Shown: in pieces, positions 1 to 41,733 of the stretch
Position numbering within the stretch: position 1 is the first letter of the stretch
How the letters are laid out: the number at the start of each line of letters is the position of its first letter
Assembly: GCA_001830835.1 (NCBI GenBank)
Contig: MICJ01000069.1
Span: 1 to 41,733 of the forward strand
Length of the DNA: 41,733 bases
Reading direction: 5' to 3'
DNA from: Syntrophobacterales bacterium GWC2_56_13
Lineage (GTDB): Bacteria; Desulfobacterota; Syntrophia; Syntrophales; UBA5619
Notes under the pieces: generated by a model
Databases searched by the model: none
Seen by the model: only the letters and a program-made list of their open reading frames with translations
What the model was told of the DNA's origin: nothing
Program-made: the position numbers and the translations under genes

Positions 1-73
1 CCGTGATCTTGACGGCCGCAACGCCCAGCTTGGAAAAAAACTTCACGACTTCCCCGACCTTCTGCTCAGCCAT
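1..73 (-). CDS. Translation elongation factor-like protein (EF-Tu domain 2-like), partial
   Basis: Only the first 24 codons lie in the window; the gene runs off the left edge. The visible N-terminus starts MAEQKVGEVVKFFSKLGVA and continues AVKIT. I recognise this as the start of a small (about 80-90 residue) stand-alone protein resembling the beta-barrel domain 2 of EF-Tu-type GTPases, seen in deltaproteobacterial genomes. It has no GTPase domain, and its role is not established. An AAGGAGG ribosome-binding site lies 7 bases before the ATG. A promoter and a palindrome sit upstream, and the ribosomal operon terminator separates it from rplQ, so it is its own transcription unit. The family call rests on few residues. 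Confidence 0.6.
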   Translation of the reverse strand, partial: MAEQKVGEVVKFFSKLGVAAVKIT

Positions 74-104
74 AACCGGTCCTCCTTCCGCATGACATTG
101 TCGG

Positions 105-121
105 ACAAAACACCGTTTTGT
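105..121. promoter_or_regulatory. Perfect inverted repeat in the leader of the EF-like gene
   Basis: Arms ACAAAAC and GTTTTGT are separated by ACC. The repeat lies between the predicted -10 box (139-144) and the start codon at 73, near the expected transcription start. It could be an operator or an mRNA hairpin; the sequence alone does not decide. Confidence 0.35.
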
Positions 122-138
122 GAACCATTTGCGGTCAA

Positions 139-166
139 ACTATATCGTTTCTTATTAAAAATACAA
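139..166 (-). promoter_or_regulatory. Sigma70-like promoter for the EF-like gene
   Basis: On the minus strand, TTGTAT (161-166) and TATAGT (139-144) are separated by 16 bases. It is downstream of the rplQ terminator and about 65 bases before the ATG, which fits a dedicated promoter. Confidence 0.5.
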
Positions 167-185
167 GGGGGGAAATTAAGGTAAA

Positions 186-216
186 AACAAAAAAAGGGCG
201 GGGCGAATGCCCGCCC
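186..216 (-). terminator. Rho-independent terminator of the ribosomal superoperon
   Basis: A 7-bp GC-only stem (196-202 paired with 210-216) is followed on the minus strand by TTTTTTTGTTTTT. It begins 13 bases after the rplQ stop codon. No comparable terminator was seen between rpsL and rplQ. Confidence 0.85.
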
Positions 217-229
217 TCCGCACGTTTTT

Positions 230-631
230 TTATTTCTTTGAGGCGGGTGACTTCTTCTTTTCTTTCTCCGTCTCCGCATCGCGGACGAATTCTATGATGG
301 ACATGGGGGCATTATCGCCTGTGCGATAACCAGTTTTGACGATCCTCGTATAGCCGCCGGACCTGTCCCGATACCGCGTGGAGAGCTCCCCGAACAACTT
401 TCCCACCATCTCCCGATCCCGGACATACGCAGCGGCCTGCCTCCTCGCATGGAGATCACCTCTCTTGCCGAGCGTGATCATCTTCTCCGCCACTTTTTTC
501 AGCTCCTTCGCCTTCATGTCGGTGGTCTTGATCTTCTCATATTTCAAAAAGGATGTCACCATCGTCCTGAGCATCGCCTTGCGATGGCTTGTCGTTCTCC
601 CCAGTTTGCTTCCAAATATTCCCTGGCCCAT
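230..631 (-). CDS. rplQ: 50S ribosomal protein L17
   Basis: L17 binds 23S rRNA near the exit side of the large subunit. The 133-residue protein has the conserved N-terminal core ([17 protein letters not shown]) and the block [11 protein letters not shown]. Its Lys/Glu-rich C-terminal tail ([12 protein letters not shown]) is slightly longer than the minimal family member. It starts with ATG after AAGGATGATATTCG, 28 bases downstream of rpoA, and is the last gene of the alpha-operon segment before the terminator. Confidence 0.95.
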
Positions 632-659
632 CGAATATCATCCTTTCCCACAGACAAAT

Positions 660-1676
660 CTATTCTGCCTCTGCGGCCGCTTCTTCCGGGTTTTCGGCCT
701 TGTTCCACGGAGAGAAACCCAGCTTCATGCCGAAGCCGAGACCCGAATCCAAAAGAATCTCCTTGATCTCAGTCAACGATTTCCTGCCGAAATTCTTGGT
801 CTTGAGCATCTCCGCTTCCGTCTTCTGAACCAGTTCCCCGATCAGATTGATACCGGCATTTTTAAGACAATTTGCCGAACGCACGGAGAGTTCCAGATCA
901 TCCACGTGCCGCAGAAGGATATCGTTGATATCTTCCTTTTCCACGATCTCGCGCGCTTCCCCCTCTTCTTCCGCCTCGGAGAAATTGATGAAGGGATCCA
1001 GCTGCTGTTTGAGTATCTTCGCAGAGTAGGCCACGGCATCCTCCGGGAGAACGCTCCCGTCCGTCCATATCTCAAGAATCAGGCGGTCATAGTCTGCAAC
1101 CTGGCCCACCCTGGCGTAGGTCACGGTATAATTGACCTTCTTTATCGGTGAAAAGATCGCATCAATATTGATGGTTCCCTCAGGCTGCTCCGGATCCCTT
1201 TCCTTCTGGGCGGGGACATAACCCTTACCCATCTTGACGACCAATTCCGCTTTGAGAAAAGCATCCCCGATCAATGTTGCGATATAGTGATCGGGATTGA
1301 GGATCTCCACCGTCCCGTCGGTGATGATATCCGCCGCGGTGACCACCCCTTCCCGGGAGGTATCGATATGGATGGTCCGCGGCCCGTCCTGATGAAGCTT
1401 CAGCCGTACGCCTTTCAGATTCAGAATGATATCGGTTACGTCCTCTTTTACTCCGGGGATCGTGGAAAATTCATGAAGGATCCCGTCAAATTTCGCGGAA
1501 ACAATGGCCGCCCCCTGAATAGAAGAGAGTAGAATCCTCCGCATCGCATTTCCCAAGGTGATGCCGAAGCCGCGCTCAAGCGGCTGGCAGCTGAACTCCC
1601 CATAAAAATGGGTATGGGTCGCTTCGTCGATATCGACTCTTTTTGGTTGAATCAAACTGCGCCAGTTTCTCTGCAT
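660..1676 (-). CDS. rpoA: DNA-directed RNA polymerase subunit alpha
   Basis: At 338 residues this is a full-length alpha subunit, which nucleates core polymerase assembly and contacts UP elements and activators. The N-terminal domain includes [20 protein letters not shown]-type sequence (here [20 protein letters not shown]). The C-terminal domain has [17 protein letters not shown] followed by the helix-hairpin-helix segment [13 protein letters not shown]. An Ala/Glu-rich tail ends the protein. It lies between rpsD and rplQ, the usual alpha-operon order. Confidence 0.97.
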
Positions 1677-1713
1677 AATTTCTTTCCCTGTCCTTCCGAT
1701 ACCTGGTTAGTGC

Positions 1714-2340
1714 TTACTTGGAATAAAGCTCTACGATCAGCTGTTCCTTTACCGGCATCGTCAATTCTTCACGGGTAGGAAGCGTCTTCACGACGCCCCT
1801 GAAGTTTGTTTTATCGATTTCCAGCCATTGAGGCACACCCCTTCTGGCAACGGTTTCCATAGCCTCGAGGATCCGCTCGACCTTGCGGCTCCCCTCTCTG
1901 ACCTGGACTTCGTCTCCGAGCTTGATCAGATAGGAAGGGACATTGACCGGCTTTCCGCTGACCATAAAATGGTTATGTCTTACCATCTGTCTTGCTTCCG
2001 TACGCGAATTGGCAAAACCCATCCTGAAGACCATGTTGTCCAGCCTTCTCTCCAGAAACACGAGGAGATTGGTCCCGGTAATTCCTTTTTGTCTGTCCGC
2101 TTTATGGAAATACCCCCGGAACTGCTTTTCCAGCAGGCCGTACATCCTCTTGAGCTTCTGCTTTTCCCTCAACTGGACGCCGTAGTCGGAGAATTTTTTC
2201 CGCATCTGGCCGTGATCTCCCGGCGCATAACTCCGCCTTTCATAGGCGCATTTTTCACTGTAGCATCTGTCCCCTTTGAGAAACAGCTTTAAACCTTCTC
2301 TCCGGCACAACCTGCACGTGGATTCTCTATACCTTGCCAA
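1714..2340 (-). CDS. rpsD: 30S ribosomal protein S4
   Basis: S4 is a primary 16S rRNA binder that starts assembly of the 30S body. In other bacteria it also represses the alpha operon. The protein has 208 residues, beginning [16 protein letters not shown]. Cys9, Cys12, Cys26 and Cys31 form a zinc-binding set, so this is the zinc-containing version. The S4 RNA-binding domain spans roughly residues 97-160 ([13 protein letters not shown]). A 98-base gap with a 20-bp hairpin separates it from rpsK. Confidence 0.96.
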
Positions 2341-2383
2341 AAATGCCTCCCTGATCAGTGATCAATTAACAATTATCAGTGTA

Positions 2384-2430
2384 CAATGATCAACGATCAA
2401 CGGCGACTGACCGTTGATCATTGATCGTTG
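2384..2430. repeat. Imperfect inverted repeat of GATCAACG type between rpsK and rpsD
   Basis: Left arm CAATGATCAACGATCAACGG (2384-2403) and right arm 2411-2430 are complementary at 18 of 20 positions, with a 7-base loop. Further degenerate GATCA steps extend left to about 2352 (CTGATCAGTGATCAATTAAC). The transcript would form a long hairpin between two co-transcribed ribosomal genes. No T-run follows it in the direction of transcription, so it is probably an intergenic repeat element, possibly affecting mRNA stability, rather than a terminator. Confidence 0.7.
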
Positions 2431-2438
2431 ACAGTTGC

Positions 2439-2831
2439 TTAAACCCTTCTGCGTTTGGGCGGACGGCACCCGTTATGGGGAATCGGCGTCACGTCGCGGA
2501 TCAGACTGATCTTGAGCCCTGCCAGCTGCAGCGATCTCAGGGCCGATTCCCGGCCTGAACCCGGTCCTTTGACGTAGACCTGAACGGATCTCACCCCATG
2601 TTCCCTTGCCTTCTTCACGGCGTCCTCCGCCGCCATCTGCGCCGCAAAGGGGGTGCTTTTCCTCGACCCCTTGAACCCCTGCATTCCAGCGGACGCCCAG
2701 GCAATGACATTCCCGCTCAGATCGGTAATCGTCACAATCGTATTGTTAAAGGTCGACTGAATGTGCGCTATTCCCTCGGAGATATTTTTCTTTTCCTTTT
2801 TCTTCCCTGTTTTTCTGACTGGCTTTGCCAT
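2439..2831 (-). CDS. rpsK: 30S ribosomal protein S11
   Basis: S11 sits on the 30S platform near the Shine-Dalgarno helix. The 130-residue protein has the conserved core [35 protein letters not shown] and the C-terminal [19 protein letters not shown] Lys-rich N-terminus (GKKKEKKN) precedes the core. It follows rpsM by 21 bases and reads into the hairpin-bearing gap before rpsD. Confidence 0.97.
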
Positions 2832-2852
2832 TGGTCCTCCGGATCCACTCCC

Positions 2853-3221
2853 CTATTTCTTCTTGCCGGCAATCGACCTTCTCGGTCCTTTTCTTGTCCT
2901 GGCGTTGGTGCTCGTTCTCTGGCCCCTGACGGGAAGTCCCTTTCGATGCCGCAACCCGCGGTAACTCCCGACGTCCATCAGCCTCTTGATGGACATGGAC
3001 ACATCCCGTCGCAAATCCCCTTCGACCTTCTGTTCCTTGTCGATGATACTCCTGATGGAGGTTATTTCCGCATCTGCAAGCTGCTCGGTTCTCGTATCGG
3101 GACCGACGGCGGCTTCGCGAAGGATCTCTTTTGATTTTGACCGCCCGATCCCGTAGATGTAGGTCAAAGCGATCTCCATCCTTTTGTTCTTGGGTAAATC
3201 CACACCTGCAATTCGTGCCAC
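2853..3221 (-). CDS. rpsM: 30S ribosomal protein S13 (intact copy)
   Basis: S13 is in the 30S head and contacts the P-site tRNA and bridge B1. The protein has 122 residues with [20 protein letters not shown], the helix-two-turns-helix middle, and the basic tail [17 protein letters not shown]. The start is GTG, with AGGAGG 7 bases upstream. Its first 59 bases, together with the upstream rpmJ and infA, are repeated in the tandem duplication. This copy continues past the duplicated part and is the only complete rpsM. Confidence 0.97.
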
Positions 3222-3248
3222 CTGACAACCTCCTGAAAATTCAAATCC

Positions 3249-3362
3249 TTATCCCTGACGCTGCTTATGCTTCGGATTTTCGCAAATCACACGCAACACG
3301 CCCCGCCTTTTGACGATCTTGCACTTTTCGCATATTTTCTTGACCGAAGAACGTACTTTCAC
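3249..3362 (-). CDS. rpmJ: 50S ribosomal protein L36, copy 1
   Basis: L36 is the smallest large-subunit protein and stabilises 23S rRNA folding. The GTG start gives the standard 37 residues, [20 protein letters not shown] onward, with the zinc set Cys11, Cys14, Cys27 and His32. GAGGAG lies 8 bases before this GTG. An ATG two codons earlier would sit only about 2 bases after it. It is followed by rpsM and preceded by infA copy 1. An identical copy lies at 3758-3871. Confidence 0.92.
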
Positions 3363-3424
3363 GATCATCACTCCTCTATCCGCCGAAGGCACGGCGTGGA
3401 CCGCAGACCGGTCTACCGCCTTCG

Positions 3425-3643
3425 CTATTTAGTCCTGTAAATGATCCTTCCCCGGGTCAGGTCATAGGGAGACAACTCGACCGTGACCTTGTCGCCGGGA
3501 AGAATCTTGATAAAATGCATCCTCATCTTCCCGGAAATATGGGCCAGAACGCGATGACCGTTTTCCAGTTCCACACGAAACATGGCATTGGGCAGGGGTT
3601 CAATCACCCGGCCTTCAACCTCTATTGCTTCCTCTTTCGCCAT
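3425..3643 (-). CDS. infA: Translation initiation factor IF-1, copy 1
   Basis: IF-1 is an OB-fold protein that occupies the 30S A-site during initiation. The 72 residues from [20 protein letters not shown] to [12 protein letters not shown] are full length and identical to copy 2. The native ATG is kept, but this copy sits inside a longer open frame. A GTG at 3730, with the rpsM ribosome-binding site, reads 20 S13 codons plus nine linker codons straight into this gene. It could thus be made as normal IF-1 from the internal ATG and as a 101-residue S13-IF-1 chimera. Confidence 0.9.
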
Positions 3644-3671
3644 AATTTCCACCCGGGGACAGATTTCAAAT

Positions 3672-3730
3672 GTCAAAGCGATCTCCATCCTTTTGTTCTT
3701 GGGTAAATCCACACCTGCAATTCGTGCCAC
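3672..3730 (-). pseudogene. rpsM 5' fragment fused in frame to infA copy 1
   Basis: This is the duplicated beginning of rpsM: GTG start, AGGAGG site 7 bases upstream, and 20 residues [20 protein letters not shown]. At 3672/3671 it breaks into the palindromic repeat and leader of infA copy 1, adding FEICPRVEI, then continues in frame into IF-1 to the stop at 3425. As S13 it is a dead fragment. As an N-terminal extension of IF-1 it is an intact 101-codon reading frame with a strong ribosome-binding site. Whether the chimera is made or tolerated is unknown. Confidence 0.85.
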
Positions 3731-3757
3731 CTGACAACCTCCTGAAAATTCAAATCC

Positions 3758-3871
3758 TTATCCCTGACGCTGCTTATGCTTCGGATTTTCGCAAATCACA
3801 CGCAACACGCCCCGCCTTTTGACGATCTTGCACTTTTCGCATATTTTCTTGACCGAAGAACGTACTTTCAC
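3758..3871 (-). CDS. rpmJ: 50S ribosomal protein L36, copy 2
   Basis: Identical in sequence to the copy at 3249-3362, with the same GTG start, GAGGAG site and zinc ligands. It follows infA copy 2 and precedes the rpsM fragment. Both copies are intact, so L36 dosage would be doubled if the duplication is real. Confidence 0.9.
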
Positions 3872-3933
3872 GATCATCACTCCTCTATCCGCCGAAGGCA
3901 CGGCGTGGACCGCAGACCGGTCTACCGCCTTCG

Positions 3934-4152
3934 CTATTTAGTCCTGTAAATGATCCTTCCCCGGGTCAGGTCATAGGGAGACAACTCGACCGTGACCTTG
4001 TCGCCGGGAAGAATCTTGATAAAATGCATCCTCATCTTCCCGGAAATATGGGCCAGAACGCGATGACCGTTTTCCAGTTCCACACGAAACATGGCATTGG
4101 GCAGGGGTTCAATCACCCGGCCTTCAACCTCTATTGCTTCCTCTTTCGCCAT
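3934..4152 (-). CDS. infA: Translation initiation factor IF-1, copy 2
   Basis: Seventy-two residues, identical to copy 1 and of normal family length, with the OB-fold core [20 protein letters not shown]. The ATG at 4152 follows GGGTGG by 6 bases. An in-frame GTG three codons earlier is possible but less likely. It lies 84 bases downstream of map, across two palindromic repeats, in the ancestral position. Its upstream frame is not fused to rpsM, unlike copy 1. Confidence 0.95.
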
Positions 4153-4163
4153 AATTTCCACCC

Positions 4164-4188
4164 GGGGACAGATTTCAAATCTGTCCCC
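4164..4188. repeat. 25-bp palindromic repeat, copy A1
   Basis: Arm GGGGACAGATTT, central C, and the exact complement AAATCTGTCCCC, followed by ATGCCG. A 17-base piece is also present at 3655-3671 because the tandem duplication broke inside the palindrome. The mRNA between map and infA would form a 12-bp hairpin here. Confidence 0.95.
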
Positions 4189-4202
4189 ATGCCGTTATTT
4201 CC

Positions 4203-4227
4203 GGGGACAGATTTCAAATCTGTCCCC
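4203..4227. repeat. 25-bp palindromic repeat, copy A2
   Basis: Identical 25-bp palindrome 39 bases after copy A1, again followed by ATGCCG. It ends 9 bases from the map stop codon. The two copies share flanking bases (CCGGGG at the left, CCCCATGCCG at the right), so the repeated unit is larger than the palindrome. Confidence 0.95.
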
Positions 4228-4236
4228 ATGCCGCCG

Positions 4237-5019
4237 TCACTGAATCAGGCTGAGAATATCCGGTCCGTTTTCCGTAATCGCTACGGAATGTTCAAAGTGC
4301 GCGGAAAGTTTTCCGTCCTCTGTGACCACGGTCCACCCGTCCGGCAGAACCTTGATCCGGTAACTTCCCTCATTGACCATCGGCTCTATGGCCAGGACCA
4401 TTCCCGGCCGGAGCTCAATCCCTCTTCCTCGGACGCCGTAATTGGGGATCTGCGGCTCTTCGTGGAGGCTTCTGCCGATGCCGTGTCCGACAAAATCCCG
4501 GATAACCGAAAAGCCGTCCGCTTCGACGCGCTGCTGGACAGCGGCTGAAACATCTCCCAGGCGATTGCCGGCCCGCGCCTGATGGATTGCATCGTAAAGA
4601 CTCTCTTCGGTCGCCCTCATCAGTCTCTGGGCTTTCACGGAAACGGGTCCAACCGGAACAGTGATGGCGGCATCGCCGAAATACCCCTTGTAATCCACCC
4701 CGAAGTCGAGGCTCAGAATATCTCCGGAGATGAGAGGTCTTTCCGACGGCAGCCCATGAACCACTTCGCCATTCACGGATGTACACAGAGCAAAGGGATA
4801 GCCGCGGTATCCCTTGAATGCGGGCCTGACCCGTCTCTTGTGCGACAGCTCTTCGGACATTCTGTCAAGCTCGCGGGTAGTTACGCCCGGCTTTACCTTT
4901 TCCCTCAATTCGCACAAGATCTCCGCAACGATCAGATTGCTCGTCCGCAGCTTCTCAATCTCGTCCGGCAATTTCAGGATGACCATGTCAATGATCCGAC
5001 TCTTCCGGTAGTAATGCAT
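4237..5019 (-). CDS. map: Methionine aminopeptidase, type I
   Basis: Removes the initiator methionine from nascent proteins. The protein has 260 residues from the ATG at 5019; a start at 4986 (MVILKLPDEIEKL) would give 249. Metal ligands are visible: the two Asp in SLDFGVDYKGYFGDAA, His in VGHGIGRSLHEEPQIP, Glu in LAIEPMV, and Glu in AHFEHSVAIT. It starts 3 bases after secY, so the longer form may be translationally coupled. In many bacteria adk lies between secY and map; here it is absent. Confidence 0.95.
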   Translation of the reverse strand: MHYYRKSRIIDMVILKLPDEIEKLRTSNLIVAEILCELREKVKPGVTTRELDRMSEELSHKRRVRPAFKGYRGYPFALCTSVNGEVVHGLPSERPLISGDILSLDFGVDYKGYFGDAAITVPVGPVSVKAQRLMRATEESLYDAIHQARAGNRLGDVSAAVQQRVEADGFSVIRDFVGHGIGRSLHEEPQIPNYGVRGRGIELRPGMVLAIEPMVNEGSYRIKVLPDGWTVVTEDGKLSAHFEHSVAITENGPDILSLIQ

Positions 5020-5022
5020 CCC

Positions 5023-6330
5023 TCAACGTCTTCTGGCTATCTTGCCTTTTTTCATGAAACCTTCATACTGTCTTGTCAGCAGATGGGTCTCGATCTGCCC
5101 CGCCGTATCCAGGGCGACACCCACGACAATCAGGAGAGCTGTTCCTCCGAAGTAGAAGGGAACATTGAAAGAACTGATCAGAATGCTGGGAAGCACGCAG
5201 ACGGCGGAGACATAGATCGCCCCTCCGAATGTCAGCTTCGTAAGGACATCATCGATATACTCGGCCGTCTTCTTGCCCGGCCGGATGCCTGGTACGTAAC
5301 CGCCGTATTTTCTCATGTTGTCGGCCACGTCCACCGGATTGAAGGTAACGGCCGTATAGAAAAAACAGAAGAAGACGATAAAGGCCACGTAGAGCAGCTC
5401 ATAGCCGACCCGTCCCGGGATCAGCTCACCCGCAACCGCCTTCATCCAGGGATGGGGGATGAAATTCGCGATCGTCGCCGGAAACATGATGATCGAAGAG
5501 GCAAATATCGGCGGGATGACGCCAGCCGAATTGACCTTCAGGGGAAGGTGGGTCGACTGACCGCCGTACATCTTCCTCCCGATAATCCGCTTCGCATACT
5601 GCACGGGGATCCTTCTCTGTCCACTCTCGACAAAGACGATCACGCCGATGACCAGTACCATCATCAAGATAAGGATGAGTATGAAAAAAATTCCCATTTC
5701 ACCCGAGAAGAGGAGGCGGAAGGTGTTGATGATCGCCTCCGGCCCGCGGACCACGATACCGGCGAAAATGATCAGCGAGATGCCGTTGCCGATCCCCTTT
5801 TCGGTAATCTGCTCCCCCAGCCACATGATAAACGCGGTCCCCGCCGTCAGGGTGATCACCGTCATCAGCCGGAACGCCCAGCCGGTAGTGATGACTATGG
5901 AGGCCCCCGTGGGACCCGCCATGTTTTCCAGCCCGATGGAAATTCCAAATCCCTGGATCAGGCTGAGAACCACCGTCCCATAACGGGTGTACTGCGTGAT
6001 CTTTCGCCTGCCCGCTTCTCCCTCTTTGGAAAGCTTTTCCAGGTAGGGGACGGCCACGGTCAAAAGCTGCAGGATGATCGAGGCGCTGATGTAGGGCATG
6101 ATCCCCAGCGCAAAGACCGAAAGATTGCTCAGCGCCCCCCCGGCAAACATGTCAAAGAGCCCAAGCAGAGATCCCTTTGCCTGTTCGAAAAAGGCAGCCA
6201 GTGCCGCAGTATCGATCCCGGGTGTGGGGACATGAGCGCCGATCCGGTAGACCGCCAGAAGGAGAAAAGTAAAGAGAATCCTCTTCTGAAGCTCCGGTAT
6301 CTTGGAAATATTTTTTAAGCCTTCTAACAA
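5023..6330 (-). CDS. secY: Protein translocase subunit SecY
   Basis: Channel-forming subunit of the SecYEG translocon in the inner membrane. At 435 residues it is full length, with about ten hydrophobic segments. Recognisable parts are [15 protein letters not shown] (TM2), the [14 protein letters not shown] segment and the [14 protein letters not shown] cytosolic loop. The start is TTG, 1 base after the rplO stop, with GAGGT 8 bases upstream. Its partner secE lies at 29435-29638. No secG is seen in the window. Confidence 0.96.
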
Positions 6331-6331
6331 A

Positions 6332-6775
6332 TCAGCCGACCTCTACAATTGTGCCGCCTGCGGCTTCAATCTTCTGCCGCGCCCCACGGCTGACCATATC
6401 CACCTTCAGGGAGAGAGGAAAGCCGATCTCCCCATTTCCCAATACCTTGATTCCGTCCGCCTTCCGCGTCACCAGCCCCGCGGAAAGCAGTGTCTCCCGA
6501 TCAACAACCGATCCCTCCGGAAAGCGTTTCAACTCCTCGATATTGACCGTGGCGATGATCCGCCTCATGGGATTCTTGAATCCCCGTTTGGGCAGTCTTC
6601 GCGAGAGGGGCATCTGCCCTCCCTCGAAATTGGGTCTGACACTGTGCCCGGAGCGGGCATTCTGACCCTTTGCCCCTTTTCCGGCCGTGCCTCCGTGCCC
6701 CGAGCCGTCTCCGCGACCGACCCTTTTGCCCTTCTTCCGCGAGCCTTCCGGCGGTTTCAATGTTCCCAGATTCAT
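6332..6775 (-). CDS. rplO: 50S ribosomal protein L15
   Basis: The 147-residue protein has the Gly-rich N-terminal region [20 protein letters not shown], which penetrates 23S rRNA. The C-terminal globular part ends [10 protein letters not shown]. Its start overlaps the rpmD stop by four bases (ATGA), typical of the spc operon. Confidence 0.96.
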
Positions 6776-6969
6776 TTCCCGCTCCCCTCAACTTCTACCG
6801 CAGCCACGAGGTGATCGACCTTCCGGATCATACCGCGTATTTCAGGCGTATCGTTCAGCACAACGGTCTTATTTACCTTCCCTAATCCCATGCCGCGAAG
6901 GACCCTGCGCTGAGCCTCAGGCCGGCCTATGAAACTTTTCACCAGTGTAATCTTCAGTTTTTTTACCAC
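6772..6969 (-). CDS. rpmD: 50S ribosomal protein L30
   Basis: Small ferredoxin-like-fold ribosomal protein of 65 residues, with [21 protein letters not shown]. Start is GTG after AGGGGCAGGCT. It overlaps rplO by four bases and follows rpsE by 11 bases. Confidence 0.95.
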
Positions 6970-6980
6970 AGCCTGCCCCT

Positions 6981-7466
6981 CTAAGCGCTAATTTCAGCAA
7001 TGCTCCTGCCTCTGACCGCAGCTATATCTGCCGGCGCCTTCAACTGCCCCAGGCCCTCTATGGTCGCCTTGACCAGGTTGTGAGGATTATGCGAACCGAG
7101 GCACTTCGTAAGGATGTTCTGAACCCCGGCCACTTCCAGGACAGCCCGGACCGCCCCGCCGGCAATCAGTCCGGTCCCTTCGGACGCAGGCTTCAGAAGG
7201 ACTTTCCCGGCGCCGTAATGCCCGATGACGCTGTAGGGAATTGTTCTGTTCTCGATCGCCACCCTGATCATGGTTCTCTTGGCCTGTTCCATACCCTTTC
7301 GGATTGCCTCCGGGACTTCATGCGCCTTGCCCAGACCGGCGCCGACGGACCCTTTTCCATCGCCGACAACTACAATGGCACTGAACCGGAAGCGGCGTCC
7401 GCCTTTCACCACTTTGGCCGTCCTGTTTATCGCAATCACTCTGTCGAGAAGTTCCAATTCTTCCAT
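6981..7466 (-). CDS. rpsE: 30S ribosomal protein S5
   Basis: S5 helps decoding fidelity and mRNA unwinding at the entry channel. The ATG at 7466 gives 161 residues ([20 protein letters not shown]...). A TTG five codons upstream at 7481 is also possible (166 residues). I chose ATG for its codon and the GGAAAG site 7 bases before it. The double-stranded-RNA-binding-like N-domain ([20 protein letters not shown]) and the C-domain [16 protein letters not shown] are intact. Confidence 0.94.
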
Positions 7467-7519
7467 ATTTTTACTTTCCAACGATCTTTCCCTTCCCTAT
7501 CGATTGTCGAATTGCAGGC

Positions 7520-7885
7520 TCAAAACTTCAGTCCTGCTTCTCTCGCGCCGTCGGCCAGAGACCTTACCCTGCCGTGATAGAGGTACCTTCCGCGATCGAA
7601 GACGGCCTCTTCAATACCGATGGCCTGGAGTCGCTTTGCCAGCAGCATCCCCACCGCTTTCGCCGCCTCTATATTTTTCAGATCGCCGAGAGAATTCCCC
7701 AGTTCCTTGCTTAGCGTAGATGCCTCGGCAAGGGTCCTTCCTGAATCATCGGCAATGGCCTGAACATAAATATGCACAGCCGACCTGAACACGGACAGGC
7801 GCGGTCTCTTCTCGGTCCCGGACACCTTCCCCCTGACCCTCTTCTTCCGTTTGATCCTGGTCTTTTCAATTCTCTTCGTTGCCAA
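7520..7885 (-). CDS. rplR: 50S ribosomal protein L18
   Basis: A 5S rRNA-binding protein of 121 residues, with [20 protein letters not shown] and the C-terminal [24 protein letters not shown]. The start appears to be TTG with GAGG 7 bases upstream; no better ATG is available in frame. It lies between rplF and rpsE. Confidence 0.95.
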
Positions 7886-7938
7886 TGTTCTACCTCTTCA
7901 CTGGATACACCGAGACTGGAGCCCGGCATACCGAAAAC

Positions 7939-8478
7939 TTAGGCCCCTACTGATTTTCCGACCTTACGTCTGATCTTCTCGCCCGCATACATGATCCCCT
8001 TGCCCTTGTACGGCTCCGGCTTTTTCAGACTTCGGATCTCCGCTGCCACCCGGCCGACCAACTGCTTGTCAATACCGGATACGACGATGTTGATCTGCTT
8101 ATCGACCTTAATCTGGATCCCGTCCGGTATTGGATACTCAACCGGAGAAGAAAAACCAATGGTCAGTTTAAGCTTATTGCCGATGACTTCCGCACGGTAT
8201 CCGACTCCTGATATCTCCAGCCTCTTTTCAAACCCGCTGGTGACCCCCCAGACCATGTTCGTAAGCAGGGTTCTGACCAGGCCATGATAGGACCTCTCTT
8301 TTCTTCCGTCTGACAGCCTTTTGACCTCTACCATCCTTTCGCCCAGAATCACATCAACGCCCTTTGGCGCTTTAAGGGAAAGATTTCCCTTGGGGCCCTC
8401 AACCTTTATGATGGACTGATCCTGGCTGACCCTCACCCCGGGAGGGATTTCCACGGGTATTTTACCAATTCTCGACAT
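7939..8478 (-). CDS. rplF: 50S ribosomal protein L6
   Basis: L6 binds near the sarcin-ricin loop and factor-binding site. It has 179 residues with the two tandem L6 domains. The start MSRIGKIPVEIPPGV and the end LKKPEPYKGKGIMYAGEKIRRKVGKS are typical. ATG follows a GGGAG site. A degenerate palindromic repeat lies in the 61-base gap to rpsH. Confidence 0.96.
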   Translation of the reverse strand: MSRIGKIPVEIPPGVRVSQDQSIIKVEGPKGNLSLKAPKGVDVILGERMVEVKRLSDGRKERSYHGLVRTLLTNMVWGVTSGFEKRLEISGVGYRAEVIGNKLKLTIGFSSPVEYPIPDGIQIKVDKQINIVVSGIDKQLVGRVAAEIRSLKKPEPYKGKGIMYAGEKIRRKVGKSVGA

Positions 8479-8502
8479 GAAGCAATCTCCCGATTCTTAC
8501 CT

Positions 8503-8526
8503 GGGGACAGATTTCAAATCTGCCCC
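8503..8526. repeat. Palindromic repeat, degenerate copy B
   Basis: The left arm GGGGACAGATTT and centre C are intact, but the right arm reads AAATCTGCCCC, missing one T, so this copy is 24 bp. It is followed by ATCG, as in copy C. It fills most of the rplF-rpsH gap. Confidence 0.9.
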
Positions 8527-8539
8527 ATCGCTTTTCAAC

Positions 8540-8941
8540 TTACCACACATTGCAGAGGAGCTCTCCACCCAGTCTCAATTCCCTGGCTTCCTTATCGGTC
8601 ATCACTCCCCTTGAGGTGGAAAGAATGGAGATGCCATAACCGTTAAGCACCTGAGGAATATTCTCACTTTTCACATAAACCCTTCTGCCGGGTTTGCTTA
8701 CCCTCTGAATATCCGTGATAACGGTTCTTTTCGTATCCGGGTACTTCAGATAAACCCTCAATATCTCATGCCCGCGCGGATCATTTTTGATGTCATAGCC
8801 GCTGATGAAACCGGATTTCTTCAACACCTTCGCAATGTTCAGATTGATCCGCGAGCTCAACAGATCAACGCTCTTGAAATGAACGCGGTTGGCATTTCTG
8901 ATCCTGGTGAGCATGTCTGCGATCGGATCGGTCATCCCCAT
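8540..8941 (-). CDS. rpsH: 30S ribosomal protein S8
   Basis: S8 is a 16S rRNA primary binder and, in other bacteria, the translational repressor of the spc operon. It has 133 residues, starting MGMTDPIADMLTRIRNA. The C-terminal STSRGVMTDKEARELRLGGE carries the conserved RNA-binding loop. It follows rpsN by 15 bases. Confidence 0.96.
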   Translation of the reverse strand: MGMTDPIADMLTRIRNANRVHFKSVDLLSSRINLNIAKVLKKSGFISGYDIKNDPRGHEILRVYLKYPDTKRTVITDIQRVSKPGRRVYVKSENIPQVLNGYGISILSTSRGVMTDKEARELRLGGELLCNVW

Positions 8942-8956
8942 ATCACTGCTCCTCTT

Positions 8957-9142
8957 CTACCAGCTTGATTTGATGACGCCAGGAATTTCTCCCTTTAAAG
9001 AAAGATTTCTCAGGCAAATCCTGCACATATCAAATTTTCGATAATAGGCCCTTGGTCTTCCGCATAGCGGGCAGCGGTTGTAACCCCTCACCGAGAATTT
9101 CGGTTTTCTATTGGCCTTCACAATCAAGGATGTCTTTGCCAC
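8957..9142 (-). CDS. rpsN: 30S ribosomal protein S14, zinc-binding type
   Basis: The 61-residue short form of S14 carries a zinc site (Cys24, Cys27, Cys40, Cys43 in [21 protein letters not shown]). I chose the GTG start at 9142, which gives the usual family length and has GGAGG 7 bases upstream, over a TTG two codons earlier. It lies between rplE and rpsH, the standard spc order. Confidence 0.95.
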
Positions 9143-9181
9143 TCTCAATCCTCCAGAGATATATCCTTAGTCACGCTGCTT

Positions 9182-9721
9182 TCAGTTTTTGAACGGCATT
9201 CCCATAAGTTTCAGAAGCTGCCTCGCCTCATCATCAGTTTTAGCTGTAGTGACGATGGCAATGTTCATGCCTCTGATTTTATCTACCTTGTCATATTCGA
9301 TCTCCGGAAAGATGATCTGCTCCTTCAGCCCAAGGGAGAAATTCCCTCTGCCGTCAAACGATTTTGGGGAAACCCCCCTGAAATCACGGACGCGGGGGAT
9401 GGCTACGCTGACCAATCTGTCGAAGAACTCGTACATCCGCTCACTCCTGAGTGTTACACAGCATCCAATGGACATCCCCTGGCGAAGCTTGAAAGTCGCG
9501 ATGGACTTCCTCGCCTTGGTGATGATCGGCTTCTGTCCCGTGATCCTGGTCAGCTCTTCCACCGCACTATCAAGGATCTTGACATTCTGAATGGCTTCCC
9601 CGAGCCCCATGTTGACCACGATTTTCACGATTCGGGGAACTTCCAGCGGGTTCTTATAGTGAAACTCCCTGACGAGAGCCGGAACGACTTCCTTTGTATA
9701 GTATTCTTTTAGTCTTGCCAT
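9182..9721 (-). CDS. rplE: 50S ribosomal protein L5
   Basis: A 5S rRNA-binding protein of 179 residues from the ATG at 9721 ([20 protein letters not shown]). The open frame continues 35 codons upstream into rplX, but that part is not L5-like. Conserved blocks include [30 protein letters not shown] and [17 protein letters not shown]. The ribosome-binding site (GGGGAAAG) is close to the ATG. Confidence 0.96.
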
Positions 9722-9732
9722 CTTTCCCCAGC

Positions 9733-10053
9733 CTATGTATCCAAGATCTCGTGACACTTGCTGCAGACACGCACCTTTTTCCCATCGTCCAGGACCTTGT
9801 ATCCGATCCGGACGCCTGTACCGCATTTACTGCACAGATACAAAACATTGGAAACGTGGATCGACCCCTCCTTCTCGATAATGCCGCCTTTGCCCTTGGC
9901 ATCCGGCTTCTTGTGCTTCTTGATCAGGTTGATCTTCTCCACGATGACCCGCTCACGATCGGCGATCGTGCTCATGATCTTGCCTGTCTTGCCTTTCTCT
10001 TTCCCGGCAATGACCTTTACCGTATCCCCTTTTTTCAATCGCTTTTCCAGCAT
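9733..10053 (-). CDS. rplX: 50S ribosomal protein L24, with C-terminal CxxC pairs
   Basis: L24 is an assembly initiator of the large subunit. The 106 residues contain a KOW motif at the N-terminus ([20 protein letters not shown]) and the linker [19 protein letters not shown]. Cys74/Cys77 and Cys97/Cys100 form two CxxC pairs that probably bind zinc, a feature present only in some L24 proteins. Palindromic repeats lie in the 78-base gap upstream, before rplN. Confidence 0.95.
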
Positions 10054-10079
10054 CGCTTGTTCCTCAGTCGCTCCCTAAC

Positions 10080-10126
10080 GGGGACAGATTTGAAATCTGT
10101 CCCCGTCAGATTTCAAATCTGTCCCC
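10080..10126. repeat. Palindromic repeat, copy C plus partial second copy
   Basis: 10080-10104 is a full 25-bp palindrome with G instead of C at the centre. After GT, 10107-10126 repeats the last 20 bases of the element with C at the centre, then ATCG. The tandem one-and-a-half copy array resembles the pair in the map-infA gap. Confidence 0.93.
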
Positions 10127-10131
10127 ATCGC

Positions 10132-10500
10132 TTATAAAACCTCGGGCGCCAGCGATATGATCTTCATGAACTGTTTTGCCCGGAGCTCCCGCGCCACCGG
10201 CCCGAAGATTCTTGTCCCGATCGGTTCCATCTGGTTCGAAATGAGGACAGCGGAATTATCATCAAATTTCAGGTAAGAGCCATCAGGCCTCCTCACCTCT
10301 TTAACGGTCCTGACGACCACCGCCTTCATCACATCGCCCTTCTTCACCTTCGAATTCGGCAGGGCCTCCTTGACAGCGATGACAATCACATCACCAAGGC
10401 TGGCATATCTTCTCTTTGAGCCTCCAAGAACCTTGATGCATGCTACTTTCTTGGCGCCGGAATTGTCCGCCACATTCAACACGGTCTGCATCTGAATCAT
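10132..10500 (-). CDS. rplN: 50S ribosomal protein L14
   Basis: L14 forms intersubunit bridges and contacts L19. It has 122 residues from the ATG at 10500, [20 protein letters not shown] onward; a TTG two codons earlier is less likely. The conserved [23 protein letters not shown] segment is present. The 119-base gap upstream, before rpsQ, contains an inverted repeat. Confidence 0.96.
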
Positions 10501-10512
10501 ATTCAATACCCC

Positions 10513-10619
10513 ATTGCGCTTTAGGGAGTTAGGAGTCAGGAGTTAGGAGTTAAGAAACCAACCACCTTGCTCCGTGCTCTTTACACCTTTACTCCTTACA
10601 CCTAACGCCTTATTGCGAT
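10513..10619. repeat. Inverted repeat built of AGGAGTT-like steps
   Basis: The left half (10513-10553) has several steps GGAGTTAGGAGTCAGGAGTT, and the right half (10579-10619) carries the complementary ACTCCTTACACCTAACGCC. The ends ATTGCGCTTTAG and CTTATTGCGAT are also imperfectly mirrored. The pairing is imperfect over about 40 bases with a 25-base loop. It fills the rpsQ-rplN gap. It looks like an intergenic repeat element; no coding potential is seen. Confidence 0.7.
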
Positions 10620-10877
10620 CTACCTTGCCTTCTCCAAGATCTCCAGCATCCGCCACCGTTTATCCTTGCTCAGCGGACGCGACTCGATGATGAGAACCTT
10701 ATCCCCTATCTGACAGCGGTTTTGCTCATCATGGGCCTTATATTTCTCATAACGCTTGATGTATTTATGAAATACAGCATGCTTCACGAGTCTCTCCGCC
10801 CGCACCACGATCGTTTTGTCCATTTTATTGCTGACCACCACACCCTTGATGGTACTCTTGTTACCGCGATGCTCCAC
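10620..10877 (-). CDS. rpsQ: 30S ribosomal protein S17
   Basis: An OB-fold 16S rRNA binder of 85 residues, with [20 protein letters not shown] and [15 protein letters not shown]. Start is GTG, whose first base is the last base of the rpmC TAG stop, with GGAGG upstream. Confidence 0.95.
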
Positions 10878-11068
10878 TACCTTTCCTCCTTTTCGACCAG
10901 AACCGTTTTGATACGGGCGATATCCCTGCGAACCTGGCCCAACATGGCGGAAGAATCGAGCTGCCTCGCGGCATGACGAAGGCGGAGCTTGAAAAGCTCT
11001 TCCGTGAGTTCTCTATTCTTCTGCTGCAACTCACCGCTGCTAAGATCTCTGATCTCTTTAATCTTCAT
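10877..11068 (-). CDS. rpmC: 50S ribosomal protein L29
   Basis: Sixty-three residues from the ATG at 11068 ([20 protein letters not shown]), a helical hairpin near the exit tunnel that helps dock SRP and trigger factor. It overlaps the rplP end by 11 bases and the rpsQ start by 1 base, so the three are probably translationally coupled. Confidence 0.94.
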
Positions 11069-11480
11069 CAGACATCTCCCTTGCAAGAAACTTCGTTCCG
11101 ATGGGGAGCTTATGAGCCGCCAGGATGAAGGCCTCTTTGGCGATCTCCTTTGAAACCCCCTCTATCTCATAGAGTACAACACCCGGTTTGATCACCGCCA
11201 CCCACTCTTCCGGAGCACCCTTTCCTTTTCCCATACGGGTCTCTGCTGGTTTCTTTGTCACGGACTTATGCGGGAATATCCTGATCCAGATCTTTCCGCC
11301 GCGCTTGACGTGACGAGTCATCGCCACCCGCGCCGCCTCGATCTGTCTTGCGGTAATCCAGCCGCACTCTGTTGCCTGAAGGGCATATTCGCCAAAAGCC
11401 ACGGTATTCCCCCGCGTGGCCTTTCCGCTCATACGGCCCCTTTGCAATTTTCTGAATTTTACCCTTTTCGGCATTAACAT
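11058..11480 (-). CDS. rplP: 50S ribosomal protein L16
   Basis: L16 organises the A-site tRNA pocket on the large subunit. It has 140 residues, starting [20 protein letters not shown], with [16 protein letters not shown] and the conserved [14 protein letters not shown] segment around the arginine hydroxylated in some bacteria. It overlaps rpmC at its end. A 68-base gap precedes it after rpsC. Confidence 0.96.
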
Positions 11481-11548
11481 CTTTTATTGCCCCTGTTCTT
11501 CCCGCTCATCCCCACGATCTCCCGGGATATCGGCCCTTCTATAAAAAC

Positions 11549-12196
11549 CTATTTTGCGATCTCTTTCTTCCCTGGCAGTACTTCCCCATGGAATATCAGT
11601 ACTTTGACACCAATGAGCCCATATGCCGTCCGGGCTTCGGTAAAACCGTAATCGACATCGGCCCTCAAGGTATGAAGGGGCACCCTGCCCTCTCGATACC
11701 ATTCCGATCTGGCCATTTCGGCGCCACCCAAACGTCCGCCGCAGTTTACTCGAATACCCTTTGCCCCGAACTTCATCGCCGCAGTGACACATTTCTTCAT
11801 CGCCCGGCGGAAAGCAACCCGTCTCTCCAACTGCTGTGCGACATTTTCGGCTATCAGTTGCGCGTCGATCTCCGGCTTGCGGACCTCAAGAATATTGATG
11901 ATCACCTCGCTTGTGGTGATCGCCTCGAGATCCTTTTTCAATTTTTCAATCTCGGATCCCTTCTTCCCAATGATGATTCCGGGGCGGGCCGCGTGGATAT
12001 TCACCTTGGCCTTATTGGCAGCCCTTTCGATTTCTATTCTGGAGATGCCGGCATGGTAAAGCTTCTCCTTGAGGAATTTTCTGATCTTGATATCCTCATG
12101 GAGCAACTCACAGTATTTCTTTTCTGAAAACCATTGTGAGCTCCACGTTTTGACACCACCCAACCTCAGCCCGATCGGGTTAACCTTTTGCCCCAA
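11549..12196 (-). CDS. rpsC: 30S ribosomal protein S3
   Basis: Part of the mRNA entry tunnel and its helicase activity. It has 215 residues from [13 protein letters not shown]. The KH type 2 domain carries the GxxG-type loop [14 protein letters not shown], and the C-terminal S3 domain has [30 protein letters not shown]. It follows rplV by 19 bases. Confidence 0.97.
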
Positions 12197-12215
12197 TCTG
12201 TCACCTCCTCAACTG

Positions 12216-12548
12216 TTACTGTTCATCCAGGACCACGGTGATATGACTCATCCGTTTTTTTATCGCTGCCGCCCTTCCCTGAGCCCTCGCCCTCCACCTT
12301 TTGAGCGAGGGACCCTGATCGACGAAGATCTCCTTCACGAAAAGGATTTTTTCATCGATATTAGGATTTTGCTTCGCATTGTCCAGCGCGGAATTGAGAA
12401 CCTTGCTGACGTGACCGGCCGCATATTTCCTCACGAAAAGGAGAATCTGCTTCGCTTCCTCAACCTTTTTTCCTCTAACCAGATCCACCACCAGACGCGC
12501 CTTCTGTGGCGATATCCTGATATACTTGGCAACTGCTCTTGATTCCAT
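12216..12548 (-). CDS. rplV: 50S ribosomal protein L22
   Basis: L22 lines the peptide exit tunnel. It has 110 residues from the ATG at 12548 (MESRAVAKYIRISPQKARLV), with GGAG before it. Ten further upstream codons are open but not L22-like. The tunnel beta-hairpin region GPSLKRWRARAQGRAAAIKKR has no insertion or deletion suggestive of macrolide resistance. Confidence 0.95.
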   Translation of the reverse strand: MESRAVAKYIRISPQKARLVVDLVRGKKVEEAKQILLFVRKYAAGHVSKVLNSALDNAKQNPNIDEKILFVKEIFVDQGPSLKRWRARAQGRAAAIKKRMSHITVVLDEQ

Positions 12549-12586
12549 AACTGACTCCAAACCGCCGAGGTAAATCATCCCAGTGA

Positions 12587-12611
12587 GGGGACAGATTTCA
12601 AATCTGTCCCC
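12587..12611. repeat. 25-bp palindromic repeat, copy D
   Basis: A perfect copy of the palindrome with C at the centre, in the 80-base rplV-rpsS gap. Right flank is TTCG rather than ATCG. Confidence 0.94.
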
Positions 12612-12628
12612 TTCGTGCAGAAAAGCTG

Positions 12629-12910
12629 CTACTTGCGCAGCTTTGTCTTGCGGTCTCCGGCATGGCTGTAAAATGTCCTTGTTGGTGCAAATTCACCCAG
12701 CTTATGACCCACCATGTTTTCGGTCACAAAGACCGGGATGAATTTTTTCCCGTTGTGTACAGCAAAGGTCTGTCCGATCAATTCGGGGGTTACTGTAGAA
12801 CGGCGCGACCAGGTCTTGATGACCGCCTTGCTCCCCGTAGCATCCTGCCTTCTGACCTTTTCAAGAAGCCTTTCCTCAATAAATGCACCCTTCTTAATTG
12901 AACGTGCCAC
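12629..12910 (-). CDS. rpsS: 30S ribosomal protein S19
   Basis: A 30S head protein of 93 residues, with the start [15 protein letters not shown] and the core [22 protein letters not shown]. It has a GTG start, 3 bases after the rplB stop. Confidence 0.96.
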
Positions 12911-12913
12911 CTT

Positions 12914-13735
12914 TTAACCCCTTCTTTTTACAATATATTTATCGGTACTTTTATTGGTACGCGTCTTATGGCCCTTTGTCGGCACGCCCCACGGGGTACA
13001 AGGATGACGTCCCCCGGATGACTTTCCTTCACCGCCGCCCATCGGATGGTCAACCGGGTTCATGGCCACACCTCTGACCCTGGGCCGCCGCCCAAGCCAG
13101 CGTGACCGTCCCGCCTTCCCGATACTCAGGTTTTCATGATCGATATTGCCGACCTGGCCAATGGTAGCCTTGCATTCCAGGAAGACCTTTCTCACCTCGC
13201 CGGAGGGAAGACGAACCTGGGCGTAGCCTGCCTCCTTGGCCATCAGCTGCCCGTAGGCGCCCGCGGACCGGATCAGTTGACCTCCCCGACCCACCTTGAA
13301 CTCCAGATTGTGGATGAGGGTTCCCAGGGGAATATTCTTCAGAGGCACGGTATTGCCGGGTTTGATATCGGCATTTTCCCCGCTGACCACGGCATCGCCT
13401 ACCACAATCTTGGCCGGGGCTATGATATATCTCTTTTCACCGTCGATGTAATTCAGCAGGGCAATCCGCGATGATCTGTTGGGATCGTATTCGATGGCGC
13501 CTACACGAGCCTGAATATCTTCCTTGTCTCTCCTGAAATCGATCAGCCGGTACCGCCGCTTGTGCCCCCCGCCGATGTGGCGGCTGGTCATCCTTCCGTA
13601 GCTGTTGCGGCCTCCCGTTTTCTTCAGCGGACGTAAAAGACTCTTCTCCGGCTTAGCCCTGGTGACCTCTTCAAAGTCCGAACAGGTCTGAAACCTTCTT
13701 CCCGGTGACGTCGGCTTGTACTTTTTAATTCCCAT
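12914..13735 (-). CDS. rplB: 50S ribosomal protein L2
   Basis: A peptidyl-transferase-centre protein of 273 residues, the normal length. The start [37 protein letters not shown] and the invariant [20 protein letters not shown] with its catalytic-site histidine are present. It follows rplW across a 75-base gap holding a repeat. Confidence 0.97.
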
Positions 13736-13762
13736 CCCCTTTATTCCCTCATCCTTAAAAAA

Positions 13763-13815
13763 TGTGAGGCGTGGGTTATGAGGCGAGAGGCGTTAAAACC
13801 TCCTTACTCCTTACT
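13763..13815. repeat. Short GAGGCG / TACTCC inverted-repeat-like element
   Basis: GTGAGGCGTGGGTTATGAGG and CGAGAGGCGTT on one side face the tandem TCCTTACTCCTTACTCC on the other. The right part overlaps the rplW stop codon. It resembles the element at 10513-10619 in style. The string GTGAGGCGTGGG recurs at 31575-31586. Confidence 0.5.
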
Positions 13816-14092
13816 CCATCGCTTCAATCCGGTTGCCGGGAGCCAGTGTAACAACCGCCTTCTTCCAGGAGCGCCTTTCACCCACGGTCTTTCCCGTTCT
13901 TTTTTTCTTGCCGCGGACATTCATGACCCGCACGCTCAACACCTTGACCTTGAAGAGCTTCTCAACGGCCCGACCGACTTCGATTTTGTTGGCGCCCGTG
14001 TGCACCTCAAAGTGGTACTGATTCGCAGCATCCCTGGCAACCGTGCTCTTCTCCGTGATCAGCGCCTTTCTTATGATCTGATGCAGTTCCAT
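13811..14092 (-). CDS. rplW: 50S ribosomal protein L23
   Basis: Docking site for trigger factor and SRP at the tunnel exit. It has 93 residues, with ALITEKSTVARDAANQYHFEV and the basic loop NVRGKKKRTGKTVGERRSWK. The ATG directly abuts the rplD stop. Confidence 0.95.
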   Translation of the reverse strand: MELHQIIRKALITEKSTVARDAANQYHFEVHTGANKIEVGRAVEKLFKVKVLSVRVMNVRGKKKRTGKTVGERRSWKKAVVTLAPGNRIEAME

Positions 14093-14716
14093 TTATGATA
14101 TCAACGCCCCTTCAATTTTCTTAATAGAGGGTTCCAAAAGCACAACATGATCGAATTTCAGCAGATCGTAGACATTGATTCCTTCTGATCTGACCATCTT
14201 GACCTCCGGGATGTTTCGTGAGGACTTCTCGAGAGTCGGCTGTGCTCCGTCAATGACGAAAAGCGCCTTTTTGAATCCGAAGCGGTCTATCACCTCCTGG
14301 AATCTTTTTGTCTTGATTTCATCCATCGGGAAATCACTCAGAACTATCATCCGCTCTTCCTTGAATTTCATGCTCAAAGCAGAAATCAGCGCCAATCTTC
14401 TCACCTTCTTGGGCACTTTGAAGGCATAGCTGCGGGGTTGAGGTCCGAATACGGTTCCGCCTCCCCTCCAGAGCGGAGAGCGTGAGTGACCCGCCCTGGC
14501 ACGGCCCGTCCCCTTCTGACGCCACGGTTTTTTCCCTCCGCCGCGGATATCGCTCCTGCCCTTGGTCGAGGCCGTCCCCCTCCGCCGGAATGCCATCTGC
14601 ATCCGGACCACCTCGTAAATGGCGCTCTCATTCACCGGCGCACCAAACACAACCTCGCTCAGTTCGATCTCCGAGACCTTGTTATTTTCAATGTCGTACA
14701 CACCTGCTACTAACAT
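14093..14716 (-). CDS. rplD: 50S ribosomal protein L4
   Basis: L4 lines the exit tunnel and in enterobacteria also represses the S10 operon. It has 207 residues from the ATG at 14716 (MLVAGVYDIENNKVSEIELS). Further upstream codons overlap rplC and are not L4-like. The tunnel loop includes KKPWRQKGTGRARAGHSRSP and GGGTVFGPQPRSY. It starts 1 base after the rplC stop, with AAGGTGG as ribosome-binding site. Confidence 0.96.
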   Translation of the reverse strand: MLVAGVYDIENNKVSEIELSEVVFGAPVNESAIYEVVRMQMAFRRRGTASTKGRSDIRGGGKKPWRQKGTGRARAGHSRSPLWRGGGTVFGPQPRSYAFKVPKKVRRLALISALSMKFKEERMIVLSDFPMDEIKTKRFQEVIDRFGFKKALFVIDGAQPTLEKSSRNIPEVKMVRSEGINVYDLLKFDHVVLLEPSIKKIEGALIS

Positions 14717-14717
14717 T

Positions 14718-15374
14718 TTAACCACCTTGAGAACCCACCTGTTGACCCTTCTTGATCGCCTGCTTGATAAGGACAAACCCGTTTTTACAGCCGGGCACGG
14801 CACCCTTGACGAGGATCACATTCATTTCCGGCCTGACAGCCCATACCAACAGGTTCTGGATTGTCTTCCTTTCGCTCCCCATATGACCGGGAAGCTTTGT
14901 TCCTTTGAAAACCCTCGACGGATCGGCACTTGCACCGATGGAGCCAGGCGCCCTGTGGAACATGGAACCATGGGTCGCTCTGCCGCCGCTGAATCCATGA
15001 CGCTTTATGACACCCGCAAATCCCTTGCCCTTTGTCGTGCCGACGATGTCTACATAATCCCCGGGTTCAAACATTTCGGGTTTCAATTCGAGACCAGGCT
15101 CGCCACCCTCCATATCCATCCTGAACTCTCTGAGAATACGGAACAGCCCCTTGTCCGCCTTCCGGAAGTGTCCCTGAAGGGCCTTGGTCACATTTTTCTG
15201 CTTAATACGTCCATAACCAAGCTGAAGGGCAGCATAACCGTCCTTCTCTTTGGTTTTCTTCTGAATGATCACGGAAGGCTCCACTTCTATGACCGTCACG
15301 GGAACGGATACCCCTTCTTCCGAAAATACCTGGGTCATCCCTAATTTCTTACCGATCAGTCCTTTTGTCATCAT
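14718..15374 (-). CDS. rplC: 50S ribosomal protein L3
   Basis: An early assembly protein that reaches the peptidyl-transferase centre. It has about 218 residues. The start is GTG-ATG-ATG, and I chose the first ATG; the choice among the three is not firm. GLIGKKLGMTQVF and the internal loop SGGRATHGSMFHRAPGSIGA are intact. Confidence 0.95.
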   Translation of the reverse strand: MMTKGLIGKKLGMTQVFSEEGVSVPVTVIEVEPSVIIQKKTKEKDGYAALQLGYGRIKQKNVTKALQGHFRKADKGLFRILREFRMDMEGGEPGLELKPEMFEPGDYVDIVGTTKGKGFAGVIKRHGFSGGRATHGSMFHRAPGSIGASADPSRVFKGTKLPGHMGSERKTIQNLLVWAVRPEMNVILVKGAVPGCKNGFVLIKQAIKKGQQVGSQGG

Positions 15375-15454
15375 CACTCACTTTTACCAAAATAATAACC
15401 CATCCCGAAGGATGGTGAAACGGCCTGCAAAGCCATCTCGGAGATCTTCCTGTT

Positions 15455-15763
15455 CTACAACTTGATCTCGACATCCACGCCCGCAGACAGATCGAGCTTC
15501 ATCAGGGCATCCACTGTCGCCTGTGTCGGCTCGATAATGTCAATCAATCTCTTGTGCGTTCTGATCTCGAACTGCTCTCTCGATTTCTTGTCCACATGCG
15601 GCGACCGATTGACGCAGTACTTGTTGATCTCGGTCGGCAGCGGGATGGGACCGGCCACACGGGCGCCGGTCCTCTTTGCCGTCTCTACGATATCTTCCAC
15701 CGAACGGTCCAGCAGCTTATGGTCGTAGGCTTTCAGACGAATCCTTATTTTTTGATCTTTCAT
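15455..15763 (-). CDS. rpsJ: 30S ribosomal protein S10
   Basis: S10 is a 30S head protein and, as NusE, part of antitermination complexes with NusB. It has 102 residues from the ATG at 15763 ([20 protein letters not shown]). A TTG four codons upstream is less likely. [21 protein letters not shown] and [11 protein letters not shown] are present. It lies 30 bases after tuf, so the str and S10 groups read through. Confidence 0.96.
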
Positions 15764-15793
15764 GGTTTCATTCAACCTGTTTGTAATGGCAGC

Positions 15794-16987
15794 CTATTCG
15801 ATGATCTTGCTGACGACGCCGGCGCCAACCGTCCGGCCCCCTTCGCGGATAGCAAATCTGAGCTGCTCTTCCATGGCGATCGGCGTGATCAATGTCACTT
15901 CCATTTCGACATTGTCGCCGGGCATGACCATTTCCACGCCTTCCGGCAGGTTTGCGACACCGGTCACATCCGTGGTCCGGAAATAGAACTGGGGGCGATA
16001 TCCGTTGAAGAAGGGGGTATGCCGTCCGCCTTCCTCCTTCGTCAGGACGTAGACCTGCGCCTTAAACCTGGTGTGCGGCGTGATGGAACCCGGTTTGGCC
16101 ACCACCTGCCCTCTTTCCACTTCCTCGCGCTTCGTGCCCCGGAGAAGAACCCCGATGTCATCGCCGGCACGGCCTTCATCGAGCGTCTTGCGGAACATCT
16201 CGACACCGGTGCAAACGGTCTTGAAGGTCGGCCGGATCCCGATAATCTCGACTTCCTCACCCGTCCGGATAATGCCGCGATCCACACGACCCGTCACGAC
16301 TGTGCCGCGACCGGAAATGGTAAAGACATCGCCGACCGGCATGAGGAACGGCTTGTCAAGATCGCGAACCGGCACCGGGATGTAGTTATCGACGGCTTCC
16401 AGGAGCTCCCAGATGGACTTCACATCGGGAGAATTCGGATCATCGGCCTCGAGGGCCTTCAGCGCCGACCCGCGGATGATCGGGATGTCATCGCCCGGAA
16501 AATCATAAGCTGTCAGGAGTTCTCTTAGTTCGAGCTCCACCAGATCAAGCAGTTCAGGGTCATCCACGAGATCCACTTTGTTCATGTAAACCACGATATA
16601 GGGAACCTGAACCTGACGGGCAAGGAGGATGTGCTCCCGGGTCTGAGGCATGGGGCCATCGGATGCAGCAACGACGAGGATCGTGCCGTCCATGTGCGCG
16701 GCGCCGGAAATCATGTTCTTGATGTAGTCGGCGTGGCCCGGGCAGTCGACATGGGCATAGTGACGCTTTTCCGTCTGATATTCCACATGCGAGATGTTGA
16801 TGGTGACCCCTCTCTCCTTTTCTTCCGGTGCATTATCGATAGAATCGAAGGGTCTGAATTCGGCAAGTCCCTTCGTGGCCAAGTGTTTTGTGATCGCAGC
16901 GGTCAAAGTGGTCTTTCCATGATCAACGTGACCGATGGTTCCGACGTTTAGATGCGGCTTCGTCCTCTCAAATTTTTTCTTAGCCAT
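15794..16987 (-). CDS. tuf: Elongation factor Tu
   Basis: Delivers aminoacyl-tRNA to the ribosome. It has 397 residues. The GTPase motifs are GHVDHGKTT (residues 18-26), [12 protein letters not shown] and GSALKAL, followed by the two beta-barrel domains. AGGAGG precedes the ATG. It is the only tuf in the window. fusA, usually between rpsG and tuf, is absent, as is the second tuf often found beside the tRNA-Thr/Tyr/Gly/Thr cluster. Confidence 0.97.
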
Positions 16988-17017
16988 CTCTAACCTCCTT
17001 ATACTTTGAATGGGTTG

Positions 17018-17488
17018 TCAAAACCGGTAATGGGCAAATGCCTTGTTCGCCTCGGCCATCTTGTGAACGGCCTCCCTCTTTTTGATGGCCCCGCCCCGAT
17101 TGTTCGCCGCGTCGATCAGTTCCGCCGCCAGCTTTTCCCTCATGGTTTTCTCGGAACGCTCCCGCGCGTGGGTGATCAGCCAGCGGATCCCTAGCGCCAC
17201 CCTGCGGGATGGAATAACTTCCGTCGGCACCTGGTACGTCGACCCTCCGACACGCCTTGATTTGACCTCGATGACCGGCTTCACATTATTGACTGCTTTT
17301 TCAAAAACGTCGACCGGCTGTTCCTTGACCCTCTCCTGAATGATATCGAAGGCCCCGTACAGGATTGATTCCGCAACGCTCTTTTTCCCCCTCTTCAGGA
17401 GACTGTTGATAAATCTTGCCACCAGCCTGTTATTATATTTCGGATCGGGCAAGATCTCCCTCTTGGTAACCTCTCTTCTCCTCGGCAT
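17018..17488 (-). CDS. rpsG: 30S ribosomal protein S7
   Basis: Nucleates 30S head assembly and contacts the E-site. It has 156 residues from [20 protein letters not shown]. Conserved [25 protein letters not shown] is present. It sits between rpsL and tuf, with only a 30-base gap to tuf where fusA would normally be. Confidence 0.96.
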
Positions 17489-17502
17489 GACTCAATCCCC
17501 GC

Positions 17503-17874
17503 TCAGCTCGGCCTTTTAGCTCCGTATTTTGATCTTCCCTTTTTCCTGTCCTGTACGCCCACGGCATCGAGCGTTCCCCTGATGATGTGATACCGCACGC
17601 CGGGAAGATCCTTGACGCGGCCACCGCGAACCAGAACAACAGAATGTTCCTGAAGGTTGTGTCCCACACCCGGTATATAGGAGGTCACCTCATAACCACT
17701 GGTCAGCCGAACCCTGGCCACCTTTCTTAACGCGGAATTCGGTTTCTTGGGTGTGGACGTGTAAACCCTGACGCATACCCCCCGCCTCTGCGGCGAGCTG
17801 GCCAGCGCAGGTGTCGCCGCTTTCCTGTCGATCTTGGTTCTTCCCTTCCTAACTAACTGGTTTATCGTAGGCAT
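17503..17874 (-). CDS. rpsL: 30S ribosomal protein S12
   Basis: Decoding-centre protein of 123 residues starting [15 protein letters not shown]. The two lysines whose mutation gives streptomycin resistance elsewhere are wild type ([11 protein letters not shown] and [13 protein letters not shown]). GGAGG lies 5 bases before the ATG. It follows rpoC by 63 bases with no terminator seen. Confidence 0.97.
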
Positions 17875-17937
17875 GCGTCCTCCCGCCCCCTTCTTCAGCC
17901 GTAGATTTTACCGGTGCAACAAAAGATTTATTAACTA

Positions 17938-22119
<4,182 letters not shown>

Positions 22120-22178
22120 GGATGATATCTCCTTAGTATTGACACAGAAACGAGGCCACGGGTCCCGGCCCCACGTTA

Positions 22179-25100
22179 CTACTCCTCTTCGATCATCTCC
22201 ACGTCCAAGCAAAGGCTCTGCAACTCCTTCACCAGGACATTGAAGGATTCTGGCAGGCCCGGTTCCGAAGTGTGCTCGCCTTTGACGATGGCTTCATAGA
22301 TCCTCGTCCTGCCATACACGTCATCGGATTTGACGGTCAGGAACTCCTGCAGCGAGTAAGCGGCGCCGTATGCCTCCATGGCCCAGACTTCCATCTCGCC
22401 CAGCCTCTGTCCCCCGAACTGGGCCTTGCCACCTAAAGGCTGCTGGGTCACCAGGGAATAGGGACCGATGGACCGGGCATGAATCTTGTTGTCGACAAGG
22501 TGGTGGAGTTTCAGCATATAGATCATGCCTACGGTGATTTCCTGATCGAAGGGTACCCCGGTCCGTCCGTCAAACAGTGTGGTCTGACCGGTCTCCGGGA
22601 GACCGCTGACCTTGAGCATGTTCTTGATCTCTTTTTCATCGGCGCCGTCAAAAACAGGCGTCTCGACCAAAATACCCCTTTTCAGCCGGCTGACGAACTG
22701 CCGTATCTCTTCCTCGCTGGCGCCGTCGATGAACCGGTCAAACTCGGGAGAGGAATAGACTTCCTTCAGCTCCTTTTTCAGGGGCCCCAACCCGTAATGC
22801 TTTTCCGCAAAGGCGTTGATCTTGTCCCCCATGCCTCTCGCAGCCCAGCCCAGATGCGTCTCCAGAATCTGCCCTACATTCATCCGCGAGGGAACCCCAA
22901 GGGGATTCAGGACAATGTCCACCGGCGTACCATCCTTGAAATAGGGCATATCCTCCTCGGGAAGTATCCGGGAAAGCACGCCCTTGTTGCCGTGGCGGCC
23001 GGCCATTTTATCGCCGACAGAAAGTTTTCGTTTAATGGCGATGTAGACTTTAACCAGTTTGATCACCCCCGGGGGCAATTCGTCACCGGCCTTGAGCTTT
23101 TCGATCTTTCCCGCAAAATAGGCCTCCACGAACTCCTTTTTCCGGGAGAGATTCTCATACAGGATGCCGATTCTGGACTCCACTTCTTCCTCGCTGTCCA
23201 GGGCTATCTCCCGCCAGAGGTCAAAGGAGATCCTTGCCAGGACCTCATCGGTGATGATTTCACCCTTCTTCAGGAGGATTCGTTTCTTCTTGGGATCGGA
23301 TACCTTGGAGGCCGACATCTTTCCAATCAGCATGCCAGCAATCTGCTTCCTGACACCCTCGGCAATGATCCGGATCTCGTCATCCCTGTCCTTGTACAGG
23401 AACGAAACGGCTTCGTCCTCGATATACTGGGAACGACTGTCGCGCTCTGTCCCTTTCCGGGCAAAGATCTTGGCGTCGATGATCGTACCTTCCACGCCGG
23501 GCGGAACACGCAGGGACGTATCGCGGACATCACTGGCCTTTTCCCCGAAGATCGCCCGCAGAAGTTTCTCTTCGGACGAGAGCTGCGTTTCCCCTTTGGG
23601 GGTTATCTTTCCGACCAGGATGTCTCCGGGCTTCACCGCCACGCCCATACGGACGATCCCGCTGTCGTCCAGGTTTCTCAGGGCCTCTTCGCCCAAATTC
23701 GGAATATCCCGGGTGATCTCTTCCTTGCCGAGCTTGGTGTCCCGGGCCATGGTTTCGAATTCCTCGATATGGATCGAGGTATAGATATCATCCTTGACGA
23801 TCCTCTCGCTGACCAGGATGGAATCTTCGTAGTTGTAGCCTCCCCAGGACATGAAGGCAACCATCACGTTTCTTCCCAGGGCCAGTTCCCCCCTGTCCGT
23901 GGCGGGTCCGTCCGCGATGATCTCTCCCTTATTGACCTTCTGTTCTTTGCTCACAATGGGCTTCTGATTGAAACAGGTATCCTGGTTGGACCGCTGATAC
24001 TTGATCAGGTTATAGATATCCACTCCTGTATCGAGCCCTTCCCTTTCGGGAGCATCGCATTTGACAACGATCCGCGCGGCATCCACGCTTTCCACCACGC
24101 CGGACCGTCTAGCGACAACGACCGCGCCGGAGTCTCTCGCCACAACGGATTCCATTCCCGTGCCCACCAAGGGCGCCTCGGGTTTCATCAGGGGCACCGC
24201 CTGCCTCTGCATGTTGGATCCCATCAGGGCACGGTTGGCATCGTCATGTTCGAGAAACGGGATCAGGGTCGCCGCCACGCTGACCAGCTGATTGGGGGAG
24301 ACATCCATCATGTTGACCTCCGCCGGCACAACGGAGAGGAAATCGCCACCTTTCCTGGCCGAGATAAGCCCCCCGATAAATTTCCCGTTCTTATCCAAGG
24401 GTCTGTCGGCCTGGGCAATGATCAGGTTTTCTTCCTCTATGGCGGTCAGATAGCGGATCTCATCGAGCACCCTGCCCTGGTTCACGACGCGGTAAGGCGT
24501 TTCAATGAAACCGAAGGTATTGACTCTGGCAAAGGTGCTCAACGATACGATCAGGCCGATATTGGGGCCTTCCGGGGTTTCTACCGGACAGATGCGGCCG
24601 TAATGGGTGGGATGCACGTCACGCACCTCAAATCCCGCCCTTTCGCGCGTCAGGCCTCCCGGCCCGAGAGCCGACAATCTTCGTTTATGCGTGATCTCAG
24701 ACAGGGGATTGGTCTGATCCATGAATCGAGATAGCTGGCTGCTGCCGAAAAACTCATTCACAACGGCCGAGACCGGCTTGGCGTTGATGAGATCGTGCGG
24801 CATCATGGTTTCAATGTCCTGCAGGCTCATCTTCTCCTTGATGGCACGCTCCATACGGACCAGGCCGATCCGGTACTGGTTTTCGATCAGCTCCCCAACC
24901 GAACGGACACGGCGGTTCCCCAAATGGTCGATGTCGTCCACGCTGCAATCACTCGAGCCGTTCTTCAGGTCGATCAGATACTTAACAGACGCCAGGATAT
25001 CCTCGTTGCGCAACACGGTCACGCTTGTTGGAACATCCAGATGGAGTTTGTAATTCATCTTCGCCCGCCCCACATCGGATAGATCATAGCTATCCGGCTC

Positions 25101-26267
25101 AAAAAAGAGGCTGGCAAAGAATTTCTGGGCCGTCTCCGGCGTGGGGGGGTTGCTCGGCCTGAGCCTGCGATAGATCTCGATAATGGCATCCGCCGCCGTC
25201 TCTATCCGATCCATGAGGAGCGTATCCCGAATGGAGGCGTTCTCGCGATCTTCATCAAGCCGGATGAACTGAAACGAGGCGATTCCCTTCTCCCGCAAGA
25301 GCTGCAGCCCCTCCGCGGTCAATTCTTCATTGCACTTCATCAGGATCTCGCCGGTCTGCGGATCCAGAACATCGGCAGAGAGTATCCTGCCGATGATATC
25401 CTCATCGCTTATCGGTATCCTGGTGATCGAGGACTCCGCTATTTTCTTCAGGTGGGGTTTGGAGATCTTTCTCCCCTTCTTGACGACGACATCTCCCCCT
25501 TTCGTTACGACATCTGCAGGGGCCTTTTCCCCGATGAGGGAATCAGTGACGGATATGTAGAGACAGTCGTCATCCAGCAGGATCTGTTCGATATCGTAAA
25601 AATAGCTTAGGATGAATTGCGTCGAGTTCCCCATTGCCTTCAGCAGGATCGTCACCGGCATCTTCCGCCGGCGATCGATCCTGACATAGAGAAGGTCCTT
25701 GGAATCGAACTCTAGATCAAGCCAGGACCCGCGGATCGGGATGATCCGGGCCGAATAGATCAGCTTTCCGCTTGCCAGGGTTTTCCCCTTGTCATGGTCG
25801 AAAAAGATGCCCGGTGAACGGTGCAACTGGCTGACGATCACCCTCTCCGTACCGTTGACGATGAAGGTGCCGTTCTCGGTCATCAGGGGGATTTCCCCAA
25901 AGTAGATTTCCTGTTCCTTAATGTCCCGGATGGGTTTCGGTTTCGTATTCCGATCGGTATCAAAAACGACCAGGCGGACCACGATCTTCAGCGGCGCCGC
26001 ATAGGTCATCCCCTTCTGGATGCACTCCTGCATATCATAGCGGACATCGCCGATCCTGTAACTGACGAACTCGAGGGAACATTTTCCACTGAAATCGAAA
26101 ATGGGAAAGACGCTGTTGAAAGCGCCCAGCAGACCATAGTTCCCCCTCTTATCCGGAGCGATCTCCTGCTGAAGAAATTTCCGATAGGAATCGGTCTGGA
26201 TATCGATCAGGTCGGGGATATCCAATATCTTCCTGATACGACCAAAATTCTTTCTAAACTCGCCCAT
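22179..26267 (-). CDS. rpoB: DNA-directed RNA polymerase subunit beta
   Basis: At 1362 residues, beta forms the other side of the active-site cleft. The rifampicin pocket ([20 protein letters not shown], then [11 protein letters not shown]) keeps the aspartate, histidine and serine positions usually altered in resistance, so it looks susceptible. [19 protein letters not shown] near the C-terminus is conserved. It starts with ATG after AAAGGA, is preceded by an attenuator-like hairpin, and is followed 59 bases later by rpoC. Confidence 0.97.
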
Positions 26268-26324
26268 AGCATCCTTTCGGCTTTAAACTGGCAGCGATTT
26301 GTAGTTTTTACCAATACAAACGAG

Positions 26325-26393
26325 CAAAAAGAACCCCATTCAACCTGTCTTTCTGCAATGCGGTGCAGCCAACCTGTTGTTTATCGGGGTTCT
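26325..26393 (-). terminator. Attenuator-like hairpin between rplL and rpoB
   Basis: On the minus strand, AGAACCCC (26386-26393) can pair with GGGGTTCT (26330-26337), which is followed by TTTT. The long loop contains a second small hairpin (CTGCA/TGCAG, 26353-26368). A partial terminator or RNase III site in the rplL-rpoB gap is known from enterobacteria and lowers rpoBC relative to rplJL. The same role here is inferred from position and shape. Confidence 0.5.
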
Positions 26394-26423
26394 GATCCTT
26401 GCCGTTCTCTTTTGATCGTCTAT

Positions 26424-26810
26424 TTATTTTATCTCAACCGTGCCGCCGACCTCTTCGATCTTCTTCTTGATATCGGCTGCCTCGTCCTTGGAAACTCCCT
26501 CTTTAATCGGTTTGGGAACTCCGTCCACCATGTCCTTGGCCTCCTTAAGTCCCAGCCCCGTGATCGCCCTGACCACCTTGATCACCTGGATCTTCTGATC
26601 GCCGAATCCCGTAAGGATCGCATCAAACTCGGTCTTTTCCTCGACCGGCGCCGCCTGTACCGACCCCGCGGCAGCGGCAGCCACGGCAACCGGCGCCGCA
26701 GCAGTCACGCCAAATCTCTGCTCCAGCTCCTTCACCAGTTCCGAAAGTTCAAGAACAGTCATCCCTTCAATGAATTTTACAACATCCTCTTTGGTCATCT
26801 CGTTTGCCAT
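26424..26810 (-). CDS. rplL: 50S ribosomal protein L7/L12
   Basis: Stalk protein that recruits translational GTPases. It has 128 residues: N-terminal dimerisation helices ([17 protein letters not shown]), an Ala-rich hinge, and the C-terminal domain [23 protein letters not shown]...[21 protein letters not shown]. It follows rplJ by 27 bases. Confidence 0.97.
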
Positions 26811-26837
26811 TTTTCTATTCCTTCCTGTATATAATTT

Positions 26838-27362
26838 TTAGTTTGCTGACGCCTTTTTCTCTCGATAGGCATCGAGTACCCCCACAAGATTCCTCGGGAC
26901 ACCGCTCAACACATTCACGAGAGATGCCTGCACCCCGACCATCAGGGAAAGCAACTGCCCGATCAGCACCTCTCGACTCGGCAACTCTGCGAGTATCGAG
27001 AGCTGTTCCCTGCTGAGGAATTTACCATTCATCATGGCTGCCTTGATCTCAAGATTGGCATTCTTTTTGGCAAAATCAACGAGCGCCTTGGTGGTTTCGA
27101 CCACGTTACCCCGCGTAATGGCCACTGCCAGGGGGCCCCGGAAATATTCTTCCAGCGCGCTAAAATCGGTTTCACGGGACGCGATGGTCAGCAGAGTATT
27201 TTTCACGACCCTCAGTTCCGTGTTTGATTTGCGCAGGGCAACCCTCAGCGCCGTCATCTTCGCCACGTCCATTCCGATGTATCCGGTCAGAACGGCCAAC
27301 TTGAAATCTTTCAGTTTTTCATGGAGTTCAGCAGCAACCTGCTCCTTTGTTCTCCGATCCAA
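26838..27362 (-). CDS. rplJ: 50S ribosomal protein L10
   Basis: Anchors L7/L12 dimers to the stalk base. It has 174 residues. The N-domain has LKDFKLAVLTGYIGM and ELRVVKNTLLTIA; a C-terminal helix binds L12. The start is a TTG with AGGAGG 7 bases upstream. A structured leader with L10-binding features precedes it, consistent with autogenous control. Confidence 0.95.
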   Translation of the reverse strand: MDRRTKEQVAAELHEKLKDFKLAVLTGYIGMDVAKMTALRVALRKSNTELRVVKNTLLTIASRETDFSALEEYFRGPLAVAITRGNVVETTKALVDFAKKNANLEIKAAMMNGKFLSREQLSILAELPSREVLIGQLLSLMVGVQASLVNVLSGVPRNLVGVLDAYREKKASAN

Positions 27363-27390
27363 TCCTCAACCTCCTTTCCTCATCTGATCC

Positions 27391-27540
27391 GTTTCGGGCG
27401 CCTTCCGAAAGAAAGCCCCATTGAAAGTCAGAGAACAGAGCATCATACAGGATGATTTCGATGACCTGAAAGGCCACATCTCAGTCTCGGCAGGCCGACC
27501 ACTTTCGTTTAAACTCCCTGTACCTGCTGTCTCAGACCCC
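27391..27540 (-). ncRNA. Ribosomal protein L10 leader
   Basis: The rplA-rplJ gap carries, on the minus strand, GAGACAGCAGGTACAGGGAG, then GGTCGGCCTGCCGAGACTGAG. I recognise this arrangement (GACAGCAGG pairing with CCTGCCGAG) from L10 leaders, where an L10-(L12)4 complex binds and represses rplJL translation. A second hairpin (arms TTTCGG and CCGAAA, 27392-27410) lies just before the ribosome-binding site. Boundaries are approximate. Confidence 0.7.
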
Positions 27541-27578
27541 TTTTTTATTATCTAACCGGCCACCCGAGGCCGGAAAAG

Positions 27579-28277
27579 CTAAACGCTCCGCACGGAGAGA
27601 GGATCCACCTTCATCCCGGGACCCATGACGGACGAAAGCGCAATGCTCCTGATATAAATGCCTTTGCTCGACGCGGGTTTCAATTTGGTGATCATTTCCA
27701 GCAAGGCGAGAAAATTGATCGTCAATTTTTCCGCCCCGAATGAAATCTTGCCGATGGGGCAATGCACAATGCCCGCTTTTTCCACACGGAATTCGACCTT
27801 GCCGGCTTTAAGCTCCTGAACGGTCCTGGCCACATCGAAGGTCACTGTTCCCACCTTCGGGTTCGGCATTAGTCCGCGGGGACCGAGGATCTTCCCCAGC
27901 TTACCCACGCTTCCCATCATATCCGGCGTGGCGATCACCCGGTCAAATTCAAGCCAGCCGCCCTTGATCTTCTCGATCACCTCGTCCGACCCGACCACAT
28001 CGGCGCCGGCTTCCAGGGCCTCCTTCTCCTTCTCGCCCTTGGCAAAAACGAGCACCCGGACCGATTTTCCCAGCCCATTGGGCAGAACCACGGAGCCGCG
28101 CACCATCTGGTCCGCATGCGCCGGATTCACGCCGAGCCGGATGGCGGTATCGACCGTTTCATCGAATTTCGCCCTCGCGGTCCCGACGACCAGTTCCATC
28201 GCCTCCTGGATGGTATAGCGTTTCGCCGTTTCTACCCTTTTCCTTGCTTCTAAGTATTTCTTCCCTCTCTTTGACAT
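27579..28277 (-). CDS. rplA: 50S ribosomal protein L1
   Basis: Forms the mobile L1 stalk at the E-site; in other bacteria it represses its own operon. It has 232 residues. Conserved [20 protein letters not shown] and the signature [20 protein letters not shown] are present. It follows rplK across a 112-base gap with a hairpin. Confidence 0.96.
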
Positions 28278-28292
28278 GACAAACCCTCAAAT

Positions 28293-28321
28293 GGAAGCCA
28301 ACCCCCGGGGACCGGGCTTCC
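28293..28321 (-). promoter_or_regulatory. Hairpin just upstream of rplA, possible regulatory element
   Basis: Arms GGAAGCC and GGCTTCC enclose a core with a CCCCGGGG palindrome, ending about 16 bases before the rplA start. L1 represses its operon by binding leader RNA elsewhere, so this could be a binding or processing site. I could not match it to the known L1-site consensus with confidence. Confidence 0.3.
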
Positions 28322-28389
28322 CCGAAATGATCACGTTAAGACACCCGCCAACCCATAACCCGGTGTTCTGCCGGAATCGCCCCGGGGCA

Positions 28390-28815
28390 TCATCCCGTGA
28401 TTTCAATCCCCATGGATCTCGCCGTTCCCGCAACGATCCTGATTGCACCCTCAACATCCACAGCATTGAGGTCATTGTACTTCAGTTCCGCAATTTCCTT
28501 GACCTGCTTGACCGTCACAGTCCCCACCTTATCGCGCTTGGGATCTCCTGCACCTTTGGCGATCTTTGCGGCCTGCTTCAACAGTACGGAAGCCGGGGGA
28601 GTTTTGGTCACGAATGTAAACGACCTGTCAGCGTAAACCGTGATGACGACCGGGATGACCATCCCCTCCTGGTTCTGCGTCATGGCGTTGTAGGCTTTGC
28701 AGAACTCCATGATGTTCACGCCGTGCTGACCGAGAGCAGGTCCGATCGGCGGTGAAGGGGTGGCCTTACCCGCTTTGATCTGAAGTTTTATATTTGCAAT
28801 AACTTTTTTTGCCAT
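28390..28815 (-). CDS. rplK: 50S ribosomal protein L11
   Basis: Binds the GTPase-associated centre of 23S rRNA. It has 141 residues from the ATG at 28815 ([20 protein letters not shown]). The proline-rich [20 protein letters not shown] segment and the C-terminal RNA-binding domain ending [11 protein letters not shown] are intact. An in-frame GTG three codons upstream is less likely. Confidence 0.96.
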
Positions 28816-28899
28816 TCTGATCACCCTGTCTGAAATTTTGGTTGAAGATCAAGGATAAGGGGAAAATGCTTCCTCCTCGACCAGGCGCCTTATTCCCTA

Positions 28900-29430
28900 T
28901 CAATTCTGCATAACCTGAATGAAATCCAACTCCACCGGCGTCGATCGGCCGAAGATGCTGACAATCACCCGCAGCTTCCCCTTCTCCGGCTTCACCTCAT
29001 CGATGATCCCGTCAAAATTGGTAAAGGGGCCATCAATGATCCGCACGTGATCACCCACATCGAATTTGAACTTCGGTTTGGGTTTCAGCGTCCCTTCATC
29101 GATCCTGGTTCTGAGGACATCAACATCCTTGTCGGGAATCGGCGAAGGCTTGTCCTTGCTGCCGATGAAACCGGTCACCTTGGGCGTATCCTTCACGATG
29201 TGCCAGGTGTCGTCGTCCAGCTCCATCCGGACAAGGATATAGCCGGGAAAGAATTTCCGCTTTGAGGTCTTTTTCTCGCCTGAGACCAGTTCGACAATGT
29301 CCTCTTCGGGTATCAATATATCCGAGAAAAAGGCCTGCTTCCCCGCCGTTTCGATCCTCTCTTGGAGCGAAAGCTTCACCCGGTTTTCAAAACCCGAATA
29401 CGTATGGACGACGTACCACCTGAAAGCCAT
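28900..29430 (-). CDS. nusG: Transcription termination/antitermination protein NusG
   Basis: Links RNA polymerase to ribosome or Rho. It has 176 residues from the ATG at 29430 ([20 protein letters not shown]). The N-terminal NGN domain includes [20 protein letters not shown]. The C-terminal KOW domain has [20 protein letters not shown]. It begins four bases after the secE stop. Confidence 0.96.
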
Positions 29431-29434
29431 GTCG

Positions 29435-29638
29435 TTAACCCAGTACAAGCTTGACGATCTTCGTCAGCCCGAAGTCAACAATCCCCAGGAATACGGACAC
29501 AATGATCACCACAATGATGACGACCGATGTAGAGGCAAGGGTCTGCTTGGGCGTCGGCCATGTCACTTTTTTCAGTTCCACTTTCGAGCCCGCCAGAAAC
29601 TGCCTCACCTTTTCTGCAATAACCTTTATCCTGTCCAC
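29435..29638 (-). CDS. secE: Protein translocase subunit SecE
   Basis: Clamp subunit of SecYEG. The GTG at 29638 gives 67 residues with the amphipathic helix and signature EKVRQFLAGSKVELKKVTWP, then one C-terminal membrane segment, matching single-span SecE. AGGG lies 8 bases before this GTG. The frame stays open to a GTG at 29752 (105 residues). That extension includes a motif found elsewhere (CTTTTTACGAAG, compare 35970-35981) and lacks a good ribosome-binding site, so I do not favour it. Confidence 0.85.
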   Translation of the reverse strand: MDRIKVIAEKVRQFLAGSKVELKKVTWPTPKQTLASTSVVIIVVIIVSVFLGIVDFGLTKIVKLVLG

Positions 29639-29867
29639 CCTGAAATCCCTGATCACCCCGCACCTGAAGACTTCGTAAAAAGCCTTTAGTCTCCTGTCCG
29701 CGCTACGCATCATCCTTATCGACAGTTTCAGGGCAGGCGCCATGTCAGTCACGGTGAGCTTTTCGAACCATGCGCACCCTGCCTATGAAGCCTGTTCTGA
29801 AGACGTCCCCGATTCGGGACATTCCGGCTTCCTGCGAGAGCCGCACATCCCGTACAGATCTCAAAAA

Positions 29868-29944
29868 TGGCAGGCCAGGAGGGACTCGAACCCCCAGCAT
29901 CCGGATTTGGAGTCCGGCGCTCTAGCCATTAGAGCTACTGGCCT
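29868..29944 (-). tRNA. tRNA-Trp (anticodon CCA)
   Basis: Cloverleaf with acceptor AGGCCAG/CTGGCCT, anticodon stem CCGGA/TCCGG around CTCCAAA, T-arm GGGGG TTCGAGT CCCTC, and encoded 3' CCA. It lies between rpmG and secE, the usual place in many proteobacteria. Confidence 0.97.
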
Positions 29945-29975
29945 GTCCGGTCGATCACAGCAGCACCTCTCGCGA

Positions 29976-30125
29976 TTACTTCGTTTCCCGGTGCAACTTA
30001 TGGGATCTGCAGAACTTGCAGTATTTTTTCATCTCCAGCCGATTCTGCATGGTTCTTTTATTCTTAGTCGTCGTGTAGTTCCTCTGCTTGCAGTCCGTAC
30101 AGGCCAAGGTTATGATATTTCTCAT
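29976..30125 (-). CDS. rpmG: 50S ribosomal protein L33
   Basis: Forty-nine residues, starting [20 protein letters not shown]. It is the zinc-binding form with Cys9, Cys12, Cys36 and Cys39, followed by SHKLHRETK. It sits between tRNA-Thr(GGT) and tRNA-Trp, so pre-tRNA processing must release its mRNA on both sides. Confidence 0.95.
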
Positions 30126-30149
30126 GACAAACCCACCTTCTTACATCAA

Positions 30150-30225
30150 TGGAGCCCACGACCAGGATTGAACTGGTGACCTCATCCTTACCAAGGATGT
30201 GCTCTACCGACTGAGCTACGTGGGC
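30150..30225 (-). tRNA. tRNA-Thr (anticodon GGT)
   Basis: Acceptor GCCCACG/CGTGGGC, anticodon arm CATCC TTGGTAA GGATG, T-arm ACCAG TTCAATC CTGGT, discriminator T and encoded CCA. Fourth tRNA of the leading cluster. Confidence 0.97.
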
Positions 30226-30347
30226 CAGTTGCCTCTCCCAAAGCGCTGTCCTCTCGCTGCAATAAGGCCTGTATCGCCGCAGATGAGAAACGATCTCGAA
30301 CCGGTTGCGTATTGCCGGAGAATCTCACAGCTCCATGCCGAACAAAT

Positions 30348-30423
30348 TGGAGCGGGAAACGGGATTCGAACCCGCGACCCTCAGCTTGGAAGGCTGACGC
30401 TCTAGCCACTGAGCTACTCCCGC
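30348..30423 (-). tRNA. tRNA-Gly (anticodon TCC)
   Basis: Acceptor GCGGGAG/TTCCCGC (one mismatch), anticodon arm TCAGC CTTCCAA GCTGA, T-arm GCGGG TTCGAAT CCCGT, encoded CCA. A 122-base spacer without recognisable content separates it from tRNA-Thr(GGT). Confidence 0.96.
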
Positions 30424-30481
30424 TTATTAAAGAGGAAGCCTTGCTGGTCTTCCTGCTTCCGGACGTCCAGCTACAGTAAAC

Positions 30482-30566
30482 TGGTGGAGGGGGGAGGGTT
30501 CGAACCTCCGTAGGCTTCGCCGGCAGATTTACAGTCTGCTCCCTTTGACCGCTCGGGAACCCCTCC
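30482..30566 (-). tRNA. tRNA-Tyr (anticodon GTA)
   Basis: Class II tRNA of 85 bases with a long variable arm (CGGCGAAGCCTAC), anticodon arm GCAGA CTGTAAA TCTGC, T-arm GGAGG TTCGAAC CTCC, discriminator A and encoded CCA. Confidence 0.97.
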
Positions 30567-30586
30567 ATATGACAGAAACTTCTTAC

Positions 30587-30662
30587 TGGAGCTGGCGATG
30601 GGACTTGAACCCGCAACCTGCTGATTACAAATCAGCTGCTCTACCGATTGAGCTACGCCAGC
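30587..30662 (-). tRNA. tRNA-Thr (anticodon TGT)
   Basis: Acceptor GCTGGCG/CGCCAGC, anticodon arm GCTGA TTTGTAA TCAGC, T-arm GCGGG TTCAAGT CCCAT, encoded CCA. First transcribed gene of the cluster, about 85 bases after the predicted start from the nearest promoter. Confidence 0.97.
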
Positions 30663-30753
30663 AACTATAACAATTGAATATTACAAATAATTATCCAGAG
30701 ATACGCACCGTCGCCACCCCGGAAGGGAAAATCACTGACTACACAAAAAATGA

Positions 30754-30782
30754 ATGCTAAATTTTATATCTTGGTTTGTCAA
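30754..30782 (-). promoter_or_regulatory. Proximal sigma70-like promoter of the tRNA-secE superoperon
   Basis: TTGACA (30777-30782), 17-base spacer, TAGCAT (30754-30759) on the minus strand, about 90 bases upstream of tRNA-Thr(TGT). Confidence 0.65.
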
Positions 30783-30854
30783 GATATTTTTTAATTTTTT
30801 CCGGACGGCCAAGGGCATTCTCGGTCATCTTCACAGAAGATCTCGGCAGAAAAG

Positions 30855-30883
30855 ATAAAACCCTCGTCCCCTTCTCCTGTCAA
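30855..30883 (-). promoter_or_regulatory. Middle sigma70-like promoter of the superoperon
   Basis: TTGACA (30878-30883), 17-base spacer, TTTTAT (30855-30860) on the minus strand. The perfect -35 and ideal spacing support it; the -10 is weaker. Confidence 0.45.
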
Positions 30884-30903
30884 GCTTGAGGTAGAATGCA
30901 AGA

Positions 30904-30933
30904 TTTATAACAGGTTTCTACCAGAAAGGTCAA
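30904..30933 (-). promoter_or_regulatory. Distal sigma70-like promoter of the superoperon
   Basis: TTGACC (30928-30933), 18-base spacer, TATAAA (30904-30909) on the minus strand. With the two others it would form a tandem promoter array, as is common for highly expressed stable-RNA and ribosomal operons. Confidence 0.45.
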
Positions 30934-30996
30934 GCGGTCCCAATGGTGTTCGGACGCCACCTGCGGCAGCAGCAGTCCCCGATGGAAACCTCTGAC

Positions 30997-31304
30997 GGTA
31001 TAAAGAGTGTAAAATCTTTTGTGTGAATTCATAAGTGGTCATATTTGACCTTTTTCAACTTTCCCCCGGAAGAATGGATTTCGGTATGGACAACCAACAT
31101 CATTGAACGGCTCAACAAAGAGTTCCGACGTCGTACCAAGGTCATGGAGACCGTGGCCGGAAAGATCGCCTGTTATCGCATCCTGGCCTACATATCTTTG
31201 AAAATGGAGCTTCATTGGAGGTCAAACCCAGTAGGAAAAGTACGTAAGAACTTGCCTTTCTTCAAATAATTGGCCTATGAATATTTTACAAAAAAAAGTT
31301 GACA
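30997..31304 (+). mobile_element. IS256-family deletion remnant with candidate terminal repeats
   Basis: A transposase C-terminus is flanked by sequences that resemble each other in inverted orientation. The left side is TGTAAAATCTTTTGTGTGAA, then TTCATAAG. The right side reads CCTATGAATATTTTACAAAA, then AAAAGTTGACA. Both share a TATGAAT...ACAAAA core. Most of the transposase has been lost. Exact ends are uncertain. The right end supplies the TTGACA of the plus-strand promoter at 31299. Confidence 0.5.
31045..31269 (+). pseudogene. IS256-type (mutator) transposase, C-terminal fragment
   Basis: The remaining frame of about 74 codons encodes WTTNIIERLNKEFRRRTKVM, then ETVAGKIACYRILAYISLKM and ELHWRSNPVGKVRKNLPF. 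The TTN-IERLNKEFRRRT block is the conserved C-terminal signature of IS256-family DDE transposases, which are normally about 400 residues. The catalytic part is missing, so it is inactive. The fragment is on the opposite strand to the ribosomal operon and begins about 100 bases beyond the distal superoperon promoter. Confidence 0.85.
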
Positions 31305-31327
31305 GCACCGGAGTATTTTACTATTAT
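31299..31327 (+). promoter_or_regulatory. Near-consensus sigma70 promoter at the IS end
   Basis: TTGACA (31299-31304), 17-base spacer, TATTAT (31322-31327). Strong by sequence. It overlaps the proposed right end of the IS remnant and points into the decayed region at 31378-31577. Confidence 0.6.
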
Positions 31328-31377
31328 TAACCCATAAATTAACGCTCATTGATTTTCTTGAATGAGAACATTACCGT

Positions 31378-31577
31378 ATGAGCAACGAAAACGATATAAT
31401 GTTTTTGCTCCACGTTATTGATGAATATATCCACAGTATGTCAAAGATTTTTGCTTGAGCGATGCGATTGTGAAGGAAATTGAACGGAAAAGTTTAACGA
31501 GGTCCAACGGTAAATTTCAGCGCGAAATTAATCTCGTGGCCGAAAATATCTACGACGTTGGATATCCAGTTATGTGA
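31378..31577 (+). pseudogene. Unrecognised decayed reading frame
   Basis: An ATG at 31378 opens 26 codons (MSNENDIMFLLHVIDEYIHS, then MSKIFA) ending TGA. In another frame the following bases read YVKDFCLSDAIVKEIERKSL, then TRSNGKFQREINLVAENIYD and VGYPVM, ending at 31577. The two halves look like one gene broken by a frameshift near 31437. I do not recognise the protein, and coding status is uncertain. The stretch 31578-31633 holds only a small inverted motif (CACGCATCTGCGATC...ATCGCTGCGTG). Confidence 0.3.
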
Positions 31578-31633
31578 GGCGTGGGATTCCTTCACGCATC
31601 TGCGATCTTGAACTCAAAATCGCTGCGTGAATT

Positions 31634-31662
31634 TTTACAAACACGTCATTTTTCGTTATAGT
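31634..31662 (+). promoter_or_regulatory. Sigma70-like promoter for the small secreted protein
   Basis: TTTACA (31634-31639), 17-base spacer, TATAGT (31657-31662). It is followed by an approximately 85-base leader that contains an AGGAGG at 31672-31677 in addition to the gene's own site. Confidence 0.6.
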
Positions 31663-31753
31663 ACGAAAGAAAGGAGGTGTGGGAATTTTAATAAGCAAGC
31701 GAACTTGGGGGAGTCAATTAAATCAGGACATAAAAACTTAAACGGAGGAGAAA

Positions 31754-32155
31754 ATGAAAAAAATATTGGTACCGATGATTATCGGTTTAGTGTTTATGCT
31801 GGTACCGGTTTTCGCGATCGGCGCAACTCTTACCGGTTCGATTCAGGGGTTCAACTGCGTGACGCAGGGGAAAATTTGTCCCATTGGGATGGAAGATCCC
31901 GTGATTGCCGTGGAGAATGTGTTTGTGCTCCTTGTTGACGCCGCGAAGTCGGAGTATTATTTTGTTCCCAATGTGGACAGAGGAATCCTTGCCCGGCACA
32001 TCAACCAAACGGTTGCAATCACAGGGACGGTGAACTCGAAAATGAAATCCATCAAGGCATCAGAAATCTCTGTAGCGGGGAAAAAGGTATGGAGTGTTGA
32101 CTTGGAGGATGCTATTTACAAGGACATTATAGGAGTTCCGCCTGCAGCAAAATAA
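31754..32155 (+). CDS. Small secreted protein of unknown function with two cysteines
   Basis: 133 residues with a clear signal peptide (MKKILVPMIIGLVFMLVPVF, cleavage likely after AIGA at residue 24). The mature part has Cys35 and Cys42 in GFNCVTQGKICPIGMEDPV, then short beta-strand-like segments (ENVFVLLVD, YYFVPNVD, INQTVAITGTVN) that suggest an OB-fold-like barrel. I do not recognise the family. GGAGGAG lies 4 bases before the ATG. It has its own promoter and terminator and converges on the CcdA-TlpA gene of the redox cluster, so a periplasmic redox or metal link is possible but unproven. Confidence 0.8.
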   Translation: MKKILVPMIIGLVFMLVPVFAIGATLTGSIQGFNCVTQGKICPIGMEDPVIAVENVFVLLVDAAKSEYYFVPNVDRGILARHINQTVAITGTVNSKMKSIKASEISVAGKKVWSVDLEDAIYKDIIGVPPAAK

Positions 32156-32174
32156 TTCTCACCCGGACGTATAC

Positions 32175-32203
32175 AACCCCCGGCGCACGCCGGGGGTTTT
32201 TTT
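32175..32203 (+). terminator. Rho-independent terminator of the small secreted protein gene
   Basis: A stem CCCCCGGC (32177-32184) with GCCGGGGG (32189-32196), loop of four, and TTTTTTT. It lies 20 bases after the stop codon. Confidence 0.92.
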
Positions 32204-32284
32204 ATGAATCCCTGCCCCTGCACAAGGCTCCACTGCAGTGGTGAACGCGATGGATTCCGTTGCCGTACTTGTAAAGAAACCGAA

Positions 32285-32311
32285 AAATGGCCGGCCTTGA
32301 GAAGAAGCCGG
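32285..32311 (-). terminator. Probable terminator of the thiol-redox operon
   Basis: On the minus strand, CCGGC (32307-32311) pairs with GCCGG (32291-32295), with an inner CTT/AAG extension, followed by CCATTTTTCG. It begins just after the stop of the CcdA-TlpA gene. The stem is short and the T-run is offset, so the call is moderate. Confidence 0.5.
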
Positions 32312-32314
32312 ACT

Positions 32315-33583
32315 TTACAAACCTTGTTTTAAATTTTTTATGAATTCGTCTTTATTGTCCGGCAGGGCCGTTCCCCTGTAAATGATCTCACCTTTCGCGT
32401 TAATGCCGACGTGATGCGGTATTCCCGTGATGCCGTATTTTCCGGTCGTCACCGTTCCCTCCGTATCCAGAAGTATTCCGTAATCGATCTGATTGGATTC
32501 TTTAAATCGTTCGACAAGTTCTGCTGGTTGTTTGTAATTGATGCTGAGCACAGTGATATTTTCCTTTTGCGCCATTTCGGCGAATTGTTTAATCTCCGGC
32601 ACTTCTTTCACACAACCGACGCACCAGGTCGCGAAGAACACCAGCACGATTCCTTTTTCACCTTTAAAACGGCTTAACGTAACCTGATGAGAGCCGTCCA
32701 GCGAAGCAAGGGTGAAGTCTGGGGCCAGATTTTCTGAACGTTTTTCAATCGCCTGGGGTGGCGATTCCGCCGAAGTGTCCGGCTTTGGTGCTTGCGCTGC
32801 GGGTGAGGACGCACTTGCCAGAAGTCGAGTCAGACTCGGAAAATCAGTATGTTGACCCACGAACACAAATAACAGACTCGCAGTGAGGATGATCAATAAA
32901 GCGAAGCCTTTTTTTACAGCCTCCATCCATACGCCTGCTTTGGGAAGTCTGGAAAGGAAGCCGGTAAAGATGCCCGCCAACAGAATCAGGGCCCCCTGGC
33001 CAAACCCGAAGAGAAAAAGCAGAACGCCACCCTTCACAACCTGCAGGGTGTAATCTATGCCGTGCACATTTTTCAGCGTCAGGGCAATCGCTCCCAACGC
33101 GACAGCCAGGATAGGGCCGGTACAAGGACCGACAATTAAACCGCTGACGCCCCCGATCACGAACGCTCCCGATAGTCCTTTACGGTTTGCCGATTTTGCG
33201 TGGAGCCTGGAGAAAAACCTGGGAGTGGGAAAATGAAACACGTCCAGAAGGAAAAGTCCCATTATTAGGTAATACACGGCGATCGCATAAAGAACCAACC
33301 CATTCCCCATGATCGAGCCGAGCGTCCCTCCCACCGCCGCAACGATACCGCCCAGTATAGCGTAAACCGCCGCCAAGCCAGTCACCAGGGAAAGGCTTAA
33401 AAGAAAAGCTCTCAACCGGTTAGCGCCTGCCTGGTGACCGATATACCCGACCGTCAACGGAAGCACCGGATAGGTGCATGGCGTCACAGAGGCGAAAAGT
33501 CCGCCGCTAAACATCAGGAAATAAAGCCCGACGGTATCTTGTCGAAAAGCTTCTTCCAGGAGATGTTGGATTTGTTCGATCAT
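32315..33583 (-). CDS. CcdA/DsbD-like thiol transporter fused to a TlpA-type thioredoxin domain
   Basis: 422 residues. Residues 15-245 are a multi-span membrane domain with paired cysteines in TPCTYP (Cys36) and GPCTGP (Cys154), as in the DsbD core that moves electrons across the inner membrane. A Pro/Ala-rich linker (about 255-282) leads to a TlpA/ResA-like domain with active site WCVGC (Cys321, Cys324) and the cis-proline segment GIPHHVG. It lacks the N-terminal DsbD-alpha domain, so it is a CcdA-TlpA fusion. Likely role: passing cytoplasmic reductant to periplasmic thiol proteins, possibly the two encoded upstream. ATG follows GGAG by 7 bases. Confidence 0.88.
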   Translation of the reverse strand: MIEQIQHLLEEAFRQDTVGLYFLMFSGGLFASVTPCTYPVLPLTVGYIGHQAGANRLRAFLLSLSLVTGLAAVYAILGGIVAAVGGTLGSIMGNGLVLYAIAVYYLIMGLFLLDVFHFPTPRFFSRLHAKSANRKGLSGAFVIGGVSGLIVGPCTGPILAVALGAIALTLKNVHGIDYTLQVVKGGVLLFLFGFGQGALILLAGIFTGFLSRLPKAGVWMEAVKKGFALLIILTASLLFVFVGQHTDFPSLTRLLASASSPAAQAPKPDTSAESPPQAIEKRSENLAPDFTLASLDGSHQVTLSRFKGEKGIVLVFFATWCVGCVKEVPEIKQFAEMAQKENITVLSINYKQPAELVERFKESNQIDYGILLDTEGTVTTGKYGITGIPHHVGINAKGEIIYRGTALPDNKDEFIKNLKQGL

Positions 33584-33764
33584 TTCAAAACTCCAGTAAA
33601 CCCTTTATTGCAAATGACGCCGTTGGACACCCTGCCAGTTATGACCGCCATCACCAGTACCGTGTTCTCTGTCACTCATTAAGAGGTCAGAACCCATCGG
33701 AACAGATGAGTCGGATTTTGGTCATCTGCAATAATACGACAGTTAGGTGAACCTTTATAAGCAC

Positions 33765-34391
33765 TTATTGCCTATTTACTTTTTCAAGGGCCTTTGCGAG
33801 ATCATCAAGGAGCGGCCGTTGATTTATATCATGGACGTCAATATAGGTAATGATGCCCTTCTTGTTGATTACAAACAGGGCTCTCTCAGCTACTCCTTCT
33901 GAACGGAGCACCCCATATTTGGAGGCTACCGCACCATGAGGATAAAAGTCGGAGAGAACAGGAAACCACAATTTTTCATTGGGATTACACATCTGTTTCG
34001 TCCAGGCGTAGAGCGTGGGAATGTTGTCCACCGTAATGCCAAGCAGGATCGCGTCATGTTTATCAAAGAGGTCTTTGGAGATATTGTAGCCCGGCCATTG
34101 GCCAGAGCAAACCGGCGTCCAGGCTGCGGGAACAAAGGAGATGACGACATTCTTCTTGCCCTTGTATTGGCTGAGGGATACCTTGCCGCCCGCAACAGCA
34201 GGAAGGTTAAAATCCGGTGCAACGCCGCCAACTTTTAACTTGGGCAGACTGTCCGTGGGTTTGAGTTTTTCTACCGGATAAATAGATTCCGAAAATCCTC
34301 CTGATTGCCCATAGGCCACGGCAACTCCTGCCACTACCAGAAAAACACTGAGGCACAATAAGTCCATCCACTTCTTTTTCTGTACTCTCAT
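33765..34391 (-). CDS. Exported peroxiredoxin (AhpC/TSA family)
   Basis: 208 residues with an N-terminal signal or anchor segment (WMDLLCLSVFLVVAGVAVAY). Then comes a peroxiredoxin fold: GGVAPDFNLPAV, the peroxidatic cysteine Cys95 in PAAWTPVCSGQWPGY, and ALFVINKKGIITYIDVHDI. The TPVC motif is conserved; a possible second cysteine is Cys135. It would reduce peroxides outside the cytoplasm. It is 10 bases downstream of the CPHC protein, so they are co-transcribed. The 181-base gap to the CcdA-TlpA gene contains nothing I recognise. Confidence 0.87.
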   Translation of the reverse strand: MRVQKKKWMDLLCLSVFLVVAGVAVAYGQSGGFSESIYPVEKLKPTDSLPKLKVGGVAPDFNLPAVAGGKVSLSQYKGKKNVVISFVPAAWTPVCSGQWPGYNISKDLFDKHDAILLGITVDNIPTLYAWTKQMCNPNEKLWFPVLSDFYPHGAVASKYGVLRSEGVAERALFVINKKGIITYIDVHDINQRPLLDDLAKALEKVNRQ

Positions 34392-34401
34392 TTCTTACCT
34401 C

Positions 34402-35016
34402 CTATTTTAATCCTGACAACTTAATGATCTCCGTCAGAAACTGCTGAGTGTCCTGAAAGCCACCCTCTTCAAAATAGAACCGTTTCTGGGTTCCCTTGCC
34501 GTTCACCTTAATCCCGATATATGTGGGCGTACCTCTAACGCCAAGCATTTTAGAAATTTCCATGTTCTCGTCAGGAATAAGAGGAAATGGCACTTTGTAC
34601 CTCTTCCTGTAAGAGTCGACCTCATAAATACTATTGTTAACGCCGATTCCGATCATCTTTATCTTTTCTTTCATATCAGGGCGTTCTTGTATCTTCTTAT
34701 AGAGTTCGTTTACCTGAGATGCTGTTCGCTGGCAATGGGGGCAATAAAAGCTAAAGACCTCGATGATCAGAACCTGGGCTTTTATTTGTCCTATTTTGAA
34801 ATTTCCGGTCCCGGAAAGTCCCAGGTAACTCTTTTCCCGCTCACTTCCAGGCATGGGAAGCTCGAATACCGGGATGTTCGTATTGTTGCCTGGATCCGAT
34901 TTCACCTGATTACCAAGGACCGTGATAGCTTCAGACCCCAGAGAAGCACTTTCGGACAAAAGCGAGGCAAACAAGATAAACAGAATAAAAACCATCCGTT
35001 TTTTGTTTTTCTCCAT
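34402..35016 (-). CDS. Exported thioredoxin-like protein with CPHC active site
   Basis: 204 residues from the ATG at 35016 with GGAG 8 bases upstream. A signal peptide (KKRMVFILFILFASLLSESA) is followed by a thioredoxin-like domain. It has IEVFSFYCPHCQRTASQVNE (Cys92, Cys95) and the cis-proline RGTPTYIG. CPHC is the DsbA-type dithiol, but the small domain and TlpA-like layout leave oxidase versus reductase open. First gene of the redox operon, behind a strong promoter. Confidence 0.85.
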   Translation of the reverse strand: MEKNKKRMVFILFILFASLLSESASLGSEAITVLGNQVKSDPGNNTNIPVFELPMPGSEREKSYLGLSGTGNFKIGQIKAQVLIIEVFSFYCPHCQRTASQVNELYKKIQERPDMKEKIKMIGIGVNNSIYEVDSYRKRYKVPFPLIPDENMEISKMLGVRGTPTYIGIKVNGKGTQKRFYFEEGGFQDTQQFLTEIIKLSGLK

Positions 35017-35068
35017 GATGGATTCTCCTTTTAATTTTGACAATAAACAACACCCTTCCTTTAATTAC

Positions 35069-35097
35069 ATAGTAAGTAGCGGATCATCATATGTCAA
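35069..35097 (-). promoter_or_regulatory. Near-consensus sigma70 promoter of the redox operon
   Basis: TTGACA (35092-35097), 17-base spacer, TACTAT (35069-35074) on the minus strand, about 50 bases before the CPHC gene start. Confidence 0.75.
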
Positions 35098-35154
35098 GAT
35101 TATCTGAATGAAAATTGATCATGATAATGGAGGGGAAGCAAACAACGAATCCCA

Positions 35155-35571
35155 CTAACCGTCAAACTTCGGCAGGGGAATCTTTATGAACTGGACGCCC
35201 TCTTCCAGCAGCATTTCTTCTTCGCTCCGGGTTGTGGTTCCCCTGATATCTCTTCTCTCTTCTTCCCCATGATGAATCCGAAGGGCGACTTCTGTGAACT
35301 TCTCGCCCACGTCATCAAAGTGCTTGTGAATATATTCCTGAAATTCCCGGAGGATCTTGAGAGGAGAAACCTCTGTCTTCGGTTTCTCCGAAACCGAACG
35401 GGCCTCTCGCCCCATGATCGCCACGGAAGAAGGAACCAGTGTCACATCGGCAATCCCGCATACCGGACACGCAATGAGTCTCTCCGCCTTCTGTTCTTCG
35501 AAGGCCCCCCTATCCTTGAACCACCCCTCGAATTTATGGCCGTCCTGGCATCTCAGATCATAGATGATCAC
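35155..35571 (-). CDS. DUF1178 family protein
   Basis: 138 residues from the GTG at 35571 (VIIYDLRCQDGHKFEGWFKD, Val read as Met). I recognise the family by this start, by CxxC in ERLIACPVCGIADVTLVPSS, and by the C-terminal HHGEEERRDIRGTTTRSEEE. The function is unknown; the cysteines suggest zinc binding. An upstream extension of 99 open codons crosses the tRNA-Pro promoter and is not family-like, so I reject it. GGGAG lies 7 bases before the GTG. Confidence 0.85.
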   Translation of the reverse strand: MIIYDLRCQDGHKFEGWFKDRGAFEEQKAERLIACPVCGIADVTLVPSSVAIMGREARSVSEKPKTEVSPLKILREFQEYIHKHFDDVGEKFTEVALRIHHGEEERRDIRGTTTRSEEEMLLEEGVQFIKIPLPKFDG

Positions 35572-35802
35572 GGTCTTTCTCCCGGAAATCAGTTTCAGGG
35601 GGATTTTACCATGCCGACACACAAAATACAACCCGACTTTCAGTTCTTTTATAGGTCGGGATTGACAACGATGACCAGGCATGTATGGGGCTGTCGCTAT
35701 CAAACGCCCGGCAATGCCGCTCGATACCGGACGACCACCCTCCGCTGGAATTCCACCAAAAAATAGGATAGTCAAGATTTCTTCGGCATCTGAAAAAAAT
35801 GA

Positions 35803-35831
35803 TGGACATTTCATCCCGAATTGGTTATAAA
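35803..35831 (+). promoter_or_regulatory. Promoter of tRNA-Pro
   Basis: TGGACA (35803-35808), 17-base spacer, TATAAA (35826-35831), with the mature tRNA 5' end only 10 bases further. Confidence 0.65.
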
Positions 35832-35840
35832 GAGCGCCGT

Positions 35841-35917
35841 CGGGATGTGGCCCAGCTTGGTAGGGCACTGCGTTCGGGACGCAGGAGTCGCGCGTTCAAA
35901 TCGCGCCATCCCGACCA
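35841..35917 (+). tRNA. tRNA-Pro (anticodon CGG)
   Basis: Acceptor CGGGATG/CATCCCG, anticodon arm CTGCG TTCGGGA CGCAG, T-arm GCGCG TTCAAAT CGCGC, encoded CCA, then TTTTTTT as a likely terminator tract. The only plus-strand RNA gene here. The 125 bases after it contain a copy of the motif TACGTAAAAAGTCC (35970-35983), related to one upstream of secE. Confidence 0.96.
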
Positions 35918-36027
35918 TTTTTTTACATGCCCCCTCAGCCCCTCGGCAGGAATCTTGCGTGTTTCATTCTTGACGGCTACGTAAAAAGTCCAAGACCATT
36001 GCCCCTATTAACCTGAGTAGTTACCCT

Positions 36028-36051
36028 GCCGGATATCCCGAACTATCCGGC
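36028..36051 (-). other. Hairpin overlapping the pilC stop codon
   Basis: Arms GCCGGATA and TATCCGGC with an 8-base loop overlap the end of pilC. No T-run follows on the minus strand, so it may stabilise the mRNA 3' end or mark Rho-dependent termination rather than act as an intrinsic terminator. Confidence 0.5.
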
Positions 36052-37251
36052 GGCCGCGGCCATCTGGAAGATAGGCAGATACATGGCGATGATCATCCCG
36101 CCGACCACGCCTCCCAGAAAAACCATCATGAAGGGTTCCAGCAGGGCCGTCATCGCGCCAACCGCTGCATCCACTTCATCGTCGTAGAAATCGGCGATTT
36201 TGGTGAGCATCGTATCCAGGGCGCCCGTCGCCTCTCCGACGGCGATCATCTGCACCACCATGGCCGGGAAGATGTTCGCTTCCATCAGGGGTTCGGCGAT
36301 TGTCTTCCCTTCGCCGATGCTCTGTCTCGTTTTCACGAGGGCGTTTTCGATGATCTTGTTCCCTGCGGTCCTGCTGACGATTCCGAGTCCTTCCATGATC
36401 GGCACCCCGCTCGACATCATCGTGGAAAGGGTCCTCGTGAACTTGGCCACGGCCACCTTCTTCAACAGAGGGCCAAAAACCGGCGATTTCAGGATGAGGG
36501 CGTCGACGACGAGCTTCCCCTGCTCGGTCTTGTAATACCTTTTAAACCCAAAGAAGAGTGCGACCAGCCCGGCGCCCACATAGAGAAAGTAATGCTGGGC
36601 GAACTGACTGGCATCCACCAGAAACTGGGTTGGCCCGGGCAGGGCGGAGCCCATTCCTTCAAACATCGTCTGGAAGACCGGAATCACTTTCAGCAACAGG
36701 ACGGCCACAACGCCGATGGAGATGACGAGGACGCTGGCCGGATAGGTCATGGCTCCCTTGACCTTGCTTTTGAGTTTCATGGCCTTCTCCATGTAGCCCG
36801 ACAGGCGCTGGAGAATAACGTCCAGGATGCCGCCACTCTCCCCTGCCGCCACCAGATTCACGAAGAGATCATCGAAAACATCAGGATATTTTCTGAGGGC
36901 ATCGGTGAGCGTGGAGCCGCCCTCGATATCTTCCTTGATGGCGCCGATCATCTTGGAAAAAGTCTTGTTCTGCTCCTGTTTCCCGAGCAGATCGAGGCAC
37001 TGGATCAGGGGGAGGCCCGCATTAATCATGGTGGCAAAGATCCGGGCAAAAATCACCACATCCTTCTCCTTGACCTTCTGCTTCAGAAAGGGCAGATACT
37101 CCAGGAGATCCTTCGGTTTCTTCTTGACGCTGATGGATTTATATCCCTGCCGGCGGAGTTGGGCCCGGATGGCTGCTTCATCGGCGCCATCGAGCTCGCC
37201 TTTTCTGGTTTCGCCTTTTCTCGTTTCCGCACTCCAGATGAATATCGGCAT
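36043..37251 (-). CDS. pilC: Type IV pilus / type II secretion inner-membrane platform protein
   Basis: GspF/PilC family, 402 residues from the ATG at 37251 with AAGGA upstream. Two T2SF domains are visible: FARIFATMINAGLPLIQCLD...FDDLFVNLVAAGESGGILD (about residues 70-195) and KFTRTLSTMMSSGVPIMEGL...QMIAVGEATGALDTMLTKIA (about 270-395). Membrane segments are at about 170-190, 215-240 and 375-395. The N-terminus repeats TRKGE twice in a row (an 11-base identity at 15-base spacing). It starts 2 bases after rlmB; no other pilus gene is in the window. Confidence 0.92.
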   Translation of the reverse strand: MPIFIWSAETRKGETRKGELDGADEAAIRAQLRRQGYKSISVKKKPKDLLEYLPFLKQKVKEKDVVIFARIFATMINAGLPLIQCLDLLGKQEQNKTFSKMIGAIKEDIEGGSTLTDALRKYPDVFDDLFVNLVAAGESGGILDVILQRLSGYMEKAMKLKSKVKGAMTYPASVLVISIGVVAVLLLKVIPVFQTMFEGMGSALPGPTQFLVDASQFAQHYFLYVGAGLVALFFGFKRYYKTEQGKLVVDALILKSPVFGPLLKKVAVAKFTRTLSTMMSSGVPIMEGLGIVSRTAGNKIIENALVKTRQSIGEGKTIAEPLMEANIFPAMVVQMIAVGEATGALDTMLTKIADFYDDEVDAAVGAMTALLEPFMMVFLGGVVGGMIIAMYLPIFQMAAAAG

Positions 37252-37253
37252 AA

Positions 37254-37994
37254 CTAAGATCCTTTCCCCCACTTTCTGAGAATCTCATAAAGGATGACCC
37301 CTGTCGCAACCGAAACATTTAGGGAAGCTACCTGTCCCCGCATGGGAATGGAGATCAGGAAATCACACTTCTTCCGGATCAGAGGTCGGATGCCCCGTCC
37401 CTCGCTTCCCATGACGAGACCGATATGACCTTCGTAGTCCGGCGAATGGATATTCAGCTCGGACGAAGCATCGGCGCCATAGATCCAGAATCCTCTCTCT
37501 ATCAGATATTCGATGGTACGAACCAGATTGACCACCATCGCCGTAGGCAGGTACTGAACCGCCCCCGCGGATGCCTTGGCAACGGAAGCGGTCACGGAGG
37601 CGGCCCTGCTTTCCGGGATGATGATACCGTTCGCCCCGCAGCAGTGGGCGGTCCTGACGATCGAACCGAGGTTCTGAGGATCGGTGACACTGTCCAGCAG
37701 GACGACCAAATTGTACTTGGATGCACTGTGACGATTGGCAATGATATCATCGACGGTGGCGTATGCATGTTCATGGCAGAGTCCCACAACCCCCTGGTGG
37801 ACCCCGCGGGGCGCCAGTTTTTCCACCCGGGCCCGCCCGCAGATTTCCACGGGTACCGCGTGTTCCGCGGCGAGTTTCAAGATCTTCTGCACCGCCTCTC
37901 CTTCCCGTCCCTCTGCGACGACAATTTTTTCCAGCATCGCCGGATGGGAAAGAAAAATCTCCAGAAGAGGGTTGATGCCGTAGATCACCTGCAT
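37254..37994 (-). CDS. rlmB: 23S rRNA (guanosine-2'-O-)-methyltransferase RlmB
   Basis: SpoU/TrmH-family enzyme, 246 residues from the ATG at 37994 (MQVIYGINPLLEIF) with GGAGGG 5 bases upstream. The N-terminal substrate-binding domain ends near VGLCHEHAY. The knotted SAM domain carries VVLLDSVTDPQNLGSIVRTA, VMGSEGRGIRPLIRKKCD and IPMRGQVASLNVSVATGVIL, the three family motifs. The open frame extends 51 codons upstream into pyrF but is not conserved-looking. Confidence 0.93.
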   Translation of the reverse strand: MQVIYGINPLLEIFLSHPAMLEKIVVAEGREGEAVQKILKLAAEHAVPVEICGRARVEKLAPRGVHQGVVGLCHEHAYATVDDIIANRHSASKYNLVVLLDSVTDPQNLGSIVRTAHCCGANGIIIPESRAASVTASVAKASAGAVQYLPTAMVVNLVRTIEYLIERGFWIYGADASSELNIHSPDYEGHIGLVMGSEGRGIRPLIRKKCDFLISIPMRGQVASLNVSVATGVILYEILRKWGKGS

Positions 37995-38043
37995 AATATC
38001 CCTCCATTTTGGTCGCCCCCGGAAGCAGCCGCCGCGGTAGATG

Positions 38044-38808
38044 CTATCTGCCGTTCCTGGACGCAAGACCCCTGACAATCTCCCCGACGATCTCATCCGC
38101 CTCGCCCGCGGGATCCGCGGCCTGCCGGATCGGCCTCCCCACCACAAGGTAGTCGGCGCCGCAACCTATGGCTTCGCAGGGCGCCACGATCCGCTTCTGA
38201 TCATCGCCCGCCACCTCTTTTTTCGCCCCGCGTATGCCGGGGGTCACGATCACAAACTCCCGGCCGCAGGCCTTCCGGATGGCGGTGGCATCCTCGGCCG
38301 AGGCCACGACCCCCGATACACCGGCATCCTGGGCAAGACGCGCGAGATTGAGCGCCGTCTCCCCGGTTCCCCCGCTGAACCCCATGGTTCTCAGATCGCC
38401 GTCATTCAGACTGGTCAGCACAGTGACCGCCAGGACAATCGGCCCGGGTTTTCCACGCTTTTCGGCAAACCGAAGTACGGCGCTGACCGTCTCCATCATC
38501 ATCCGCCTTCCGCCGAGGGCGTGAAGGTTGAACATGGCCACCCCGAGATCAGCGGCCGCTTCCGCCGCCCGGGCAACCGTATTGGGGATGTCATGGAACT
38601 TCAGATCCAGAAAGACCTTTCCGCCGCGGGAATGAATCTGCCGGACAATCTCAGTACCGTACCGGATAAACGACTCCTTTCCCACCTTGAACAGACCGAC
38701 GTGATCGTACAGACGATCCACCCAGGAAAGCGCATCATCCAGTCCGCCACCGACGTCAAGGGCAAAAATCAATCTTTCCCGCGGAGGTTTATTCGGTGTA
38801 TTCATCAT
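38044..38808 (-). CDS. pyrF: Orotidine 5'-phosphate decarboxylase
   Basis: Converts OMP to UMP in pyrimidine synthesis. About 254 residues from the ATG at 38808. The catalytic motif [11 protein letters not shown] follows [32 protein letters not shown] and [15 protein letters not shown] complete the TIM-barrel signatures. The start overlaps the end of rpoZ, so translation is probably coupled; the exact ATG of two adjacent is undecided. Confidence 0.94.
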
Positions 38809-39061
38809 CGCCGATAAACTCGGTATCATCAGGTATTGATTTGAAATTCGCCCTGACCCCCTTCAGAGCATCCGGATGCGCATAACCGACCTTTCCTGCC
38901 GCAATCTCCCTGAGGGCTACCACGATCTCCCGATTGTTTCTCGGATCCGTCAGCGGCTTGGACCCTTTCAGGAGTTGCCGGGTCCGCTGCACAGTGAGCA
39001 AAACGAGGGCAAATCGGTTTTTTGCCATCCGCAAAGAATCTTCCACTGTAATTCTGGCCAT
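38789..39061 (-). CDS. rpoZ: DNA-directed RNA polymerase subunit omega
   Basis: Ninety residues, starting [20 protein letters not shown] with RTRQLLKG and [16 protein letters not shown]. It helps fold beta' and binds ppGpp in proteobacteria. It has a GGAGG site and lies between gmk and pyrF. With rpoA, rpoB and rpoC, all core polymerase subunits are in this window. Confidence 0.94.
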
Positions 39062-39095
39062 ACGATATTAACCTCCAAATGATTAAAACCATTCA

Positions 39096-39120
39096 CCTGC
39101 CGGCAATGCCGCCCGGCAGG
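39096..39120. repeat. GC-rich palindrome between gmk and rpoZ
   Basis: Arms CCTGCCGG and CCGGCAGG with a 9-base loop, in a 103-base gap that also holds a GCGGG/CCCGC pair. No T-run follows. It could be a REP-like element or an mRNA-processing hairpin. Confidence 0.5.
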
Positions 39121-39164
39121 TTCTCCTTTTCCGATTCCGGCAGCGGGAATATGGCTGCCCGCGC

Positions 39165-39797
39165 CTATTTAAAAAATGCCTCGACCCTTTCCGTGCAGCG
39201 GTCCCGTCGCGATTTTTCAGCGATGTAGACCGCCCGGAACTGGTCGACGGCCTCATCGAGTCTTTCATTGAAAATAATGTAATCGTACCACAGGGCCTCT
39301 CTGATTTCATCCAGAGAAGTCTGGAGGCGGCGTTCCATGACTGCGGCGTTTTCCCCCCTTTTTGCCAGCCTGGACTTCAGGTCGGAAAGCGAAGGGGGCA
39401 AGATAAAGACAGAGACGCTCCGCGGGTAATGTTCACGGATCGCCTTCGCCCCGCGCGGTTCGATGTCCAGGATCAGATCGCACCCCTGCTCAAGAAAGGC
39501 CTTCGTCGCCTTTTTCGATGTCCCGTAGAGCTGCCCGTAATTCTCAACCCATTCGATAAACTCTCCCCGGGCAATCCGCGCCCGGAAATCGTCTTCCGAG
39601 ATGAAGATGTAATCCTTGCCGTTCACCTCGCCGGGACGGGGCAGGCGGGTGGTATAGGAGACCGAAAAACGGAGATCGGGGAACATCCGAAGGATCTTCC
39701 GGCAGATCGACGTCTTCCCCGCACCGGAAGGCGCGGAGACGATCATCAGTAAGCCCGGATGTCCACCCGCTGGAATCTCACTCAATATTCTGCACAC
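39165..39797 (-). CDS. gmk: Guanylate kinase
   Basis: Phosphorylates GMP to GDP. 210 residues from the ATG at 39797, which overlaps yicC by 20 bases; TTG at 39785 or ATG at 39746 are alternatives. The P-loop SAPSGAGKTS, GMP-binding FSVSYTTRLPRPGEVNGKDY and the lid-adjacent SRLAKRGENAAVMERRL are present. The yicC-gmk-rpoZ order is common in proteobacteria. Confidence 0.94.
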   Translation of the reverse strand: MCRILSEIPAGGHPGLLMIVSAPSGAGKTSICRKILRMFPDLRFSVSYTTRLPRPGEVNGKDYIFISEDDFRARIARGEFIEWVENYGQLYGTSKKATKAFLEQGCDLILDIEPRGAKAIREHYPRSVSVFILPPSLSDLKSRLAKRGENAAVMERRLQTSLDEIREALWYDYIIFNERLDEAVDQFRAVYIAEKSRRDRCTERVEAFFK

Positions 39798-40662
39798 ACT
39801 CCCTCAATTTTGCCAGTTCGCCCTTGACCTCGATGACATTCCGCGATATCTCCGCATCACCGCTTTTGGAACCGATCGTATTGATCTCCCGCCCCATCTC
39901 CTGAATCAGGAAATCGATCTTCCTGCCGGCGGCATCGCCACCGGTAAGCAGGCCGGTGAACTGATCGATATGGCTGCGGAAACGGACGATCTCTTCCGTA
40001 ATGTCGCTCTTCTCCGCCATGATGGCCACTTCCTGAAGCAGACGCGCCTCGTCAATTGCCATCCCGCCCGTCAGTTCCCGGATCCTCTCGACGAGCCGTT
40101 TCTGATATTCCAGAACCACCTGCGGGGTCCTTCCGGCAATCACTTCCAGAAAGCCGGCAATCAGGGAGAGACGCGCCGTCAGATCCCGCTTAAGGCTTTC
40201 CCCTTCCTGCTCCCGCATCTCAGTCAGCATCCGGATCGCCTCATCGAGAACCCGGGACAGCCCATCCCACAGGGTCTCCGGGTCCTGAACCGTTTCCGTG
40301 GTGACAAAGGCGTCCCGGAAACCTGCCATCATGGACAGGCTGATCTCATCGCTGAGCTGCAGCTCTTCCTTCAGCTGGGAAAGGAGGGCATGATAATTGC
40401 GGACCAGAGGCAGGGTCAGGACAAATCGGCCGCCGTTTTCCGTATTCCCGCCGCTATCCACCCGGAAGGTCGCCTCTATCCTCCCCCGGGAAAACTGCTC
40501 CCCAATCCGCTTCTTGATCTCTGTCTCCAGGGGGAGTAAAATCCCCGGCAGACGCAAGGAGGTCTCCAGGTAGCGATGGTTGACGGATTTCATCTCGACC
40601 GTGAATTTTCTGCCTGTCAGGACAGCCTCGGCCCTGCCGTAACCGGTCATGCTTCTGGTCAT
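39778..40662 (-). CDS. yicC: YicC family endoribonuclease
   Basis: 294 residues from the ATG at 40662 (MTRSMTGYGRAEAV) with GAGGAG 6 bases upstream. The N-terminal YicC block VEMKSVNHRYLETSLRLP and the C-terminal GRKIDFLIQEMGREINTIGS (with the conserved Glu/Asn) are intact. Family members have been described as RNases acting on small RNAs and mRNAs. A further 21 open codons upstream are not family-like. Confidence 0.93.
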   Translation of the reverse strand: MTRSMTGYGRAEAVLTGRKFTVEMKSVNHRYLETSLRLPGILLPLETEIKKRIGEQFSRGRIEATFRVDSGGNTENGGRFVLTLPLVRNYHALLSQLKEELQLSDEISLSMMAGFRDAFVTTETVQDPETLWDGLSRVLDEAIRMLTEMREQEGESLKRDLTARLSLIAGFLEVIAGRTPQVVLEYQKRLVERIRELTGGMAIDEARLLQEVAIMAEKSDITEEIVRFRSHIDQFTGLLTGGDAAGRKIDFLIQEMGREINTIGSKSGDAEISRNVIEVKGELAKLRECVQNIE

Positions 40663-40675
40663 CGGAAACTCCTCA

Positions 40676-41257
40676 TCAAAATTTTTCTCCGGGAACCGTG
40701 CCCATTCCGGCCGCCAAACCGCCACCTGTCGTCTTCCCCTTGAGCTGCAAAAGATATTTTTCGCGGATACGGGAGAGCATGGCGATGACTTCCCCGCCGG
40801 CGTAATCCGGATAGGTCCAGGGAAGGGGATGGAATGTTTTATCCCGGTAGATCAGGGTCAGATCGGCGTAAATCCCATTCCGGAGATAGGGCCTATGGGT
40901 GTAACCCTTGCCAGTGGCCAGGATCAGATGGGCCTTGGCGAGATAGCCGGGATCGATGTTCACCCTTCTTTGTCCCTCTGCCGATAGCCTGCCCTCCAGA
41001 GCATTCGTCCACTGTTTGATCTCCGGCAGGGACCCGGGCCGGATGAGACGTTCAAAGGCGACAAAACGGCGGATGAGAGAGCCGCCGAATTCCTTAACAT
41101 AATAGTCCGTATAATCAAAAGGCGCCGGGGCGCTGATGAAATCGGCCCTCCCATACCTTTCCGACAGGGTCTGCACCGCGTCGCCGAGCAGGCGGCGATC
41201 CCCGGAAAACAGACTGGCAATCAGCTTGACGGCCTCTGCCGGCTGCGGATCGCTCAT
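40676..41257 (-). CDS. DUF4416 family protein
   Basis: 193 residues. I recognise the family by PFDYTDYYVKEFGGSLIRRF, RRVNIDPGYLAKAHLILATG and DLTLIYRDKTFHPLPWTYPD. The function is unknown; the conserved charged and aromatic positions suggest an enzyme. Its start overlaps the upstream kinase stop (ATGA), and it is 13 bases before yicC, so it belongs to the same transcript. Confidence 0.85.
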   Translation of the reverse strand: MSDPQPAEAVKLIASLFSGDRRLLGDAVQTLSERYGRADFISAPAPFDYTDYYVKEFGGSLIRRFVAFERLIRPGSLPEIKQWTNALEGRLSAEGQRRVNIDPGYLAKAHLILATGKGYTHRPYLRNGIYADLTLIYRDKTFHPLPWTYPDYAGGEVIAMLSRIREKYLLQLKGKTTGGGLAAGMGTVPGEKF

Positions 41258-41733
41258 AGGACCCTTTTCAGCTCCTCGCGGGTCACGGTTGCCGTGCCCA
41301 CCTTGCCCACCACGATGCCCGCAGCGTGGTTGGCCAGATAGGCCGCCTCCCGGAAAGAGGCGCCCGCAGCCATGCAGAGGGCAAAGACGCCGATGACCGT
41401 ATCGCCGGCGCCGGTCACATCAAAGACCTCCCGCGCCTCGGTCGGAAAAGCCGTGTGTCTCATCCGGCCGTCCTTCTCGAAAAGGCTCAACCCCTCCTCC
41501 CCCCGCGTGACCAGAATAGCCTTGAAATCATATTTTCCCAGTAATTTCATGCCGACCCGCACATGATCGTGATCGTTTTGCATCTCTTCCCCCGCGGCAT
41601 TGCCGGCCTCATGATGATTGGGGGTGATGATATCGAACCCCTGGTACAGGGAAAAATCTCTCTGTTTCGGATCCACGCAGGTGACAATCGACCGGCCGGC
41701 GATCTCTTTCCGTATCCCTTCCAGAAGGGGTCC
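41254..41733 (-). CDS. rfaE1: PfkB-family kinase, RfaE1/HldE-like heptose-7-phosphate kinase, partial
   Basis: C-terminal 159 codons; the start lies beyond the right edge. VDPKQRDFSLYQGFDIITPN and the catalytic FDVTGAGDTVIGVFAL are typical of D-glycero-D-manno-heptose-7-phosphate kinases of lipopolysaccharide core synthesis, as is AGIVVGKVGTATVTREEL. It ends without the adenylyltransferase domain fused in HldE, so the second step would be on another protein. Another ribokinase-family sugar kinase cannot be fully excluded. Confidence 0.82.
   Translation of the reverse strand, partial: GPLLEGIRKEIAGRSIVTCVDPKQRDFSLYQGFDIITPNHHEAGNAAGEEMQNDHDHVRVGMKLLGKYDFKAILVTRGEEGLSLFEKDGRMRHTAFPTEAREVFDVTGAGDTVIGVFALCMAAGASFREAAYLANHAAGIVVGKVGTATVTREELKRVL

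What the first reader, a model, noticed from the sequence alone, without database searches (positions are those of the whole stretch)
32315..35097. Compact periplasmic thiol-peroxide module in a probable anaerobe
One promoter appears to serve a CPHC thioredoxin-like protein, an exported peroxiredoxin and a CcdA-TlpA fusion. A CcdA-type membrane reductant channel with its own thioredoxin domain could feed electrons to the peroxiredoxin, giving a self-contained extracytoplasmic peroxide-reduction pathway. The placement beside an IS remnant and between two tRNA loci suggests acquisition. The arrangement as a pathway is inference.
Basis: partly seen in the sequence, partly recalled or inferred. 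Interest (0 to 1): 0.5.

Follow-up and report, generated by a model that had tools for sequence, protein, structure and literature searches.

The report
Exported peroxide-reducing relay, three-gene operon
Three neighbouring genes in an environmental bacterium very probably form an electron relay that removes peroxide outside the cell membrane; two of them travel together in many related bacteria, while the third, which supplies the electrons, was added beside them in one small and apparently mobile branch.

Summary
The minus strand carries, in order, an exported ResA-fold redoxin (active site CPHC), an exported peroxiredoxin and a CcdA-TlpA fusion.

What the tools add:
(1) The redoxin-peroxiredoxin pair is the core. 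It is adjacent in 35 of 36 genomes with this peroxiredoxin, of 61 relatives searched, and at 86 or more of 100 hits in a 395-genome phylum sample.
(2) The peroxiredoxin is 1-Cys and nearest to AhpE, so it needs a partner thiol.
(3) In 14 of 80 loci the redoxin has an in-frame TGA exactly at its first active-site Cys, with a SECIS-like stem, which suggests selenocysteine.
(4) Among 80 loci the CcdA-TlpA gene stands beside the pair in one clade only (window plus six), usually with a small OB-fold-like exported gene. Identities, contexts and patchy distribution point to horizontal transfer.

Best reading: cytoplasmic thiols > CcdA > TlpA domain > CPHC redoxin > 1-Cys peroxiredoxin > peroxide. Every electron-transfer step is inferred. 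ScsB-PprX and CcdA-Etrx-MsrAB are precedents, so this is a new variant of a known kind. "Anaerobe" needs qualifying: the genome encodes a cytochrome bd subunit.

The parts
34402..35016 (-). CPHC redoxin: exported ResA/TlpA-fold protein; active site CPHC at 34732-34743
   Evidence: Pfam AhpC-TSA 4.9e-10 and Redoxin 7.8e-9; AlphaFold pLDDT 87.2; best fold match 3c71, ResA CPHC variant, E 3.4e-9; N-terminal helix 3-22 reads as signal/anchor (my reading; no signal predictor was run)
33765..34391 (-). exported 1-Cys (AhpE-type) peroxiredoxin; PAAWTPVC, peroxidatic Cys95 codon 34107-34109
   Evidence: Pfam 8.8e-32; C95 the only Cys invariant in 28 aligned homologs; best solved relative Rv2238c, E 1.1e-29
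32315..33583 (-). CcdA-TlpA fusion; DsbD_TM part 32870-33520, redoxin domain about 32378-32728 with CVGC at 32612-32623
   Evidence: Pfam DsbD_TM 9.3e-34 and AhpC-TSA 4.4e-19; only DsbD_TM hit in the held genome
35069..35097 (-). promoter-like element TTGACA-N17-TACTAT
   Evidence: 10 of 12 consensus matches; similar element upstream in L053, L054 and L056, not in L055, L057 or L058
31754..32155 (+). small exported protein, convergent neighbour; CVTQGKxCP motif, OB-fold-like
   Evidence: beside the redoxin plus CcdA-TlpA unit in 6 of 6 of the 61 relatives that have such a unit, but not found at L055 or L058; no Pfam hit; model pLDDT 72.1, no significant fold hit, best E 0.2, mostly OB folds by my reading
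32175..32198 (+). terminator-like hairpin between the convergent units
   Evidence: 10-pair stem, 8 GC, T tail
31045..31269 (+). IS256-type transposase C-terminal remnant
   Evidence: Pfam 4.3e-11, profile 319-377 of 379; NCBIfam IS256 1.5e-11

Best explanation
An extracytoplasmic peroxide-reducing relay. Electrons from cytoplasmic thioredoxin cross the membrane through the CcdA part of the fusion to its own CVGC redoxin domain. From there they pass to the exported CPHC redoxin, which resolves the sulfenic acid that forms on the single catalytic Cys of the exported AhpE-type peroxiredoxin after it reduces a peroxide. The redoxin-Prx pair is the general module, recharged in most genomes by an unlinked CcdA/DsbD-type protein. 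In the window's clade a dedicated CcdA-TlpA gene has been added beside it, making the unit self-contained, and the unit has moved between lineages. Shown here: gene identity, conserved linkage, the 1-Cys character, the recurrent TGA at the redoxin's first Cys in relatives, and inheritance that does not follow RpoB. Inferred: localisation (from N-termini), every electron-transfer step, and the peroxide substrate.
For: Linkage: Prx (E<=1e-60) and redoxin (E<=1e-10) occur in the same 36 of 61 genomes, adjacent in 35 (in G021 they are 3.3 kb apart) (counted by hand); redoxin upstream within 330 nt in 79 of the 80 best genome-contig loci, the 80th (L132) cut at the contig start; at least 86 of 100 Prx hits in 395 phylum genomes. 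1-Cys: C95 is the only Cys invariant in 28 homologs; nearest solved relative is Rv2238c (that this is AhpE is recalled), and AhpE can be reduced directly by mycoredoxin-1 (PMC4360819, passages). Redoxin: ResA fold, best match a CPHC variant of ResA. Sec: in 14 of 80 loci a single TGA replaces exactly the first Cys (MY-U-PxC), with a SECIS-like stem in 14 of 14 against 7 of 63 Cys forms and tRNA-Sec in 10 of 13 such genomes searched; Sec at the attacking position suits a reductant. Feeder: CcdA-TlpA follows the pair in the window and in 6 of 80 loci, one clade on the Prx tree, 99/95; in G042:C81 the CPHC redoxin and a CcdA-TlpA stay adjacent without the Prx, which places the redoxin between the two.
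Against: No transcript, enzyme or localisation data. The Prx-CcdA gap is 181 nt, so a separate promoter is possible. The feeder is missing behind the pair in the other 74 of 80 loci (63 of which hold 1.4 kb or more downstream). Two of 31 pair-only genomes (G041, G050; 96 and 99% complete) have no DsbD_TM protein at 1e-5, so some pairs draw electrons elsewhere. 14 of 100 phylum-level Prx hits had no adjacent redoxin among the rows I used. Three of 13 genomes with a TGA form gave no tRNA-Sec over the cut-off. The fusion is the only DsbD_TM protein found in the held 90.8%-complete genome, so it may serve other clients too. CPHC is also the classic DsbA (oxidase) motif (recalled).
Confidence: 0.62

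Rival explanations
1. The CcdA-TlpA fusion is the cell's general periplasmic reductant, chiefly for cytochrome c maturation or similar thiol housekeeping, and sits behind the pair by chance or for co-regulation.
For: Only DsbD_TM protein found in the held genome; the redoxin's fold relatives include ResA and CcmG, which serve cytochrome c maturation (recalled); two NorC-like c-type cytochrome subunits in the genome (my reading).
Against: Retained directly behind the pair in the window and all six other loci of the clade, whereas in all 24 pair-only genomes with a CcdA relative at 1e-20 that gene lies elsewhere; adjacency to the CPHC redoxin persists without the Prx in G042. Of six neighbouring proteins scanned from the loci L033-L037, none is a cytochrome-assembly protein over its cut-off; the other neighbours were not scanned.
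Confidence: 0.16
2. The CPHC redoxin is an oxidase or isomerase (DsbA/DsbC-like) and the Prx drives disulfide formation, using peroxide as oxidant.
For: CPHC is the DsbA motif (recalled; the title of 3c71 calls it DsbA-like).
Against: The best fold matches are ResA, and no DsbA entry is among the 50 shown; the motif varies among CPHC, CPYC, CPFC, CPIC, CPVC and four single others; linked to a CcdA-type gene in one clade; TGA (Sec) at the first position in 14 of 80 loci.
Confidence: 0.12
3. The relay reduces something other than peroxide, such as an oxidised sulfur or nitrogen compound or a client thiol; the small CVTQGKxCP protein may be a client.
For: Small protein with a conserved Cys pair next to the unit in 6 of 6 relatives with such a unit, also where the Prx is missing (G042); genome carries two NO-reductase-like gene sets (my reading).
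Against: Complete PxxxTxxC site and invariant Arg residues in the Prx family (catalytic role recalled); Rv2238c/AhpE is the nearest solved relative; the small protein was not found at L055 and L058.
Confidence: 0.1

Closest known systems
ScsB-TlpL-PprX pathway of Caulobacter crescentus (Cho et al. 2012, recalled, not held; summarised in a passage of PMC5403849, which writes TlpA where I recall TlpL)
   Same: Membrane thiol transporter, periplasmic Trx-like protein, periplasmic peroxiredoxin; reduces peroxide in the envelope.
   Different: Transporter is ScsB there; here a short CcdA fused to its own redoxin domain. Whether this Prx is a PprX homolog was not tested, as no PprX sequence was at hand.
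CcdA-Etrx-SpMsrAB2 of Streptococcus pneumoniae (PMC3914529, abstract and outline) and the msrAB locus with Trx- and CcdA-like proteins of Fusobacterium nucleatum (PMC9239216, abstract and outline)
   Same: CcdA plus a Trx-like protein beside an oxidative-stress enzyme; the second is in an obligate anaerobe.
   Different: Terminal enzyme is methionine sulfoxide reductase, not a peroxiredoxin.
AhpE-mycoredoxin-1 of Mycobacterium tuberculosis (PMC4360819, passages)
   Same: One-Cys AhpE-type peroxidase reduced by a redoxin (CxxC site of mycoredoxin recalled).
   Different: No export relay or CcdA; mycoredoxin is glutaredoxin-like and mycothiol-linked, whereas the redoxin here is ResA-fold.
Prx-like thiol:disulfide oxidoreductase selenoproteins (PF00578, UxxC) in the table of PMC13188914 (passages; also PMC9312934, passages)
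   Same: PF00578 domain with a UxxC site fits the TGA forms of the redoxin.
   Different: The listed family is generic; linkage to a 1-Cys Prx was not in the passages I read.
DipZ of M. tuberculosis (PDB 2hyx, 5cyy; domain layout recalled)
   Same: CcdA-type membrane part fused to a Trx-like domain.
   Different: DipZ has an extra C-terminal domain (recalled) and was not compared beyond the fold hit.

Membership tests
AhpE-type 1-Cys peroxiredoxin | PxxxTxxC active site | tested here: met
   PAAWTPVC: P88, T92, C95 invariant in 28 of 28 (28 of the 30 sequences at hand, L021 and L022 left out)
AhpE-type 1-Cys peroxiredoxin | no conserved resolving Cys | tested here: met
   C95 is the only invariant Cys; the second Cys of the window copy's mature part is shared by only two of the other 27 (L004, L006)
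AhpE-type 1-Cys peroxiredoxin | sequence nearest to AhpE among solved Prxs | tested here: met
   Rv2238c/MT2298 entries rank 1-6, E 1.1e-29 to 4.3e-29; rank 7 is 4xih, named only AhpC/TSA family protein, 2.9e-28; rank 8 is 2ywn, 3.1e-22
AhpE-type 1-Cys peroxiredoxin | peroxidase activity | not testable with these tools
   needs protein
ResA/TlpA-like thiol-disulfide oxidoreductase | ResA fold, CxxC and cis-Pro | tested here: met
   fold matches ResA, E 3.4e-9; CxxC and the TP dipeptide invariant in the 25 homologs aligned, all Cys forms; cis geometry not checked; scores far below the NCBIfam ResA cut-off (41.4 against 170 bits)
CcdA/DsbD transmembrane electron carrier | DsbD_TM domain with two conserved membrane Cys | tested here: met
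   DsbD_TM 9.3e-34; C36 and C154 invariant in 5 of 5
Selenoprotein (TGA form of the redoxin) | in-frame TGA at a redox Cys, SECIS, Sec machinery | tested here: inconclusive
   relatives: TGA in 14 of 80 loci, SECIS-like stem 14 of 14, tRNA-Sec in 10 of 13 genomes searched; no protein evidence; the window protein itself has Cys
ScsB-TlpL-PprX system | ScsB-type transporter with its own N-terminal domain | tested here: not met
   422-aa protein starts directly with the DsbD_TM part at residue 22; ScsB layout recalled
ScsB-TlpL-PprX system | PprX-homologous peroxiredoxin | not tested
   no PprX sequence at hand

The most novel reading that the evidence does not exclude
The redoxin-Prx pair is an unnamed, phylum-wide envelope peroxidase in which the partner redoxin, not the peroxidase beside it, repeatedly switches between Cys and selenocysteine. 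One lineage turned it into a mobile, self-powered unit by adding a CcdA-TlpA fusion and a small OB-fold-like protein, giving a natural series for testing how selenium use and electron supply evolve in one relay.
Probability: 0.5. Interest if true: 0.58.

Novelty: new variant of a known kind. Interest (0 to 1): 0.45.

Why it matters
Anaerobic and microaerophilic bacteria meet oxygen at their envelope, and how they remove peroxide there is known from few systems (my knowledge). Here a tightly linked pair, found in about a quarter of the phylum sample (98 of 395 genomes for the Prx), with Sec-type and Cys versions and with and without its own electron feeder, offers a compact two- or three-protein system in which electron order and the benefit of selenium could be measured directly. 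It also corrects the reading that the three genes form one fixed module.

Tried and rejected
Direct use of tRNAs, the IS remnant or repeats as transfer evidence: repeats over 29700-36300 were tRNA-like copies or short two-copy pairs of the sort the tool calls chance, so I give them no weight. The promoter as general evidence: the TTGACA-N16-18-TA pattern is upstream in 4 of 7 trio loci and 5 of 68 testable pair-only loci, against 1.3% in simple shuffles; it supports the window promoter but is absent in three trio loci. COX1-family hits as oxygen use: both sit next to NorC-like subunits and one next to a NorQ-like ATPase, so I read them as NO reductases; only cytochrome bd is kept. The strict claim that the pair needs CcdA: rejected, because two pair-only genomes lack any DsbD_TM hit at 1e-5. 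The claim that such fusions exist only in this clade: rejected, because eight other relatives have full-length matches of 35-39% away from the pair, each with one or two stop codons counted inside, which I did not examine. The tree tool's single change for the Sec label counts only Sec against trio rows, so I did not use it; by eye the Sec rows lie in several places, some weakly supported. A paper search combining peroxiredoxin, TlpA, periplasm, Desulfobacterota, sulfate-reducing and selenocysteine (5 of 6 terms) gave 0 papers; in the listings I saw no title on this pair, but most subscription papers are not held, listings were capped, and I opened only seven papers, in part.
Full report
1. 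What is there. Three minus-strand genes run from 35016 to 32315: a CPHC redoxin, a peroxiredoxin (Prx) and a CcdA-TlpA fusion. The first two are 10 nt apart; the second gap is 181 nt and the scan lists no promoter-like or terminator-like site in it on that strand. A promoter-like element lies at 35097-35069. The redoxin's ATG is at 35014-35016; the segment I analysed started at 35013 and so lacks Met. In the alignment's numbering its active-site Cys are 91 and 94, 92 and 95 with Met.

2. The core is a pair. In 61 genomes (own, genus, family and order), 36 have this Prx at E<=1e-60 and the same 36 have the redoxin at E<=1e-10; the two are adjacent, redoxin first, in 35 (in G021 they are 3.3 kb apart) (counted by hand). 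A scan of the GTDB genome collection found 454 relatives of the Prx, of which the best 80 were kept. The redoxin lies upstream on the same strand within 330 nt in 79; the 80th, L132, is cut at the contig start. In a sample of 395 genomes of the phylum, 98 have the Prx (100 hits) and at least 86 hits have an adjacent redoxin, 15-308 nt between the matched parts. The count is a lower bound because I used only 100 of the printed redoxin rows. Of the 14 misses, one starts at a contig end (G403) and two are second copies (G074, G113); in some of the others the only redoxin row I used is on another contig.

3. The Prx needs a partner. C95 is the only Cys invariant in 28 homologs (28 of 30 at hand), and the second Cys of the window protein's mature part is shared by only two others. 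Among solved structures the profile is nearest to Rv2238c of M. tuberculosis (E 1.1e-29), which is AhpE (recalled). AhpE is a one-Cys peroxidase whose sulfenic acid can be reduced directly by mycoredoxin-1 (PMC4360819, passages).

4. The redoxin is the likely partner. Its model (pLDDT 87.2) matches ResA best, and the top hit is a ResA variant carrying CPHC. In 14 of 80 loci the gene is split by a single TGA exactly at the first active-site Cys: MY-U-PxC. A stem of five or more pairs with G early in the loop, by my own criteria after the bacterial SECIS rule (recalled), follows in 14 of 14, against 7 of 63 Cys forms; Fisher P 1.4e-10, not corrected for relatedness, with three non-Sec loci (L072, L131, L132) left out for a low or missing redoxin score. 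Of 13 such genomes searched, 10 have a tRNA-Sec match of 73.8-75.4 bits and 3 (of L061, L065, L119) have none over the 47-bit cut-off; L067's genome was not held. Weak matches mean nothing here: at the E-value used all 14 control genomes ring, 5 of them over the cut-off. One chromosome, CP070843.1, carries both a Cys form (L060) and a TGA form (L063). On the Prx tree 8 of the 14 TGA loci form one group (86/91) and 6 lie elsewhere (by eye). Sec at the attacking position suits a reductant. The window's own protein has Cys.

5. The feeder is a local addition. CcdA-TlpA follows the pair in the window and in six loci, L053-L058; none of the other 74 has a match over 100 bits, and 63 of these 74 hold at least 1.4 kb downstream of the Prx. 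L100 has a weak 55.5-bit match downstream on the other strand. The seven Prxs form a clade (99/95). In G042:C81 the redoxin and a 530-aa CcdA-TlpA stand together without a Prx, while the genome's redoxin-Prx pair is on C87. The redoxin is therefore linked to each of the other two on its own, which is why I put it between them. More distant fusions (35-39% over both domains, with one or two stops counted inside) lie away from the pair in eight other genomes: G005, G007, G025, G028, G031, G033, G043, G057. Of 31 pair-only genomes (G042 counted here), 24 have a CcdA relative at 1e-20, none beside the Prx; of the other 7, 5 have a DsbD_TM protein and 2 (G041, G050) have none at 1e-5.

6. Mobility. 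G030, of another family, matches the window at 86, 71 and 76% (Prx, redoxin, fusion); same-genus G001 and G002 give 77/60/69 and 79/56/71%, and same-family G018 78/73/69%, so G030 is ahead of the two same-genus genomes in all three and behind G018 only in redoxin identity. RpoB shows the reverse: G030 81%, G018 90%, G002 88%, G001 88% over a 173-residue fragment. On the Prx tree the window pairs with L053 (G030) at 99/62, below the tool's star, and same-genus L056 (G002) falls outside the other six (87/84): support is moderate. Window ORFs of 100 aa or more, other than the trio, the small gene below and ORFs overlapping them, have no match at 1e-10 in the 15-16 kb around the trio of G030, G018, G002 or G001, nor in L037, L055 or L058, and the neighbours I looked at differ. 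Same-genus G003-G006 lack the unit, though three of these four are 78-81% complete. Horizontal transfer is the simplest reading; repeated loss of paralogs is not excluded.

7. A fourth gene. A 133-aa exported protein at 31754-32155, convergent to the trio, has matches in 9 of 61 genomes, its own included. The six of these 61 with a redoxin plus CcdA-TlpA unit all carry it beside the unit (G042 upstream on the same strand); it was not found in the stretches held for L055 and L058. G002 has a second copy and G050 two copies away from any such unit. The two Cys of CVTQGKxCP are kept in 9 of 10 aligned copies. It has no Pfam match and its model looks like an OB fold, with no significant match. Its role is unknown; a redox client is a guess.

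8. Lifestyle. The held genome (2.6 Mb, 90.8% complete) encodes a cytochrome bd subunit I. Two COX1-family genes stand next to NorC-like subunits, so I read them as NO reductases. An oxygen-exposed anaerobe or microaerophile fits; "anaerobe" alone was not shown.

9. Comparison. The functional design is known: ScsB-TlpL-PprX in Caulobacter (PMC5403849, passages; original paper recalled, not held), CcdA-Etrx-MsrAB2 in pneumococcus (abstract and outline) and an msrAB locus with Trx- and CcdA-like proteins in Fusobacterium (abstract and outline). The parts belong to known families. Different here are the AhpE-type 1-Cys Prx with a ResA-fold partner, the apparent Sec/Cys alternation in the partner, and the fused, apparently mobile feeder. 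I file it as a new variant of a known kind.

Noticed in passing
window 31754-32155 (+): Small exported protein without Pfam family, OB-fold-like, conserved CVTQGKxCP Cys pair, beside the redoxin plus CcdA-TlpA unit in 6 of 6 relatives (of 61) that have one.
   Followed up: partly
L087:4890-5402, L091:4868-5398, L117:4822-5334, L122:4820-5395: A second peroxiredoxin-type gene with a SVPSLDTPVCD or AVPSLDTPVCD site (Tpx-like, my reading) sits directly upstream of the redoxin-Prx pair in four loci.
   Followed up: no
L117:11302-11862, L122:9091-9666, L132:3520-4152: A second exported Prx with TGA at the peroxidatic Cys position (TPxU) lies some kilobases downstream of the pair.
   Followed up: no
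L037:5807-8681 (G042:C81): Small protein, CPHC redoxin and a 530-aa CcdA-TlpA with a long Ala/Pro-rich linker, without a Prx.
   Followed up: partly
G005, G007, G025, G028, G031, G033, G043, G057 (places): Distant CcdA-TlpA fusions (35-39%) away from the pair, each with one or two stop codons counted inside the match; in G025, G043 and G057 the stop is TGA.
   Followed up: no
L060 and L063 (CP070843.1): One chromosome holds two redoxin-Prx pairs, one with the Cys and one with the TGA form of the redoxin.
   Followed up: no
L072:4573-5193: The redoxin reading frame has an internal stop away from the active site; sequencing error, decay or recoding not resolved.
   Followed up: no
G000 contigs C100 and C76 (L149, L150): Two NorB-like genes with adjacent NorC-like c-type cytochromes in the window's genome.
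   Followed up: partly
G000:C45:9056-9370 (L003): A distant Prx-like match (29% identity) with one TGA counted inside, in the window's genome, which also has a 74.6-bit tRNA-Sec at C60:10919-11012.
   Followed up: no
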